A model generated the notes under the pieces. That model was not told the origin of the DNA, searched no databases, and saw only the letters and a program-made list of their open reading frames with translations. From contig NZ_JH976537.1 in NCBI RefSeq assembly GCF_000309385.1, positions 5,648,360-5,712,359 on the forward strand: a DNA stretch of 64,000 bases. Direction: 5' to 3'. Source of the DNA: Nodosilinea nodulosa PCC 7104 (GTDB lineage Bacteria > Cyanobacteriota > Cyanobacteriia > Phormidesmidales > Phormidesmidaceae). This document shows positions 1 to 64,000 of this stretch, in pieces; positions within the stretch are counted from its first letter, which is position 1, and every line of letters begins with the position of its first letter. Position numbers and translations under genes: made by a program.

Positions 1-1383
1 CAATGGCTGTACACGACCAGTGGTGAGGCGCTCTTATCCTTGTTCGGGCAGTTGGTTGAAACTGAAGCTCGCCAAAATGGTGGGCAAGCTATTCGAGCTG
101 CCATTTTGTTGGCTGCCGCCGATCCCAACGGGCTTTCACTGCTCAACATCATCCGTCACTACCCGACCCGCAAGCTACGATTGGATCTGCGACAAATTCA
201 GGCTGTGGCCCAATCTGTCAATACCAGCCTGGAGACTACTGGTGAGTTGATCAGCGCTGTTGCCCAAGAGTCGCGGGCCACTGCCGCCGCGGCGCCAGCC
301 CTGGACTATAGCGCCCTGCCAACCCTAGGCGAAAACGGTCAGTTTGCGGTGGAGCAGCGATCGCTACTATTAAACGACAGCCAGCGAAATCGCACCTATC
401 CCGTTGACCTTTATCTACCCGCCGACATCGGTGCCATTCAAGGCCCCCTGCCGGTGATGATCCTGTCCCATGGCCTGGGTACTATCCGCAACCATCCAGA
501 AGCGGTCAATCTTGCTCGAGGGCTGGCATCAAATGGTTTTTTTGTGGCGATGCCAGAACACATTGGCAGCAACCAGACCTACCTAGAGGGTCTGGCACAG
601 GGCCTGTATCAGGAATTTTTTGACCCGATGGAATTTATTGATCGCCCGCTAGATATTCATTTTCTACTCGATACGCTAGAGCAGCTCAATGCGACTGAAT
701 TTCAGGGGCATCTTCAGTTAGATAACGTGGGTATCATGGGTCACTCGTTTGGTGGTTATACCGCGCTAGCAGCCGCAGGTGGCACCATTGATATGAATTA
801 TCTAGAGCAGCAATGTGATTTAGACGCGGATATTGGCTCAAATGCTATCAACATCGCACTTTTACTGACGTGCGGAACCCTAGAGCTAGCAGCGGTGCCC
901 AGTGCCATCCAACAATTAACCGACGGTAGTCTGACCGACGACCGCATCGGCTTTGTGTTCGCCCTCGCTCCAGTTAGCGGCCTCTTTGGCGAAACGGGGC
1001 TGAGCACTATTCAGATTCCAGTGGTACTCATGGGTGGAGAAACTGATATTGCGACTCCCGTTGCCCTAGAACAGGTGGTTGCCTTTGAGGCCCTGACGAC
1101 ACCAGAGCGCTACCTATATTTAGCCGAAAACATTTCTCATTCCACAGCGCTGACTCGATTAGTCCTCGATATCACTAACTCCAGTAACAATATCGTTGAG
1201 CTTTTTGAAGAAAATGAAGCCGTGTTTTCGAGCCTGCTGGCGTCCTTAGTCATTGCCCATGGAAAATTCTACCTACGCGATGATGAGTCGTATCGACCCT
1301 ATCTAACGTCTGCCTACGTTGAGGCCGTCAGTGTAGAGCCCATCAAACTTCATTTGATACGAACCTCAGCCGAAGGATTTTAG
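1..1383 (+). CDS. DUF1400-type alpha/beta hydrolase, 5' end outside window
   Basis: The reading frame is open from base 1, so the start lies upstream of the window; a TTG at 40 is only an internal codon. The N-terminal part (tryptophan-leucine-tyrosine, then a helical segment) resembles the DUF1400 domain that precedes cyanobacterial alpha/beta hydrolases. The hydrolase core shows an oxyanion-region His-Gly (SHGLGT), the nucleophile elbow GHSFGG near base 740, and a late His in ENISHS that could complete the triad. Family members are putative secreted lipases or esterases; the substrate is unknown. The stop TAG is at 1381-1383. Confidence 0.85.
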   Translation, partial: QWLYTTSGEALLSLFGQLVETEARQNGGQAIRAAILLAAADPNGLSLLNIIRHYPTRKLRLDLRQIQAVAQSVNTSLETTGELISAVAQESRATAAAAPALDYSALPTLGENGQFAVEQRSLLLNDSQRNRTYPVDLYLPADIGAIQGPLPVMILSHGLGTIRNHPEAVNLARGLASNGFFVAMPEHIGSNQTYLEGLAQGLYQEFFDPMEFIDRPLDIHFLLDTLEQLNATEFQGHLQLDNVGIMGHSFGGYTALAAAGGTIDMNYLEQQCDLDADIGSNAINIALLLTCGTLELAAVPSAIQQLTDGSLTDDRIGFVFALAPVSGLFGETGLSTIQIPVVLMGGETDIATPVALEQVVAFEALTTPERYLYLAENISHSTALTRLVLDITNSSNNIVELFEENEAVFSSLLASLVIAHGKFYLRDDESYRPYLTSAYVEAVSVEPIKLHLIRTSAEGF

Positions 1384-1656
1384 ACATAGGCCCAACGGGC
1401 CGAGTTGGCGACATCATAGGGGACGTTTATTTAGATAGAAGACTCTTAGGTCGATGGGAGATCGAGCTCCTCGCCAACCTCACGGGCACGTTCGACGAGT
1501 TCCACTATTAACGCTTCGCGGTCGGTCACTGTGCGAGCAGCGATTTCAGCATAGTCAGTGCCTGGAGTATGCTTGCGCCCCCAAACCCCACTGTGACAAC
1601 AATAGATGAGACAGCTTAGCCAGTCCCAATTAGAGTAGAAGGAACGGTTATCCCGC

Positions 1657-2100
1657 ATGTCAGACTCTATGCAATCGCAGCTCTTGAATCCTGAAAACAA
1701 TGGGAAAGCCGCCCGTCTAGATCCCGAAGTTCTAGAAAAACCTGTCCGCCGTCAATTCACCGCCGCTTATAAGCTCGAGATGGTACAAGCTGCAGATCGG
1801 TGCACTGAGCTGGGTCAAATCGGGGCCTTACTGCGACGAGAAGGGCTGTACTCATCGCAGTTGAGTACCTGGCGCAACCAGCGACAACAGGGGCAACTGC
1901 AAGCGCTGGCCGATAATAAGCGGGGCTGCAAAGCCACAATTCCGCATCCGGTTCAACAAGAGCTGGCGCAATTGCGCCGAGAGAATCAACAGCTGCGCCA
2001 CAAAATGCAGCAGGCCGAACTGATCATCGATATCCAAAAAAAGACTTCGCAGTTAATGGGGATCTCTCTGAGTCCTATCCATTGCGACGAGCCCGACTGA
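1657..2100 (+). CDS. IS3-family transposase OrfA (helix-turn-helix subunit)
   Basis: The 147-residue protein has an N-terminal helix-turn-helix (FTAAYKLEMVQ...GQIGALLRREG...STWRNQ) followed by a leucine-zipper-like segment rich in Gln and Glu (LRRENQQLRHKMQQAELI), the normal OrfA design for IS-end recognition. A slippery A AAA AAG at 2037-2043 lies in the right register for a -1 shift into the overlapping OrfB frame, which would make the OrfAB fusion transposase. Without the shift translation ends at 2098-2100. Confidence 0.9.
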   Translation: MSDSMQSQLLNPENNGKAARLDPEVLEKPVRRQFTAAYKLEMVQAADRCTELGQIGALLRREGLYSSQLSTWRNQRQQGQLQALADNKRGCKATIPHPVQQELAQLRRENQQLRHKMQQAELIIDIQKKTSQLMGISLSPIHCDEPD

Positions 2101-3110
2101 ACCGTGCTGCTGAGACCCTGGCGCTCGACGTGGGCGTTGCCCCGGCTTGCCTGGCGTTAGGCGTCAGTCGAGCCACCCTGTATCGTCAGCGTAGCCCGTC
2201 CACGCCGTCTGCCCCTAAGGTTCGACCTAAACCGCAGCGCTCCCTGTCTGTGGCAGAACAGCAGCAGGTGTTAGCCTGGCTCAATTCAGAACGATTTATG
2301 GATTGTTCGGTGGCTGAGGTCTACGCCACGCTCTTGGATGAAGGCATCTACCTCTGTTCGATACGGACCATGTATCGACTGTTGGCCGCTGATGGCGAGA
2401 CCCAAGACCGGCGTCAGCAACGCCAGCATCCCACGTATACCAAGCCAGAACTGTTGGCCACCGCGCCCAATCAACTCTGGTCTTGGGACATCACAAAGCT
2501 CCGTAGCCACCAAAAATGGACGTACTTTCAGCTCTATGTGATTCTCGATGTCTTCAGTCGCTATGTCGTCGGCTGGATGGTGGCGCATCGCGAATCGGGC
2601 GCGTTGGCCGAGCGCTTGATTCGACTCACCTGTCAGAAGCAGGCCATTGAGCCGGGGCAGTTGACGCTCCATGCTGACCGGGGTACGTCAATGACCTCGA
2701 AGACGGTCGCGTTCCTGCTCTCTGATCTGGGCGTGACCAAGAGCCATAGCCGTCCCCAGGTGTCCAATGACAATCCGTTTTCGGAGGCGCAATTCAAAAC
2801 CTTGAAATATCAGCCCACGTTTCCCACACAGTTTGGCTGTATCGAAGATGCCAGGGCCTTTTGCCAACACTTCTTTGCCTGGTATAACCAAGTCCATCAT
2901 CATGGGGGCATTGGTCTATTGACCCCTGAGGTGATGCATTCAGGCCAAGCTGACGTCGTCACTCAGCAACGACAAGCCGTTTTAAACACGGCTTATCTCG
3001 CCCATCCTGAGCGCTTTGTCCATCATCCGCCCACTCCACCCGTGGTGCCCAATGCCGTTTGGATCAATCCACCGATAGCAGCTCCTAACAGCCAGGCGGT
3101 TCCACACTAA
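2082..3110 (+). CDS. IS3-family transposase OrfB (DDE integrase core)
   Basis: This frame is -1 relative to OrfA and open from the slippery site at about 2040, so the active enzyme is probably the OrfAB fusion. The rve-type catalytic core is visible: WSWDIT (first Asp), HADRG (second Asp) and NPFSEAQFKTLKY (Glu, with the K/R of the IS3 signature). The C-terminal part keeps the HHHGGIGLLTPE motif normal for the family. No internal stop or frameshift is seen. Confidence 0.92.
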   Translation: MRRARLNRAAETLALDVGVAPACLALGVSRATLYRQRSPSTPSAPKVRPKPQRSLSVAEQQQVLAWLNSERFMDCSVAEVYATLLDEGIYLCSIRTMYRLLAADGETQDRRQQRQHPTYTKPELLATAPNQLWSWDITKLRSHQKWTYFQLYVILDVFSRYVVGWMVAHRESGALAERLIRLTCQKQAIEPGQLTLHADRGTSMTSKTVAFLLSDLGVTKSHSRPQVSNDNPFSEAQFKTLKYQPTFPTQFGCIEDARAFCQHFFAWYNQVHHHGGIGLLTPEVMHSGQADVVTQQRQAVLNTAYLAHPERFVHHPPTPPVVPNAVWINPPIAAPNSQAVPH

Positions 3111-3489
3111 TTTGTTTTTAGTTTCTGTCTCATTTTTGTTGACACATTCCGAACCAGCAAATCGATCAGGACTGGAACTAGCTCCAGGCCGCTATCGGTA
3201 GGAACATACTTACGACTGCGACCATCGCGAGGATCCCGTCGCTGCTTTAGTACGCCAGCCTCGATCAATCGCTCCAGTCGATCCGTCAGGGTATTCGTGG
3301 CGATGCCTTCGTCAGCGGCAATTTCTGAGAACGCACGGCGTTGCCCCAACAGCACATCTCGCAGCACCACCAGCGTCCATCGGTCTCCTAATAGATCTAG
3401 AGCGCAGGCAATCGGGCAGTTTGAGCGCGGCGTGTCTTTGCCAGACGGCATGAATCGCTGATCGCTGATGGTTCAAGGGCTTCAGAATT

Positions 3490-3560
3490 ATAGCTTGCAT
3501 TTTGCCAGTCAAAAAGTTACTCTTGTTTTGCAAGTTAAATGACTTGTGTTTTGCTACTGT
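3490..3560. promoter_or_regulatory. Operator-like repeats between the broken hxlR gene and the isochorismatase gene
   Basis: Three similar words lie in the divergent promoter region: CTTGCATTTTGCCAG (from 3494), CTTGTTTTGCAAG (3522-3534) and CTTGTGTTTTGCTAC (from 3543). The same three-copy arrangement at equivalent spacing precedes the intact paralogue at 6148-6213, while the flanks have drifted. Conservation in a duplicated regulator-target pair suggests HxlR binding sites. This is inference; no core promoter is assigned. Confidence 0.5.
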
Positions 3561-3666
3561 GCGTCTACCCCTAATCGTGACGTCCTGCCTTGCTAGCTGA
3601 ACAGTCATGTTGTGAAACAAAACGTGCGGGACTTGCTCGCCTCACTACCCCGGAAAGGAACGATTC

Positions 3667-4302
3667 ATGGACGAAACCAAATATCCCGAGGGTAGCACCG
3701 CGCTACTCTTCATCGACCCCTACAACGACTTCCTTGCAGAGGAGGGCAAAATGTGGCCCCAGGTCGCTGAGGTGGCCCGGTCGGTCGACCTTCATGCCAA
3801 CCTGGCTCGGGTCCGTGCGGCTGTGCGCGAGGCCGGGATCCCGATCTTCATTCTGCCCCACCATCGGCACAAGCCGACGGATTTCGAGGGATGGGCGAAC
3901 CTGACACCCTCACAGCGTGCGGCGCACGAATACCAGTTGTTCGCCGTCGACAGCTGGGGCGGCAAGTGGTATCAGGGCTTCGGCCCCGAACCTGGCGACA
4001 TCGTCGTCAAGGAACACTGGGGTGCGTCCAGCTTCGCCAATACCGACCTGGATGTGCAGCTGCGCCAGCACGGTATCACCCATGTCATCTTCATCGGGAT
4101 GATTGCCAACACCTGTATCGAAACTACCGCGCGCTATGCGTCCGAACTCGGCTACCATGTGACGCTGGTACGCGATGCAACGGCGGCCATGTCGGCAGAA
4201 GCCATGCACGCCGCCCACGAAGTCAACGGCCCGACCTATGCGCACGCCATTCTCACCACGGCAGAGGTTGTTTCGAGACTGGTTAGTGAGGACGCCGCAT
4301 GA
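3667..4302 (+). CDS. Isochorismatase-family cysteine hydrolase
   Basis: The 211-residue protein has the family fold and a complete catalytic triad: D17 in LLFIDPYND, K115 in VVKEHWGASSF and C150 in ANTCIETT. Family members hydrolyse isochorismate, nicotinamide or related amides and N-carbamoyl compounds; the substrate here cannot be read from sequence. A GGAAAGGA Shine-Dalgarno sequence precedes the ATG. The stop overlaps the next start (ATGA at 4299), so the membrane protein downstream is co-translated. It is divergent from an HxlR-type regulator now broken by an IS, so it may be derepressed or de-activated. Confidence 0.9.
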   Translation: MDETKYPEGSTALLFIDPYNDFLAEEGKMWPQVAEVARSVDLHANLARVRAAVREAGIPIFILPHHRHKPTDFEGWANLTPSQRAAHEYQLFAVDSWGGKWYQGFGPEPGDIVVKEHWGASSFANTDLDVQLRQHGITHVIFIGMIANTCIETTARYASELGYHVTLVRDATAAMSAEAMHAAHEVNGPTYAHAILTTAEVVSRLVSEDAA

Positions 4303-4838
4303 TCTCGGGACATGCAGCAACGACGCTGGTGGCCAAACGCGCAGTGCCGGAAATGCCCTGGTGGCTTCTTCTTGTCAGTGCCTTTCTGATCGATATCGCG
4401 ATGTTCACTTTCGTCGCGCTCGGCATTGAGACAATGGCTCCTACGGGTGCCGACGGACCGACCCTGGCGAACGTAATAGTCGACATGACATTTAGTCACG
4501 ACCTGATCCCCCAGATTGGCTGGACATTGCTGGCCGGTGCGATCGCGTTCGCGGTGACGCGCCGTCGTGTGTTCGCGCTTACTGCCATGGCATTGTCGTT
4601 GGGCCATTGGCTGGCAGACCTGGTTACGGGCTACGAGCACCATGTCTTTGGCCCTGAAAGCTATTCCCTTGGGACCGACTGGTATCGCCTGAACCTGCCG
4701 GCGGCGCTGTCGTTCGAGGCCGCTCTTGGTATATTTTGCGTCTTTATCTTCACCCGCGGGAGATCATTCTCGCCCGGCGCACTGGCGGGACTCTACGGTC
4801 TGTTCGGTGTTTTCCCCTTCGCTTTCCTCTTCATCTGA
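4299..4838 (+). CDS. Small multi-pass membrane protein of unknown function
   Basis: The 179-residue protein shows about five hydrophobic spans (WWLLLVSAFLIDIAMFTFVALG, TLLAGAIAFAV, VFALTAMALSLGHWLADL, AALGIFCVFIFT, GLYGLFGVFPFAFLFI). Polar conserved-looking clusters sit between spans (SHDLIPQ, HWLADLVTGYEHH), which could bind metal. The start overlaps the isochorismatase stop by four bases, implying a shared transcript and linked role. I do not recognise the family with confidence. Confidence 0.75.
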   Translation: MISGHAATTLVAKRAVPEMPWWLLLVSAFLIDIAMFTFVALGIETMAPTGADGPTLANVIVDMTFSHDLIPQIGWTLLAGAIAFAVTRRRVFALTAMALSLGHWLADLVTGYEHHVFGPESYSLGTDWYRLNLPAALSFEAALGIFCVFIFTRGRSFSPGALAGLYGLFGVFPFAFLFI

Positions 4839-4985
4839 CGCCAAATCCAATCATCGTTCGGCGCAGGCCATCCGCCTGAGAAAGCGAAAGCACTCCAAAA
4901 TTCCTTGCATACGACAAGCAATCGTGTGTATTACTGCTTTTGATCCGCAAGCGATTGTTCAACCAACAAAAACAGGAGCCATTTC

Positions 4986-5510
4986 ATGCTTACAGTCGGA
5001 GAAGCCACCGCAAAAGCCATCATTAACGCACCTATAGAGTCTATAAATTTAGGTGAATGGATGTTTACGATTAGTTCAGAAGAATATGCGGCCTGCGCCG
5101 AGGGGCACCAAAGTGCAGCGCAAGGGAAATTGGTTTCCGGAAAAAGGTTCTCGGTAAACTTAGAAACCGTGGGCGGCATGTTCATGGTTCAACACTACAT
5201 CGAGACGGTTTCGGAAAGAGATCATGTCGTGGGCTTTTCACCCAATAGCGTTTTTTGGCTAAATGATACAGACTACGTCTTTTCACAAATTACTTGGGAG
5301 CTAAAGGTGGCGCAACTTGATGAGAATCGCTGTGAGCTTACTTGCAGCGTTCTCTCGAAAAGTGAGAACGAAGCGTTCGTAACCGCACTAAACGAGGCAA
5401 TGAAAGATGTGCCGCCAGAGAACACTCCCCTTCAGCAACACATCAACGAAGAAACCCCGTTGTTTGGGAAAGACATCGAACGTAAGGCATTGGCTGGAGT
5501 TTGGGTTTGA
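4986..5510 (+). CDS. Conserved hypothetical protein, possibly SRPBCC-like
   Basis: The start is supported by AGGAG at 4974-4978, eight bases before the ATG. The 174-residue protein begins with a segment resembling SRPBCC/Bet v1-type ligand-binding folds (AIINAPIESINLGEWMF, then alternating strands such as KRFSVNLETVGGMFMVQHYIE and DYVFSQITWELKVAQ). No catalytic motif is visible and it has no signal peptide. The fold call is weak. It sits alone between the isochorismatase pair and the second hxlR gene. Confidence 0.6.
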   Translation: MLTVGEATAKAIINAPIESINLGEWMFTISSEEYAACAEGHQSAAQGKLVSGKRFSVNLETVGGMFMVQHYIETVSERDHVVGFSPNSVFWLNDTDYVFSQITWELKVAQLDENRCELTCSVLSKSENEAFVTALNEAMKDVPPENTPLQQHINEETPLFGKDIERKALAGVWV

Positions 5511-5690
5511 AGTAGGGTTTTCCAGGGTCTGGATCGCCCTTGGCGCACCTGAAGTGCTCGCGAATCACACCAATTTCTTCAACTACCAATCTACAAAATC
5601 AAAGAAATGCCATGCAAGTTCTCATGATTGTTCGCTTGACCAGCTCATCGAAATAGTGAGCGATGAAAGCCAACATCATATCCATTCCTG

Positions 5691-6107
5691 CTAGTCGTCA
5701 GAATCGCGGGCACGTTCGACAAGTTCTGCCAGTAAAGCATCGCGATCGCCCACGGCACGGGCCAAAAGTTCGGCAGGAACAGTCCTCGACATGTACTTAT
5801 TCCCCCAGACCATCAGCTCGATTAGTACCGGAATCAGTTCTAGACCGCTCTCGGTTGGTACATATCGACGACTGCGGCCATCGCGGGGATCTCTTCGCCG
5901 CTCAAGTACGCCAGCCTCGATCAATCGCTCCAGTCGATCGGTCAGGGTATTCGTGGCGATGCCTTCGTCAGCGGCAATTTCTGAAAACGTGCGGCGCTGC
6001 CCCAAAAGCACATCGCGCAGCACCACCAGCGTCCATCGGTCTCCTAATAGATCTAGAGCGCAGGCAATCGGGCAGTTTGAGCGCGGCATGTCTTTGCCAG
6101 ACGGCAT
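5691..6107 (-). CDS. HxlR-family transcriptional regulator (intact paralogue)
   Basis: The 138-residue winged-helix regulator starts MPSGKDMPRSNCPIACALD and contains the HxlR core (GDRWTLVVLRDVLLGQRR, NTLTDRLERLIEAGVL, RDPRDGRSRRYVPTESG). A single Cys near residue 13, shared with the broken paralogue, is at a position where some HxlR proteins sense redox or electrophiles. The gene and its upstream region are a duplicate of the IS-split copy at 1446-3451. It is divergent from the SDR at 6250, its probable target. Confidence 0.92.
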   Translation of the reverse strand: MPSGKDMPRSNCPIACALDLLGDRWTLVVLRDVLLGQRRTFSEIAADEGIATNTLTDRLERLIEAGVLERRRDPRDGRSRRYVPTESGLELIPVLIELMVWGNKYMSRTVPAELLARAVGDRDALLAELVERARDSDD

Positions 6108-6147
6108 AAATCGATGATCGCAAACAGTTCAAGGGCCCTAAATTATA

Positions 6148-6213
6148 GCTTGCATTTTGCCAGCCAAAACGTTACTCTTATTTCGCAAGTTAAATCACTT
6201 GTATTTTGCAAGC
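6148..6213. promoter_or_regulatory. Operator-like repeats between intact hxlR and the SDR gene
   Basis: Three related words occur: CTTGCATTTTGCCAG (from 6149), CTTATTTCGCAAG (6177-6189) and CTTGTATTTTGCAAG (6198-6212, an imperfect palindrome). They mirror the arrangement at 3490-3560. Probable autoregulatory and target operator of the HxlR protein. Confidence 0.5.
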
Positions 6214-6249
6214 TAACCAGACTGGCCATGACTGGCTGAGGAACTATCC

Positions 6250-6984
6250 ATGGATCTCAACGGAAAGCGTATCGTCATCACGGGCGGCGGTTCAGGGATT
6301 GGGTTGGCAATGGCGCGATCGCTCGCTTCTGAAGGTGCCCACGTGGTGATCACGGGCCGCGATCAGACGAAGCTAGCGGCGGCGGCTTCCCACCATGCCA
6401 ATATTTCGTCCCAGGTCTGCGATGTGGCTGACGAGGCGGCTGTTGTCGCCCTGCGCGACGCTATGGATGCGGCGGGCGGCACGGATATTTTGGTCAACAA
6501 TGCCGGGATCATGCACGCGTTTGATGTCACCCAGGGTTTCCCGCTGGAGAAACAGCTGCAGGAAATCGACATCGACGTGTCAGGCCCGGTGCGTCTGGTT
6601 CACCACTTTTTGCCTGGGATGCTGAAACGGGAGTCGGTGATTGTCAACGTCAGCTCCGGCTTAGCCTATGCGCCCTATGCTGCGGCCCCGGTTTACAGCG
6701 CGAGCAAAGCATTTTTGCACTCCTATACCCAAAGCCTGCGATCGCAACTGGCGAATACTTCTGTTCGGGTGGTGGAGCTGTTGCCGCCGGTCGTCGATAC
6801 TCCATTGGCGGCTGACCTCGATCCGTCATTCCCCCGCATATCGCCTGAAAAGTTAGTCGCAGCCCTGATCAAAGGGCTTAAAAACAATACTGACGAAATT
6901 GCTCCTGGCCAGTCAGCGCAGCTGAAGCTGATGAGTCGCCTAGCACCCGGATTGCTCTTTCAGCAAATGAATAAGAACGTCTAG
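6250..6984 (+). CDS. Short-chain dehydrogenase/reductase (classical SDR)
   Basis: The 244-residue protein has the Rossmann motif TGGGSGIG, the NNAG motif (ILVNNAGIMHAF), the catalytic Ser in NVSSGLAYA and YSASK, so all classical SDR residues are present. The C-terminal extension through SPEKLVAALIKGL resembles DltE-like SDRs. The substrate is unknown. It is divergent from the intact HxlR regulator across a 142-bp operator-bearing gap and is likely induced by the ligand that regulator senses. Confidence 0.92.
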   Translation: MDLNGKRIVITGGGSGIGLAMARSLASEGAHVVITGRDQTKLAAAASHHANISSQVCDVADEAAVVALRDAMDAAGGTDILVNNAGIMHAFDVTQGFPLEKQLQEIDIDVSGPVRLVHHFLPGMLKRESVIVNVSSGLAYAPYAAAPVYSASKAFLHSYTQSLRSQLANTSVRVVELLPPVVDTPLAADLDPSFPRISPEKLVAALIKGLKNNTDEIAPGQSAQLKLMSRLAPGLLFQQMNKNV

Positions 6985-7140
6985 AGCTAATGATTCGGAT
7001 GCATCTAAAGGTTAGGGGACACTGCTAAAACTTGCGATCCCTCAGTCGTTGCATAGGCCTAACGATTCATTTAGGGCAGCGCAAGATGAAATATTCAGTC
7101 ATCTGACTCGATACCGATAACTTAAGCACGGAGATAGTAA

Positions 7141-7656
7141 ATGATCCTGAACAACTGGACTATCCTGGGCATTCAGAGCACCATCGGATTAGTTCTATAC
7201 ACATTGATATTTTTCTGGTACGTGCAACCGAGGCTCTCAAAGTCACCCTTTGAAAAAGCCGTTTTGCCGCTGCTGCTATTGCACGTTTTTCGCTTTGCGG
7301 GCTTTGCATTGCTGGTTGTTGGTCAGGTAGATCCGTCTTTGCCGCGACAAGCGCTGTCTGCGATCGCCTACGGCGATTTACTGGCTGGCCTCAGCGCGTT
7401 AATTGCAGCGCTGGCCCTGCGAGGGAAGTCTAGTTTGGCAGTACCGCTGATTTGGCTCTTCACTTTTATCGGAGTTGCAGACATCGTGAATGTCGGGCGC
7501 ATCGCCATCGGGCTTGATCTGTTCAATCAATACATCGGCACGATGTGGTTTGTATCGATCTTGTTTTTCCCGACCCTTCTGATTGCACACATTTACATTG
7601 TTTATCGTCTCCTTAATAAGGGAAATGAAGATCTTAAAAGGATTGAAAACACCTAA
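7141..7656 (+). CDS. Multi-pass membrane protein, unknown function
   Basis: The 171-residue protein shows five to six hydrophobic spans: IQSTIGLVLYTLIFFWYV, AVLPLLLLHVFRFAGFALLVVG, LLAGLSALIAALAL, VPLIWLFTFIGVADIV and WFVSILFFPTLLIAHIYIVYRLL. It ends in a short charged tail. No enzyme motif is recognisable. It precedes a DUF1772-like gene in the same orientation and may share its transcript. Confidence 0.75.
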   Translation: MILNNWTILGIQSTIGLVLYTLIFFWYVQPRLSKSPFEKAVLPLLLLHVFRFAGFALLVVGQVDPSLPRQALSAIAYGDLLAGLSALIAALALRGKSSLAVPLIWLFTFIGVADIVNVGRIAIGLDLFNQYIGTMWFVSILFFPTLLIAHIYIVYRLLNKGNEDLKRIENT

Positions 7657-7730
7657 TGAAAATTACTTTTCCAGAGCGCGAGGACACAGATCTCGTAACG
7701 CCTCCAGATAGTCAATAGAGGAAATATCCT

Positions 7731-8267
7731 ATGTCCAAACGATCTCATTTCATGGCCGTTGTCGCCACTGGACTGTTTGCAGGCGGCGGTACCATGGTCG
7801 GCCTCTCCTTCGGAATTGTCTTTCTGGGACTTGGCAACCTGGTGCCAGCGATGAGCGGTGAGCAACTGGTCGAGCTTTTCCCGAAATACTGGATCGCGAT
7901 CGCTTGCACGATCATCCCTGTCGCACTCACAAAAACGATCTCGCTCTTTACCGCAACATTCACGTCACCCAAGGGCAACGGTGTTCGGCGGCTTTGGTCC
8001 TGGGCGCTGGGTCTTTGGCTCATCAACTGCACGATCACCGTGGGATACCACCTTCAGGTCGTGATCGCGTCATTCCAGGGCCAGTACTCCCCTGAGGAAA
8101 TGGTCGGCACGATCCAGATGTGGATTGCGCTTCACTGGGTTCGGGTGGCGCTGGCCCTGGCGAGCTTTGTGTTGGCTATCCTGGCGACCCTGCGCGCGGC
8201 CATAAAGAACGCAACCCGGCAGCGACGGACTGAACAGCCATCGATGCAACGAGGAACTCAATTGTGA
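7731..8267 (+). CDS. DUF1772-like (anthrone oxygenase-type) membrane protein
   Basis: The 178-residue protein has four hydrophobic spans and the late signature QMWIALHWVRVALALASFVLAILA, matching the LQIWVLLHWVRVVVAIAAAVFAIL of the gene at 9871. The Trp/His-Trp-x-Arg motif is characteristic of DUF1772, whose fungal members act on anthrones; the bacterial role is unsettled. A purine-rich site (GAGGAAAT) precedes the ATG. The reading frame is followed directly by an in-frame fragment of an unrelated gene (8277-8384). Confidence 0.75.
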   Translation: MSKRSHFMAVVATGLFAGGGTMVGLSFGIVFLGLGNLVPAMSGEQLVELFPKYWIAIACTIIPVALTKTISLFTATFTSPKGNGVRRLWSWALGLWLINCTITVGYHLQVVIASFQGQYSPEEMVGTIQMWIALHWVRVALALASFVLAILATLRAAIKNATRQRRTEQPSMQRGTQL

Positions 8268-8276
8268 CCAAAACTC

Positions 8277-8384
8277 CTGCCCGACAATACGCTGATCATC
8301 ACGGATGTTGAGAATGGTGGCCTCGCCGCCCTGTCGCCCGACGGCATGCTCGGAACACTGACCAAACATTCAGAGGTTGATTGA
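8277..8384 (+). pseudogene. Gene fragment resembling the C-terminus of a beta-propeller/SMP-30-like protein
   Basis: Thirty-five codons run to a TGA in the frame that continues past the DUF1772-like stop. They read like part of a beta-propeller (LPDNTLIITDVENGG, ALSPDGMLGTLT). There is no start signal, so this looks like the tail of a deleted gene. The family call is weak. Confidence 0.35.
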
Positions 8385-8397
8385 CAAAACTTTGGAG

Positions 8398-8475
8398 GTA
8401 GGTTGGGTGAAACGCAGTGAAACCCAACGCCAGAGATAGTTTCGTTGGGTTCTGCTATCGCGCCACCCAACCTAC
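8398..8475. repeat. 78-bp intergenic inverted repeat (REP-like hairpin)
   Basis: The outer arms are GTAGGTTGGGTG (8398-8409) and its exact complement (8464-8475). An inner pair AACCCAACG/CGTTGGGTT extends the cruciform. Repeats of this wording are widespread in intergenic DNA of cyanobacteria and other bacteria, which is why I call it a mobile REP-like element and not a terminator; there is no T-tract. Confidence 0.75.
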
Positions 8476-8565
8476 GCAATAAAAGGCATTTCGGAGATTT
8501 GTCAGTCAACCGGGGTAACGCCAGCAGACTCAGCAAAAAGAAGACTCAGTAAAAAGGTATCGACA

Positions 8566-8973
8566 ATGACCCAAAGAGTCAGATGGGCCATCGCTATATT
8601 GATGGCAGCAACGCTTTTCCGGGTTCAAACAGTCCTTTTCCTTCCCACAGTGGAAATGTTCGGCGGTCCTGCTCCAGATGGTTGGTTTGGTCCGTGGCTA
8701 AGCGATGCCATCCTCGGCTTCCTCTTGCCGGTAATGCTCTTCCTGTTTTGGACGTGGCGCGGAATCCGGGTCTGGGGCATGCTGGTGGGCTATAACGCTG
8801 TCGGAGCCTTTGACTATTCCCAAGGTCTGATCACGCAATATATCAGCCCAATGCCAGCAGAGATGGCTTCGCCCGCAACCGTCTATGGTGGCATTGGCAT
8901 CTTTGTGGTGTTGCAGCTGATCGCGCTCTGGCTGCTGTTCCGCCGCGATGTTGTCGCCCATTTCAAAACGTGA
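8566..8973 (+). CDS. Small membrane protein, unknown function
   Basis: The 135-residue protein has four hydrophobic spans (WAIAILMAATLFRVQTVLFL, WLSDAILGFLLPVMLFLFW, VWGMLVGYNAVGAF, GIGIFVVLQLIALWLLF). A short loop carries FDYSQGLITQYISPMP. No recognised domain. It lies in a run of small membrane genes on the same strand. Confidence 0.7.
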   Translation: MTQRVRWAIAILMAATLFRVQTVLFLPTVEMFGGPAPDGWFGPWLSDAILGFLLPVMLFLFWTWRGIRVWGMLVGYNAVGAFDYSQGLITQYISPMPAEMASPATVYGGIGIFVVLQLIALWLLFRRDVVAHFKT

Positions 8974-9115
8974 GTTCAGAGGGCAGGCGGTGTCAACAAT
9001 CGGTGCAATCATCGCGTTTTTTCTGATGAGAGCAGAAGATCAGTTGGCAATACTTTTTAGCGCAAGGGAATCTGAAAATTATTACGTCGATACCACAGGG
9101 AATTAATTCAAGACT

Positions 9116-9808
9116 ATGGATTTCAAAACCGCTTTGATTGTTGGTGCAGGCAATGGACTCAGCGCATCGATAGCACGCCTTTTTTCTGAAAACGGTATGA
9201 CGATAGGATTAGCCGCTCAAAATACTGAAAAGTTGACGCCTCTTTGCGATCAGATTAAGGCACAGGCTTTTCAGTGCGATGCCTCGCAGCAAAATGAGGT
9301 TGAGCAGCTTTTTGCTGACTTTGACAATCGCCTTGGCTCGCCTGATGTAGTGGTTTACAATCCTAGCTACCGCACCCAGGGATCTCTGGTTGATTTGAAG
9401 CCTGCCGATGTTGAAAGAACATTGGCCGTCACAGCCTTCGGCGGTTTTCTCGTAGGCCAGCAGGCCGTGAAGCGAATGCTAGAAAAGGGGCATGGGGCAG
9501 TTTTATTCACAGGTGCTTCTGCGAGTGTAAAAGGCTATGCGCTTTCTGCGCCTTTCGCGATGGGTAAGTTTGCCCTGCGCGGGCTGGCTCAAAGTATGGC
9601 CAGAGAACTAGCGCCGAAGAATATTCATGTGGCCCATTTTATTATTGATGGGAGCATTGCCTCGCATCACCGACCGCAGCCTGAGGATAAGCCGGACAGT
9701 TTTTTAGAACCGGATGCGATCGCACAAACCTATCTAAACACCTTAATGCAGCACCGCAGCGCTTGGACATGGGAAATAGAGCTACGTCCCTGGGTCGAAC
9801 GGTTTTGA
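9116..9808 (+). CDS. Atypical SDR-family protein lacking the catalytic Tyr
   Basis: The 230-residue protein keeps a Rossmann-type start (ALIVGAGNGLSASIA) and the SDR lysine, but the YxxxK motif reads FAMGK: Phe147 replaces the usual Tyr while Lys151 remains. The preceding serine region is FTGASAS. A set of bacterial SDR homologues shows the same Phe, so this is probably a subfamily trait rather than a mutation. NAD(P) binding is likely; reductase activity by the classical mechanism is doubtful. Confidence 0.85.
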   Translation: MDFKTALIVGAGNGLSASIARLFSENGMTIGLAAQNTEKLTPLCDQIKAQAFQCDASQQNEVEQLFADFDNRLGSPDVVVYNPSYRTQGSLVDLKPADVERTLAVTAFGGFLVGQQAVKRMLEKGHGAVLFTGASASVKGYALSAPFAMGKFALRGLAQSMARELAPKNIHVAHFIIDGSIASHHRPQPEDKPDSFLEPDAIAQTYLNTLMQHRSAWTWEIELRPWVERF

Positions 9809-9870
9809 GCCGAGTTATCTGTTCTCCTGCCCTATATGAATCTTACCCTCAGCTTGGAGGCTCAAAAAAG

Positions 9871-10320
9871 ATGCAAAACATAGTAGCCATTGTCGCTATT
9901 ATTGCCACCGCTGCTTTTGCTGGCAACATGATTAATATCGGCATGAGCTATGCGAGATATTGGCAATTCATTGATCCAATTGCCTTTATGGAAGATTTTA
10001 AGGTGAAGTTTCCGCTGCTTTTACCCCCTACGGCAGCTACTCTCTTGCCTGCCTTGATTGCAACCCTGTTGGCTGTTGTCTTCAATTGGAATACCCCTGC
10101 AACTCGATCACTGTGGCTGGTTTCTTTATTTGGATTATTGATTACCGTAGCCATTACGCTAATTTACCATTTGCCTAACAACCTGGCTTTCATGGACTTG
10201 AAGTATAGCGCGACAAAAGCAGCCAGCCGATTGCAAATTTGGGTGTTACTGCATTGGGTGCGAGTGGTGGTGGCGATCGCCGCCGCCGTCTTTGCAATTT
10301 TAGGTTTCAAAAAGTCGTGA
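9871..10320 (+). CDS. DUF1772-like membrane protein
   Basis: The ATG at 9871 is chosen over an in-frame upstream codon inside the SDR gene because GGAGG at 9856-9860 precedes it. The 149-residue protein has four spans and the DUF1772 signature LQIWVLLHWVRVVVAIAAAVFAIL. It is a distant paralogue of the gene at 7731. Function is unknown; the setting between two NAD(P)-type enzymes hints at redox or quinone-related chemistry. Confidence 0.8.
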   Translation: MQNIVAIVAIIATAAFAGNMINIGMSYARYWQFIDPIAFMEDFKVKFPLLLPPTAATLLPALIATLLAVVFNWNTPATRSLWLVSLFGLLITVAITLIYHLPNNLAFMDLKYSATKAASRLQIWVLLHWVRVVVAIAAAVFAILGFKKS

Positions 10321-10353
10321 CATGAATAGAGTTGAATTCAAAGGGTATTGCTC

Positions 10354-11271
10354 ATGAAAAAAGTCGTCGTTTGCGGAGCCAGCGGATTGGTTGGCACCAG
10401 GCTGGTTCAGCTGCTCCATGAAAAGTCTTGTCCGTTAGTGCTCGTGGGAAGAACCCCTCAGCGGCTTAAACAAAAATTTCCATTTGCAGCAGATTGCTAT
10501 TCCTGGGAGGAATTTTCGGCATCCCCAGCTCAAGAGTTAGGTGTCATCATCAACCTTTCGGGTGCCAGTGTCGGTGAACAATCGTGGTCGGATGCCTATA
10601 AGCAAGTCATGACTGATAGCCGTCTAAATGCGACCAAAATCTGCGTAGAGGTCTGTAAACAGAATCCAGATATCCGTCTGATTAATGCGTCAGCAGTCAG
10701 TGCCTACGGGTTTTATGACCATGACCACGAGGCGTTTTCAGAAGCTGACCGCGATCGCAGAACAGGCACTTGCTTTTTGCAGGAGATGATTGACCAATGG
10801 GAGCAGGCAACGGAGCCAGCCGTGGAAGTGGGTAATCGGGTGGCGCTGCTGCGAATCGGATTCGTACTTGACGGCGATGGGGGGGCTCTGCCGACAATGG
10901 CAGCTCCGTTTCGTTATTTCCTGGGGGGAAAATCTGGCACGGGGAAGCAAATCATGTCGTGGGTCAGTTTGCGCGATCTGGTGGCCGCCATCGAGTTCAT
11001 TTTTGACCATCCCGACCTCAACGGCCCTATCAACATTGTTTCGCCAGGGGCCTGTAGCAATCGAGTTTTTGCCCAAAGCCTGGGCAAAGCGTTGGGCAGA
11101 CCAAGTTTTGTCCCTGCACCCGCTTTCTTGATCAAAGCGCTGATGGGGCAACTAGGGCAAGAACTGGTTCTGACGGGGCAGCGCGTCTCACCACGCAAAC
11201 TGCTAGAGGCAGGCTTTGTCTTCCAAGATCAAGACATCGAACAGTGCCTGAGAGAAATTTACAGCCGTTAG
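10354..11271 (+). CDS. TIGR01777-type epimerase (SDR-extended, YfcH-like)
   Basis: The 305-residue protein starts MKKVVVCGASGLVGTRLVQLL (GxxGxxG nucleotide-binding motif). It contains INLSGASVGEQSW, INASAVSAYGFYD, VALLRIGFVL and the C-terminal DUF1731-like segment (VSPRKLLEAGFVFQDQDIEQCL) that defines the TIGR01777 group. An alternative TTG two codons upstream is less likely. Cellular substrate unknown. Downstream of a DUF1772-like gene with a 33-bp gap. Confidence 0.9.
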   Translation: MKKVVVCGASGLVGTRLVQLLHEKSCPLVLVGRTPQRLKQKFPFAADCYSWEEFSASPAQELGVIINLSGASVGEQSWSDAYKQVMTDSRLNATKICVEVCKQNPDIRLINASAVSAYGFYDHDHEAFSEADRDRRTGTCFLQEMIDQWEQATEPAVEVGNRVALLRIGFVLDGDGGALPTMAAPFRYFLGGKSGTGKQIMSWVSLRDLVAAIEFIFDHPDLNGPINIVSPGACSNRVFAQSLGKALGRPSFVPAPAFLIKALMGQLGQELVLTGQRVSPRKLLEAGFVFQDQDIEQCLREIYSR

Positions 11272-11374
11272 ATAGGGATGGCTCGATGGAGATTGTGTGC
11301 TGCCTCTCTATAGATTTCACCGTCTAGTGGTTCACATCATTCGAGAAACCGGCATTTGATTTGGGAGTAAATGC

Positions 11375-11767
11375 ATGAATTCTGCCTATGGAAGGTTATG
11401 TGGTATTACCGGTGGATCACTGATATTACTTGGTTTTACCCTACTTACCGTGATGCTGGTTTTCTTGGGCACGGGTCAGTCACCCATTCCAGTGGATGGC
11501 GTAGGGTATTACTTTGTGGCATTTACGGGCTCTGTGCTAATGGCCTGGGGGCTGAGTCTACGTGTAGCCTCTCGGGACATGGATCTGGCGCGTGTCCTCG
11601 CCCCTGCTAATGCCATGGGTATGGCGTTAATGGCGTTCTATCGATTGGTGATTGTGTTCAGCAGTGCTGATGTCAGAGCATGGATTGGCTTTCTTCCGAT
11701 GGGTGAAGCCTTTCTTTTTGGTGGTTTAGCCATTGCCTTTTGGTGGGGACGCCCAAAGCCTGTTTAG
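11375..11767 (+). CDS. Small membrane protein, unknown function
   Basis: The 130-residue protein has four spans (GSLILLGFTLLTVMLVFLG, YYFVAFTGSVLMAWGLSL, ALMAFYRLVIVFS, AFLFGGLAIAFWWG). The overlapping out-of-frame ATG at 11371 opens a 79-aa shadow. A purine-rich GGGAGT lies upstream. No domain is recognised. Confidence 0.7.
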   Translation: MNSAYGRLCGITGGSLILLGFTLLTVMLVFLGTGQSPIPVDGVGYYFVAFTGSVLMAWGLSLRVASRDMDLARVLAPANAMGMALMAFYRLVIVFSSADVRAWIGFLPMGEAFLFGGLAIAFWWGRPKPV

Positions 11768-11888
11768 AGCTGAGCGTGAAGCTACCTAACGGTCGCAATC
11801 ACCGGACACAGATAACTTTTGCAACCAACCAACTGAACTGTTCCGGTGCATTGCGATTGTTATACAGCGATCGCTGAATCACTTTTGT

Positions 11889-12293
11889 TCAATGATCATT
11901 ACCAGCATATATCCACATTGGTTCTGTTTTCCCAGCCCTTGTAAACCCACATTTCTCGTAAAATGAAATCGCCTCACTGTCAGCTACAAGCATGTGCATG
12001 TGCATTTGTTCGTATCTCTTCTTTAAGATTTCCATGATTCTTTTGCCAATGCCTTGACCTTGATAATCTGGATGAACTAACAGATGGGGATAATACACGA
12101 CTAAAAACCCATCTGAAATTGCATTGCCAATGCCCACAAGCCTTTCGCCATTCCACGCCGAGACAAGGGCATGAGAGTTAAGTAACGCTTGATACAATGC
12201 CTGGGGTTTTTGTGCTGAAGACCAACCATTCAACTCGTATATGGGGAGAATCTGCTCGATCGCAATATCTCGCTGCTCAGAAAAAGTAATCAT
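11889..12293 (-). CDS. GNAT-family N-acetyltransferase
   Basis: The 134-residue protein carries the acetyl-CoA motif A QGQGIGKRIMEIL preceded by LLVHPDYQ, and the motif B region EAISFYEKCGFTRAGKTEPMWIY. Length is right for a single-domain GNAT; the acceptor is unknown. It follows the ABM monooxygenase gene by two bases on the minus strand and they are probably co-transcribed. Confidence 0.9.
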   Translation of the reverse strand: MITFSEQRDIAIEQILPIYELNGWSSAQKPQALYQALLNSHALVSAWNGERLVGIGNAISDGFLVVYYPHLLVHPDYQGQGIGKRIMEILKKRYEQMHMHMLVADSEAISFYEKCGFTRAGKTEPMWIYAGNDH

Positions 12294-12295
12294 GT

Positions 12296-12604
12296 CTAGT
12301 GGGATTGACCTACAACTTCGTAATGTACGACTCTTGGTTCAAACTCTAGTAGGAAATCTTCGTCTTCCGAGTAATATTTCGCAACTTCTACATCCTGACC
12401 AGCGAAACCTTGAATGACTTCCATACTTTCCCAAAACGAGAGGGTAATGAAGTGCGTTACCTCTCCTTCAGGATGTTCAAGAATGTAGACACCGACATTC
12501 CCCTCTACCGATTGATAATCAGGGATAGCCCGTGTGTTCAAAAATTCTCGGTATGCTTTGGCTTTAGAGGTTGGTACTCTACCATGCCAGATTCTTGAGA
12601 TCAT
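12296..12604 (-). CDS. Antibiotic biosynthesis monooxygenase (ABM)-domain protein
   Basis: The 102-residue protein starts MISRIWHGRVPTSKAKAYREFL and shows the ABM ferredoxin-like pattern with ITLSFWESMEVIQGFAG and a charged tail FEPRVVHYEVV. Family members are small dimeric haem- or quinone-acting enzymes or simple binding proteins. First gene of a two-gene unit with the GNAT. Confidence 0.8.
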   Translation of the reverse strand: MISRIWHGRVPTSKAKAYREFLNTRAIPDYQSVEGNVGVYILEHPEGEVTHFITLSFWESMEVIQGFAGQDVEVAKYYSEDEDFLLEFEPRVVHYEVVGQSH

Positions 12605-12739
12605 CTTTTTCCAGGATTCAATGAAACTTATACTAATTCAGTTCGATCAAAACATCCTTAAAGCTGCCGGACTTACTAACCACCTACAGGGAATGCTCCC
12701 ATCGACAAGTGAAGCTGTATACAGCGGTTCCCGGGTGGG

Positions 12740-12945
12740 TGAGGTACAGATTTTTATCTGAGATTCCTGCGTGGCAAGGGTTTCAGAGCTTGTGCTGTAC
12801 CTTATGGGATCAAGAAACGCTGTAACTCGTAATTAGAGGGAAAATTTCTGCCTAATACCCCCACGCGGGATCTTAGATAGAAATCTGTCTGCCTCAACAC
12901 CCCCATAGAGATCTTATGCGAGAAATTTCAGTATAAATCCCTGGC
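12740..12945. repeat. Non-coding stretch with degenerate repeats
   Basis: No gene is supported between 12605 and 12958. AGGTACAG near 12741 and CTGTACCT near 12796 form an 8-bp inverted pair. Two imperfect copies of a unit with the core CCCCCA then GATCTTA then GAAAT follow at about 12856-12890 and 12899-12930. The look is of old mobile-element ends. Confidence 0.4.
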
Positions 12946-12958
12946 GTCTAGGGGGCAG

Positions 12959-13096
12959 ATAACTGAAGATGCCCTTCTGGCAAGTACAGAGTTATTTGTG
13001 GATAGTTCAGCTCCACTAAGGCGCTTGCTTGACCAGGTGCGCGATGCGATTCAGTTGAAACATTATTCTGACCGGACGGAGCAGTCCGATGTTTAG
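12959..13096 (+). pseudogene. N-terminal fragment of an integron-type tyrosine recombinase
   Basis: The frame reads ...LRRLLDQVRDAIQLKHYSDR then TEQSDV and a TAG. This closely matches the N-terminal SAM-like domain of IntI-type integrases, in which that helix is followed by a Tyr and WI; here a stop replaces them. No start codon with a ribosome site and no catalytic R-H-R-Y domain follows before the next gene at 13381, so only a relic remains. Confidence 0.65.
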
Positions 13097-13380
13097 TGAA
13101 ACGCCTGTGGCAGAACCATGAGTCGGTTGCAAAGGGAGACATCCAGTGAAATAACTCTGAGTCCTGGAGTAGCTGCCCGCGCCGCAACCAGCATCCCAAT
13201 CTCCCTCGGCAGCTCTTTCGTGAAAAGTTCCAAAGTTTGTCCAACGCAGAGTAGGACAATTTCTCCCCGGCTGCATCAGCGCAAGCCAGCTCGGCTAGCT
13301 GCGCGCGCAGGCAACTACTCGATTATTTTTAACGCATTACATTCATAGCAATCTGCCCACCTTTTTGAATTCACCCCCAT

Positions 13381-14418
13381 TTAGGGATCGATCCTTAACA
13401 CATCGTCGCTGGCTGCAGGGAGTTCAAACATCATGCCGTCTTCGGTGAGCACGGTACCTTTGGGCAGCTCCCGCGAGAAGATCTTCTTGAATAGAGCATT
13501 CTGAGGCGGTGGCACCAGATGGTAAAGGGCAAGCTGCTGCACCCCACTCTGTTCAACTAAATCTGAAAGGTCGCTCGTGTGTGCATGATAATTCTGAAAT
13601 TCATGCAAAATCTTCCCAAATCGCGTCCCTGCTGAGGCCTGCTCAAGCGTCTCGATAATCGGCAGCGACAAACTGTCTTGAAGTAATAAGTCTGCCCCGG
13701 CAGCGGCCTCGATGAGGCCCGGTGTAATGGTTGTATCGCCACTAATGACTACGGATCTGCCCCGATAATCGAATCGATAACCCACCGCAGGGCGGATTGG
13801 ATCATGATTCACCAGGAAGCTGGTGATGGACAGAGCTCCCATCTCAAGCACCGTGCCGACCTCCATCAATTGAGCCTGCATCACCCCAAGCTCGGGAGGT
13901 AAAAGCTCCTCGCCATGATGGGCCACCCGATAGGTTGAGTCGAGCCGATAAGCGGTATTCAGGCCATCGACCACCTCCGACACGCCATCAGGACCATATA
14001 CGGTCATCGGCTTGGGCCTCCCAGCTACCCAGGAATTAAGGTTGAATTCAGGCAGCGCAGCGATATGGTCGGAATGAAAGTGGGTCAGGAAGACCGCTTC
14101 GAGGCGCTCTAGCGGCAAGCGCCCAAGGGTAGCAACCTGAGCGGAGCCAGCACCGGCATCAACTAAATACAGTGATTCTCCAGCGAGAACGGCAATACAG
14201 GCCTGAGCCCGCCCACGGGCGGGCATTGGGGACGAGGTACCACAAAGAAAGACCTTAAGCCCCTCATAGCTATCCATGCTGGCAGGACGTGCCATCTCTG
14301 CGGTCACGGCTTTTTCGAGCATCCAGTCCTGGGCTGTCTCCGAATTCCAGGCCCAAATTCCGAAGGCGATGATTATGACAATCAGGCTAGCGAGAAATCC
14401 GAGGGCTTGTTTCATCAT
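13381..14418 (-). CDS. Membrane-anchored metallo-beta-lactamase-fold hydrolase
   Basis: The 345-residue protein has an N-terminal signal anchor (LGFLASLIVIIIAFGIWAW) and the metal motif HFHSDH (H113, H115, D117, H118). Further ligands are likely in LVNHDP and ISGDTT. The layout (GTSSPMPARGRAQ at the start of the fold, VFLTHFHSDHIAALPEF) is that of the RNase Z/AtsA-like branch, but the membrane anchor argues for a periplasmic or membrane-associated hydrolase. It lies 26 bp downstream of the Coq4-like gene on the same strand. Confidence 0.85.
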   Translation of the reverse strand: MMKQALGFLASLIVIIIAFGIWAWNSETAQDWMLEKAVTAEMARPASMDSYEGLKVFLCGTSSPMPARGRAQACIAVLAGESLYLVDAGAGSAQVATLGRLPLERLEAVFLTHFHSDHIAALPEFNLNSWVAGRPKPMTVYGPDGVSEVVDGLNTAYRLDSTYRVAHHGEELLPPELGVMQAQLMEVGTVLEMGALSITSFLVNHDPIRPAVGYRFDYRGRSVVISGDTTITPGLIEAAAGADLLLQDSLSLPIIETLEQASAGTRFGKILHEFQNYHAHTSDLSDLVEQSGVQQLALYHLVPPPQNALFKKIFSRELPKGTVLTEDGMMFELPAASDDVLRIDP

Positions 14419-14444
14419 TTTGAGTTGAACGACTCATTGTCTCC

Positions 14445-14978
14445 TTAAATTCCAAAGTCTGCTTGCACCTCGACAAGCGATCGCGCCCACAGCTTCTCCG
14501 GTTGCCAGGTATCAGGATCGAAGTGGGCGTTGCGACCCCGGTGATAGGCCGTGAGTAAGCGAGATCGCACCGCCGCATGACTGAGCGCCGGGATCTGTTG
14601 CCGCCGTTGCCGCTGAATGCCCCGCAGAGCTCCCAGCCCAATGAGCATGTTCGCTAACCGAAACTTGGCCCCGAGTAAAAATGCCTGCACTTCCGCTTCA
14701 CCTACGGGGTCGATGTCATAGCCGGTTAAGACATGAATGCCGTCGTGGAGTTGTTGGCGGCGTGGCCCTCGGACGAACGGGGAAAGACTATTGGCATCAA
14801 GGTGTTCCGCCCAGGCATGGCCGAGGGTGCCGGGGGGGAGCGATCGCAAATAGTCCATTTCCACAATCGGCGGCACGTTGAGATCGAGGCGATCAGTAAC
14901 CCAGCCCAACACTTGCAAAAAGCGATCGACTCGCTGGGTCTGCATCTTTTCTACGGACGATACGGAAGAGGTGTTCAT
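14445..14978 (-). CDS. Coq4-family protein
   Basis: The 177-residue protein carries the exact Coq4 metal motif HDxxHx11E (H78, D79, H82, E94 in LHDGIHVLTGYDIDPVGE). Coq4 acts in the C1 steps of ubiquinone synthesis in eukaryotes and many bacteria. Cyanobacteria make plastoquinone instead, so the substrate here is open. The product is soluble without a signal peptide. It is upstream of and probably co-transcribed with the MBL-fold hydrolase. Confidence 0.85.
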   Translation of the reverse strand: MNTSSVSSVEKMQTQRVDRFLQVLGWVTDRLDLNVPPIVEMDYLRSLPPGTLGHAWAEHLDANSLSPFVRGPRRQQLHDGIHVLTGYDIDPVGEAEVQAFLLGAKFRLANMLIGLGALRGIQRQRRQQIPALSHAAVRSRLLTAYHRGRNAHFDPDTWQPEKLWARSLVEVQADFGI

Positions 14979-15065
14979 GGGATTTCTGTGTGATTACAAC
15001 GTCAGCAAATGTGGTCATTCAGAGGGAAGGAGGCGGTCGAATCCTCGGGTTCTGTCTCAGTTTTG

Positions 15066-15491
15066 TTAACGACGACGGTTTTGGCGACGTTGTTGACGAG
15101 TTGGTTGTTGACGATTTTCTTGTAGTTCCGCCAGTTGTTCGTCAGTGAGTACTTCACGCAAATCGGCTTGGGTGTCTTGCAGCACCTTGCGGAGGTCTCC
15201 CCTTTGACTAGTCGTCAGGTTGTCGATCGCCTGGACGGCTGCTCGCACATCTTGCAATTCTCGGTACGCTGCCTGAAATTGTTCCTGTTGCTCGTCGGTC
15301 AGGATGCCGTCTAAATCGCCGCTCAGGTCTTGAAAAATGTCCTGCACGGCTGCCTGCTGGTCGTCACTCAGTTCGAGTTCCTCAAGCAAGGGATACACTT
15401 GAGCGTTGGCAGCAGTTAGGGTGAGCGGAGCCATCATCAACGTTGCGGTAGCGGCAAGGCTGATCAGTCCGAGATGAAAGAAGCGTTGCAT
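15066..15491 (-). CDS. Spy/CpxP-like periplasmic protein
   Basis: The 141-residue protein has a signal peptide (MQRFFHLGLISLAATATLMM...TAANAQ, cleavage near ANA-Q). Two repeats of a helical LTDEQ motif follow (ILTDEQQEQFQAAYREL and VLTDEQLAELQENRQQ), which resemble the LTxxQ motifs of Spy and CpxP. The tail is rich in Arg and Gln. Such proteins are envelope chaperones or stress adaptors. It is divergent from a two-component system, suggesting that system controls it. Confidence 0.8.
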   Translation of the reverse strand: MQRFFHLGLISLAATATLMMAPLTLTAANAQVYPLLEELELSDDQQAAVQDIFQDLSGDLDGILTDEQQEQFQAAYRELQDVRAAVQAIDNLTTSQRGDLRKVLQDTQADLREVLTDEQLAELQENRQQPTRQQRRQNRRR

Positions 15492-15581
15492 GGTTTTGTC
15501 TCCCAGTGAGTCGTGAACTCTAACGCTCTCAATTTAGCCAGGAGACAACGCTAAATATTGGCTAGGAGGTCATGTCGTGCC

Positions 15582-15597
15582 CATGACTTTGGTCATG
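15582..15597. promoter_or_regulatory. Palindrome in the spy-like/histidine kinase divergent promoter
   Basis: CATGAC TTTG GTCATG (6-bp arms, 4-bp loop) sits between the two divergent genes and is a candidate response-regulator site. Its position just before the ATG at 15602 favours the later kinase start at 15653. Confidence 0.35.
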
Positions 15598-15652
15598 TTC
15601 TATGCAGACTGAAGTGGGGTTAGATAGAACATGCCCACCGTTAAGTCTTTTC

Positions 15653-16885
15653 ATGCCGTCGATTCGCACCATTCGCCTGGATAATCATCCGTTTCCGTTT
15701 TTGTTGTACGGAGAATGGATGCTAGTGGCGATCGCTTTAATCAGCGAATTTTCTCCCAGTGTGCTGCCCCGCAGCGGTGGGTTTCCCGTCTTGGCCCTGC
15801 TGACAATTCTAGGATTCGGAGCCTTGGGCCTTTGGTTGCCGACGAGGCCATTGGGACTGAAAATCGGCCATGTCGCTCTACAGTTTGGCCTGTTAGTTAT
15901 TGCCGCCTGCTCAAGTGCCGTTGGCCTGCGGCTGTTTCCGCTGCTGCAAGTCGTCTTGGTCATGCGGAGTTGCCTGATGTTTGGCCTTTGGGGTCGCTTG
16001 CTGGTGACCGGTGCCACGTTTATCTTCTTTTTCAGTGTGGTGCAGCGTCGGTTGGCGACTTTAGAGCAGGCCTTTCCCTTGCGCTCCAGTGGACGACTGG
16101 TCACGCAACTCATCGGTGTGCGGCTCAGTCTGATGGTGATGTTTTTGGTGCTGCTGGTGTTTTTGCTGCTGTTTATGAATGCGCTCTTGTCGGAGCGGCA
16201 ACGGCGAGAAGAATTACGACTAGCCAATCAAAGACTCCGCGAATCAGCAGCACAAATTGAAAAGCTAGCCATGAATCAGGAGCGCACCCGGATTGCGAGA
16301 GAAATCCATGATTCGTTGGGACATGCTTTAACGGGGCTAAACATTCAGCTAGAGGGAGCCTTAAAGCTGTGGGACGCCAATCCTGACCAGGCCAGAACCT
16401 TTGTGGCGCAGGCCAAAGAGATGGGATCGACGGCCCTCAACGAAGCACGGCAGGCCGTAACGACCCTGCGGCAAACGCCTTTGGCCCAGCAGGATTTAGC
16501 TGAGGCGATCGCGCCCCTCACTCAACGACTCCAGCAGGTTACGGGGGTTACCCCCAATGTGTCGGTGGACTCTCCCCCCCTACCCGAATCTTTGAAGCTA
16601 ACGGTCTATCGTCTTGTGCAGGAAGCCGTCACCAACATTTGCAAGTATGCTCAGGCCAGTGAAGTTAGCATCGCGATTCAGGCGTTGCCAGACGTATCAC
16701 GATTGCACATTACCGTGCAAGACAACGGCCTGGGCTTCAATCCTCAGGAAAACACAACAGGGTTTGGTCTGCGTGGCATTCAAGAACGAGCCCAGGCGGA
16801 AGGGGGACAAGTGCAGTTAACTACCGCTCCCGGCCAGGGCTGCACGGTACAAGTTTGGTTACCTTTACCTTCGGAGGTAGCATGA
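15653..16885 (+). CDS. Sensor histidine kinase, HisKA_3 (NarL/DesK-type)
   Basis: The 410-residue kinase has about five membrane spans in its first 180 residues with almost no periplasmic domain, then a short coiled coil. The dimerisation/phosphoacceptor helix is RTRIAREIHDSLGH (H219). The HATPase shows an N box (QEAVTNICKYA), G1 (DNGLGF) and G2 (GFGLRGI). An in-frame ATG at 15602 would add 17 residues and cannot be excluded. The stop overlaps the response regulator start (ATGA at 16882), marking a coupled two-component pair. Confidence 0.9.
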   Translation: MPSIRTIRLDNHPFPFLLYGEWMLVAIALISEFSPSVLPRSGGFPVLALLTILGFGALGLWLPTRPLGLKIGHVALQFGLLVIAACSSAVGLRLFPLLQVVLVMRSCLMFGLWGRLLVTGATFIFFFSVVQRRLATLEQAFPLRSSGRLVTQLIGVRLSLMVMFLVLLVFLLLFMNALLSERQRREELRLANQRLRESAAQIEKLAMNQERTRIAREIHDSLGHALTGLNIQLEGALKLWDANPDQARTFVAQAKEMGSTALNEARQAVTTLRQTPLAQQDLAEAIAPLTQRLQQVTGVTPNVSVDSPPLPESLKLTVYRLVQEAVTNICKYAQASEVSIAIQALPDVSRLHITVQDNGLGFNPQENTTGFGLRGIQERAQAEGGQVQLTTAPGQGCTVQVWLPLPSEVA

Positions 16886-17523
16886 TTCACGTTTTGCTAG
16901 TGGATGATCAGGCGATCGTGCGTCAGGGACTCAAGGCGCTGCTGTCTCTGGAAGCGGATTTGGAGATTGTCGGCGAAGCGGCAAATGGTCGGGAGGCCCT
17001 CCTCATTACACCCAACGCGGTCGATGTTGTGTTGATGGACATCCGCATGCCCGTCATGGATGGCGTTGCTGCCACCCGCGAACTCTTGCACCAGTATCCC
17101 GATCTAAAAATATTGGTGCTCACCACGTTTGAAGACGACGAACTGGTCCAGCAAGCCGTGGCAGCAGGGGCCGTCGGCTATCTACTTAAAGACACCCCCT
17201 CGGAGGAAGTAGCTCAGGCCATTCGCGCGGTGCATCGCGGCTATGCCCAATTTGGCCCCGGCATTTTGCAAAAAATGGTGGTGGCCCAACCTGCACCCCT
17301 CAAGCCTGAAATCCCTCCTGGATTTAAGGAATTAACGCCACGGGAGCGGGAGGTGCTGGTGCTGATTGGTCAGGGAGCCAACAATCGCGAAATTGCCGAA
17401 GCTCTGTTCCTCTCCGAGGGAACCGTCAAGAACCATGTGACCAATATTTTGGGACGGCTGGGGCTGCGCGATCGCACCCAGGCCGCCCTCCTCGCCGTGT
17501 CCTTGCCACTGGAACGTGATTAG
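16882..17523 (+). CDS. NarL/FixJ-type response regulator with LuxR HTH
   Basis: The 213-residue protein has a receiver domain (acidic pair in LLVDDQ, phosphoacceptor D53 in VLMDIRMP, signalling Thr in LTTFE, Lys in YLLKD). A GerE/LuxR DNA-binding domain follows (LTPREREVLVLIGQGANNREIAEALFL...TVKNHVTNILGRLGLRDRTQAAL). A GGAGGT Shine-Dalgarno inside the kinase gene precedes its ATG. It is the cognate partner of the kinase upstream. Confidence 0.95.
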   Translation: MIHVLLVDDQAIVRQGLKALLSLEADLEIVGEAANGREALLITPNAVDVVLMDIRMPVMDGVAATRELLHQYPDLKILVLTTFEDDELVQQAVAAGAVGYLLKDTPSEEVAQAIRAVHRGYAQFGPGILQKMVVAQPAPLKPEIPPGFKELTPREREVLVLIGQGANNREIAEALFLSEGTVKNHVTNILGRLGLRDRTQAALLAVSLPLERD

Positions 17524-17531
17524 AAACCCTA

Positions 17532-17562
17532 CACGAACTCAAACCCCTGGTTGAAGTTCGTG
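17532..17562 (+). terminator. Hairpin after the response regulator gene
   Basis: CACGAACT (17532-17539) pairs with AGTTCGTG (17555-17562), eight base pairs, starting nine bases past the stop. No T-tract follows, so it is at best a weak terminator or transcript-end stabiliser. Confidence 0.35.
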
Positions 17563-17771
17563 ACCTCAACTCCGGCAATCACCGGCATTGGACTGTTAAC
17601 GGGTGATGGAATCCTAAAAGCCTTGTCAGCCAAGCTTTTCAGGGAATTTTGCTAAAGGCAGCTCAAATCCTTGCACACAAAGGCTTGTGGCCACTCATCA
17701 CCTCTTTAGAGACCAGTGCCTAACCTTGAAAAATCCCAAAGTTTCGCAACAGGTTAAGGAACCAGTGCCAA

Positions 17772-18911
17772 CTATTCTAGTGTTTGGATAATGACCTCTT
17801 CGCCCAAGCCAAAAGACAGAGTCATCCCAGCCCCACTCAAGCCATTCACGATAGTGACTCCCACTTCGGGGTGGGCAATGAATTCGGTTTTGCCCGGTAG
17901 TTTGGCGTAAATACCGTGCCAGGTGGCGGCAATATCCAGACAAGGAACCTGAGCGAAACCTCGCAGATAGCTCAGCACAAATTGATTGATGTCAGCCCGA
18001 TCAAACGGGTCGAAGGTGAGGCCGTATTCGTGCGAGTCGCCTAAAATCAATTCGCCCAGACCGTTTTGAGACATCATGACGTGAATGTGCCGGTCCACGG
18101 CAAAAGGGAGTTGGGCGCTGAACCGCTGTTTTAAGGCAGGCAGTGATGGACAGTCCGCGAAGGCGGTGTAGTGAGTGAGGGTGAGCCCACCGCAGAGGGC
18201 CGGGCCAATGCGATGCCCCTTTGGTTGGGAGGCGGTGCGCATCATCTGCAGTTTAGATTTGGTGATGCCGCTACTCTGGTAAAGGCTGGGGTATAGCGTC
18301 TCAAAATCAGCCCCGGAGCACACGAAGATATGGTCTGCACTCCAGGTTTCGCCATTCACGGTGAGCTGGGGATAGCTGATTTCGGTAACCGTTGAGCCAA
18401 AGTGAAAATCTACCTCGAAGTCAGATTGAAGGACCTTGGGTAGGGCGGCGATCGCCTCTCTCGGATCAACAATCACCTCCGTATCGCTCCACAACGCCCC
18501 TAGTAACCCGTCAGTTACCGCAGCAGAGCTTTTCATAGCCGTTTCATCGGCGGTCAACCGCTGCACTCCGTAGCCTGCAGGTTTTGCAATATCCACAAAT
18601 TCCTCAATCACGGCTAGTTCATCGGGGTGGTAGGCCAGGTGCAGCGACCCGACCGGATCACAAAAAAAGCCGCCCCGCGCTGCCATCTCTAGCCAAATCT
18701 CGCGCGATCGCATCGCCCGATTGTACAGGGGGCCGGGCGGCTGTCCAATCGGCCACACCATACCAAAGTTGCGAATAGACGCCCCGACAGCGCGATCGCT
18801 GCGCTCGAATACGGTCACTTGATGGCCCCGGCGGGCAGCAGCTAGCGCATGGGCTATGCCCACAATCCCGGCTCCAACAACGGCAATTTCGGTAGATTTT
18901 GTCTCGGTCAT
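17772..18911 (-). CDS. FAD-dependent oxidoreductase of the phosphonate-linked TIGR03364 type
   Basis: The 379-residue DAO-fold enzyme begins with the dinucleotide motif IAVVGAGIVGIAHALAAARRG and an FAD-ribose Glu (VTVFERS). The pattern ASIRNFGMVWPIGQPPG and a C-terminal G-G loop (TIVNGLSGAGMTLSFGLGEEV) are typical of glycine-oxidase-like amine oxidases. In family context this group is encoded beside phosphonate genes and can oxidise aminoethylphosphonates to phosphonoacetaldehyde. It starts three bases after the stop of the PhnX-like gene, last in a five-gene operon. Confidence 0.85.
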   Translation of the reverse strand: MTETKSTEIAVVGAGIVGIAHALAAARRGHQVTVFERSDRAVGASIRNFGMVWPIGQPPGPLYNRAMRSREIWLEMAARGGFFCDPVGSLHLAYHPDELAVIEEFVDIAKPAGYGVQRLTADETAMKSSAAVTDGLLGALWSDTEVIVDPREAIAALPKVLQSDFEVDFHFGSTVTEISYPQLTVNGETWSADHIFVCSGADFETLYPSLYQSSGITKSKLQMMRTASQPKGHRIGPALCGGLTLTHYTAFADCPSLPALKQRFSAQLPFAVDRHIHVMMSQNGLGELILGDSHEYGLTFDPFDRADINQFVLSYLRGFAQVPCLDIAATWHGIYAKLPGKTEFIAHPEVGVTIVNGLSGAGMTLSFGLGEEVIIQTLE

Positions 18912-18914
18912 AGT

Positions 18915-19652
18915 TCAGTTTTCCAACCACTGCTCAAGTTGGCTTTGGAAATGGGTCATCGAGTCAAACAGGCCGTCATTGGCATACTGGGCCAGTTGCT
19001 CCTTGGTATGGGTGCCATTGGTGACGCCGCAAACATAAAGGCACCCGGCGTGGCGACCAGCGTCTAAATCAGAGGGGGTATCGCCAATGACCACGACGGT
19101 TTTGGGATCATTGATGCCTAGGCGATACATCGCTTTTTGAATCATGAAGGGGGCGGGGCGTCCTTCATTGCCGTAGATTTCCGACGGGGTGACAGACGCT
19201 TGAATCGTGGATTCCGGGGATCCAACGTAGTAGGTCGGATCCAAACCCTGATCCCAGCCCAGCCGGTCAAGGATAATGTTGGTCACTTCTCGGTAAAAGC
19301 CTGTGGTCAGGGCAATGGCAATGGATTGCGATCGCAGCCAGTCAAATAGGTCCAGACAGCCCGCCGTAGGTTCCACGGGTTGGGTGCGGTAGTGCTGCTC
19401 TAACACCGTCCGAAAGCAGTCGTAGGAAACGTCTACATTGGCAAAATAATCAGTGCTATCGGCCCCAATCTGTTCAGCCCATAGGGTTTGAAAGACAACC
19501 TTTTTGGGCAGCCCCATCATGGCGTTGACTTTTTCGGCAGTGGCCACCAATTTAGTTTGCTTTGCCGCTGCAAAGAAGCAATGCAGCACCTCGTTGTCGT
19601 CACGGACGGTGGTTCCCGCCATGTCGAATACGATCAGTTTGATGTCGGCCAT
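18915..19652 (-). CDS. PhnX-like HAD hydrolase (phosphonatase-like, TIGR03351 type)
   Basis: ATG 19652 is chosen because AGGAGGTGATC lies just before it; the GTG at 19661 falls inside that site. The nucleophile motif is FDMAGTTV (Asp10), the phosphonatase variant of the HAD motif. A lysine in MGLPKK (Lys50 or 51) aligns with the Schiff-base lysine of PhnX (MGLLK), so C-P bond cleavage of phosphonoacetaldehyde is plausible. The C-terminal motif is VVIGDTPSDLDAGRHAG. It lies between the importer and the FAD oxidase genes. Confidence 0.85.
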   Translation of the reverse strand: MADIKLIVFDMAGTTVRDDNEVLHCFFAAAKQTKLVATAEKVNAMMGLPKKVVFQTLWAEQIGADSTDYFANVDVSYDCFRTVLEQHYRTQPVEPTAGCLDLFDWLRSQSIAIALTTGFYREVTNIILDRLGWDQGLDPTYYVGSPESTIQASVTPSEIYGNEGRPAPFMIQKAMYRLGINDPKTVVVIGDTPSDLDAGRHAGCLYVCGVTNGTHTKEQLAQYANDGLFDSMTHFQSQLEQWLEN

Positions 19653-19749
19653 TGAGATCACCTCCTAAAAAACAATCCACCCTCCAGGGGAGTAGTTGGT
19701 TTTAAGCCAGGTATGGGACGATTGACCCACGCCACCCATCTACCCCCCA

Positions 19750-21507
19750 TCACCGGCTTAACCACGCCTCAGACCTGGCCCGCATCCCCCGCGTTAGCCA
19801 TGAATACAGGAGCCGTACGCCCAGGCTAGTGGCAACAATCAGGGTAGACATAGCGGCAGCTGCCGAAATATCGCCTGCGTCGTCCATGTTCACGATCGCA
19901 ACGGCGGCCAAGGGCAGGTTGGCAGGGTAGAGAAAGATGATGGCCGAAATTGTCACCATGGCATTGACAAAGAAGTAGATGCCAATCTCAAGGATGGCAG
20001 GCAGGGAAAGGGGCACAGTGACCCGCCAGAAGGTTTTATAAAAGGGCACCGCCATTGACGCTGACACCGCCTCAAACTCCGGGTCAATCTGCTTCAGCGC
20101 CGTGGTCGCGGTCAGAAAGCAGACGGTGTAGAAGTGAATGATGTTGACGATTACCAGCAGCGCCATGGTGCCATACAGCCCCTTAAATGGGTTGTAGATT
20201 GCCATCCCAGTGAAGGGAATGCGCCAGATCGGATTGTTGAAGAAAAATACGTAGGAGAGGCCCAGCACCAACCCCGGCAGCGCCAGGGGAATGGTGGAGA
20301 GAACGTATTTCGCCGAGCGCAGCCAGGCCAGCCCTCGCCCCTTCTCCACCAGGTACGCGCCGATAAACACAATGACAGTGCCAAAGATCGCCGTATAGAG
20401 GGACATGCGAATGCTGTTCCAGTAGGCCCGGTAGCCGCCACCACCGACGCCGCCAAAGTCGTAGTTCTTCAGGCTGAGCGACAGATCGTAGGGCCACACT
20501 CGCACCAGCGAAGCAAGAATAATAGTGGCGAAGACAGCGATCGCAAACCCCGCCACCAGGGCACAAAACGCAAACATGGCCCGGTCTAGGGCTGGGTTGG
20601 GTTTTGGCTGGAGGGGCACCGACTTGGCACTGACCAGAGCCGTCTGCCGCCGCTGCACAATGCGATCGATCCCAAACGCCAGCACCGACGGGAGCAGCAA
20701 AAACACGCTGATGGTGGCCCCCATCGCAAAGTTCTGCTGCCCGATCACCTGCTTGTAAATGTCCGTGGCCAGCACGTTGAAGTTGCCGCCCACCACCTTG
20801 GGCACGCCGAAGTCGGTAAAGGCCAGAATGAAGCACACAAAGATAGCGCTAACTAACCCGTACTTGACGCTGGGTAGGGTCACGGTAAAAAAAGTCTTCA
20901 CCGTCGAGGCGCCCAGCACCTCTGCCGCCTCATAGAGCCGCGCATCGGTCAAATTCAGCGCCGTCATCAAGATAATCACGGCCTGGGGAAAGCAGTAGAG
21001 AAACTCTCCAATCACAATGCCGTTAAAGCCGTAGAGGTTGATATTCCACCCCGGCAGGCTGCCAAACAGCCCCGTGGTCATCAACCCCTGATTGCCAAAC
21101 AGAAAGATCAGCCCGATCGCCACCGCCAGCGGCGGAATGTACAGCGATAGCAGACCCAACGTACGGAAAACCTGCTTTCCCGGCATGGCCGTGCGGGTGA
21201 GGGCATAGGCGTAGATAAACCCTAGGCCGCAGGCCAGCAGGGTCGTGGTCAGCGCCACCGTCAAGCTATTTATAAACGACTGCACCAGGGAGGGAGTCGT
21301 GAGATATTGCCAGTAGTTCGCCAGCCCGACCCAGGCCCCACTGTTGTCGCGAAAGCTGCGGCCAACCATGGGAATCAGCGGCAGCACGACGCCCACCAGC
21401 AGCCACAGAGCCCCTAGGGTGAGAAAGAAGCGCATGATCCAGGCTTCGGCGTCGATCGCTCTGGTGCGGTCAATGCGGAGAGGGCGGGGGGAGGAAGTGG
21501 GGGTCAT
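19750..21507 (-). CDS. Fused ABC permease, putative 2-aminoethylphosphonate importer
   Basis: The 585-residue protein contains two tandem inner-membrane permease halves with about 12 spans. Each half has an EAA-type loop contacting the ATPase ([21 protein letters not shown] and [22 protein letters not shown]). This fused arrangement is usual for the Fe3+/2-aminoethylphosphonate class (TIGR03262). The phosphonate assignment rests on the neighbours; iron transport by the same class is the alternative. Confidence 0.85.
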
Positions 21508-21589
21508 GGGGTAAAGATGTTAGGGAGATGGCGAGGTTTGGGAAACAGAGTTTTGCTCAAAAACTAAGCATTCAGAATTACCCAGTGCT

Positions 21590-22789
21590 CTATTCCTTCG
21601 GAAACACCCGAATCATCTCTGGGGGCAGCTGGATCGACAGCGCCTCTAGAGCCTCAACGTTTAGGTTGCGGGCGCGGTTGGCGGAGATCTCCAGGGTGAT
21701 GGGCTGGCGGGCGTTGCCGGAGAGGGTAAGGTCAAGGCGGTAGCCCGCGCCGAGAAATTCGCGGCTGACCACGTCGGCTTCGACCCGGTTGGGGGCATCG
21801 GTAGCGATGTCCGCCACGCGCATGTCTTCGGGGCGAATGGCGATCGACACCGCCTGGCCCACGGGCACCTCGTTACTGGGGGCATGCAGCAGGATGTTGC
21901 CGCAGCGCACGGTGTCTGCGGCTTCGACCACGCCATCTAGAAAGTTCATTACGCCAATGAAGTTTGCGACAAATGGGCTACTGGGGTGTTGGTAGATGCT
22001 GCTGGGGGTGCCCACCTGGGCTATGTAGCCCTTGTCCATCACCACGATGCGATCGGCCATGGCCAATGCTTCGGCCTGATCGTGGGTGACCATCACAGTG
22101 GTAATGCCAAGGCGGCGCTGGAGTTCCGCGATCTCGGCCCGCAGTCTTACCCGCACCTGAGCATCCAGAGCCGAGAGGGGTTCATCTAGCAGCAGCAACC
22201 CTGGAGAGAGCGCCAGGGCGCGGGCCAAGGCAACCCGCTGCTGCTGCCCCCCGGAGAGCTGGGAGGGATACTTATGGCCCATGCCCTCCAGCCCGACTAG
22301 ATCCAGCAGTTCCTTCACTCGCGTCGCAATTTGGCCCTTGGGCAGCTTTTGGTTCTCTAGCCCGTAGGCGATGTTCTGGGTGGCGGTCAGGTTGGGGAAC
22401 AGGGCGTAGGACTGAAACACAATGCCAAAGTCGCGCATCGACGGCGGCAGCTTCGACACGTCTTTGCCGCCCTGGATCACCCGGCCCTGAGTCTGCTGCT
22501 CCAGCCCAGAGATGATCCTCAGCAGGGTGGTTTTGCCGCAGCCGCTGGGGCCGAGCAGGCAGACAAACTCGCCGGGGTAAACGTTCAGATAAATATCCTT
22601 CAGCGCTACGAAGCTGCCAAAGATTTTGTGAACATTCTCAATGCGCAGGTAGGGTTCGGTGAGGGTGCGATGGCCTAAGCCTGGCCCCGGATGGCCATCG
22701 ACCTCCACCTCCCTGGCAGGCGCGATCGGGGGCACTAGGGGCGTAGTCTCCCCCAGATTAGGTACGGCGGACGGCTCTGAAAAGGTCAT
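21590..22789 (-). CDS. ABC transporter ATP-binding protein, putative 2-aminoethylphosphonate importer
   Basis: The 399-residue protein has Walker A (GPSGCGKTT), Q loop (FQSYALFPN), signature ([15 protein letters not shown]), Walker B (LLLLDEPLSALD) and H loop (VMVTHD). A C-terminal TOBE-type regulatory domain follows. An N-terminal extension of about 50 residues before the ABC core is longer than usual. It sits between the binding-protein and permease genes. Confidence 0.9.
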   Translation of the reverse strand: MTFSEPSAVPNLGETTPLVPPIAPAREVEVDGHPGPGLGHRTLTEPYLRIENVHKIFGSFVALKDIYLNVYPGEFVCLLGPSGCGKTTLLRIISGLEQQTQGRVIQGGKDVSKLPPSMRDFGIVFQSYALFPNLTATQNIAYGLENQKLPKGQIATRVKELLDLVGLEGMGHKYPSQLSGGQQQRVALARALALSPGLLLLDEPLSALDAQVRVRLRAEIAELQRRLGITTVMVTHDQAEALAMADRIVVMDKGYIAQVGTPSSIYQHPSSPFVANFIGVMNFLDGVVEAADTVRCGNILLHAPSNEVPVGQAVSIAIRPEDMRVADIATDAPNRVEADVVSREFLGAGYRLDLTLSGNARQPITLEISANRARNLNVEALEALSIQLPPEMIRVFPKE

Positions 22790-22928
22790 GGGAGAGACAG
22801 GGTAAACAACAGTACGGCTTACGGAAAGGCCGACCTAGAAATAGCTCCCAAAGTTCTTGAGTGAGTAGCAGAAACCATGGTGCATCCTCAAAAAGAACCC
22901 TAGGATCTGAGTTTCAAGCCACAAGTCT

Positions 22929-24080
22929 TTAACTCTTGGGCTCAGATTTGGCGTCGTAGCGTTTGGTCCACTCAGCGAGAATGCGCTCCCGATTCGCCGC
23001 CGCCCAGCGCAGGTCATTGTCGGCTAGTTGGGCCACGGGGTCAGTGGGAAAGCCAGCGGGCGCAGGCACGTCGGTTTTCACCGCTGTGATGGCAAAATTC
23101 TCGGCGTACTTTTTTGACACCACCGGAGAGATCGCCCAGTCCAGAAATGTCTTGGCGGCATCCTTAATTTCAGCTTTTTTGATCAGGGCATTGGCCTCTA
23201 CATCCCAGCCTGATCCTTCGATTGGAAAGACTGGCTCGATCGGTTCGCCGTCGTTCTTTTGACTGACCGCCCGGTAGCCAAAGGAAATGCCGATGGGGAA
23301 TTCGCCCGCGCCTGCCGCTTTGCAGGGGCGAGAACCGGAGTGCATGTATTGGGCAATGTTTTCGTGGAGCTTATCCAGGTAGGCCCAGCCCGCTTCTTCG
23401 CTGGCAGAGTTCTGCAAAATTGTGGAAACAGACAAAAATCCAGTTCCAGAAGACGCCGGGTTAGACATGACAATATGACCCTTATAAACCGGGTTAGTCA
23501 GATCAGCCCAGCCCTTGGGAATGGGCAGTCCTAGCTTCTCAGACTCGACGGTGTTCACACAAAAGGCGGACATCCACACGTCAATGCCAACCCACTGGGG
23601 CGGGTTGGCATCGTCGCGGAATTTGGGGTTGACGGCATCTAGCCCGGCGGGAGCGTAGGGCTCTAGCAGCCCTTTCTCTTCAGCCACTAACAAGCTGGAT
23701 GCGGCGGTTCCCCACACCACATCGGCTTGAGGGTTGTCGGCTTCGGCTAACAATTTAGCGGTAATAATGCCGGTCGAATCGCGAACGATGTTCACGTTAA
23801 TGTCTGGGTTTTGAGCTTTGAATGACTCTAAATAACCGCCTATTTGATCATCTTCCAAAGCGGTGTATACCGTAATGGATGAATCACTGGAGGAGGTAGA
23901 ACTAGCCGCCCCGCTATCAGCCTGCGGTAAGTCTTCCTGAGATACAGCACAAGCCGCCACAAGCAGAACAACTGCAAAAGAGGCAGCAGCCATTGAGAAG
24001 AAACGCTGTCGGCGTCGTGCGGAAAACGCTTGAGCAACGATACGCACTAGGTCGCTAACCATAGCCTTAACCTTAGCCAT
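22929..24080 (-). CDS. ABC substrate-binding lipoprotein, putative 2-aminoethylphosphonate binding
   Basis: The 383-residue protein has a long positively charged N-terminus, then a hydrophobic stretch and lipobox (VVLLVAAC), so it is probably a lipoprotein; an internal Met may be the true start. The mature part is a class II periplasmic binding protein ([53 protein letters not shown]). This is the pattern of Fe3+ and 2-aminoethylphosphonate binders. First gene of the operon. Confidence 0.85.
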
Positions 24081-24400
24081 AAAACTCCAAGGCTGATACT
24101 ACGGGCAATTGGCGCTTCCTTGGGTAAAGTGGAGATTATGAAAAGATTTTGAAAACGTTATCTCTGAGGAAGGAATTGATGTAAATCAAGGATTTCCTTG
24201 AACCAAAAATTTTAGTTAAGTTTTTGATCGGTGGTGAACTGGTAAAATTAGAAAACAAATCCAAGTATCAAAAATTAATACGGCATAGTAGCGCAGCACT
24301 CACCCAAAAAGTTCACGAATATGCTCAGCCAATGCTAGTTTGACGTTTGCATTGACGACTCAGGAAAATATCGCTGCACTGCTTACCCATCGAGTTAGAT
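24081..24400. promoter_or_regulatory. Divergent promoter region of the phosphonate cluster
   Basis: An AT-rich gap between the binding-protein operon and the PLP gene. Single CTTAACTA-like words occur near 24210 on the minus strand, resembling half of a cyanobacterial Pho box, but I see no properly spaced second half. It must hold both promoters; no exact site is assigned. Confidence 0.35.
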
Positions 24401-25756
24401 ATGCCATTTCCCGCCGAAAGTGACCTCAATACCTCTCCCCGCCGCCATCAATGGCATGAATCTCATTGGGATGGGGAACTGAGATCGCTCCTTCACCGCG
24501 ACACCCAGGGCTTTCTACATCAATCTGCTTCGACCCCCTGCCTGTCGGCGATCAGGTCAGCTTCCGGCATCTGGTTAGAAGACTACCAGGGACGTCGGTT
24601 TATGGATTTCCACGGCAACAGTGCTCACAACCTGGGCTACAGTCATCCCAAATTGATCGAAGCCATTCAGGCTCAGCTGCAAACCCTTTCCTTCGTGCCC
24701 CGCCGCTATACCTGCGCCCCAGCAGTAGAGCTAACAGAAATGCTGACGGCCTTAGCCCCTGGCGATCTGGGCAAAGTTCTTTTGGCCACAAGCGGGTCCG
24801 ATGCGATCGAAATTGCGCTGGCCTACGCTCGCGCCGCCACCGGACGGTTTAAAACCCTTTCATTTTGGGACGCTTATCACGGTGCCGGGTTTGGTGCCCG
24901 CAGCATCGGCGGTGAAGCCATGTTTCGCAGTGGCCCCATTGGGCCATTGCTTCCCGGCAGTGAGCATGTCCCTCCCTTCGGCGACTATCGCAACGCCTGG
25001 GGGGTTACCCAAAACAGCGCCGACGTTTGCCTCAACCAAATTCGTTACGTGCTAGAAAAAGAAGGAGACATCTGTGCTCTGATTGCTGAACCCATGCGAG
25101 CTACGAACCCAGTGCCAGCTCCCCCTGGCTTCTGGCAGCAGGTTAAAGCGGCCTGTCACCACTACGGGGCGCTGCTAATTTTTGACGAAATTCCCACTGG
25201 CTTAGGGCGCACCGGCAAGTTGTTTGCCTGCGAGCATGAACAGGTCGTGCCCGACATCCTAGTGTTGGGCAAAGCTCTGGGCGGCGGCGTGCTGCCAATT
25301 GCCGCTACCCTCTGCCACCCCGATTTGGATGTTTGCGGTGACTATGCCTATGGCCACTACACCCATGAAAAGAACCCCGTTACCACCCGCGCAGCCCTGA
25401 CAACACTGCAAATTCTTCAGGAAGAGGAGCTGGTTGACAATGCCAGCACGGTAGGTGAACTAGCTTTGCAAAGACTACAGGATATGATGACTCGTCATCC
25501 CCTGATTGGCGATGTACGTGGTCGCGGCTGTCTAATTGGGGTTGAACTAGTCAGCGATCGGCATACCAAAGAACCCTTTAACGATGCGGCTGAAGCCCTA
25601 ATGTATAAAGCCCTAGAGCGAGGGCTGAGCTTTAAAGTATCGATGGGGAACATCTTGATCCTCTCACCGCCGTTGACGATTACTTCTGCTGAAATGACCA
25701 AGGCCCTAGATATTCTAGATGTCTGCTTGGTAGAACTAGTGGGTCATTTGCCTTGA
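24401..25756 (+). CDS. Class III aminotransferase-fold PLP enzyme, PbfA-like candidate
   Basis: The 451-residue enzyme shows the fold-type I hallmarks: D262 in [17 protein letters not shown] lysine K291 in [15 protein letters not shown], and [11 protein letters not shown] for phosphate binding. It is annotated by family as an aspartate-aminotransferase-family protein. Its position divergent from a phosphonate operon matches (R)-1-hydroxy-2-aminoethylphosphonate ammonia-lyase (PbfA), which makes phosphonoacetaldehyde. The alternative is an AEP or other omega-transaminase. It is not the class V-type PhnW. Confidence 0.75.
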
Positions 25757-25792
25757 ATGCAGCCATTAATTTTTAGGCCACTGACTTCTGAG

Positions 25793-26174
25793 TCACGGCT
25801 CCAGTTGTCGTTGTGCTCGTTGCCGTCGTGCGGCTCGTTTACCGCCCCATCCAAACGGCGTTGGGCGTTGATTCCAAAACTCAGCAACGGCCTCAAATGT
25901 CCATAATCTGTTGAGGGTTTCGGGATGCTGACTATCTAACGCTCGTCGCTTGAGGATGCGCTGTATGGACTCGGCCATGTTTAACCAACTCCCCGATAGC
26001 GGGGTGTACAAGGGCAAAAGGCCATGCTCACACAGCCACTGCATCAACTCAGGCGTTTTATGACCTTTTAAGTTGCCCCATACAAACAAGAGGCGCAACG
26101 GGGGTGAGACTGAGGTGGTAACGTCTGGTAAGGTGTCGAGAATGGTGGTCAGTTCGACTTTTAACCAAGGGTGT
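25793..26174 (-). pseudogene. IS630-family transposase, C-terminal remnant
   Basis: The minus frame encodes the end of an IS630/Tc1-type DDE domain: HPWLKVELTTILDTL, LLFVWGNLKGHKTPELMQWL, then YTPLSGSWLNMAESIQRILK, where NMAE carries the catalytic Glu. The second catalytic Asp (normally WDNLKGHK) is Gly here. The N-terminal half is missing: the frame is cut at 26174 by the MITE copy starting 26175. Confidence 0.85.
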
Positions 26175-26341
26175 TTAGTGATGCAGAAAACTCCTAAAAT
26201 CTTTGTAAATCAAGGGCTCTCAACGAGACAGCGGATTTGGGCTTTCTCGATGAATGGAACGAAGACAATGGGTTTCAGCCGCTATTTTGAACCGTCTGGG
26301 CCGTCCACTATGAGACTCGGAAAAGTTTTCTGCACCACTAA
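26175..26341. mobile_element. MITE copy 1, 167 bp, inserted in or beside the IS630 remnant
   Basis: The ends are TTAGTGATGCAGAAAACT and the complement of TTAGTGGTGCAGAAAACT, giving 18-bp inverted repeats with one mismatch and TA at both borders, as for Tc1/IS630-mobilised elements. The interior has no gene. The reverse complement matches copy 2 at 27146-27311 along its full length with scattered substitutions. Confidence 0.85.
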
Positions 26342-26618
26342 GCTGCCCCCCGCATCAATGGCTATGGCCAGACCAAGTGACCCATTCTTAGTAAATGGGT
26401 TTTCCGTGCATGGGCGCAAATCTGAATTTATCTAAATATTAACCTAGCCCAAAATTATTTAACCAATAAAGCCCTCAAGCTTAATTTAGGGCCAAAGGTT
26501 TCATGACATTATCACTAATGTCAATTAGGTAAGAAATAGCTGCCGAGCAAAGGACTTGGCGGCGAGTTTTTGCGACCGTTTGAGGTCTTGATTTGATAAT
26601 TAGGAGAACCTTGTACTC

Positions 26619-27023
26619 ATGGCTTTTGATACAACACAGCCCGCTCAGGTAACCGGGCTAAATGCTTATACAGTTGATCCTCTGATCACCATTGGCGACG
26701 AAATCAATGAGTACATTGCTCCTGGTGTTCCCGATGGTCTGGGTGCGATCGCCCTCGACGAAAATACGATCCGACTATTCGTTAACCATGAGATCGCCAC
26801 CGACGAGGAGAGCTATGCCTACACCCTCGCCAATGGCACCGAACTGACCGGGGCACGGGTCAGCTATTTCGATATCGATAAAGCTACCCGCACGGTTGTG
26901 GACGCAGGCTTAGCCTTCGACACCATCTACAACCGAGCCGGTGACATCGTCGACGAAGCCTCCGACCTGGAGTTTGGCGAACATGGGGCCAGTGACATTC
27001 CAGTGGAAATTGTGGGTCTTTAA
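26619..27023 (+). pseudogene. Truncated PhoX/DUF839-like phosphatase, N-terminal part
   Basis: The 134 codons begin MAFDTTQPAQVTGLNAYTV after an AGGAG site and include LGAIALDENTIRLFVNHEIATDEESYAYT...ARVSYFDIDK, the beta-propeller start of secreted cyanobacterial PhoX-type or esterase-like proteins, normally over 500 residues. The frame stops soon after EFGEHGA and no continuation follows; a dps remnant in reverse orientation begins 40 bases later. The 3' part has been deleted. Confidence 0.65.
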
Positions 27024-27062
27024 GTACAGCGTATAAGTATCTGCCAGTAGGTTGGAAAGCCC

Positions 27063-27122
27063 TTAGGCAATTTCGCGACGATCTTGCTCTTCAATTCCAA
27101 TGTTGATGGGCATGGTCTGCAT
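27063..27122 (-). pseudogene. dps: dps remnant, first 19 codons
   Basis: A minus-strand ATG at 27122 with AGGAGAT upstream opens MQTMPINIGIEEQDRREIA and then stops (TAA 27063-27065). This matches the N-terminus of Dps-type ferritin-like DNA-protection proteins (MP-INIGI-EQDR--IA). The four-helix body is absent. MITE copy 2 lies immediately upstream, within its former promoter region. Confidence 0.6.
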
Positions 27123-27145
27123 AGTGATCTCCTAGATAGTCTGGC

Positions 27146-27311
27146 TTAGTGGTGCAGAAAACTTTTCTGAGTCTCATGATGGAAAGCCCAGACGGTCAAA
27201 ATGGCGGCTGAAACCCATTGCCTTCGTTCGATTTTTAGAGAAATCCCAAATCTGCTGTCTCAACGAGAATCCTTGATTTATAAGGGTTTCAGGAGTTTTC
27301 TGCACCATCAA
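27146..27311. mobile_element. MITE copy 2, about 166 bp, inverted relative to copy 1
   Basis: The left end is TTAGTGGTGCAGAAAACT. The right end is the complement of an end in which the last bases have drifted (CACCATCAA rather than CACCACTAA). The interior aligns with the reverse complement of copy 1. The 10-mer GATAGTCTGG flanks it at 27135-27144 and 27313-27322. Confidence 0.85.
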
Positions 27312-27357
27312 GGATAGTCTGGTGAGTACGTTGAATTGGCTATTGGTCTAAATCAAT

Positions 27358-27843
27358 TTATCCAGCACTATTGACCGTCATCTGACTGACAATCTTTTGC
27401 ACAATTTGCACTCCGGTTATGGCTTGCCAGCCAAATAGCCCCAGCACCACCAAGTTCAACGAAACGTGAACGCTGCGAACCCAAGTGTGCTTTTGCATAA
27501 AAGGAACCAGCGCCGCCGAGGTAGCAATCAAGCCAACTATGCCTAACCCAGCAAATAAGTGGGGGCCAATGACAATCTTGCCACTATTGATATAGGTCAC
27601 GGTGATGCCGCCGATCGCCCCCATCACCATCAGCGCCAAAAGAATGGAGCCAATTTGGTGGTGGCGAATCGCAAACCGACCCTTGGTCAGCTCTTTTTTA
27701 GGCTCTCCCTCTGCCAGTCTTGTGCGCCGAACCTGTACCCCCAGGTATAGGGTGTAGAGCGCCAGGGCTAGCAAAATCCACATCGTAACGGGGTGAAAAA
27801 AGCTGAGATAGGGTTTAAGAGCTGCTAGGCTTTCCAAACTCAT
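27358..27843 (-). CDS. DUF4079-family membrane protein
   Basis: The 161-residue protein has four hydrophobic spans with paired histidines (FFHPVTMWILLALALYTLYLG, RHHQIGSILLALMVMG, GPHLFAGLGIVGLIATSAAL, VHVSLNLVVLGLFGWQ), a cytochrome b561-like spacing consistent with haem binding. DUF4079 proteins are mainly cyanobacterial and of unproven function. It is third in a minus-strand run after the haem protein and DUF3122 genes. Confidence 0.85.
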   Translation of the reverse strand: MSLESLAALKPYLSFFHPVTMWILLALALYTLYLGVQVRRTRLAEGEPKKELTKGRFAIRHHQIGSILLALMVMGAIGGITVTYINSGKIVIGPHLFAGLGIVGLIATSAALVPFMQKHTWVRSVHVSLNLVVLGLFGWQAITGVQIVQKIVSQMTVNSAG

Positions 27844-27917
27844 GATGGTAATTCCTGAAGTTTTTATGAATCTTGAATTGGTCTGTCATGGCATAACTAT
27901 TTGCTGGACAGGGCTTA

Positions 27918-28448
27918 TCATTGATCCGTGAGCGATCGCCATTCTTTGACGAACTCAGGTGAGACATTGAGCGCGACCTCAGGTTGGTCGAGGGTGGAAA
28001 GTGACAGTTGCAGCGGAATCCCTAACTCCAGCTGCATTAAAATTGGCTGTAAATCATACTCTGCCGCGTTAAGGTCTACCTGGGTTTTGTCCGTAAACAT
28101 TTCTTGGGAGATATCTTTAGCGGTCAATGTTTTGCCCAGCGAGTCGGTCAGCGTTAACGGCTGTGAATGGTCGAGTTCTGCTGTGCCGGGGAACCCAACT
28201 AGACGTAGGTAAGTGGTGGCTGCTTTGTCGGGTTGAATGCGTTTGAAGGCGATTGCTTGCCAGCTATTGCCCTGCTGATCTTTGAGCGTTTGGCGAGACT
28301 GGTAGACCATCTGCCCTGGGGCTTCTTCTAGCTGGCGGATGGCGGCCTGAACGGGGGCGATCGCGACATTAAGCGTCACCACCCAAGCCAGCATTCCAAG
28401 CAGGAATGCTGAGCCGATGAAACGGGAAAAAGTCTTCATGTTCAGCAC
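27918..28448 (-). CDS. DUF3122-domain exported protein
   Basis: The 176-residue protein has an N-terminal hydrophobic signal (FIGSAFLLGMLAWVVTLNVAIAPVQA). It is followed by the DUF3122 pattern VYQSRQTLKDQQGNSWQAIAFKRI and TYLRLVGFPGTAELDHSQPLTL. It is probably periplasmic or lumenal. It lies 24 bp downstream of the c-type haem gene and is likely co-transcribed. Confidence 0.85.
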   Translation of the reverse strand: MLNMKTFSRFIGSAFLLGMLAWVVTLNVAIAPVQAAIRQLEEAPGQMVYQSRQTLKDQQGNSWQAIAFKRIQPDKAATTYLRLVGFPGTAELDHSQPLTLTDSLGKTLTAKDISQEMFTDKTQVDLNAAEYDLQPILMQLELGIPLQLSLSTLDQPEVALNVSPEFVKEWRSLTDQ

Positions 28449-28472
28449 TCTTGGATTCGAGGTAGACCGTCA

Positions 28473-29096
28473 TTAATTGACGGCATTTTGAATGGCGCTT
28501 TGGATCTCATCGGGAATGAAAACGGAATACATACCGCGCAGGTCGCCGACGTTAAAGTTGTAGGCCAAATCTTGAGGGTAGCCATCTTTAACAAACTGCG
28601 GGCGGCGATCTTTCAACCCGTGGCAGGTCAGGCAGCTGGCTTCCACATCAATGCGGCGGTAGTAGCGGGTGCCGGTCTGGTCATCTACGGTGGCTCGGCC
28701 CCAAAAGCCAATCAGCTCTGGATCTTGGTCAAATTTAGCCAGCGCCATCTGGTCGTGGGGGTTGCCTGGGGCGTGGTCTGGATTGCGATATTTCTTCGCG
28801 ACTTGCTTAACCTGCCAGCCATGCTCTTGACTCAGCTGCATGGCCCGCATCCCCACCGGGCGGCAGACGTCTTTCATGGTTTGCATCGTCGGTACTTCGG
28901 TGCTCCCCTCCAGGGAAGAGGCGAGTCCAGAGCGCATGGCATCCAGCGATTCAATTTCTTGAACGACCTGCACCAGCTCATTGGGGTTGGGGATGATGGG
29001 AGCAGCTGAGGCAGGTGCTGGATGCCAGCCGATAGCCACCAGGCTGATACTCATTATCAGACCAAGGCTCAGAATCAACTGAGATAACGTCTGCAT
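28473..29096 (-). CDS. Tll0287-like c-type haem protein (DUF3365)
   Basis: The 207-residue protein has a signal peptide ending at PASAA, a mostly helical/PAS-like sensor fold and a single haem-binding site CLTCH (C155, C158, H159). Tll0287 from Thermosynechococcus is the structural prototype, and a redox-sensing role has been proposed for it. First gene of a three-gene unit with DUF3122 and DUF4079 proteins. Confidence 0.85.
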   Translation of the reverse strand: MQTLSQLILSLGLIMSISLVAIGWHPAPASAAPIIPNPNELVQVVQEIESLDAMRSGLASSLEGSTEVPTMQTMKDVCRPVGMRAMQLSQEHGWQVKQVAKKYRNPDHAPGNPHDQMALAKFDQDPELIGFWGRATVDDQTGTRYYRRIDVEASCLTCHGLKDRRPQFVKDGYPQDLAYNFNVGDLRGMYSVFIPDEIQSAIQNAVN

Positions 29097-29462
29097 CGGG
29101 TCTTTCTCCTGAGATGAACTGATCTGACACCCACTAAATCATGCCTGGGCCCTTGTGACGCCAATCATGTTTTGTGGTCAGTTTGCCGTCCTCATCTTCA
29201 GATAGCTCCTGCAATTCATGGACACGTTCTGCCGCCGCCTGGGCGGCTTGCTCACGCAGATCTCCAGGCACCTCGACGTACATTTCTGGCTCAATCGCGT
29301 AGTTATTGATCAACCCTTCTTTGTCTACGGTGTAGCCATCTGTGGTGTGGCTCGATTTACCCTTCAGCTCGTCATGGGGAGTGTGGCCAAAATCCTGACC
29401 TTCCCGATGCTGACGGGCGGCAGATTCAGCCGGGATGAGGTGCGCGTCATATTGCGGCGCAG

Positions 29463-30309
29463 GGTAGTGCATTAGTGCACGGGAAAGAGGAAAATCAGGC
29501 GATACCATCACGAGGACAAGGAAGTCGGCCCCATGACGATTGAGATGACCTGTCCGACCTGTGGGTCTCATGACATCTCCAAGAACGGCACTAGCCACCG
29601 AGGGAAGCAAAACTACAAGTGCCGGGACTGTGGACGTCAATTCGTCGAAGATCCGCAATGGCGACCGAAGCCGAAGGAGACGAAGGCACTGGTGAATCGG
29701 CTGTTACAGGAGAAGATCCCGCTGGCGGGCATTGCGAGGGCCACGGCGGTGTCAGAGAGTTGGCTTCAAGGTCATGCCAATGCCGTCTATGAGGCGGTTC
29801 CCCAAACGGCGGCGGTCATTCCCAAGCCCAAAGGCCCGCTAGCGGTGCAGATGGATGAATTGTGGTCTTTTGTCGGTCATAAAGGCAATAAACAATGGGG
29901 TCTGGTTGGCCATGGATGCCAAGACCCGAGAAATTATTGGTTGCCACATCGGTGACCGCTCTCGGGAGTCGGCCATCGCCTTATGGCAGTCCATCCCAGC
30001 GGTCTATCGACAATGCGCCAAGGTCTACACTGACTTCTGGGAGGCCTACGTCACGGTGATTCCGAGCAAACGGCATGAGGCCGTGGGCAAAGACAGCGGC
30101 TTGACGAGTTATATCGAGCGCCTGAACAACACCCTGAGGCAGCGAATTGCCCGACTGGTGAGGAAGACCCTGTCGTTCTCCAAGAAGCTCAAGAACCATA
30201 TCGGGGCGATCTGGCTGTTCATCCATGACTACAATCGCCAAATCAGACAGAAGCTCGCAGAGCAAGGTGACCTCGTCTTTTCCTCTGGCCTGCACTAAAG
30301 TGCACTACC
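29463..30309 (+). mobile_element. IS1-family insertion sequence, 847 bp, perfect 8-bp target duplication
   Basis: The terminal inverted repeats start GGTAGTGCA on the left and end TGCACTACC on the right, with further matching inward (TTAGTGCA). CGGCGCAG flanks both sides (29455-29462 and 30310-30317). The identical target repeat and clean ends point to recent insertion. Confidence 0.92.
29533..30298 (+). pseudogene. IS1-family transposase in two frames
   Basis: The first frame (29533-29955) holds the zinc ribbon (CPTCGSHDISKNG...YKCRDCGRQF) and HTH and the start of the DDE domain (QMDELWSFVGHKGNKQW). The second (29855-30298) continues it (VWLAMDAKTREIIG, YTDFWEAY, SYIERLNNTLRQR). The switch needs +1 movement in the GGGG run at 29897-29900. 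That fits a one-base insertion, or a programmed shift; IS1 itself uses a -1 shift, so the former is favoured. Confidence 0.8.
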
Positions 30310-30664
30310 CGGCGCAGTCTCTTGGGATTCGTGTTTGGTACTCATTAAAATGGCCTCTTGTAGTGTTTTTAAAATTAGCCTACCAACAAGAAATGAGCTT
30401 TAGAGAGCCCTTGCTCAAAAATATGCTGACAGGCTATTGACTGTTTCTTGGGTTGACTTGGTTGACTTGATTGACTTTGATATCAAACGCAAGCAAAGCA
30501 GATTAGCTATAGAGCTTTAACTGAGACTTGGGACAGCCTTTAGGGTCAATGCTCCAGCGGTTCGCTAGGCGATCGCTAATCCCCTTGCCACTAAAAGCCT
30601 TACACAACAAAGGCTTAGCGGATTTAGCCAAGCTCACTTTTCCCTGCTCTAGCATTTTATAGCT

Positions 30665-30684
30665 AATTGGTTATATAATAGAAT
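30665..30684. promoter_or_regulatory. ArsR-type operator candidate upstream of the DUF2892/Rieske unit
   Basis: TTGGTTATATAATAGAATCG contains, on the reverse strand, TTATATAACC, the same core as sites at 37603-37671 and 38183-38206 beside the island's ArsR regulator. It lies about 100 bp before the DUF2892 start. The rest of the gap 30346-30778 shows no gene. Confidence 0.45.
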
Positions 30685-30778
30685 CGAAGTTACAAAACTA
30701 AAGCCAAGAGCCTAGAAGGTCGCTGCTTCATGACCAGGCTAGGCTTTCAAAATTTACTCAAACCTGGAGACTATTGCT

Positions 30779-30991
30779 ATGAAAACGAATGTTGGTGCCT
30801 TTGATCGCGTGATTCGCCTTGGCTTGGCGGCGGTGCTGTTTTATCTGGGGCTATTCCTCTATAGCGGCTCTGCCCTGGGCATTGGTCTGGTCGTAGCAGC
30901 GGGCGTGTTGCTGGCCACCGGGCTGGTCGGTTTCTGCGGGCTCTATAGCCTACTGGGCATTCGCACCAGTCAGCCCCGTGAACAGTTGTAG
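30779..30991 (+). CDS. DUF2892 (YgaP-like transmembrane) protein
   Basis: The 70-residue protein has two membrane spans and the family opening NVGAFDRVIRLGLAAVLFYLG; GLCGL-type ending is GFCGLYSLLGI. GGAGA precedes the start. DUF2892 units accompany rhodaneses and sulfide genes. First gene of a plus-strand run with DUF302 remnant, Rieske and NifX-like genes. Confidence 0.88.
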   Translation: MKTNVGAFDRVIRLGLAAVLFYLGLFLYSGSALGIGLVVAAGVLLATGLVGFCGLYSLLGIRTSQPREQL

Positions 30992-31038
30992 ACACCGTTA
31001 CCCTGTGATCTTTTGCACCATTTCTTCGACAAATCACT

Positions 31039-31273
31039 ATGACCTACCACCTCAGTGAGGTTGTCGAGACCTGCTTTGATGAGGCGATCGCCCAAGTCAC
31101 CGCATCCCTCAAGCAACAGGGCATGGTCGTATTAACCGAAATGGATGTTGCTCACCGTACACAGTCCGAACGCTAAAGAAATTGCGATCGAGGCTAGTCA
31201 AATGATGCAGCGGGTGAGCGATCGCCTAACCGCTGCCCAGCTTAAAACGCTGATCCACGAGTACGCCATTTAA
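31039..31273 (+). pseudogene. DUF302 protein remnant with internal deletion and frameshift
   Basis: The opening MTYHLSEVVETCFDEAIAQV...GMVVLTEMDV is a clear DUF302 N-terminus but ends early in HRTQSER. In another frame the C-terminal helix follows (NAKEIAIEASQMMQRVSDRL). The central part of the ~125-residue family is missing. Confidence 0.75.
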
Positions 31274-31292
31274 GTTCAGATTAAGGAAATCT

Positions 31293-31832
31293 ATGATGGA
31301 TACGAGTCTACCGATTGAAGTACCCTCCCTATCGCGGCGGCAGTTGCTTAACTTCTTAACCGGAGCCACCGTTGCCGCAACGGCGGGGTCTGCCCTCTAC
31401 GTTGCGGGCAAAGTCTTCATTCCCCCCACCGAAAAAACAGGGCCGGGGGGAGCGATTTTGGCTAGAGACGCGCTAGGAAACCTAATTCCTGCCACGCAGC
31501 TTTTGGTCGAACCACCGGGAACACGCGCCCTGGTAGCCGGTTTAGCCGGAGAACCGACCTATCTCATTGTCAATGAAGACAAAACCCTAGACAGCATCGG
31601 CATTGTGGATAATTGCACCCACCTAGGCTGCACCTTTCCCTGGAACCCGCTCGATCAGCAGTTTCAATGCCCCTGCCATGGTTCTCTCTATGCTCCCGAT
31701 GGCTCGGTGGTGCGGGGGCCAGCGCCGCTGCCGCTCAAGATTGTTCAGGTCAAGGTCAGTGATAACAGCATTTTGATCTCCCCCTGGACCGCAACCGATC
31801 CCCGTACGGGGAACAAACCTTGGTGGGTTTAA
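31293..31832 (+). CDS. petC: Rieske iron-sulfur protein (PetC paralogue)
   Basis: The 179-residue protein has an N-terminal membrane anchor (LLNFLTGATVAATAGSALYVAG after a twin Arg, SRRQ) and both [2Fe-2S] boxes: CTHLGC (C108, H110, C113) and CPCHG (C126, C128, H129). It matches cytochrome b6f Rieske subunits, but no petA or petB neighbour is here. That suggests a minor PetC isoform, of which cyanobacteria have several. AAGGAA precedes the start. Its place in a sulfur-gene run suggests a specialised electron-transfer job. Confidence 0.9.
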   Translation: MMDTSLPIEVPSLSRRQLLNFLTGATVAATAGSALYVAGKVFIPPTEKTGPGGAILARDALGNLIPATQLLVEPPGTRALVAGLAGEPTYLIVNEDKTLDSIGIVDNCTHLGCTFPWNPLDQQFQCPCHGSLYAPDGSVVRGPAPLPLKIVQVKVSDNSILISPWTATDPRTGNKPWWV

Positions 31833-31935
31833 GGGTGAAGGGGTGGATGCAGATGTCCCATTACTCGCCCCCTTCAGCCCGCGACTTCACAGCCCATGCC
31901 GAGAAAATGCCCCTACGCAATCAATAGGTAACCTA

Positions 31936-32337
31936 ATGAAAATTGCCGTATCTAGCCAAAATCAGACTCAGGTGACAGGCCATCTCGGGCGCTGTCAGAA
32001 ATTCTGGATCTATGACGTGGATGACACCACCATCCAGACCAGACAACTGCTCCAAATCACCAAAGACCAAAGCTTTCACGAGAGTTCTCCGAAAGATGCC
32101 CATCCCCTAGATACCGTTCAGGTAATGATTAGCGGTGGCATAGGACGGGGATTAGCCCGTCGTCTGGAGTCTAAGGGCATTCAGCCGCTGATTACCGCTG
32201 AAACTGACCTGGACGTTGCCGTTATGGCCTATCTGACCGATACTCTCGTGGTGATGACCCCAGAAGAACATCATCAACGCGAACATGGTGATGGCCCTGG
32301 ACACCGCCACGGGGAAACCGAACACAGCCCAGAATAA
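31936..32337 (+). CDS. NifX/NifB-like dinitrogenase cofactor-domain protein
   Basis: ATG 31936 is chosen because the family begins exactly at MKIAVSSQ. The 133-residue protein has the NifX/NafY alpha/beta fold (VTGHLGRCQKFWIYDVDD, VQVMISGGIGRGLARRLESKGI). It ends in a His-rich tail (EEHHQREHGDGPGHRHGETEH) suited to metal binding. Such standalone domains occur outside nitrogenase clusters; no nif genes are nearby. Confidence 0.85.
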   Translation: MKIAVSSQNQTQVTGHLGRCQKFWIYDVDDTTIQTRQLLQITKDQSFHESSPKDAHPLDTVQVMISGGIGRGLARRLESKGIQPLITAETDLDVAVMAYLTDTLVVMTPEEHHQREHGDGPGHRHGETEHSPE

Positions 32338-32344
32338 AGGCTAG

Positions 32345-32375
32345 CCCTGCCGTTTCATAGCTTGAAGCGGCAGGG
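32345..32375 (+). terminator. Strong hairpin after the NifX-like gene
   Basis: CCCTGCCG pairs with CGGCAGGG around a TCA/TGA inner stem, eight bases past the stop. No T-tract follows, so termination is uncertain. Confidence 0.45.
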
Positions 32376-32471
32376 TATGACGCTAACTCCACTTCGCTTT
32401 CGGTGATCGTTAGGTGACCGTTCGACGGTGCGATCGCCCGCTCAAACCACACCTCAATTCTCTGGTATCCC

Positions 32472-32852
32472 ATGACTCAGCCCTCCCCATCCCCATTAGC
32501 CGTGGTGGATTTATCCCCCACAGACCTGGCCCAAGCGCCCAATGCTCCCCTCCTCATTGATGTGCGCAGCGGGTTGGAATACCTCACTGGCCACGCCCTA
32601 GGAGCCCAAAATTTAAGCCTGCCTCGCCTCTTACTTGGCCTAGGGATATGGCGAGGATTTTTACCCCAATGGTTTCGAGCACTGCCGCACGATCAGCCCG
32701 TAGCGGTGGTTTGCTTAACCGCTCACCGTAGCCCCATTGCTGCCAATCAACTGGTGAAATCAGGATTCACAACGGTTTATAACATCACTGGCGGCATGGT
32801 GGAATGGCGTCGCCTGGGGCTAAAAACAGAGACGAAGGCTCAAGTCAGTTAA
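32472..32852 (+). CDS. Single-domain rhodanese
   Basis: The 126-residue protein has the CH2A-like start LIDVRSGLEYLTGHALGAQNL and an active-site Cys81 in VVCLTAHRSPIAA, a loop of the single-domain rhodanese size. The end GGMVEWRRLGL is typical. It would carry persulfide sulfur. One of three rhodanese domains in the island. Confidence 0.88.
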   Translation: MTQPSPSPLAVVDLSPTDLAQAPNAPLLIDVRSGLEYLTGHALGAQNLSLPRLLLGLGIWRGFLPQWFRALPHDQPVAVVCLTAHRSPIAANQLVKSGFTTVYNITGGMVEWRRLGLKTETKAQVS

Positions 32853-32956
32853 CCTAGACAGAGATAGATCAAGAATCTGACAAATCTGACAGTTCAAACT
32901 AAAAGTAAATCGGCTGCAATATTGTTGAATAAATTGGGAAAAGTTCCACGTTTACT

Positions 32957-33469
32957 ATGAACCAACTTAAAGAATGGGGATTCTCAGAGCATTGGTGGCG
33001 CGGTGAGAAAGGCGAATACTGGGCAATCGGTCAAATGATCCTTTTCATTGGTTTTGCCCTGCTGCCAGTCTATCCAATTGTTGCTGTAGATACGTTGCCT
33101 CCTATTTGGAAATACATCGGTTGGGGAGTCACTGGTCTTTTTAGCCTAATTTCCGCATTTTTATTACTTCGGGGAGGAATAGAGTTAGGTGCAAATCTTA
33201 CTCCCTTGCCCCACCCCAAAGATGACGGCGAATTAGTGTCTAGCGGAGTTTATGGGATAGTAAGACACCCTATTTATAGTGGTGTAGTTTTTTTAGCGAT
33301 CGCCTATAGTTGCTGGCAGTGGAGTCTAGTCCATGCGATCGGCGCAGTGCTGTTACTACTATTTTTTGACATCAAAGCCAGAAAAGAAGAATTATGGCTG
33401 AAGCACAAATTTTCTGATTATGAAGTTTACCAATCAAAGGTAAAAAAACTAATTCCCTGGGTCTATTAG
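32957..33469 (+). CDS. Isoprenylcysteine methyltransferase-like membrane protein
   Basis: The 170-residue protein has four to five spans and the C-terminal SAM-binding signature of the ICMT/PEMT superfamily (GVYGIVRHPIYSGVVFLAIAYS, then KARKEELWLKHKFSDYEVYQSKVKKLIPWVY). The acceptor is unknown; homologues occur beside metal and sulfur resistance genes. Confidence 0.88.
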   Translation: MNQLKEWGFSEHWWRGEKGEYWAIGQMILFIGFALLPVYPIVAVDTLPPIWKYIGWGVTGLFSLISAFLLLRGGIELGANLTPLPHPKDDGELVSSGVYGIVRHPIYSGVVFLAIAYSCWQWSLVHAIGAVLLLLFFDIKARKEELWLKHKFSDYEVYQSKVKKLIPWVY

Positions 33470-33658
33470 GGGAGCCATGAAACCGACTTTACTCCAAATT
33501 TGGCATAAAACCGTTTTTTGCCTGGGGCCTGGCAAAAGTCAATCATGCCGATGATGAGATGGTCAAGCTGCATGATTGTCAAGACTCTGCCACGATCGCA
33601 GACTTGAAGCGATCGCCGCTGAGCAAGTTACAGGGTAGGGGGTTAGTTCTCTATCAGT

Positions 33659-35317
33659 TTAATGTGACGAGACTGCCTGATAGGTCTTGAATCCGCCACT
33701 CAAGTTATAGGCATTAAACCCATTCAGCCGCAGCGCCCGGGTAGCATAATACCCTCGTTGCCCGACCTGACAATAGACCCAAATATCTTGCTCGGGGTTT
33801 AGCTCAGGCAGGCGATCGCGCATTTGAGACAGTGGAATGTTGACTGCACCTTCTACGTGGCCAGCCTCAAATTCATCAGCATTACGAACATCCAGCAGTA
33901 AGCCACCATTAAAGTCTGCAAGGTGCTGCCAGTGAACCAGGGGCGCATCACCTCTCAGGGCATTCGCGGCAATCATACCCGCCATATTCACTGGGTCTTT
34001 GGCGGCTCCAAACTGAGGGGCGTAACACAGTTCGGCTTCTTCCAAGTCAAACACCGTTGTTCCAGTTTGCAGCGCCATGGCGATCACATCGATGCGTTTT
34101 GCCGCGCCTTCTTCACCCACGGCCTGGGCGCCAAGAATGCGTCCGTCCTGGTTTGAAAACAGCAGCTTTAAATCAATTGGCTTGGCATTTGGATAATAGC
34201 CAACGTGGTGCCCTGGATGGAGATAGACTTTGCCATAGTCCCAACCCAACCGTTGCAGGGTTTTCTCATTGGCTCCTGTAGACGCGATCGTCAGCCCAAA
34301 GACACCACATACTGAAGTGCCCTGCACGCCTCGGAAGGTGCTGTCGCGTCCACAGATGACATCTGCTGCGATGCGTCCCTGGCGATTGGCAGGCCCCGCT
34401 AAGGGAATTACTGTCCACTCCCCAGTCACAAAGTCTTTGACTTCAACAACATCCCCTACCGCCCAAATGGTTGGATCGCTGGTCTGCATCTGGTCATTGA
34501 CGCGAATACCGCCGCGATCGCCAATTTCCAGCCCTGCGGTCGTTGCCAGCGTCGTTTCTGGACGCACCCCAATGCCTAAAATCACTAATTCAGCAGTATG
34601 AGTGGCCCCTGATTGGGTCAGAACATCAACCCCACCCTGGGCATTGGGTTTGAATTTGGCAACGCTATCCCCTAGACAAAGCGTGACGTTGTGCGATCGC
34701 AAGTGCCCATGAACAGGCACAGCCATCTCTGGGTCGAGGGGTGCCATCACCTGAGATTGCGCTTCAATCAGCGTTACCGCAATCCCACGATGCACTAGAT
34801 TTTCTGCCATCTCTAACCCAATGAATCCGCCCCCGACAACGACGGCTTGCTTCACCTGATGCTCATCAATCCATGCTCGAATGCGCCGACTATCAGGAAT
34901 CGTGCGGAGGGCAAAGATGCCGGGTAAATCAATTCCTGGCAAGGGGGGGCGAATCGGAGCTGCGCCTGGAGCAAGAACCAGCGCATGATAAGGTTCCTGG
35001 TACACCTGGTCCGTTTGGCGATTTTTCACCGTGATTTGAGCCGTATCGCGATCGATCGCGATCACTTCATTCTCTAACCGCACATCAATGTTAAATCGCT
35101 GTCGAAACAGGTCTGCATTGGCAACCAGCAGCTTTTTCTCATCCGTAATCACATCACCCACATAGTAGGGCAGACCACAGTTGGCAAACGAAACAAACGA
35201 ACCTCGCTCAAACATGATAATTTCAGCGGTTTCCGAAAGGCGGCGGGCACGGGCGGCGCAGGATGCACCTCCAGCAACTCCGCCGACAATCAGGATGCGC
35301 TTTGGGGCGGTGGTCAT
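33659..35317 (-). CDS. CoA-disulfide reductase-like flavoprotein with C-terminal rhodanese
   Basis: The 552-residue protein has an FAD-binding GGVAGGASCAARARR start and the redox Cys47 in FANCGLPYY. It also has an NAD(P)-binding motif (VVVGGGFIGLEMAENL), a dimerisation domain (CYAPQFGAAKDPVNMAGMIA) and a rhodanese ending with WVYCQVGQRGYYA. CoADR-Rhd enzymes reduce CoA-persulfides and polysulfide. Last gene of a minus-strand unit: persulfide dioxygenase, rhodanese, TauE permease, CoADR. Confidence 0.93.
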   Translation of the reverse strand: MTTAPKRILIVGGVAGGASCAARARRLSETAEIIMFERGSFVSFANCGLPYYVGDVITDEKKLLVANADLFRQRFNIDVRLENEVIAIDRDTAQITVKNRQTDQVYQEPYHALVLAPGAAPIRPPLPGIDLPGIFALRTIPDSRRIRAWIDEHQVKQAVVVGGGFIGLEMAENLVHRGIAVTLIEAQSQVMAPLDPEMAVPVHGHLRSHNVTLCLGDSVAKFKPNAQGGVDVLTQSGATHTAELVILGIGVRPETTLATTAGLEIGDRGGIRVNDQMQTSDPTIWAVGDVVEVKDFVTGEWTVIPLAGPANRQGRIAADVICGRDSTFRGVQGTSVCGVFGLTIASTGANEKTLQRLGWDYGKVYLHPGHHVGYYPNAKPIDLKLLFSNQDGRILGAQAVGEEGAAKRIDVIAMALQTGTTVFDLEEAELCYAPQFGAAKDPVNMAGMIAANALRGDAPLVHWQHLADFNGGLLLDVRNADEFEAGHVEGAVNIPLSQMRDRLPELNPEQDIWVYCQVGQRGYYATRALRLNGFNAYNLSGGFKTYQAVSSH

Positions 35318-35394
35318 GAATCATGTCCTAGATTGAGAGGGCAATAGGCACGGGGATAAGAGAGGATAACGGGATGGCGCACTCTCCACTCTTC

Positions 35395-36237
35395 TTACCC
35401 TGACTGCTTCACGGTTATGTGGGAAGCCGTTGATCCTAAGGGATGCGACGTGTGAAAGCTTTGGCGATTCTGTACCAATACAAACGTGGCCACGACTAGC
35501 AGAAAGTAACCAAAGGATTTTTGTAGCTTTTGGGCTGGAACGTAGCGAGCGAGATAGGCACCGGGGATAGTTCCTAGGCTGGCGGCAAAAATGAACGATA
35601 CGATCAGGTGCCAATCTAGGGCAACATGCCCCAAATAGCCTAGAAATCCGGTAATTGAGTTGGCAATAATAATTAGCAGAGACGTGCCGATCGCCTGTTT
35701 CATCGGTAACTTGGCCAGCAAGACCAGCGCCGGAACGATCGCAAAGCCGCCGCCCACCCCCACCAGGCCAGTCAAAATACCTACGGCCAGCCCCTCACTC
35801 AAAAGCCAGAGCCAGCAGTATTTACAAACCGGTTTAGGATAGCCAGCTAGCGGATTGTCTGGCTGAATTGGCCTGGCACTGCGGTAGATCATAAACCCGG
35901 CGGCCATCAGCATGACGACGGCAAACAGCAGCATTTGAAAGGTTTCGGAGACCACGGGTAAGGTCGCGATCTTTGCGCCCGTGAACGTCCCCACCATGGT
36001 GGCAGAGCCAAAGACCAGTGCCGTTTTTAGATTGACATTGCCGGCTCGCCAGTGGGGAATCAGGCCCAAAAGGCTGACGGTTCCCACAATGATTAGCGTC
36101 ATGGCGATCGCCGATTTGGGGGCGACCCCCATCACATAGACCAGTACCGGTAGCGCCAGCACTGAGCCGCCCCCACCCAACAGCCCCAGACTCAGGCCAA
36201 TTCCCCCGGCCAGCACGAGGCCAACGATCCAGGGCAT
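35395..36237 (-). CDS. TauE/SafE-family sulfite/organosulfur exporter
   Basis: The 280-residue protein has about eight spans in two repeats with the family motifs GLSLGLLGGGGSVLALPVLVY and GILTGLVGVGGGFAIVPALVLL. Export of sulfite made by the dioxygenase is the natural role in this operon. Its start overlaps the stop of the upstream rhodanese gene by one base (TGATG). Confidence 0.92.
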   Translation of the reverse strand: MPWIVGLVLAGGIGLSLGLLGGGGSVLALPVLVYVMGVAPKSAIAMTLIIVGTVSLLGLIPHWRAGNVNLKTALVFGSATMVGTFTGAKIATLPVVSETFQMLLFAVVMLMAAGFMIYRSARPIQPDNPLAGYPKPVCKYCWLWLLSEGLAVGILTGLVGVGGGFAIVPALVLLAKLPMKQAIGTSLLIIIANSITGFLGYLGHVALDWHLIVSFIFAASLGTIPGAYLARYVPAQKLQKSFGYFLLVVATFVLVQNRQSFHTSHPLGSTASHITVKQSG

Positions 36238-36782
36238 CAGTATTGGCTCCGCTGGTTGTAGGGCAACCTAGCCAGCAGCATGCCTAACATGCAGGTATCC
36301 GTTATCCCCGAAAAAATCAGCCCTGCCCCCACAGCCCCACTCAGCAGCAGAAACCAGGGAGAGACTAATGCCCCCAGCAGGGTTCCGGTCAGCATCAAGG
36401 AACCGGCGACAATTTGCACCTGACGCATCAGGCTAATCGGCGCATTCCGATTCGTGACCGTGGTATATCCCGCCTCTTTCCATGCCCCAATACCGCAGGA
36501 GAGATGGGTCACCGATTCAAACCCGGCATCAAACAGCTTTTGGGCTGCGATCGCCGATCGATTGCCTGAGCGACAATACAGCACCAGTTGCGTATCCTCC
36601 GTTTGGGGAATTTTGCGGGGGTCGAACTGAGACAATGCCACCAGGGTCGCCCCAGGAATATGCTCTCCGGCAAACTCCCCCGGTTCTCGCACGTCAATGA
36701 GGGTGACAGATTGCCGATCTAAACCCTGCTTTAGAGTTTGAGCATCCACCGTATGGAGCTGGTTCACACGAGTAGCCGACAT
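36237..36782 (-). CDS. Rhodanese fused to a DUF2892 membrane hairpin (YgaP-like)
   Basis: The 181-residue protein has an N-terminal rhodanese with active-site loop CRSGNRS and ALSQFDPRKIP upstream, then a C-terminal two-span DUF2892 domain (VQIVAGSLMLTGTLLGALVSPWFLLLSGAVGAGLIF...GITDTCMLGMLLARLPYN). E. coli YgaP has this architecture and is a membrane sulfurtransferase. Translationally coupled to the TauE permease gene. Confidence 0.93.
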   Translation of the reverse strand: MSATRVNQLHTVDAQTLKQGLDRQSVTLIDVREPGEFAGEHIPGATLVALSQFDPRKIPQTEDTQLVLYCRSGNRSAIAAQKLFDAGFESVTHLSCGIGAWKEAGYTTVTNRNAPISLMRQVQIVAGSLMLTGTLLGALVSPWFLLLSGAVGAGLIFSGITDTCMLGMLLARLPYNQRSQY

Positions 36783-36839
36783 TTAAAATTCTCCTAATAG
36801 CAATGCAAAGTACTGATCATGAACCCTCGCCTCGACCGC

Positions 36840-37535
36840 CTAAGCAGCCAGAACTTTGCCGCAGCGCTCATTGGCGGGCACGGCTTCGACAATTTTTTTC
36901 GGATTGGGCAGGTGCAGGGATGCCATGAATTGGATAAACTCTTCCCGGTTACGCCCTACAAAGCGAGGATTCCACTGCTTCTCTTCACCAATGGTAGAAA
37001 CGGTGCGTCCCCGATAGTCATGGCCCGGATACACCAGCGTGCTATCCGGCAGGGTAAATAACCGTTGGGTGACGACATCGTAGAGCGTTCCGGCATCTCC
37101 ACTCTGGAAATCGGTGCGCCCACAGCCGCGAATCAACAGCCCGTCACCCGTCAGTAGGTGGGTACTATTGACCAGGTAGGCCATGTGGCTGTCGGTATGC
37201 CCCGGAGTGGCGATCGCCTCCACCCGCACAGAGCCCACCTGCAACACCTCTCCATCTCGAATGAACCGATTGGCACAGACGGCCTGGGCCTGGTCTGGGA
37301 CAATCCCTTCACAGCCGGTGGCCTCCCGCAGTTGGGCGGTTCCGGTAATATGGTCGGCATGGATATGGGTTTCCAGGCAATATTTCAGCGTCAATCCCAG
37401 CTCGGCCAGCAGTTGGCGATCGCGCTCTACCTGTTCCAGCACCGAGTCAACCAGGAGGGCAACCTTGGTCTCCGGATCAGCAATCAGGTAAGTATAGGTA
37501 CTGGTTTCGGGGTCAAACAATTGGCGAAAGAGCAT
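36840..37535 (-). CDS. Persulfide dioxygenase (ETHE1-like MBL-fold)
   Basis: The 231-residue enzyme starts MLFRQLFDPETSTYTYLIAD and has the metal site THIHADH (H57, H59, D61, H62), TPGHTDSHMAYL and VYPGHDYRG. These are the ETHE1 signatures for the single non-haem iron. It oxidises glutathione persulfide to sulfite. It is divergent from an ArsR regulator and heads the sulfur-oxidation unit. Confidence 0.92.
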   Translation of the reverse strand: MLFRQLFDPETSTYTYLIADPETKVALLVDSVLEQVERDRQLLAELGLTLKYCLETHIHADHITGTAQLREATGCEGIVPDQAQAVCANRFIRDGEVLQVGSVRVEAIATPGHTDSHMAYLVNSTHLLTGDGLLIRGCGRTDFQSGDAGTLYDVVTQRLFTLPDSTLVYPGHDYRGRTVSTIGEEKQWNPRFVGRNREEFIQFMASLHLPNPKKIVEAVPANERCGKVLAA

Positions 37536-37602
37536 AGTAGGTTTACCTTCAACGGTTCAGGCAAGAACGCTGCGAAAGCGTCTCTGCTTTCTCCATTAAT
37601 CT

Positions 37603-37671
37603 ACTATATAGTTATACAAAGAGTCAAATATGCAATGATGCTAAATTTTGGGTAAGATAGTTATATAGTCC
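37603..37671. promoter_or_regulatory. Two operator-like sites in the dioxygenase/arsR divergent promoter
   Basis: TACTATATAGTTATACAAAG (37602-37621) and AAGATAGTTATATAGTCC (37654-37671) share the core TATATAACTAT or its complement and are AT-rich imperfect palindromes. Their place between an ArsR gene and its likely target supports repressor binding. Confidence 0.6.
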
Positions 37672-37705
37672 AGCTCTTAAGTTAGCGGCACTTGTCTCTC
37701 GACCT

Positions 37706-38047
37706 ATGGCCTTACCTCCGTCTGCTCTGGCTCCCGTCGCCGATTACTTCAAAGTGCTGTCTGAGCTCAGCCGATTGCAGGTGCTGTGTTCTCTGCGGTC
37801 AGGCTCAAAAAATGTCACCGAAATTATTGAAGAAACCGGCCTGGGGCAGGCCAATGTCTCAAAGCATCTCAAGATTCTGGCCCAGGCCGGGATCGTCTCC
37901 CGCACTCCCCAAGGCGTCAGTGTCTATTACGAGATTGCCGAACCGTTCATTTTTGATCTGTGTGAACTGGTGGGCGATCGCCTCTCCATGCGCTTGGAGG
38001 CCCAGTCTCAACAACTCAAGCAGTTAGAAGGTCTGCGGCGGGCTTAA
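37706..38047 (+). CDS. ArsR-family regulator, SqrR/BigR-like (sulfane-sulfur sensor candidate)
   Basis: The 113-residue winged helix has a recognition helix GLGQANVSKHLKILAQAGIV. It has exactly two cysteines: C28 in RLQVLCSL (second helix) and C86 in FDLCEL (last helix), the placement used by SqrR and BigR to form a tetrasulfide link with persulfides. No metal-box cysteines are present. It likely represses the sulfur unit to its left and possibly the SQR unit to its right. Confidence 0.85.
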   Translation: MALPPSALAPVADYFKVLSELSRLQVLCSLRSGSKNVTEIIEETGLGQANVSKHLKILAQAGIVSRTPQGVSVYYEIAEPFIFDLCELVGDRLSMRLEAQSQQLKQLEGLRRA

Positions 38048-38099
38048 TCTGTCGATCCAGACGGCAGGACCTCGTAACGACTCAACTCATAATCGACTG

Positions 38100-38141
38100 A
38101 ATGCCCCGGAAGTGTTGCTTCTAGGGCATTTTATTGTTTCT
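38100..38141 (+). terminator. Rho-independent terminator after arsR
   Basis: ATGCCC pairs with GGGCAT and inner GAAG with CTTC, followed by TTTATTGTTTCTT. It is placed 55 bases after the arsR stop. Confidence 0.75.
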
Positions 38142-38182
38142 TCTTTGGTAGTTACAGAGTATTACAACTTTTAAGATTATCA

Positions 38183-38206
38183 ATTATATAACCGTATAGT
38201 GTTATG
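38183..38206. promoter_or_regulatory. Operator-like site upstream of the small DUF2892/SQR genes
   Basis: The site contains TTATATAACCGTATAGTG, sharing the TATATAAC core with the sites at 37603-37671 and 30665-30684. It lies about 85 bp before the 55-aa gene. Confidence 0.5.
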
Positions 38207-38287
38207 ATGATTTTGTTAGCAGTCTAGAAGCCGTAAGACTGAGATCGCCTAACAGTCGCAAGCAACCCCTGGGCTTAACATCAGTAG

Positions 38288-38455
38288 GTGCGTTTGATTG
38301 CGCGGAGTATCTTACTAATTAGTTTGTCGCGATCGCTCATCAACCCCAACTGGTTGTTCTTAACCGCGTTTGTGGGTGTGAACCTGCTGCAATCGGCGTT
38401 TACCAACTGGTGTCCGCTGATGGTGCTGCTGAAAAAGCTAGGCGTGAGAGAGTGA
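38288..38455 (+). CDS. 55-aa DUF2892-like membrane peptide, GTG start
   Basis: The frame begins GTG directly after an in-frame TAG and encodes [17 protein letters not shown] then [20 protein letters not shown] and [15 protein letters not shown]. This is the YgaP-type transmembrane pattern with the NxxW, [10 protein letters not shown] and CP motifs. It is complete for a one-and-a-half hairpin unit and has no clear Shine-Dalgarno. Placed 108 bp before the SQR-like gene. Confidence 0.7.
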
Positions 38456-38562
38456 AAAGCTGGGGAATGCCGAGTTGCCCCACCTTCGCTTCAATTCGTT
38501 TTGTTATTCGGTGAACCGTTCAATACTCAACATTAAAAACTCAATTTTTAGGAGTCGCTGCT

Positions 38563-39864
38563 ATGGCTCGCGTTGTTGTGATTGGGGCTGGGCTGGGGGG
38601 GTTACCTGCCGCCTACGAACTGAGGCATGCTTTGCCCCAGGAACATCAGATCACGCTGATTTCAAATCAGCCGAAATTCACCTTTGTGCCCTCGCTGCCC
38701 TGGGTGGGGCTGGGGCTAAAATCTCTCGATCGCATCCAGTTAGATCTGGCCAATACCGTTCCGCAGCACGGCATTGAGTTTATCCAGGCGGCGGTCACGG
38801 CGATCGATCCGAAGTCTCGCCAATTGACGATGGGTGACACAACGCTGGACTACGACTATGCCGTCATCGCCACCGGGCCAGAACTGGCGCTGGATGCCCT
38901 GCCAGGGTTGGGCCCAGAGGGCGGCTACACCCACTCCGTTTGCAATCCCCACCATGCGCTGCTGGCCAGCGAAGCGTGGGAGAAATTTCTGGCCGATCCG
39001 GGGCCCATTGTGGTGGGGGCTTCGCCGGGAGCCAGCTGCTTTGGCCCCGCCTATGAGTTTGCCTTCCTGCTGCACCATGTGTTGAAGCAGAAGGGGTTGA
39101 GGGCACAGGTGCCGATCACCTTCATTACCTCAGAGCCCTACGCCGGACACCTGGGCATCGGCGGCATGGCCAAGTCTCGCTGGCTGATCCGCAAATTCAT
39201 GGCCGATCGCGAAATTGAGCTGATGGAAAACACGGCCATTTCCCATTTTTCCCCCGACGCCGTGCATCTGGCCGACGGGCGAGAAATTCCCGCCAGGTTC
39301 ACCATGGTGCTGCCGCCGTTTCGAGGCCCGCGCTTTTTGCGCGAGGCCCCGGGCTTAACCGATGCCAAGGGGTTTATCCCCGTATTGCCGACCTATCGCC
39401 ACCCTGACTTTGAGTCAATTTACTCGGTGGGGGTGATCACCCAGCTCAAAGCCGTGGAGCAAACCCCCATTCCCACCGGCGCGCCCAAGGTCGGCCTGAT
39501 GTCTGAAGAAATGGCGCTGGCGGTGGCCCACAATATTGCTCTGGAGCTGGGGGTGACGACAGGCTCCCAATCTAAACCCACCCTCCAGGCCGTTTGCTTT
39601 GCCGATTTTGGCAACACTGGGGCGCTGTTTTTAGCCGATCCGCTCCTGCCGGATGCGTCAGGGGAGCGCGATCGCGCCCTGATCTTTCACGGTATCTGGG
39701 TCTCTTGGATGAAGGCCGGGTTCGAGAAATATTTCCTCACGAAAATGCGCCTGGGCTGGACGATTCCCTGGTTCGAGCGTTGGGGCTTTCGGGCCATTGG
39801 GTTGCCGTTGGTGACACCTGTGCCCGTCCCTGAACAAAGCCGCTCGTTAACGCCGACCGTTTGA
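38563..39864 (+). CDS. Sulfide:quinone oxidoreductase-like flavoprotein
   Basis: The 433-residue enzyme has a GAGLGGLPAAYEL FAD motif, VIATGP, and three cysteines at positions expected for SQR (C127 in SVCNPHH, C159 in GASCFGP, C345 in AVCFADFG). The C-terminal helices (FHGIWVSWMKAGFEKYFLTKM) are of the membrane-docking kind. AGGAG lies eight bases before the ATG. It would oxidise sulfide to sulfane sulfur and feed the quinone pool, from which cytochrome bd could draw. Confidence 0.88.
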   Translation: MARVVVIGAGLGGLPAAYELRHALPQEHQITLISNQPKFTFVPSLPWVGLGLKSLDRIQLDLANTVPQHGIEFIQAAVTAIDPKSRQLTMGDTTLDYDYAVIATGPELALDALPGLGPEGGYTHSVCNPHHALLASEAWEKFLADPGPIVVGASPGASCFGPAYEFAFLLHHVLKQKGLRAQVPITFITSEPYAGHLGIGGMAKSRWLIRKFMADREIELMENTAISHFSPDAVHLADGREIPARFTMVLPPFRGPRFLREAPGLTDAKGFIPVLPTYRHPDFESIYSVGVITQLKAVEQTPIPTGAPKVGLMSEEMALAVAHNIALELGVTTGSQSKPTLQAVCFADFGNTGALFLADPLLPDASGERDRALIFHGIWVSWMKAGFEKYFLTKMRLGWTIPWFERWGFRAIGLPLVTPVPVPEQSRSLTPTV

Positions 39865-39948
39865 GGCCGTGGGTAATGACAGGATTAGGTAGTCTACTCT
39901 GCCAATTCTGCATGATTCCACCTGATTAACGCTGAGGGGAAATGCGCC

Positions 39949-40263
39949 ATGGACGCAATTCTGAGTCCTGCTGAACTGGAGATACTGGCCGGTCGCTTCA
40001 AGATTTTGGCCGAACCGGCCCGACTACAAATTCTGGCCGCCCTGAGCTACCAGGAACACAATGTGCAAGAAATTTGTGCCTGTACCGGGCTCCACCAGGG
40101 CAACGCCTCTAGACATTTGCGGTTGATGCGGGATGCAGGCGTAGTCGCCTGTCGCCGAGAAGGCATATGGCGCTATTACCGGGTCATTGATACTGACTTA
40201 CTGGCCCTATGTTCCCATTTGCAACCGTTGCTCCACCGATTGAAGGAGCAAGGAAAATCATGA
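39949..40263 (+). CDS. ArsR-family regulator with CxC motif (metal-sensor type)
   Basis: The 104-residue winged helix has EICACTGLHQGNASRHLRLMRDAGVV. The CxC (C43, C45) at the start of the recognition helix is the alpha-3 metal box seen in ArsR/CadC-type sensors, with extra Cys at 68 and 88. It precedes an HlyD-RND efflux pair, its likely target. Confidence 0.88.
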   Translation: MDAILSPAELEILAGRFKILAEPARLQILAALSYQEHNVQEICACTGLHQGNASRHLRLMRDAGVVACRREGIWRYYRVIDTDLLALCSHLQPLLHRLKEQGKS

Positions 40264-40363
40264 TGGCATGTCGTATTTGGCAAATCTTTTCCTGGGTGCC
40301 CGCTGCAATAGGCAAGCAGGAACTAACAAAATTCAACGCTCAAACCATTCAGGATCACGATCT

Positions 40364-41641
40364 ATGCAGAACCATACCCCCGTCAGCTCAGAAAATTTCC
40401 CTGCTCCCCACCCGCGATGGTTGCTGCCGCTCTTGGTTCTCGGCCTAGTCGGGGCCTCTGGACTGTCTGGATGGTGGCTCAGAACCATGGTTCCTGCGAA
40501 TACCGCCCGATCGAATCAGGGCATGGCTGAAACCGAACCACCGATTCCGGTCCAGGTAGCCACCGTGGTTGAGAAGTCGGTGGTGGGCGATCTCACCTTG
40601 ACCGGCACAGTGGAGGCAGAAAATTCGGTAGTACTGACCAGCCGAGTGATGGGGCAGGTCGAACAACTCACGGTACAGGAAGGCGATCGGGTCAAAGCGG
40701 GCCAATTGATTGCCCAACTGGATGTCAGCGACCTCCAGGCCCAGCGGAACCAGGCGCAGGCGGCGGTGAATGTGGCCCAGTCTGCCTACCGGGGAGCCCA
40801 GACCCAGGTGCGGCAGGCCGAAGCCGAACTGGCCGAGGCTGAAGCCGAACTGGCCGACGCTCAGGTCAATCAGCAGCGGATGAGCAGCCTTCAGGCCGAT
40901 GGCGCCGTGAGCCAGTCGATGCTCGATCAGGCCAATACTCAGGTGGCTATGCTGCAAGCCCGCGTCAACCGGATTCAATCCAGCATTCGCCAGGCTGAAA
41001 TGGGGATTGGGCAGGCCCAGGCCCAGGTACAGCAGGCCCAGGCTGGGGTGGCCCAAATGGAGGCCAATTTAACCCACGGCACGGTGACGGCTCCCTTTGA
41101 TGGCGTAGTGACGCACAAACAAGTTGAGATCGGCGCCATGGCCGGGGCAGGCCAACCCCTGGTGACGCTGGAGAGTGTGGATCGCCTGCGGCTCAGTGTC
41201 GAGGTGCCGGAAGCCGCGATCGCCCAGGTGCGAGTGGGGCAGCCAGAGCAAGTTCGGCTCGATGCCCTCAACCAGACGATCACAGGCACCGTCAGCCAGG
41301 TGATTCCCTCAGCGGACCCGGTATCGCGCAACTTTACCGTTAAGGTCTCACTGCCAGCCAACCCTGAGGTGCTCCCCGGCATGTTTGGACGATTGGTAGG
41401 GCTCTCTACCACCGAGCGCAAAACCCTCCAAATCCCCCGCAGTGCCCTGGTCGAAAGCACGGGCATCACCGGAGTATTCATAGTGCAGGATAATCGGGCT
41501 ATTTTCCATCCCGTCACCTTGGGCAATCCTCAGGGGGATGGGGTCGAGGTGTTCTCTGGCGTGAAGCTGGGCGATCGCATCATCCTCAACCCACCCGCCG
41601 ACCTCAAGGAAAACACACCATTACAGATCACCCCATCCTGA
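40364..41641 (+). CDS. HlyD-type periplasmic adaptor of an RND efflux pump
   Basis: ATG 40364 gives a normal N-terminal membrane anchor (WLLPLLVLGLVGASGLSGWWL); an in-frame ATG at 40268 would add 32 unlikely residues. The 425-residue protein has the lipoyl half-motifs (VMGQVEQLTVQEGDRVKAGQLIAQLD), a long coiled coil rich in Gln and Ala (QAQAAVNVAQ...), and beta-barrel/membrane-proximal domains. It is paired with the RND pump downstream. Confidence 0.9.
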   Translation: MQNHTPVSSENFPAPHPRWLLPLLVLGLVGASGLSGWWLRTMVPANTARSNQGMAETEPPIPVQVATVVEKSVVGDLTLTGTVEAENSVVLTSRVMGQVEQLTVQEGDRVKAGQLIAQLDVSDLQAQRNQAQAAVNVAQSAYRGAQTQVRQAEAELAEAEAELADAQVNQQRMSSLQADGAVSQSMLDQANTQVAMLQARVNRIQSSIRQAEMGIGQAQAQVQQAQAGVAQMEANLTHGTVTAPFDGVVTHKQVEIGAMAGAGQPLVTLESVDRLRLSVEVPEAAIAQVRVGQPEQVRLDALNQTITGTVSQVIPSADPVSRNFTVKVSLPANPEVLPGMFGRLVGLSTTERKTLQIPRSALVESTGITGVFIVQDNRAIFHPVTLGNPQGDGVEVFSGVKLGDRIILNPPADLKENTPLQITPS

Positions 41642-41727
41642 TTCGTAGCGTGATTGATCAGCCTGGCTGAGTTTAGGCAGACCTAAGCGCTGCATCCCCT
41701 ATCCCTCTCTACCCCCCTTCACCCACC

Positions 41728-44700
41728 ATGCATTCCGATGATTTTTCTGCTAATGGAGCAGCGTCCCCGCCCCCGCCGCGCAGCCTGATCGGGAAGATCA
41801 CCGCCTATTTCATCAATTCCCAGATCACCGTGCTGTTGATTGCGGTCCTGGTCATTTTTGGGTTGGGCGCCGTGATGCTGACGCCCAAAGAAGAAAACCC
41901 TCAAATTGTGGTGCCTGCGGCGGACGTGCTGTTGTCCTATCCTGGCGCTCCGGCAGAGGTGGTGCAGCAGACCCTGACCATTCCGCTGGAGGCCAAAATC
42001 CGAGAACTGAACGGGGTTGAACATATCTACTCGGCATCCCAAAATTCTGCGTCCAAAATCACGGTGCAGTTTTTTGTGGGTGAAAATTGGGAAGACTCCC
42101 TGTTCCGGCTGCAAAACCACCTCTACAGCAATCAGGATTTGTTGCCCCCCGATGCGACCTATGCGGTCAAGCCGATCATCATTGATGACGTACCCATTGT
42201 GACCCTGACGATCACCGGGCAAAGCTACAGCGACAATCAGCTGCGGCGCATCGGCGAACGATTGCTGGAAGACCTGCGCAGCATTCCCAATACGGCTAAT
42301 CTGACCATGACCGGTGGGCAGCCCCGCACCATCCGGGTGGACTTAAACCCCGATCAGCTGGCCAGTTATCGATTATCGCCCGCGCAAATTGCCCAACGGC
42401 TGCAGGGAGAAAATGTGGAAATCCCCGCTGGAGACGTGTCCCTAGATAACTCGCGGTTGTTCCTTCAGGGGGGCAGTTTGTTTCAATCGGCCAGTGACGT
42501 AAGTGACATTATTGTTGGGTTTGGCCAATCGGCCCCTGGGTCGGAGTCGGCCTCGCAGTCGCCCATTTATCTGCGCGATGTGGCTACCGTGGTGGATGAG
42601 TTTGGCGATCGCCTCACCGAGTCCCGCATCGGCTTCCGGCAGGACTGGGATATTGCCGAACCCTACCCTAAACCCAGCAGCACAGCCGCAGGAGACTTTA
42701 GCACCCAACCGGCCATCACCATTGGCATTGCCAAAAAGAAAGGCACCAATGCCGTCACCGTTGCCCGTCAAATCTTCCGTAGGCTAGACGAATTGAAGCC
42801 TCAGCTCCCCCCTGGCGTTGAGGTGGCCATTACCCGGAATGATGGCCAGACGGCGGCCAGAGCCGTCGGTGATCTGTACCAGAGTCTGGGCATTGCCATT
42901 GTCGTTGTGGTGGCCCTGCTGGTGGTTTTCCTGGGCTGGCGAGAGGCCTCGATTGTAGCGTTTGTGATTCCCCTCACCCTGGCGGGCACGCTGGCGGTGG
43001 GCTGGATATCGGGGCAGACCATTAACCGGATCACCCTGTTTGCGCTGATTTTGGCGTTGGGAACCCTGGTCGACGATGCGATCGCCATCACCGAGAACAT
43101 CCACCGTTATTTTGAAGAAAACCCAGGCATGACCTGGCCAGAGAAACTGGACTCCGCCACCAGCGCGGTGGCGGAGTTAGGTAGCCCGGTGATTTTGTCG
43201 ACCATTACGGTGATTCTGGCCTTTCTGCCGATGGCCTTTGTCACGGGGATGATGGGGCCTTACATGGGGCCGATTCCCTTCAACGTGCCGGTGGCAATGG
43301 TGATCAGCACCACCCTGGCGCTGACGGTGACGCCCTTTTTGGCGGTGCGATTGATAAAAGTCAAACCCCATGCCGCCCGGCCAACTATTGAGCAGACGCG
43401 GACTTACCAGGGCTATCGTCAGCTCATGGAACCCCTGCTGGATTCCGCCCGGCGGCGGCGCTTTGTGCTGCTGGTCATCACCGGGCTGCTGCTGGCGAGT
43501 TTCCTGCTGCCGCTGACCCAGGCGGTGAAGTTTCGGATGTTGCCCAAGGCCAACAAAGACACCTTCTTGGTGCAGTTGGATATGCCCTTAGGTACGGAAC
43601 TGGCCCAGACCAATCAGGCCGTCAGTCAGCTAGAAGCGGTTCTGCGCCAAACCCCAGAGGTGACGAACTTTGAAACCTATGTGGGGGTGGGTGCCCCGAT
43701 CGATTTCAACGGCATGCTGCGGGGATCCTCCGATCGCAGCGACCAGAATTTCGCCGATATTCGGGTGCATTTGACCAATAAAAACGCTCGCTCCGCCAGT
43801 TCAGAAGCCGTTGTGTTGAGGTTGCGCCCTGAACTGACCCAAGTGGCCAGCGAACACCAGGCCGTCGTGAAGCTGGTGGAAGATCCCCCCGGCCCGCCCG
43901 TGCGCTCCACCATGCTGGCGGAGATCTATGGGCCAGACTATGCCGTTCAGCGGCAGCTGGCTCGGCAGGTGCGGCAGGTCTTTGCCGAGACGAAGGACGT
44001 GGTGGACATTGACGACTCGGTGAAAAACCAGATGCCCCAGATCAGGCTGGTGGTAGATCGAGATAAGGTTAACCGGGCCGGGCTGAGCACCAATGACATT
44101 GCCCAGACCGTGCAGATGGCGATCGCGGGAGCCAACGTCAGTACCCTGAAAGTGCCCGGAGAACTGGCTCCCGTGGCCATTCAAGTTCGCTTTGCCGACG
44201 CGAATCGCCAGAACATCAGCGACCTAACCCGCATTCAGATTCCGACCGCCACGGGGACCCTAGTGCCGCTGTCAACCCTGGTCACCTTTGAACCCACCAC
44301 GGTGGATGAACCGATTCTGCACAAAGATCAGCGTCCGGTGACCTATGTGATGGGAGAAATGGGCGATCGCTCGTCGGTCTATGCCGTCATTGATCAGATG
44401 ATTTATTTCTTCCGTCATCCCCTACCCGAGGGCTATTCCATCAACTGGGATGGCGAGTGGAAACTCACGCTGGATGTTTTCCGTGACCTGGGGTTGGCCA
44501 TGCTAGTGGCCGTGCTGCTGATTTATCTGATTTTGGTGGGGCAGTTTCGCAGTTTCAAAGTGCCGCTGATCATGCTGGGCAGCATTCCCCTGGCACTGAT
44601 TGGGATTCTGATCGGCTTTTCCCTGAATGGGGTGTACTTTAGCGCTACGGCCATGATTGGGGTGATTGCTCTGGCTGGCATTGTCGTGCGCAATGCGATC

Positions 44701-45012
44701 GTGCTGCTAGAATTTGTCGGCGATCAGCGGCAGGCTGGGGTAGAGCTAAAGCCCGCGATTCTCAAAGCGGGGGCGGTGCGGTTTCGGCCCATCTTGCTCA
44801 CCAGCGTGACCACCATGCTGGGCACCCTATCCATTTTGAGCGACCCGGTTTGGTCAGGGCTGGCCTGGACGCTGCTGTGCGGCATGCTAGCCTCTTCTAT
44901 CCTGACGCTGGTGGTGATTCCGCTCATGTACTACGGCGATCAGGTCCGCCACAGCAAACCCAGTCCAGAACTATCCAAACCGCCCAGTATCGGCCAGGAA
45001 GCCTTCAACTGA
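41728..45012 (+). CDS. RND-family efflux transporter (AcrB/MMPL-like inner-membrane pump)
   Basis: The 1094-residue pump has the RND layout with two sets of spans and two large periplasmic loops. TM1 is ITVLLIAVLVIFGLGAVML; the proton-relay helix reads LALGTLVDDAIAITENI; the TM10-type helix reads GVIALAGIVVRNAIVLLEF. It probably extrudes a metal or organic toxicant with the adaptor upstream. No outer-membrane channel gene is adjacent. Confidence 0.93.
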   Translation: MHSDDFSANGAASPPPPRSLIGKITAYFINSQITVLLIAVLVIFGLGAVMLTPKEENPQIVVPAADVLLSYPGAPAEVVQQTLTIPLEAKIRELNGVEHIYSASQNSASKITVQFFVGENWEDSLFRLQNHLYSNQDLLPPDATYAVKPIIIDDVPIVTLTITGQSYSDNQLRRIGERLLEDLRSIPNTANLTMTGGQPRTIRVDLNPDQLASYRLSPAQIAQRLQGENVEIPAGDVSLDNSRLFLQGGSLFQSASDVSDIIVGFGQSAPGSESASQSPIYLRDVATVVDEFGDRLTESRIGFRQDWDIAEPYPKPSSTAAGDFSTQPAITIGIAKKKGTNAVTVARQIFRRLDELKPQLPPGVEVAITRNDGQTAARAVGDLYQSLGIAIVVVVALLVVFLGWREASIVAFVIPLTLAGTLAVGWISGQTINRITLFALILALGTLVDDAIAITENIHRYFEENPGMTWPEKLDSATSAVAELGSPVILSTITVILAFLPMAFVTGMMGPYMGPIPFNVPVAMVISTTLALTVTPFLAVRLIKVKPHAARPTIEQTRTYQGYRQLMEPLLDSARRRRFVLLVITGLLLASFLLPLTQAVKFRMLPKANKDTFLVQLDMPLGTELAQTNQAVSQLEAVLRQTPEVTNFETYVGVGAPIDFNGMLRGSSDRSDQNFADIRVHLTNKNARSASSEAVVLRLRPELTQVASEHQAVVKLVEDPPGPPVRSTMLAEIYGPDYAVQRQLARQVRQVFAETKDVVDIDDSVKNQMPQIRLVVDRDKVNRAGLSTNDIAQTVQMAIAGANVSTLKVPGELAPVAIQVRFADANRQNISDLTRIQIPTATGTLVPLSTLVTFEPTTVDEPILHKDQRPVTYVMGEMGDRSSVYAVIDQMIYFFRHPLPEGYSINWDGEWKLTLDVFRDLGLAMLVAVLLIYLILVGQFRSFKVPLIMLGSIPLALIGILIGFSLNGVYFSATAMIGVIALAGIVVRNAIVLLEFVGDQRQAGVELKPAILKAGAVRFRPILLTSVTTMLGTLSILSDPVWSGLAWTLLCGMLASSILTLVVIPLMYYGDQVRHSKPSPELSKPPSIGQEAFN

Positions 45013-45127
45013 TGGCGGGTTCAGGGCTACGTCTTGCCCCCACCTACCCCCCTGGTCTGTGGCAACGTCCTGAGTACTCTGTACATTACTAACTTCAGCC
45101 CCTTACCCCTTCTACCCTCAAAACCCC

Positions 45128-45805
45128 ATGGCACCCATTCATATCTCCTACTTCTCCGATGTTCTCTGCGTCTGGGCCTATATTGCTCAAATCCGTCTCG
45201 ATGAGCTGAAGGCTACCTTTCAAGACAACATTGAAATTGAGCTGCACTTTGTCTCTGTTTTTGGCAATGCTCGCGAAAAACTGGAGAAAAGCTGGCGCGA
45301 TCGCGGTGGGTTTCAAGGCTATAGCGACCACATCCACGAAGTCGGCAAAAAGTTCGAGCACGCCACTGTACACCCTGAAATTTGGACTAGCGTAAGGCCA
45401 CCCTCGTCGATGTCCTCTCATTTATTTCTCCATGGGATTAAGCTGCTGGAAATCAAAGGCATTGTGCCAAAATCAGAGAACAGTTTTGAACGGGCCACCT
45501 CGGCCTTTCGAGAGGCTTTTTTTGCCAAGGTGATGGATATTTCTGACCGCAATGTGCAATTTGCCATTGCTGAAGAGATCGGCCTCCCGATCGCCATGAT
45601 TCAGCAGCAAATTGACAGTGGCGAGGCCTATGCTCAACTCTCTAAAGATTTTGATCTGGTGAAGGAGCATGCGGTGTCTGTTAGTCCCACGCTGATCTTC
45701 AATGAAGGACGACAACGGCTCAACGGCAATGTCGGCTACCGCGTCATCGAAGCCAATATTCGAGAATTGCTGCACAATCCCCCCGTTGAAGAATCCTGGT
45801 GTTAG
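45128..45805 (+). CDS. DsbA-family (FrnE/HCCA isomerase-like) thioredoxin-fold protein
   Basis: The 225-residue protein opens MAPIHISYFSDVLCVWAYIA, with the DsbA-FrnE fold start but only one Cys (C14) where CxxC is usual. The C-terminal cis-Pro region is VSVSPTLIFNEG. Without the second Cys it may act as a glutathione-S-transferase-like or isomerase enzyme. No signal peptide, so cytosolic. Confidence 0.85.
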   Translation: MAPIHISYFSDVLCVWAYIAQIRLDELKATFQDNIEIELHFVSVFGNAREKLEKSWRDRGGFQGYSDHIHEVGKKFEHATVHPEIWTSVRPPSSMSSHLFLHGIKLLEIKGIVPKSENSFERATSAFREAFFAKVMDISDRNVQFAIAEEIGLPIAMIQQQIDSGEAYAQLSKDFDLVKEHAVSVSPTLIFNEGRQRLNGNVGYRVIEANIRELLHNPPVEESWC

Positions 45806-45980
45806 ATTGAGCAACAATCAGTTCTTACTAGGTAGCTAAAAAATATTCCCCTTTCGATTAGGTAATCTCCTGCCTGCTTATGACCCGACAGTCTTTGAAA
45901 GCAAGGCATGAACAGAGGTTTCACGTAGTACGATACTGGCAAAACCAGCTTCTCATGCTTAATCAACGTGTAGAGGACTC

Positions 45981-47423
45981 ATGGATCTTTTATCAAATAC
46001 CGTTGCACTCTCGCGAATGCAGTTTGCGCTGACGGCCATTTTTCATATGCTGTGGCCCGTTTTGACGACGGGCATGGCCATTTACCTGGTGATTGTGGAA
46101 GGGCTATGGCTCAAGACGCGCAACCCCGACTACTACCGCCATGCTCGCTTCTGGTCAAAGCTTTACGTGCTTAACTTTGGCATTGGGGTGGCCTCGGGGC
46201 TGCCGATGGAGTTTCAGTTTGGCACCAACTGGGCACCGTTCTCAGAGGCCGTGGGCGATTTCTTTGGCAGCATCCTGGGCTTTGAGGGGGCCATGGCCTT
46301 CATGCTAGAGGCGGGGTTTCTGGGCATTATGCTGTTTGGCTGGGGGCGGGTGCACCCGGTGATCCACTACCTGGCGACGATCATGGTGGCCTTTGGAGCT
46401 AACCTATCGACCTTCTGGATTTTGGTGGCCAACTCCTGGCTGCAAAGTCCGGCGGGAGGCGAGATGGTCAACGGCAAGTTTATTGTCAGCGACTATTTTC
46501 AGGCGATCGCTAACCCCTTCATGGTCAAGAGCGTGTCGCACATGTTCTTTGCTACCCTGGAAACCTCGCTGTTTGTGATTGGCGGTATTAGCGCCTGGTA
46601 CATTCTCAACAACCGTCAGCAGGCGTTCTTTAGCCAATCGCTCAAAATTGTATTGGCCGCCGCCGTCGCCGTTACGCCGCTGCAAATCTACATCGGCCAC
46701 CTCAGTGCCGAACAGGTGGCCCACTACCAGCCCACCAAACTAGCGGCGATGGAAGCCAAGTGGGAGACCAGCCCCGCCGGACAACCCGCCGACTGGAGCC
46801 TGCTAGCTATCCCCGACGAGGCCACCCAAACCAATAAATGGGAAATCACCATTCCCAACGGGTTAGGCTACATTTTGGAATTTAAGAAGAACCTGTCTGA
46901 GCCGGTGTTGGGGCTGAGGGAGTGGCCTGCCAGCGATCGCCCTCGCATGGTGGGGCTAATCTACTATGCTTTCCGCATCATGAGCGGCATTGGTTTCTTT
47001 TTGGCCGGGCTGATGCTTTGGAGCGTCTTGCAGTGGCTGTTGGGCAATCTCTCCACCGAAAAGATTGGCCAGCAAACCTGGCTGCTGCGCACCTGGATCT
47101 TTGCCGCCCCATTGGGCTATATCGCCGTGGAATCGGGCTGGATTGTGCGCTGCGTGGGGCGGCAACCCTGGACCCTGTACGGCCAAATTCGCACCGCCGA
47201 TGCTGCTTCTCAGATCCCGGCCAGCAATGTACTAACCTCGCTGACCCTGTTTTCGGTGGTGTACTCGATCCTGTTTGTCGCGACCCTGTACTTTGGCAGC
47301 CGGATCATCCGCCAAGGTCCCAATCTAGAGCTACCGATTCCAGGGTTAGATGATCAACCGGCGGTGGAGACCGAACCCGCTACCTTTGTGCCCGATCAAC
47401 GTCCGCTCGAAGCCCAGCAGTAG
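45981..47423 (+). CDS. cydA: Cytochrome bd oxidase subunit I
   Basis: The 480-residue membrane protein has family landmarks: SRMQFALTAIFHMLWPVLTTGM, FQFGTNWAPFSEAVGDFFG, a short Q loop (CIO-like), and GRQPWTLYGQIRTADAAS. AGAGGACTC precedes the start. It transfers electrons from quinol to O2. Bd oxidases resist sulfide, which fits the sulfur island. Confidence 0.95.
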   Translation: MDLLSNTVALSRMQFALTAIFHMLWPVLTTGMAIYLVIVEGLWLKTRNPDYYRHARFWSKLYVLNFGIGVASGLPMEFQFGTNWAPFSEAVGDFFGSILGFEGAMAFMLEAGFLGIMLFGWGRVHPVIHYLATIMVAFGANLSTFWILVANSWLQSPAGGEMVNGKFIVSDYFQAIANPFMVKSVSHMFFATLETSLFVIGGISAWYILNNRQQAFFSQSLKIVLAAAVAVTPLQIYIGHLSAEQVAHYQPTKLAAMEAKWETSPAGQPADWSLLAIPDEATQTNKWEITIPNGLGYILEFKKNLSEPVLGLREWPASDRPRMVGLIYYAFRIMSGIGFFLAGLMLWSVLQWLLGNLSTEKIGQQTWLLRTWIFAAPLGYIAVESGWIVRCVGRQPWTLYGQIRTADAASQIPASNVLTSLTLFSVVYSILFVATLYFGSRIIRQGPNLELPIPGLDDQPAVETEPATFVPDQRPLEAQQ

Positions 47424-47438
47424 CAGTAGGTGATTGAT

Positions 47439-48452
47439 ATGGACGCATTAGTACATTTTTTGCCCCAGGTGTGGTTTGTCATTCTGGCCCTGTTTTTGTT
47501 TCTCTACGTCATGCTCGATGGGTTTGACCTGGGGGTGGGCATTCTCTCGCTCACCAGCTCCGACGAAGAGCGGCGCAGTCTTCTGATGACCAGCCTGGGC
47601 AATATTTGGGATGCCAATGAGACCTGGCTGGTGCTGATGGGTGGAGCCCTATTTGGAGCCTTTCCTTTAGCCTACGGCACCATCCTCAGCGCTCTGTACA
47701 TTCCCATCTTCATGATGATTTTCGGGCTCATTTTTCGGGCGGTGGCCTTTGAATTTCGGGAGCATTCCAACCTCAAGCTGCTGTGGAATTTTGCCTTTGG
47801 GGCAGGCAGCTTTCTCGCGGCCCTGGGCCAGGGTTTTGCCCTGGGGAGCGTGATTGAAGGGATTGAGGTAGATGAGGCCGGTCACTTTATCGGCTCTACC
47901 TGGGACTGGCTCGACTGGCGATCGCTCCTGGTCGCCCTGACCTTAATTCAGGGCTACGTGTTGATTGGCTCCACCTACCTGATTTTAAAAACCGAGGGGG
48001 AACTGCAAAAGACCCATTACCGGACAGCTAAGCTGGCCGCTACCACTACAGTTATCGGCGCGATTTTGATCACCATTGTGACTCCCATCGTTTACGAAGC
48101 CGCACGTACTCGCTTATTTAGCCCGCCTTTAATCTATGTTTTTGCCGTGATTCCGGTGCTGGGGATGATGTTAGTGGGGCTACTACTGCGCAGCCTAAAT
48201 CGAGAGGAAGAATCCACGCCCTTTATTTGGACAATTTTGATCTTTTTGCTCACCTTTATTGGCTTAGGACTAATTGTATTCCCCTACATTATCCCCACCC
48301 AAATTACCATCTACCAGGCGGCAGCAGCCCCCAGCGCCCTGGTGTTTATGCTCACCTTTATTGGGGTGCTAATTCCGATCATGCTGTTCTACAACATCTA
48401 TAACTATGTGGTGTTTCGCGGTAAGGTGGCGGGCAGCGCCTACGGCGAGTAG
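47439..48452 (+). CDS. cydB: Cytochrome bd oxidase subunit II
   Basis: ATG 47439 (after AGGTGATTG) is favoured over the GTG at 47430. The 337-residue protein has about eight spans and the subunit II start VWFVILALFLFLYVMLDGFDLGVGIL, plus GNIWDANETWLVLMGGALFGAFPLAYG. It follows cydA by 15 bp. No cydX-like peptide or cydDC genes are visible. Confidence 0.95.
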   Translation: MDALVHFLPQVWFVILALFLFLYVMLDGFDLGVGILSLTSSDEERRSLLMTSLGNIWDANETWLVLMGGALFGAFPLAYGTILSALYIPIFMMIFGLIFRAVAFEFREHSNLKLLWNFAFGAGSFLAALGQGFALGSVIEGIEVDEAGHFIGSTWDWLDWRSLLVALTLIQGYVLIGSTYLILKTEGELQKTHYRTAKLAATTTVIGAILITIVTPIVYEAARTRLFSPPLIYVFAVIPVLGMMLVGLLLRSLNREEESTPFIWTILIFLLTFIGLGLIVFPYIIPTQITIYQAAAAPSALVFMLTFIGVLIPIMLFYNIYNYVVFRGKVAGSAYGE

Positions 48453-48499
48453 GGGCATCAAACAGAATTCACTATCATTTGCGATCGCGGTTATCAACC

Positions 48500-49087
48500 A
48501 TGTGGAATGAGCGCTACAGCCAACCTGACTATGCCTTTGGCAAGCACCCCAATGATTTTCTTGTTCAGGTCATCGAACAGATTCCCCAGGGGCGGGTGCT
48601 GTGCCTGGGCGAGGGCGAAGGGCGAAATGCGGTGTATTTAGCCCAGCAGGGCTGTAACGTCACAGCGGTAGATGCCTCCTCAGTTGGCTTGGAGAAAGCC
48701 CAAAAACTGGCAGCAGAAAGGTCTGTGGAGATAGAGACAATCGTGGCAGATCTGGCCGATTTCCTGATTCAGCCCGGCGTCTGGGATGGCATAATCTCTA
48801 TCTTCTGTCACTTACCTCCGCCTCTGCGCGCCCAGGTTCATCGGCAGGTTGTGGCGGGGCTGCGGCCAGGTGGCGTTTTTGTCCTCGAAGCCTATACGCC
48901 TCGGCAGCTAGATTTCAAAACCGGGGGGCCACCCAAGGCAGAAATGATGATGGATTTAGCGACTCTCCGCCAGGAACTGGGAGGTCTAGATTTTAAGCAG
49001 GCCGCAGAACTTGAGCGCGAAATTCAGGAAGGACGGTTTCACCAAGGCCGCAGCGCTGTCGTGCAAGTGCTTGCCTTCAAACCATAG
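48500..49087 (+). CDS. Class I SAM-dependent methyltransferase (TehB-like)
   Basis: ATG 48500 gives the normal family start MWNERYSQPDYAFGKHPNDFL. The 195-residue enzyme has motif I VLCLGEGEGRNAVYLAQQG, VTAVDASSVGL and the post-motif IISIFCHLPPPLRAQ. It is close to tellurite/thiol S-methyltransferases. Methylation of sulfide or metalloids would suit the context, but that is inference. Confidence 0.85.
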   Translation: MWNERYSQPDYAFGKHPNDFLVQVIEQIPQGRVLCLGEGEGRNAVYLAQQGCNVTAVDASSVGLEKAQKLAAERSVEIETIVADLADFLIQPGVWDGIISIFCHLPPPLRAQVHRQVVAGLRPGGVFVLEAYTPRQLDFKTGGPPKAEMMMDLATLRQELGGLDFKQAAELEREIQEGRFHQGRSAVVQVLAFKP

Positions 49088-49147
49088 AATAAATTGACAG
49101 TCTCTCACTCAAAAAAGTGGAGCCAGGGCAAACTATAGAGCATCTAT

Positions 49148-49510
49148 TTATCGAGCAAAAATCATCTTGATTGCGATCGCCAGCATGGCAATACCAAACA
49201 CTTTTTCCAGCAGCACATTCGGGAGTACAGTCGCCAACCTTGCCCCCAGCAGTCCACCCACAAAGAAACCTATACACAAAAGAGCCGCAATCTGAAAATT
49301 TACATACCCTTGCTTGTAGTAAGTCCATGCTGCCAGTAACCCAACTGGTGGAACTAGCATCGCCAGCGTTGTACCCTGGGCTTCGTGTTGCGATAAACCA
49401 AACCCAAAAATCAAAACTGGGACAATGATAACTCCACCACCAATCCCAATCAAACCACTTAAAACACCGACCAAAAGCCCCAGGAGCAAGTACAGTAAAA
49501 TGTGTGTCAT
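49148..49510 (-). CDS. Half-size TauE/SafE-family permease
   Basis: The 120-residue protein has four spans and one family repeat (LLVGVLSGLIGIGGGVIIVPVLIFGF). It is half of the usual ~250-residue transporter, so it must dimerise; half-size members are known. It is divergent from the 918-aa fusion gene across 56 bp. Confidence 0.88.
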   Translation of the reverse strand: MTHILLYLLLGLLVGVLSGLIGIGGGVIIVPVLIFGFGLSQHEAQGTTLAMLVPPVGLLAAWTYYKQGYVNFQIAALLCIGFFVGGLLGARLATVLPNVLLEKVFGIAMLAIAIKMIFAR

Positions 49511-49566
49511 AGGTGAACCTATCTTTGCTCTAATTTGTAGTCACGAACAAAACTATTAAGTTTGGA

Positions 49567-52323
49567 GTGATTTTGACCAACGGCCTTCAGCCTGAGTCAG
49601 CTCTGACAGTTCCAGGGCAGTCATTGTCTCTGGGAGTGAGTACCGTGGGCATTGTAACGCTGGATGAAGATGCAATTCTGGAATGTAGCAATTGGCTCAG
49701 CTTCCATCGCATTTGGGGACAGCTTCCAGCTGAGGCCCTGCAAGCCCTGGCCCAGTCCTTACATATCTTTCGGGTAGACCCCCAAACACTGATCTACCAG
49801 GAGGGTCAGCCTGCCACCGGGCTCTACTTACTCAAGTGGGGGGCGGTTGAGATTTATCGACTCTCCCCGATCGGCAAATCGCTGATTCGCCAGCGCAGCG
49901 CCGGGGATCTATTTGGCTATGTGTCGCTGATGGCCAACCCCGATCACGGTCGACATCAAACCCAGGCGATCGCGCTGACGGCCAGCGAGCTTTGGTTTTT
50001 GCCCCAGGCCCAGTTTCATCAGTTGTTGCAGCAGTATGCCGACATTGAGCATCTGTTCAACGCCCTGTTAGCCCAAGACCTCAACGCGTTTAGTGCCCGC
50101 ATTGCCCAAGAGCAGTGCCGCATCCAGGGGCTGCGAGACTACATCCACGCGGTGCCTACCGGAGAACCGATTCTCGGCAGCAGTAAGTTTAGCCAAAAGC
50201 TGAAGGAAGCCGTTGACCAAGCTGCCACAACGCTCAAACCGGTGGTCTTGCAAGGGCCACCGGGCACCGGCAAAACCTTTCTAGCCGGGCTGATCCACAG
50301 CCTATCTGGCCTGGCCGACCAACCCTTTGTCGAGCTAGATTGCGCCAAACTCCCCCGCCTCGACGATGGCCGGTTAGATACCGACCTGCTGTTTGGCCGG
50401 GTTGGGGAGTCCCCAGGCCTGATTGAGCTCCTAGAACGAGGCACCTTACTGCTGAGCAATGTTCAGGTGTTGATGGGGGCGGGGGATGCTCCTGGGGAAA
50501 ATCCTGCTTCTGCTCCGGGAACGCTATGGGAACGACTGATCCATTACCTACAAACCGGCAACCTCCTGCCTAACCCGAGTCGGGGGGACATCAACGCTGG
50601 GATAACCGCCCAGCCCCAGCCCATCCAATCCTGGGTGCGACTCATGCTGGCAGCCCCTGGCACAGTCGATCTACCGGAGGTCGAAACCCTTGCCATCAAG
50701 CTGTTTAGCCTGCCCCAGCGCAAGGCCGATATTCCAGACTTTGCCCGCCACTGGCTGGGTCGGTTTTGCCAGGAATACAATCGTTCCCTTCTCACCCTAG
50801 ACCAGGCCGATTTGCGCCGCCTCATTAGCTACGACTACCCCGGCAACCTCACCGAACTGGCCGAAATTCTGCACCGAGCGGTGATCATGACCCCTGCCGG
50901 ACAAACGGTGATTCCAGAGCAGGCTCTATGGTCAGTGCAGTCGGCCAAAAATGCCTTCCGAGTCGATCTACTCACCCAGGTGCCCTGGCTACGGCGAGTC
51001 TTGCTCAGCCGCTGGTACCCCGAAGGACTATGGATCGCGATGATGGCGGTGTTTGTGCCCGTCACCGTTGCCGGGTTCCTAGGGCCGCAAACCCGAGACA
51101 GCAGCGTTACGCTCAATTTCTTTTGGGCCTGGTGGTGGCCGGGTTATCTGCTGCTGTTTGCCTTTATTGGTCGTCTGTGGTGTGCCGTCTGCCCCTTCAT
51201 GATCACGGCGGAAGGGCTGCGGCGGCTGTCGCTCTGGCTGTTTCCTCGCCAGCAGTTGTCCTGGCCGACTCGGTGGCTCAACCGCTGGGGAGCGTGGGTG
51301 CTCTTTGGCGGCTTTGTGGTGATTTATCTCTGGGAAAAGCTCTGGGATTTGCCCCACCACGCCTATCTCTCGGCCTGGCTGCTGTTAGCGATTACGGCAG
51401 GGGCGGTGATGTTTAGCCTGGTTTACGAACGCCGGCTGTGGTGTCGCTACCTCTGCCCCATCGGCGGCATGAACGGCATGTTTGCCAAGCTAGCCATGGT
51501 GGAGCTGCGGTCGACCCAACAGGTATGCGGCAGCCAGTGCAGCACTTTTGGCTGCTATAAGGGCAGTAGTGCAACCCCCGTCACCTTTGCCGATGCCCTG
51601 CCCACGGAAGGCCAAGCCACCGGAGGCTGCCCCCTCTATTCCCATCCGGCGCAGCTGCAAGACAACCGCGACTGCGTGCTGTGCATGACCTGCCTCAAGG
51701 CCTGTCCGCACCGCTCGGTGCAGCTCAATTTGCGCTTTCCCGCCTCAGATTTGCTGGACAATCATCAGGGCAATTGGGCCGAAGCGGCGCTGCTGCTGCT
51801 TTTGTTTGGTGGGGTATTGATGCACCACAGCCAGCAAATCTTAGGGTGGCTAGGGTTCAACGGTGTCGCCATGGATGCGGGCCACCTATTGACCAGTACG
51901 CCGATCGCCCTAGCCCTTCTGAGTATCCCGGCGGGGCTGACCTACCTCACCCATGGGATCGCTCGCCGCCTTGATCCCGAACAGCCGACCTATCTCACGG
52001 TCATCTATGCCTATCTGCCCTTTGTTCTAGCCGCCAATCTGGCCCATTACATCCCTGCCGCCATGACCGAAGCCGGGCAGATTCTCCCCGTTCTGGCTCG
52101 CACCTTGGGCTACAGCGGGGCCGGTTTGCCGACTCTCACATGGAGTAGCGATGTGGCGCAGTTTCTTCAGGGGGTTACCCTCCTGTCGGCCCTGGTTTTT
52201 AGCCCCTATCCGCTACTGCGCATTACCAAACGAACCTTGCTTAGCAATCTTCCCCATCTGATGCTGATGGTGGGGTTGGCCGGGTTCTTTTTCCAACTAC
52301 TGATCAAAAGTTCTGGACTATGA
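49567..52323 (+). CDS. Fusion of cNMP-binding domain, degenerate sigma54-type AAA+ domain and membrane 4Fe-4S polyferredoxin
   Basis: The 918-residue protein has a Crp-like cyclic-nucleotide-binding domain (about 45-165) and an AAA+ domain (about 200-455). The AAA+ has Walker A GPPGTGKT (230-237), but the Walker B position reads TLLLSNV without Asp/Glu and the GAFTGA loop is absent. Membrane spans follow with WCAVCP (C539, C542) and WCRYLCP (C626, C630), as in NapH/CcoG/NosR-type proteins. A Cys cluster (C654, C658, C663, C688) and a ferredoxin motif C703-x2-C706-x2-C709-x3-C713 come next, then five more spans. The start is GTG 49567, or TTG 49573 with better GGAG spacing. The stop overlaps cysK by four bases. 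Confidence 0.9.
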   Translation: MILTNGLQPESALTVPGQSLSLGVSTVGIVTLDEDAILECSNWLSFHRIWGQLPAEALQALAQSLHIFRVDPQTLIYQEGQPATGLYLLKWGAVEIYRLSPIGKSLIRQRSAGDLFGYVSLMANPDHGRHQTQAIALTASELWFLPQAQFHQLLQQYADIEHLFNALLAQDLNAFSARIAQEQCRIQGLRDYIHAVPTGEPILGSSKFSQKLKEAVDQAATTLKPVVLQGPPGTGKTFLAGLIHSLSGLADQPFVELDCAKLPRLDDGRLDTDLLFGRVGESPGLIELLERGTLLLSNVQVLMGAGDAPGENPASAPGTLWERLIHYLQTGNLLPNPSRGDINAGITAQPQPIQSWVRLMLAAPGTVDLPEVETLAIKLFSLPQRKADIPDFARHWLGRFCQEYNRSLLTLDQADLRRLISYDYPGNLTELAEILHRAVIMTPAGQTVIPEQALWSVQSAKNAFRVDLLTQVPWLRRVLLSRWYPEGLWIAMMAVFVPVTVAGFLGPQTRDSSVTLNFFWAWWWPGYLLLFAFIGRLWCAVCPFMITAEGLRRLSLWLFPRQQLSWPTRWLNRWGAWVLFGGFVVIYLWEKLWDLPHHAYLSAWLLLAITAGAVMFSLVYERRLWCRYLCPIGGMNGMFAKLAMVELRSTQQVCGSQCSTFGCYKGSSATPVTFADALPTEGQATGGCPLYSHPAQLQDNRDCVLCMTCLKACPHRSVQLNLRFPASDLLDNHQGNWAEAALLLLLFGGVLMHHSQQILGWLGFNGVAMDAGHLLTSTPIALALLSIPAGLTYLTHGIARRLDPEQPTYLTVIYAYLPFVLAANLAHYIPAAMTEAGQILPVLARTLGYSGAGLPTLTWSSDVAQFLQGVTLLSALVFSPYPLLRITKRTLLSNLPHLMLMVGLAGFFFQLLIKSSGL

Positions 52324-53300
52324 CGATTCATCGTGACATTACCGCAGCTGTCGGTCATACCCCCCTGGTCAAGTTGCAGCGACTGCCCCAGCAGTTTGGC
52401 TGTGTCGCTGAGCTGGTGTTGAAACTGGAGGGCATGAACCCAGCCAAGTCGGTAAAAGACCGGATTGCCATCAGCATGATCCTGGAGGCCGAAGCGGCTG
52501 GTTTAATTCAGCCGGGCGTCTCGACCATTGTAGAGGCCACGTCTGGAAATACGGGCATTGGGCTGGCGATGGTCTGTGCAGCCAAGGGCTACCGCCTGAT
52601 GTTGACCATGCCCGCAAACATGAGCCGAGAACGGCAGCAAATTCTCCAAGCCTACGGAGCGGAGGTGATTTTAACCGCCGCAGAGGCTGACATGCTGGGG
52701 GCGATCGCCCATGCCAATCACCTCCTCACCACCCTGCCGAACGCTTTTTCGCCTCACCAGTTCAGCAACCCGGCCAATCCCAAAATTCACTACGAAACCA
52801 CTGGCCCCGAAATCTGGCAAGATACCGATGGTCAACTGGCGGTTCTGGTGGTGGGTGTGGGCACCGGGGGAACCCTCACGGGAGCCGGTCGCTATCTAAA
52901 ACAAAAAAATCCTCACCTCCAGATCGTGGCGGTTGAGCCGTTCAAGAGTGCAGTCCTGAGCGGGCAGCCTGCGGGGGAACACAATTTACAGGGCATTGGG
53001 GCTGGGTTTATTCCCGATGTCCTACGGGTCGATCTGATCGATGAAATTGCGACGGTTACCGAGCTCCAGGCCTATTCAATCGGGCGACAACTGGCCCAGC
53101 AAGAAGGCATCCTGAGCGGCATTTCTACCGGAGCTGCAGTCTATGCTGGTCTACAGGTCGGGCAGCGCCCCTGCTACCGCAACCAACGTATCGTGATCAT
53201 CCAACCGAGTGGAGGGGAGCGCTACCTCAGCACGGCGCTGTGGCATGAGGTAAATCCTGACGATCCGTTAGCAGCGCAGCCTATAGCTCTGAGTCATTAG
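52320..53300 (+). CDS. cysK: Cysteine synthase (O-acetylserine sulfhydrylase)
   Basis: The 326-residue PLP enzyme has K46 in NPAKSVKDR, the substrate loop EATSGNTGIGLA, and the glycine loop VGVGTGGTLTGAGRYL. It joins sulfide with O-acetylserine. The start overlaps the stop of the 918-aa fusion gene (ATGA), so the two are translationally coupled. The usual C-terminal SAT-interaction context is not visible here. Confidence 0.95.
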   Translation: MTIHRDITAAVGHTPLVKLQRLPQQFGCVAELVLKLEGMNPAKSVKDRIAISMILEAEAAGLIQPGVSTIVEATSGNTGIGLAMVCAAKGYRLMLTMPANMSRERQQILQAYGAEVILTAAEADMLGAIAHANHLLTTLPNAFSPHQFSNPANPKIHYETTGPEIWQDTDGQLAVLVVGVGTGGTLTGAGRYLKQKNPHLQIVAVEPFKSAVLSGQPAGEHNLQGIGAGFIPDVLRVDLIDEIATVTELQAYSIGRQLAQQEGILSGISTGAAVYAGLQVGQRPCYRNQRIVIIQPSGGERYLSTALWHEVNPDDPLAAQPIALSH

Positions 53301-53318
53301 CCCTAATCTGTAGAAGCC

Positions 53319-53903
53319 ATGCTGCCTGATGCGTACCCCTCCTGGCAGGTTCAAGACCGCTTTCTAGAACTCCACTCTCGCTGGATGACCCTGATCGGCG
53401 AGCACTGGCAAGACGCTCAGGGGCAACGCCTAGAGTATTGGCGCATTGAAAAAGCCGACTCAGTCATCGTCCTACCCATTCAGAAGGATACCCTGGTTCA
53501 GCCTCAGATTTTGCTACCCCCTGCTAGCTATCGGCCTGGTGTAGGAAGGGTGACGCTAGATTTCCCTGGGGGGCGGCGTCTGGAGGGGCAGAGGCCCGAA
53601 GAGGCTGCAATCTCAATTCTAAAACGAGAGTTAGGCGTTGAAGTCACCTCAATTACCCAGCTCATTGCTCTAAACCCCGAAGGCTGGGCCATTAACAGTT
53701 CCTTCTCCAATCAAAAACTCTATGGCTTTGTCGCTCACATTGAAGCAGGGCCCCCGCTGTCGCCGCCATTTACCGCTGCGACTTATCCTGCAGATTCAGC
53801 GGGCGTGCATCAATTACTCTGTGAACTTACCTGCTTGCAATGTCGCTCTGTTCTGTTGGAGTGGTACGCCCACCAAAGCGACCTGTCACCACAAGACAAC
53901 TAA
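53319..53903 (+). CDS. Nudix-like hydrolase with degenerate Nudix box
   Basis: The 194-residue protein has DFPGGRRLEGQRPEEAAISILKRELGVEV, which aligns to a Nudix box but lacks the REUxEExG glutamate pair. Hydrolase activity is therefore uncertain. It follows cysK by 18 bp and may be in the same transcript. Confidence 0.75.
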   Translation: MLPDAYPSWQVQDRFLELHSRWMTLIGEHWQDAQGQRLEYWRIEKADSVIVLPIQKDTLVQPQILLPPASYRPGVGRVTLDFPGGRRLEGQRPEEAAISILKRELGVEVTSITQLIALNPEGWAINSSFSNQKLYGFVAHIEAGPPLSPPFTAATYPADSAGVHQLLCELTCLQCRSVLLEWYAHQSDLSPQDN

Positions 53904-54017
53904 ATGACAACTCGTGTATCTACCGGTTGGTAGGATTCTGCAAGTAGGGAGCCCCCTGAAAACTCCTATGAATCTAGCTTGCCTTGGATATTTATCCTTA
54001 GCTGCCTTTGTCAGTGA

Positions 54018-54650
54018 CTAAACCTGAGGCTCTGGCAGTTTCAGCGTGCCAAATTTAGGTGACCAATATTCCCCTCGGCTTTGAAAAAAGGCCACCTCCT
54101 TGCACTTGCCACGGCGGTTCTCCAGGAGTGAGCACCGCAGCATGACTTTGTCTTGGCCGTCTTTGGTATAGGCATAGCGCTCTAGCAGGGCACCGCAGAC
54201 GGGGCAGGGATGATCGGTAAACAGCTCTGAATTAGTAGCCTGTCGCTGGGCGTGGGGCAGTTCGTAGCGCTTGGCTTTGGCGTTCCAAAACATTACCGTA
54301 CCGCAGGCCGCGCTCGAGCATTTGAGGAAGTGCTTGGCTTTCATCTTCTTGGAACGGGAGAGGACTTTGGTCATTGCCTCCCCGCAGGTAGGGCACTTGG
54401 TTTTGGTTGGTTGTCCGTTGGTGGGTTTTGCCTGATTGGCGGTTGATCGCTCAGCAGGCATTCCATCCGATGTCTGTGGCTGCTCGGCGAAGGTCGGGAG
54501 AGACAGGAGCTTGGACTTGGCCTCGGCGATCGCAGGCGCAAAGTATCCTCGATTCCAGCCAATCAGGTAGGCTTGCCACTCTTTTTCTCCCGTGGCGATC
54601 GTAAAACGTTGAGTCGGGTTAGTCCGATAAAAAAATACCCCGTGGGGCAA
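54018..54650 (-). CDS. Zinc-ribbon protein with topoisomerase-type Cys4 fingers
   Basis: The frame has two C4 zinc fingers (CPTCGEAMTKV...HFLKCSSAAC and CPVCGALLERYAY...VMLRCS) resembling the topoisomerase I C-terminal fingers. The TTG at 54650 falls inside the terminator hairpin at 54635-54675. The true start is therefore unclear, or the 5' end has been lost. No catalytic domain; function unknown. Confidence 0.55.
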   Translation of the reverse strand: MPHGVFFYRTNPTQRFTIATGEKEWQAYLIGWNRGYFAPAIAEAKSKLLSLPTFAEQPQTSDGMPAERSTANQAKPTNGQPTKTKCPTCGEAMTKVLSRSKKMKAKHFLKCSSAACGTVMFWNAKAKRYELPHAQRQATNSELFTDHPCPVCGALLERYAYTKDGQDKVMLRCSLLENRRGKCKEVAFFQSRGEYWSPKFGTLKLPEPQV

Positions 54651-54675
54651 TCGGTTGATCGCCCTAGCGGGGTAT
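54628..54675 (-). terminator. Rho-independent terminator of the RTX phosphatase gene
   Basis: On the minus strand ATACCCCG (54668-54675) pairs with CGGGGTAT (54635-54642), with an inner GGGC/GCCC stem, followed by a run of seven T. It ends about 65 bases beyond the phosphatase stop. Confidence 0.8.
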
Positions 54676-54739
54676 TGTACCTAGGAGTTGGTATCACATC
54701 ACTCGATCGCGCTTTTTGCTCTGCCTCGGCAAAGACAAA

Positions 54740-57451
54740 TTAGGCAAAGATAAACTGACTGGTATCAGCCGCATTCAGGCTGCTGGCCTGAACGCCGCTC
54801 AGCACAGCCAGGGTTTGGTTGCCGAAGTCGATTGAGGTATTGGCACCGATTTGGGTGAAGGCCAGGGTCGCGGCGCTGATGCCTAAGCTGCTTGCACCCT
54901 GGATGCCGATCACATCAGTACCCATCTCAAAGTCGAGGATACAGTTGGGTGCCGAAGGAAGTTCAGCATTGACAATCCAGAACTGGTCGGCACCCGACCC
55001 GCCAGAGAGCAGGTTGTCGCCTCCGCTACCCACAAAGAAGCGATCGCTGCCTTCACCGCCCAGAGCATAGCCGCTGGCTCCCAAAAAGAATGTATCATCT
55101 CCCCTGCCGCCGGAAATCCGATACTGCTCGGCATCGGTGGCATCTAGGGTATCGTTGCCGCTGACCCCAAAGGCACGATCGCCATTGGCCACAAAAATGC
55201 TATCATCGCCGCTGCCCAGGTTAATCCAGTTGTTGCCTGCCGCCGCTCCGGCGATCGCCGTGTCTACGGTGTCGTTGCCTGCGCCCGCATAGAGCAGGTT
55301 GCCCTGGCCAGTGAAGGCTGTGCCAGGGATAGCCACCAGGACATCGTCCCCAGCGGTGCCAACGGGAGCGAGTTGAGTGGGGATTGCACCCATGCTGGGC
55401 GGTTGGGGTACTTCTGCCGGAACGACTAACCCATCGGTACCACCGGCAAAGCCTGCCGCATCAAAGTAGGGAACGTTGCCGACCGTCTGCAGATTGAGGA
55501 TAGTCTCCGCGCCATCGACCGGAGCGGAGACCAGGGTGGAAGCCGTGGAGGCAACACTATCAGGCCCATTTACCAGCGATTCTTCAATAACCCGCCCGGT
55601 GAGGGAACCGACCGCAGGTAGTTCCCAGCCCAGCAGGCTGGCCAGGGTCGGCGCGACATCCGCATTGCTGACCGGGGCCGTGTCGACGAAGCCAGTCTTA
55701 AAGTCAGGCCCGATTGCGGCCATGTTGTTAAAGGTATCGCCGCGGCCAAAGGAACCGTGCATCCCTTGCCCCTGCTGGAGCCCGGTGTCGGCAACCTGGA
55801 CCTCAGCCTGGGGGTCGTTCGGATCGTTCGGGTTGGTGCTAAAGGTTTTGAAGTTGACGACAATCGAGGGCGTGGCTAGCTCTGCCGTGCCTTCTAAGCC
55901 AATGGTGCTGAGTTTCAGGGCACCGGGAACATCACCAAATTTGTCATCGGTAAAGATGCCGCTGATGTAGTCCTTCTGCGCTAAGAGCGAAACAATCTGC
56001 TTCACTAATGCGGGGTCATTGCTGGGCACGTAAAGCAGATCAGAGCCCCCGTTGGCGGCTACCACCACCTGGGTGCCTGGGTCAATCACACCATCGACCA
56101 CCGTACCGCTACCGCCAATCACACCATTGCCATTGGCCGGGGTTTGCCCGGCGGTCGGATCCACTACAGCGTACTGAATATTGTTGATATTGCTGCTGTC
56201 AACCGGCGCTGTGGGTTTGCTGGGGTCATAAAGGGTCGAACCCAGATCGTGGGCCAAGTCGATGGCCACAAAGCCGGGGGGCAAAAATCCGGCATGAACC
56301 GTCGGCGTTTGATTGCCAGCGCTGTCGGTGGTGTAGTAGCTCAGGGTTGAGGAATAGCTGGTGGTGTTGGTGTAGGTCGGGTTGCCAGCGGCATCGAAGG
56401 TTACCCCCACCGCCTGCTTACTGATAGTTGAGAACCCGTGGTCGGCGGTGACAAAAATGTCCGTATTCTCGTACAGGCTGTGGCCAGGGTTTTGGGGGTC
56501 TGGGGTGGCCTTGAGGTAGTCAATAATCTGCTTCAGGTTGGCATCGGCGTTGGCAACGGCGGCCTTGGAGGTGGGGCCGTTGATGCCGATATCCAGGAAG
56601 TTATTGCCGGGGTCAGCGGCATTGAAGGCGTCGCCATTGTTGTGTTGGGTGCCGTCTGGGTCTCTGGACCAGTAGACGGTAGCGAACCCATTGGAGTTGC
56701 CGCTGGCGATATCGGCCACAAACTGAGGTAAAACCGCCTTGGTGGTGGCATCGGCAAAATACTGCTGCTGGGCCGTATTGGCGTTCAGCGTTCCAGCGGT
56801 GGTCAGGTTGCCTGAGGGCTGCACCCTGGCCGTGGGTACGACCGCTAAGCCGGCTGCCGTCAGGCGATCGGCAATATCTTGAGATAGAGGCACAGCGGCC
56901 TGTGAGCCGGTGGCGGCGCTGGTCGGTGGGGTGACGCCGTTGGTGCTGTCGTCGATGATCACCGTGTCAGGGGTGATATTGGCAGAGGCGAGGCCATCGG
57001 TGCGCTGAAGCTGGCTGACGTCTTGAATGGCCACGGGGCCAAGCTTGCCGATCGCGGCGGTCGAGTAGCCGTTGAGTCGGGCATAGGCCAGCAGCGATTC
57101 TTCGGTGAGAAAGTTATTGCTGCTAAAGGACGTGTCTGGGTCGGCCAAATTTGAATTGGCGTTGAGATCGGTCAGAATGGGGTCATTTTCAATGAAGGGC
57201 GTGACGCTACCGTTGGCGTTAGGTACTGGATAGCCCGTATAAACGGTGTTGCTGAAGTCGCCTGTGTCGCCTAGGTAATGGCCGGTGGCAATGGCTGAAG
57301 CATTAGGCGTCGTAAACGTCGGGAATAGAGAGTGGCTATTGGAGAAGTTAACGCCATCCTGCCGAATGCTGTAAAGCGTTGGGGCATCAGTAGGGTTGAC
57401 CGAACCAGGGCGCAAACCATCAGCCACGAACACGACAATATTTCTGGCCAT
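54740..57451 (-). CDS. Secreted type I phosphodiesterase/nucleotide pyrophosphatase with RTX-like repeats
   Basis: ATG 57451 (MARNIVVFVADGLRPGSV) is preferred to the TTG upstream. The 903-residue protein has the alkaline-phosphatase-superfamily metal Asp (VADGL), nucleophile Thr in SLFPTFTTPNASAIATGHY and TADHGFS. The C-terminal 200 residues hold glycine/aspartate-rich repeats (GAGNDTVDTAI, LGSGDDSIFVA, GGRGDDTFFLG, GGEGSDRFFVG) of the calcium-binding RTX type. No Sec signal, so type I secretion is likely. It releases phosphate from esters outside the cell. Confidence 0.9.
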   Translation of the reverse strand: MARNIVVFVADGLRPGSVNPTDAPTLYSIRQDGVNFSNSHSLFPTFTTPNASAIATGHYLGDTGDFSNTVYTGYPVPNANGSVTPFIENDPILTDLNANSNLADPDTSFSSNNFLTEESLLAYARLNGYSTAAIGKLGPVAIQDVSQLQRTDGLASANITPDTVIIDDSTNGVTPPTSAATGSQAAVPLSQDIADRLTAAGLAVVPTARVQPSGNLTTAGTLNANTAQQQYFADATTKAVLPQFVADIASGNSNGFATVYWSRDPDGTQHNNGDAFNAADPGNNFLDIGINGPTSKAAVANADANLKQIIDYLKATPDPQNPGHSLYENTDIFVTADHGFSTISKQAVGVTFDAAGNPTYTNTTSYSSTLSYYTTDSAGNQTPTVHAGFLPPGFVAIDLAHDLGSTLYDPSKPTAPVDSSNINNIQYAVVDPTAGQTPANGNGVIGGSGTVVDGVIDPGTQVVVAANGGSDLLYVPSNDPALVKQIVSLLAQKDYISGIFTDDKFGDVPGALKLSTIGLEGTAELATPSIVVNFKTFSTNPNDPNDPQAEVQVADTGLQQGQGMHGSFGRGDTFNNMAAIGPDFKTGFVDTAPVSNADVAPTLASLLGWELPAVGSLTGRVIEESLVNGPDSVASTASTLVSAPVDGAETILNLQTVGNVPYFDAAGFAGGTDGLVVPAEVPQPPSMGAIPTQLAPVGTAGDDVLVAIPGTAFTGQGNLLYAGAGNDTVDTAIAGAAAGNNWINLGSGDDSIFVANGDRAFGVSGNDTLDATDAEQYRISGGRGDDTFFLGASGYALGGEGSDRFFVGSGGDNLLSGGSGADQFWIVNAELPSAPNCILDFEMGTDVIGIQGASSLGISAATLAFTQIGANTSIDFGNQTLAVLSGVQASSLNAADTSQFIFA

Positions 57452-58393
57452 AAAAAATCCCAATTTTTGGATCAAAACTGCTGTAACGGAGAGCAGTCTT
57501 CCTGAAAGGAAAAATCGGAAAGACTGCGTTTCTTAGTGCTAATCACTTAACTTCCTGAAGCACTATATGGCACAACAAGCTTAGGGATTAGCGCGAATGA
57601 ACAAGCTGAAAATTGAGAATTTTGGCCAATAAAAGCTCAGGTAAACTTGAGACTTCCTTGAGGGATAGTCCTTAGCTTTTGCCGAAAAATCTCATTTAAC
57701 AAAAGGATTATGCACTAAAAACGATTGAATTTAGTTTGACAATCAATTAAATTTTAGGGGTAAATAGATTAAAGAGTGAATTAATTAAAATGCTCAGCTG
57801 AAAGTTTAAATTGGGTTAAATTCGCAAAAAAATAGGCCAAAAATAGGCCCAAGAAGACATACGCTTAAGAATTTATATTTGACTTAATAATAGCCAAACC
57901 AGACTCTAAAAAGTTGAGCCTAGGCTTGAGATTGATTAATCACTCCACTCGCCAAGCTATTTCTAGGAACGAATTTTACGCTGTTTGGATGACTTCAAAG
58001 AATATAAAATGGCTAAAATTCTCCATTATTTGGGTAACCGTGCGTCGCTCACAACCTCACTGATGGCGGCGATCCAAATTTGCGGTCATTTTCCTATGCG
58101 TAAGAGAGCAGCGGCGATCGCCTCGGCGTTATAAGAAAATTAAGCCCTGGCTGTGTCATTCTGATGTCAGACTTGTGTTAGTCGGGTAGCAGTAAGCCGG
58201 GCCGGGCTGAAATCTCTGGCTGAGGCCAAATCCGAACCGCATTAACCCGGTTCAGCAAAGACCGCGCCGTAGGGGCATTGGCGCAGCCATGCTCGCAGCA
58301 TACGCCGTTTGCCCTATCCAATTAGGGGGCAGCTAAACGGGATTTGGTGCGAGACGTGGCGGCGGGTTGTCCTGGATTAATACCGTTTATGGC
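57452..58393. other. Long non-coding stretch, AT-rich then GC-rich
   Basis: About 940 bp between the phosphatase gene and the htpG remnant. 57480-58030 is AT-rich and must carry the phosphatase promoter. CACTTAACTTCC near 57545 contains a Pho-box-like half but no partner at proper spacing. 58150-58390 is GC-richer with no supported frame. I see no tRNA or structured RNA. Confidence 0.5.
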
Positions 58394-58430
58394 AAAGAAT
58401 CCCAGTTTCTTCAAGAAACCGGGATTCTTT
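58394..58430 (-). terminator. Hairpin at the 3' side of the htpG remnant
   Basis: AAAGAATCCC pairs with GGGATTCTTT, with an inner GTTTCTT/AAGAAAC. Repeats of this wording are common between cyanobacterial genes. It could terminate the old htpG transcript or be a dispersed repeat. Confidence 0.55.
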
Positions 58431-58453
58431 CCGCACAGACGCCTTCTGTCGCG

Positions 58454-58717
58454 CTATCGCTCGGTCAGTTTAGTCAGCAGGATGTCATGGCGCTCTAAAA
58501 AGGTCTTCATACCGTCGGCATCAAACCCCTTTTGGGCCATCAGCGCCGTGTCGTACACCTGGTTGCAGATCAGCTTGGCCAGATCGCCTGCCGTGGAACC
58601 ACTGCCGACGGCACCAATGATCGTGCTCTGACTCAGGCCCAGCAGTTTTTGAATCAGCGGATAGGCCGTATCTACCATCAGCACGTAGTCTTCGGGAAAC
58701 TGAAGCTCCTGCAAATG
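58454..58717 (-). pseudogene. htpG: htpG (Hsp90) C-terminal remnant
   Basis: The minus frame encodes LQFPEDYVLMVDTAYPLIQK...DLAKLICNQVYDTALMAQKG...LERHDILLTKLTER, the C-terminal dimerisation end of HtpG, about 85 residues of a ~650-residue protein. The upstream part is replaced at about 58718 by a transposase fragment, so this is a truncated relic. Confidence 0.8.
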
Positions 58718-58742
58718 GTTGCAGTGCAACTACTCCAGCGCC

Positions 58743-58898
58743 ATGGATTGTCCTCACTGCCAAAGCCTCCAAGTTGTGAAGAATAGGCGGGAATTGCTCT
58801 CCGCCGGTGTCCTGCTTCAGCAATATCGCTGCAACGACTGCGGCAAGCAATTTAATGAGCGGACGGGCACCCCAATGGCGCGCCTGAGAAACGTTTGA
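58743..58898 (+). pseudogene. Zinc-ribbon transposase, N-terminal fragment
   Basis: The frame MDCPHCQSLQVVKN...RYQ-type zinc ribbon (QYRCNDCGKQFNERTGTPMARLR) matches the start of the transposase at 62491 nearly residue for residue, including GCAGTGCAAC before the ATG. It breaks off after MARLR in a 34-bp palindrome. The remaining ~280 residues are absent. Confidence 0.85.
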
Positions 58899-58917
58899 GC
58901 GCTCAAACGTTTCTCAG
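58884..58917. repeat. 34-bp perfect palindrome at a rearrangement junction
   Basis: The arm CTGAGAAACGTTTGAGC is followed directly by its exact complement, with no loop. It begins where the transposase fragment loses homology. It is not followed by a T-tract. Confidence 0.85.
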
Positions 58918-59048
58918 GTATCTGAATGACTTAACTGATTGACTATGGCTATAAAAGTTCTTGCGCGGTGCATTGCTTCGTGTTGGCAGAGCTTCCCCTT
59001 GGTGTTATGCACCCTACGAAATTCCTTGCCTTTAAACCTGACCAACAC

Positions 59049-59867
59049 CTAGCCAAACTGGCCATTGACATAGTTGCGGGTGGCCTCTTGAGCAGGTTGA
59101 TCAAAGATTTTTCGAGTAGGAGCAAACTCAACTAGATAGCCGCTGCGCTTGCCGTCTTCAGTGGCCTCAGCATTGAAAAAAGCCGTGTAGTCAGCCATTC
59201 GCGCTGCCTGCTGCATGTTGTGGGTGACGATAATAATGGTGTACTCTTCGGCCAGTTCGCGAATCAGCGACTCTATCTTGAGCGTCGAAAGCGGGTCGAG
59301 CGACGAGCAGGGTTCATCCATGAGTACCACATCGGGTTCGGTAGAAATGGCGCGGGCAATGCAGAGCCGCTGCTGCTGACCGCCCGACAGCGACAGGCCA
59401 TTGGTTTTGAGCTTGTCTTTGACCTCCTCCCACAGGGCAGACCGCTTGAGCGAGCGTTCTACCAGTTCGTCCAGGTCGGTTGTGAGGCCGGTGGCGCGGG
59501 CCCCAAAGGCGATGTTGTCATAGATGGATTTAGGAAAGGGGTTGGGCTGCTGAAATACCATGCCAATGCGGCGGCGCACCTGCACGGCATCGACATCTTG
59601 ATACAAATCCTGGCCGTAGTAAGTGACGCGCCCGTCGAGATGAAAGCTATCGATCAGGTCATTGAGGCGATTAAAGCAGCGAATCAGTGTACTTTTGCCG
59701 CAGCCCGAGGGGCCAATCAGGGCGGTAACTTTGCGCTCGGGAATGGCCATATTGACATTGCGCAGGGCCAAAAAGTCGCCGTAGTAGACGTTGAGCTGCT
59801 CGGTGGCGATCACTGTTTCAGTGTCTCGCAGCGCCGGTACATCGGTATGCTGGGCGGTATGTTCCAT
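59049..59867 (-). CDS. pstB: Phosphate ABC transporter ATP-binding protein
   Basis: The 272-residue form from ATG 59867 fits family length; a TTG at 59918 would add 17 residues. Walker [28 protein letters not shown], signature [15 protein letters not shown], Walker [14 protein letters not shown] and H loop IIVTHN are present. The [11 protein letters not shown] segment is diagnostic for PstB. Third gene of a pstCAB unit. Confidence 0.93.
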
Positions 59868-59943
59868 GGGTTCAACACTAGATACTGCGAGGGTCAACGG
59901 GTCGGTGAGGTGGTCCAAGCCGCAACTCGGCCAGGGTTTGACC

Positions 59944-60834
59944 TCAATAGATCTGCTTGCGGGTGGCCCAGCGGGAGAGAATGCTGGTGAGCATCACAAT
60001 GCCCACCAAAATGAGGGCGGCGGCCCAGGCCAGCCGTTGCTGCCCCTCGTAGGGCACCCTGGCAAAGTTATAGACCAGCACCGAAAGCGATGCCGTGGGC
60101 TGAAGCAGGCTGTCAAGCCAGTACTGCGAGAACAGAGCGGTAAACAGCAGCGGGGCCGTTTCGCCTGCCGCACGGGCCACGGCCAGGGTGAGGCCGGTAG
60201 CGATCGCAGGCAAAGCCGCCGGCAGTACCACCCGTAGCACCGTCTGAAACTTCGATGCGCCCATGCCGATCGCCGCCCAGCGCACCTGCTTGGGCACAAT
60301 TTGCAGCGACTCATCGGTAGTGCGCACAATGATGGGCAGCATCAAAACCCCCAGGGCAAAGCCGCCCGCCACCGCCGAGTAGGTGCCGGTGGTAATTACA
60401 AACAGCCCGTAGATAAACACCCCCATCAAAATCGAGGGCACGCCGCTGAGCACGTTGGTGGCAAAGCGAATCCAGCGGGGCACCTGGCCCTGACTAAACT
60501 CCGAAAGGTAGACAGCGGCCAGCACCCCAAAGGGCACGCTGACCAATGCGCCGATGCCCACCATGATCAGGGTGCCGATCAGGGCATTGGCAAACCCGCC
60601 CTGGTCTGGGGCCAAGGGCGGCGGTGGCAACTGCGTAAACGCCGCCCAGTTGAGGCGCGAAAAGCCGCGAAAAACCACATACGCCAGCACCAGTACCAGC
60701 GGAATCAGCGCCAGCAGGGTGAAAAAGCCCGCCACGCCGGTCCAAAAGAGGTCGAAGTAGCCGGGGCCGGAGGTTTGATCAGCGATCGCCCGGCGGGCGC
60801 GATCGGCACGGGTGCGGTAGTCAGTAGCTGTCAT
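59944..60834 (-). CDS. pstA: Phosphate ABC transporter permease
   Basis: The 296-residue permease has six spans, an EAA-like loop ([23 protein letters not shown]) and the PstA pattern [33 protein letters not shown] and [17 protein letters not shown]. It lies 45 bp after pstC. Confidence 0.93.
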
Positions 60835-60879
60835 CGTCGTGCTCTCTGCTATCGTTTACGGCTGCGCTTCTGGTTGCGC

Positions 60880-61836
60880 TTACTTGTAGACATTGACCCG
60901 CTGCACGATCATTTCGGCCAGAATGTTGACCACCAGCGTGAGGCCAAACAGCACCAGCCCGGCGTACATCAGCGCTGCAATTTGCAGGTCGCCCGCCTCG
61001 GCAAACTGGTTGGCCAGCAGCGAGGCCACGGTGTTGGCTGGGGCCAAAATAGATATATTCAGGTCGTTCGAATTGCCAATCAGCATTGTGACCGCCATGG
61101 TTTCGCCCATGGCTCGCCCCAGGGCCAGCATGATGCCCCCCACAATCCCAGAAAACGCTGCCGGAATCAGCACCCGAAAGATTGCCGTCCAGCGGGTGGC
61201 GCCCATACCAAGGGCCGCCTGCCGCAGGGCCGGGGGTAGCGAAATTAGCGAGTCACGAGCAATGGCGGTGATAATTGGCAAAATCATCACGGTTAACACT
61301 AGGGCCGCAGGCAGCATGCCGGGGCCTAGGTAGGCGGTGCCAAACAGGGGAATCCAGCCCAGATTCTGGTGCAGCCAGTCCCCAATTGGCCCCAAAAACG
61401 GGATCAGCACAAAGATGCCCCAGATGCCGTACACCACGCTAGGAATCGCCGCCAGCATTTCCACCATGAAGCTGAGCACGGTGCGCACCGGGCGGGGCAA
61501 AAAGTCTTCGCTGAGAAACAGGGCGGTACCCACCCCAATCGGCACCGCCAGCAGCAGGGCGATAAACGAACTGACCAGGGTGCCATAGATCACCGGCAGG
61601 GCCCCGTAGGCGTCGTCTACTGGGTTCCAGGAGCTAGTCACTAAAAACTCCAGGCCGTAGCGGCGAATGGCGGGCATGGCATCGATCGCCACCTGTACGC
61701 CAATAAATACCAGCACTGCCGCCACCCCAAATGCCATCAGGCGCGTCAGCCAGGTAAAACTGCGATCGCTCCACTGACTGCGCTGCGATCGCGCTTCAAT
61801 GGGCTTACCCTTGGGGCCTGAGGTTGAACTTGTCAT
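60880..61836 (-). CDS. pstC: Phosphate ABC transporter permease
   Basis: The 318-residue permease has six spans, EMLAAIPSVVYGIWGIFVLIPFL and the EAA-like loop LGMGATRWTAIFRVLIPAAFSGI, followed by LGRAMGETMAVTMLIGN. First gene of the unit. No pstS is found in the window, where it would normally precede pstC. Confidence 0.93.
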   Translation of the reverse strand: MTSSTSGPKGKPIEARSQRSQWSDRSFTWLTRLMAFGVAAVLVFIGVQVAIDAMPAIRRYGLEFLVTSSWNPVDDAYGALPVIYGTLVSSFIALLLAVPIGVGTALFLSEDFLPRPVRTVLSFMVEMLAAIPSVVYGIWGIFVLIPFLGPIGDWLHQNLGWIPLFGTAYLGPGMLPAALVLTVMILPIITAIARDSLISLPPALRQAALGMGATRWTAIFRVLIPAAFSGIVGGIMLALGRAMGETMAVTMLIGNSNDLNISILAPANTVASLLANQFAEAGDLQIAALMYAGLVLFGLTLVVNILAEMIVQRVNVYK

Positions 61837-61975
61837 GGAATTTTCACTTAATTACTGCCATTAATCTCGAACCAGGCCTGGCTCAAAACTTGCATCATTC
61901 TGGTAGCTTGGAACTGGTAGCTTGAAATAACAATTCAAAAAGACACCTTCATACTTGTCAAAGAAGGATTGCCTG

Positions 61976-61994
61976 GGGTTAACTGGTGTTTAAG
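61976..61994 (-). promoter_or_regulatory. Pho-box-like tandem repeat upstream of pstC
   Basis: On the minus strand CTTAAACA, CCA, GTTAACCC form two related 8-mers 11 bp apart, the layout of cyanobacterial SphR/PhoB boxes (repeats near CTTAACCT with 3-bp spacers). The site is about 140 bp before the pstC start. The rest of 61837-62438 shows no gene. Confidence 0.55.
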
Positions 61995-62438
61995 ATAATT
62001 GCAGCCGTGAGCGATATCTATCTTTTGGCATAAGTTTTTTGATTCAAGTAAAACGCTCAAAAGCCTTTGAAGCAAATCCTATCCGAGCTCTAATCGCTGG
62101 CTAAACGCTTTATAGCCTAGCTTTTAGCCCTTCCCATCGACAGATAAATAGATTCAAATTTTTCTTGCTTTTGACAAACGACCCAAGCCTTCGTCGAGGC
62201 TAACGTTACTGTGGGTGAATTGGCTCTGGCACATAGAATTTTCTCCTGCAAATCAAGATTTTAGTTCATTTTTGCTTCTGTTCACCAGAGTCTAATTCGG
62301 AAAAACTCAGGCTAGGGCCGTGATTGCTAGTAAGTCAAATCCAGCTAGAAACGCATCACTTTATCAAATGACAAAGCGTCCCTTTAAAGCTTAGACTAGG
62401 TCTGTTCATCAGCTATGGTCGCATCTTGGGTGGGCACT

Positions 62439-63493
62439 GGTCTGTTAATCGATGAGAGCTAGAATACTGGCAGTGCAACGAGATCACGCAATGGATTGTC
62501 CTCACTGTCAGAGCCAACAGGTTAGCAAAAATGGGCGAGAGCCCCGTTCCGACGGTACTCTCATGCAGCGGTATCGCTGTCGAGAGTGTGGCAAACAATT
62601 CAATGAACGGACCGGCACCCCAATGGCTCGATTACGAGCATCCAGCGCAGTCGTGGTTTTTGCTCTCAATGTCCGCAGCGAAGGGATGGGAGTGCGAGCG
62701 ACGGCACGGTCCTTTGGGAAGTCCCACTCCACGCTTCTGCGCTGGGAACAACGTCTCGCCGATACGGTGGGCTCTTGGTCACCGCCTGCGCCTGAGGGTC
62801 GTGAGGTCACGCTAGAAGGTGACGAAGTGTACACTCGTGTCGGCGAGAACCTTCCCCCCCGCCAGTTCTGAAGGATGGACGATTCACGTTATTGAACGTA
62901 CCAGTCGCTATTGGGTCGCTGCTCAGGCTGGGCTTAAGGATGCCACCCTATTTCAACAAGGCACCCAACCCGCTTGGCGGTGGGCTCAAGCCTGCCCTTA
63001 TATTCGGTGGTTCACCGACGGCGAGCGGCGCTATGGCTAAGCATTATGGGACCTAGCCAGTGTCTATCTGGCGCTCCGCGATTACCCAAGCGGCTACCGC
63101 ACCCGAAAAGTCTGGCGAGAAGGCTTGGAAGTGGCGATGAAAATCAAGGGGTCTCAAGGTCAGCGGCGCGTGGTCTGGGTCAAGACGGAGCATCCCTTTA
63201 CGGCCATTAGTCCCATGGTAGAGGTGCATGCCAATCATAATGAGGCTCAAAATGCCGCTCTGAGGCGACGGTGCAGCGCCTACCGTCGGCGTCAGAACTT
63301 GTACGCCAAAACACGGGCGGCATTGCAACGAGCCTTAGATGCTCAGCGGATCATTCACAGCTGGGTAAGACCGCATTGGGGGTTAAGGAAACGCACCACT
63401 CCGGCCATGGCGATAGGCCTCTGCTTTAGACCCTTATCAACTCAGGAAATCCTTTGCATGAGAGTGTTTCGATGCATCTCCTCTTAACAGACC
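62439..63493 (+). mobile_element. Zinc-ribbon-transposase insertion sequence, about 1.05 kb
   Basis: GGTCTGTTAA at 62439-62448 and its complement at 63484-63493 form the ends. A second similar word, GGTCTGTTCATCAGC, lies at about 62398, so an older or alternative left end exists. No clear target duplication is seen. Confidence 0.6.
62491..63487 (+). pseudogene. Decayed IS1-like zinc-ribbon DDE transposase
   Basis: The frame has a zinc ribbon (MDCPHCQSQQVSKNG...YRCRECGKQF), HTH (ARSFGKSHSTLLRWEQ) and DDE parts (LEGDEVYTRV, WFTDGERRYG, HNEAQNAALRR). A seven-C run at 62854-62860 shifts the frame; six C would join LPP to ASSEGWTIHVIERTSRYW. An in-frame TAA at about 63038 (after ERRYG) also breaks it. 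Two lesions make it non-functional unless the C-run is a sequencing artefact. Confidence 0.85.
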
Positions 63494-63513
63494 TGTGCCC
63501 GCGATATCGACTT

Positions 63514-63610
63514 ATGTCAAGTCCGCTTAATCGACCACACTATGGACTCAGCACAGGCGGGTCTTAGCGGCCTACAATTCTTAGGTTAATTGACCGGACT
63601 TGATGTTAGG
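63514..63610. repeat. 97-bp direct repeat, copy A
   Basis: It matches 63829-63925 without gaps, sharing CTTAAT, CACACTATGGA, ATTCTTAGGTT and CGGACTTGAT. The copy's own ends include CAAGTCCG and its complement CGGACTTG, so it is also an inverted-repeat unit. No coding capacity. Confidence 0.7.
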
Positions 63611-63828
63611 TTCGTGTAGTTGACCTTACCTCAAATCACGAAAATGGTGGTCATCAACGTCAGCAGGAACTGGCGCTGCGGTTTGCTAAAGGGCCTACTG
63701 TCGTCAGCAGACCCACTACTATGCTGTTGAGGCTATCCATCCGTGCATCGTGTTTTACTTGCACCTGCACTCTATGCGGTGGATAGCTTTTCTCCAACCC
63801 ATCCCCAAAAACTGTCCGGAGTATTACT

Positions 63829-63925
63829 ATATCAAGGCTGCTTAATAGCCCACACTATGGATTCAGGCTCTACAAGGGTTGACAGGTCATCATTCTTAGG
63901 TTGTTTGGCCGGACTTGATATTAGG
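63829..63925. repeat. 97-bp direct repeat, copy B
   Basis: Equal in length to copy A and aligned without gaps. The left CAAGTCCG has drifted to CAAGGCTG while the right CGGACTTG is intact. The rest of 63494-64000 shows no gene; GCTATCCATCC and GGTGGATAGC near 63731 and 63778 form another inverted pair. Confidence 0.7.
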
Positions 63926-64000
63926 GGTTAGCGTCGTGCGATTGCAGAGTCTTGAACTTAAAAGATGCTACAACATCCTTTCATTGGTTAACCCTTTTCA

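Follow-up and report, generated by a model that had tools for sequence, protein, structure and literature searches.

Gene content of the locus

The window analyzed here is the whole 64,000-nucleotide stretch from Nodosilinea nodulosa PCC 7104. Positions 1587 to 3151 hold an intact-looking 1,565-bp element of the IS3 family. It lies inside hxlR1, an HxlR-type regulator gene that runs on the minus strand from 3451 to 1446 (Table 1). Three hxlR paralogues occur within about 9 kb. HxlR2 alone is intact, HxlR1 is split by the element, and HxlR3 contains an internal stop. Each is paired with a divergent gene. HxlR3 faces a DUF1400 hydrolase gene, HxlR1 an isochorismatase-like gene, and HxlR2 an SDR gene. 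The DUF1400 gene is cut at the window start and is whole in the preceding stretch (L019, 17533 to 19281).

Table 1. Features of the hxlR locus (window coordinates unless L019 is named)
Feature	Position	Strand	Remarks
HxlR3 gene	L019 16934-17336, start 17336	-	Upstream of the window; 68% to HxlR2; one internal TAA
hxlR1 3' part, last 45 codons and stop	1446-1583	-	
Target duplication AAC, left copy	1584-1586	+	
IS3-family element, 1,565 bp	1587-3151	+	Ends set by copies in the same genome
Left terminal inverted repeat, imperfect	1587-1614	+	
orfA, 147 aa	1657-2100	+	HTH_Tnp_1
A AAA AAG slippery heptamer	2037-2043	+	orfA frame; a -1 slip would give a 484-aa OrfAB
orfB part of OrfAB, DDE transposase	2043-3110	+	D-62-D-35-E; ORF listed from TTG at 2082
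Right terminal inverted repeat, imperfect	3125-3151	-	
Target duplication AAC, right copy	3152-3154	+	
hxlR1 5' part, codons 1-100	3152-3451	-	With 14 IS codons, an open 114-aa frame to 3107
Intergenic block, candidate operator/promoter	3508-3554		Common to hxlR1, hxlR2, hxlR3, and L059; core also in G079
Isochorismatase-like hydrolase gene	3667-4302	+	Divergent from hxlR1; Pfam Isochorismatase, 115.2 bits
179-aa hydrophobic protein gene	4299-4838	+	4-base overlap with hydrolase gene; no Pfam or NCBIfam match
hxlR2, intact paralogue, 138 aa	5691-6107	-	Pfam HxlR, 57.1 bits (cutoff, 20.8)
SDR-family gene	6250-6984	+	Divergent from hxlR2; Pfam

The IS3-family element

OrfB matched the NCBIfam model transpos_IS3 (NF033516) with 178.5 bits (cutoff, 160), and it also matched Pfam rve. 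The two frames overlap in the -1 register at an AnG slippery site, and the 484-aa fusion is predicted from this arrangement. A search for a stimulatory RNA fold 3' of the slippery site found none of significance (z, -0.14; 88 of 200 shuffles folded as well).

The left end read CCC followed by ACTG in all nine distinct left ends of the genome. The right end read ATTCCG in all 10 distinct right ends. The initial annotation had placed AACC on both flanks. The repeat is there, and its length is 3 bp: because the left ends are constant, one C of AACC was assigned to the element, as part of its CCC end, leaving AAC as the duplication. The joined empty site is identical under either length. Duplication size was counted at the seven sites of the genome, the window included, where both ends were located. 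Gaps interrupt four of these, whose ends were matched up by adjacency; a further five sites showing a single end were left out. The duplication was 3 bp at five sites, 4 bp at one, and absent at one. IS3-family elements typically duplicate 3 to 5 bp of target. Together with the imperfect terminal inverted repeats, duplications of 3 to 4 bp at six of seven sites agree with this pattern. The site that lacks a duplication (G000 C2:137676; L007 and L014) is gap broken and may come from a misjoin or from a pair that recombined.

The genome contains 18 matches to the element. Three are full length, and most others are broken by 100-N gaps. Set against the window copy, each of the other two full-length copies shows 2 changes in 1,565 bases (99.87% identity), at element positions 457 and 458. 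This sole difference falls in the slippery run (window positions 2036 to 2044), which reads A7-GAC in the window copy. Elsewhere the run reads A8-GC in six of the seven other copies read, two of them from other genomes, and A8-GAC in the seventh. The A7-GAC form is either a true variant or a homopolymer error. A partial copy with small indels lies at a gap about 2.8 kb past the window end (L020, 2819 to 3820), near a putative relaxase gene.

Relatives of the element with 91 to 94% identity were found in three genomes of the same genus (G005, G022, and G023). Overall, it was matched in 7 of 57 genomes, a figure that includes its own genome and three whose matches were weak or short, when at most six candidates per genome were scored. 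Plasmid relatives were found in 32 records. Their identity was 60 to 80% throughout, and none reached 80% coverage of the element.

Insertion site in hxlR1

The element splits the frame after codon 100, within the predicted fifth helix of HxlR1. When the flanks were joined by script, a single 145-aa HxlR frame resulted. The sequence contains both hxlR halves, the transposase ORFs, and direct repeats on the flanks, which bears out the IS3 insertion first proposed from the sequence. The restored residues LIDLLVWGRK had been said to match the paralogue. The likeness is approximate, with 7 of 10 residues shared with LIELMVWGNK of HxlR2.

The ancestral junction was inferred from uninterrupted homologues rather than from an empty site in a sister strain. 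The most informative of these is on a contig of Leptolyngbyaceae cyanobacterium RM1_1_2 (L059). Positions 2086 to 2487 of L059 align with window positions 3554 to 3153, and positions 2485 to 2592 align with window positions 1587 to 1480. The two alignments overlap by 3 bp, the size of the duplication. The hxlR homologues of genomes G079 and G082 are also uninterrupted at the junction; the G082 gene ends later, at a contig end. We conclude that an IS3-family element almost certainly inserted in hxlR1, duplicated AAC, and split the frame after codon 100. Chance does not appear to be a serious account of the whole signature, which combines a 3-bp repeat (1 in 64 alone) with shared ends, a restored frame, and an abutting homologue.

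Neither half of hxlR1 has acquired a further stop or frameshift, so that both remain open as originally described. The event had also been called recent. Given the near-identity of the copies and the open halves, this holds relative to the other copies; it does not carry over to an absolute date. The insertion would be one of numerous jumps made by an element that is active in this genome.

hxlR paralogues

HxlR2 lies 2.2 kb from hxlR1. The two proteins are 89% identical over residues 1 to 101 and identical over residues 41 to 68, a 28-residue DNA-binding stretch. At the DNA level, identity is 89% for the 5' part and drops to 64% for the 3' part; the corresponding dN/dS values, from a simple count, are 0.12 and 0.34. 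A smaller but similar drop, from 90.7% to 76.3%, separates HxlR2 from the L059 homologue, and both of these genes are uninterrupted. Faster evolution of the C terminus therefore accounts for part of the drop between HxlR1 and HxlR2. The remainder may be due to gene conversion of the 5' part.

Cys12 is invariant in the 16 aligned HxlR sequences, as the conserved N-terminal Cys. HxlR3 lacks this residue. At the codons where the element entered HxlR1, it carries a 9-nt deletion and then a TAA. This is either a coincidence or a hot spot.

Shared intergenic block

A block of about 60 bp recurs across three local intergenic regions and in L059, and its core precedes the hxlR gene of G079. Through it, the region upstream of the isochorismatase-like gene resembles HxlR2's own upstream region. 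The block is a candidate operator or promoter, judged from the sequence. Its copies are duplicates of one another, so that their likeness is not independent evidence for an operator. In G079, a 30-nt piece of the block lies 55 bp upstream of the isochorismatase gene, inverted relative to the window.

The exact pattern CTTGYRTTTTRCMAG occurs at four sites in the 6.89-Mb genome, all beside the three hxlR genes from which the pattern was drawn. Allowing one mismatch raised the number of sites to 7, compared with 5 for the reversed pattern used as control, so that this count says little. A palindromic operator of the form CTTG-N7-CAAG was rejected. Its exact sites cluster at the locus, but the one-mismatch count (7 against 5) hardly exceeds that of the control, and the motif is missing from contig C101 of G079; the sequence was retained as a shared block alone. 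The related form CTTG-N7-C[AC]AG was not found in that contig either.

A consensus promoter scan of positions 1300 to 7100 found no promoter-like site, against 3.5 in shuffled sequences. A TTGACA at 3139 to 3144 points outward from the element, yet the scan found no promoter, and an outward IS promoter for the isochorismatase gene was provisionally rejected. Transcription that reads through from the transposase strand could extend towards 3667.

Distribution among relatives

Relatives were sampled at one genome per species. DNA from positions 3152 to 6990 was compared with 63 genomes of the family, with four first-look candidates per genome scored. None of the 25 same-genus genomes matched, an absence that is not absolute at this depth. 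The HxlR2 protein found some HxlR-like match in 24 of these 25 genomes; the best was 37% identical, which marks a different gene. Parts of the locus were found in G079, G082, and G085, which belong to other genera of the family. A contig scan with HxlR2 gave at least 13 loci, and among the matches listed only L059 was close (89%). The locus is accessory, and its distribution perhaps reflects horizontal movement within the family.

Contig C101 of G079 contains a rearranged version of the window cluster (L136, 7888 to 10502). Its isochorismatase is 87% identical to that of the window and has no adjacent hxlR. One close HxlR match was found in G079, beside the SDR gene; the other match is 40% identical. 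A 71-nt piece resembling the SDR start lies past the isochorismatase gene of C101. An IS left end like that of the window is found near the end of the contig (15062 to 15254).

Consequences for regulation

The locus as a whole is probably best explained by an IS insertion followed by cover of HxlR1 by HxlR2. Loss, retention, and replacement by HxlR2 were weighed for control of the isochorismatase-like gene, and replacement appears most likely. HxlR2 would read the operator before the isochorismatase gene, and the cell would have borne the loss of HxlR1 owing to at least partial redundancy among the paralogues. Such partial redundancy, with HxlR2 standing in for HxlR1, is a reading that we favor by a small measure. 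The C-terminal parts of the two are only 64% identical in DNA, so that their signals could differ.

The initial annotation had suggested that the isochorismatase-like gene may have lost its regulator. In its strong form, this reading has the insertion destroying the cognate regulator and leaving the isochorismatase operon deregulated. hxlR1 is the divergent neighbor of the operon, and its C-terminal part differs from that of HxlR2. The cut removes that part together with W101, a residue that 15 of the 16 aligned sequences have and only the truncated one lacks. Against this, HxlR2 is intact and retains the same DNA-binding stretch and the shared upstream block. The orthologous isochorismatase of G079 does without an adjacent hxlR, and the truncated HxlR1 still scores 41 bits to Pfam HxlR (cutoff, 20.8). 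We consider deregulation unlikely, and the regulatory consequence of the insertion is probably smaller than first proposed. We found no literature on an HxlR regulator paired with a divergently placed isochorismatase gene.

It is less likely still that the 114-aa HxlR1, with 100 native and 14 IS-encoded residues, is a working regulator of YodB size or a dominant-negative partner of HxlR2. The score to Pfam HxlR and the length of the YodB chains in PDB (110 residues) are consistent with a functional product. In the AlphaFold2 model the winged helix is kept, and helix 5 extends into the IS residues (92 to 113; mean pLDDT, 84.6), compared with residues 92 to 106 in HxlR2, a difference that leans on the alignment. 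The model is of a monomer only, and the alignment imposes the family fold. Furthermore, the part of the HxlR literature consulted assigns dimerization to helices 1 and 5 (PMC7835342), and helix 5 is altered here from W101 on. A more elaborate arrangement is very improbable. It would make one local regulon of three hxlR-target units with a shared operator and expendable single copies, in which the 114-aa HxlR1, its dimerization helix completed by IS residues, tunes or poisons HxlR2.

Two further explanations concern the junction itself, and both are extremely unlikely. Assembly error could be suspected since many element copies end at 100-N gaps and window positions 1 to 2002 are exactly repeated just ahead of the window; however, the window contains no N, both contig ends carry the left junction, and misjoining would not yield a duplication and a restored frame. 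Equally implausibly, the halves were never one gene and came together when IS copies lying in two hxlR paralogues recombined, as the drop in DNA identity between HxlR1 and HxlR2 might suggest; AAC is nevertheless identical on both sides, the halves abut without a gap on L059, and the uninterrupted HxlR2 and L059 genes show a drop of their own.

The repeat of positions 1 to 2002 is found at positions 17899 to 19900 of L019 with 100% identity, just ahead of a 100-N gap that directly precedes the window. It most likely represents two overlapping contig ends left unmerged; the alternative is a tandem duplication.

The locus is thus an ordinary IS3-family insertion in an apparently partly redundant regulator cluster and a new instance of a known phenomenon. 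It cautions against inferring loss of control whenever an IS interrupts a regulator next to an operon, since paralogues that share the upstream block may persist. If the cross-regulation is true, the cluster would offer a small natural example of redundant regulators decaying in three steps (intact, IS split, and stop).

Comparison with known systems

The element resembles the IS3 family in its two overlapping frames, AnG run, DDE transposase, imperfect inverted repeats, and duplications of 3 to 4 bp. Ends of the form 5'-TG...CA-3' were treated as common in the family and not as defining. The element instead reads CCC and CGG, constant over the nine left and 10 right ends. In this it is unlike ISSau2, whose ends are given as 5'-TG...CA-3' in the portion of the report consulted (PMC4433286).

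The regulators resemble the HxlR/MarR-DUF24 family (HxlR, YodB, and HypR) in their Pfam HxlR match and in Cys12, which occupies the N-terminal place of the sensing Cys in the sections consulted of two reports (PMC7835342 and PMC6943732). They differ from YodB in a longer C terminus (138 to 145 aa), and HxlR3 departs from the family in lacking the Cys.

Zhou et al. (2008) describe, in the part consulted, cyanobacterial IS with highly similar copies per genome and an enrichment of genes for DNA-binding factors beside them (PMC2246112). The present element is like these recently active IS in having highly similar copies within its own genome. It differs in that a single locus is described here, compared with an enrichment among neighbor genes there.
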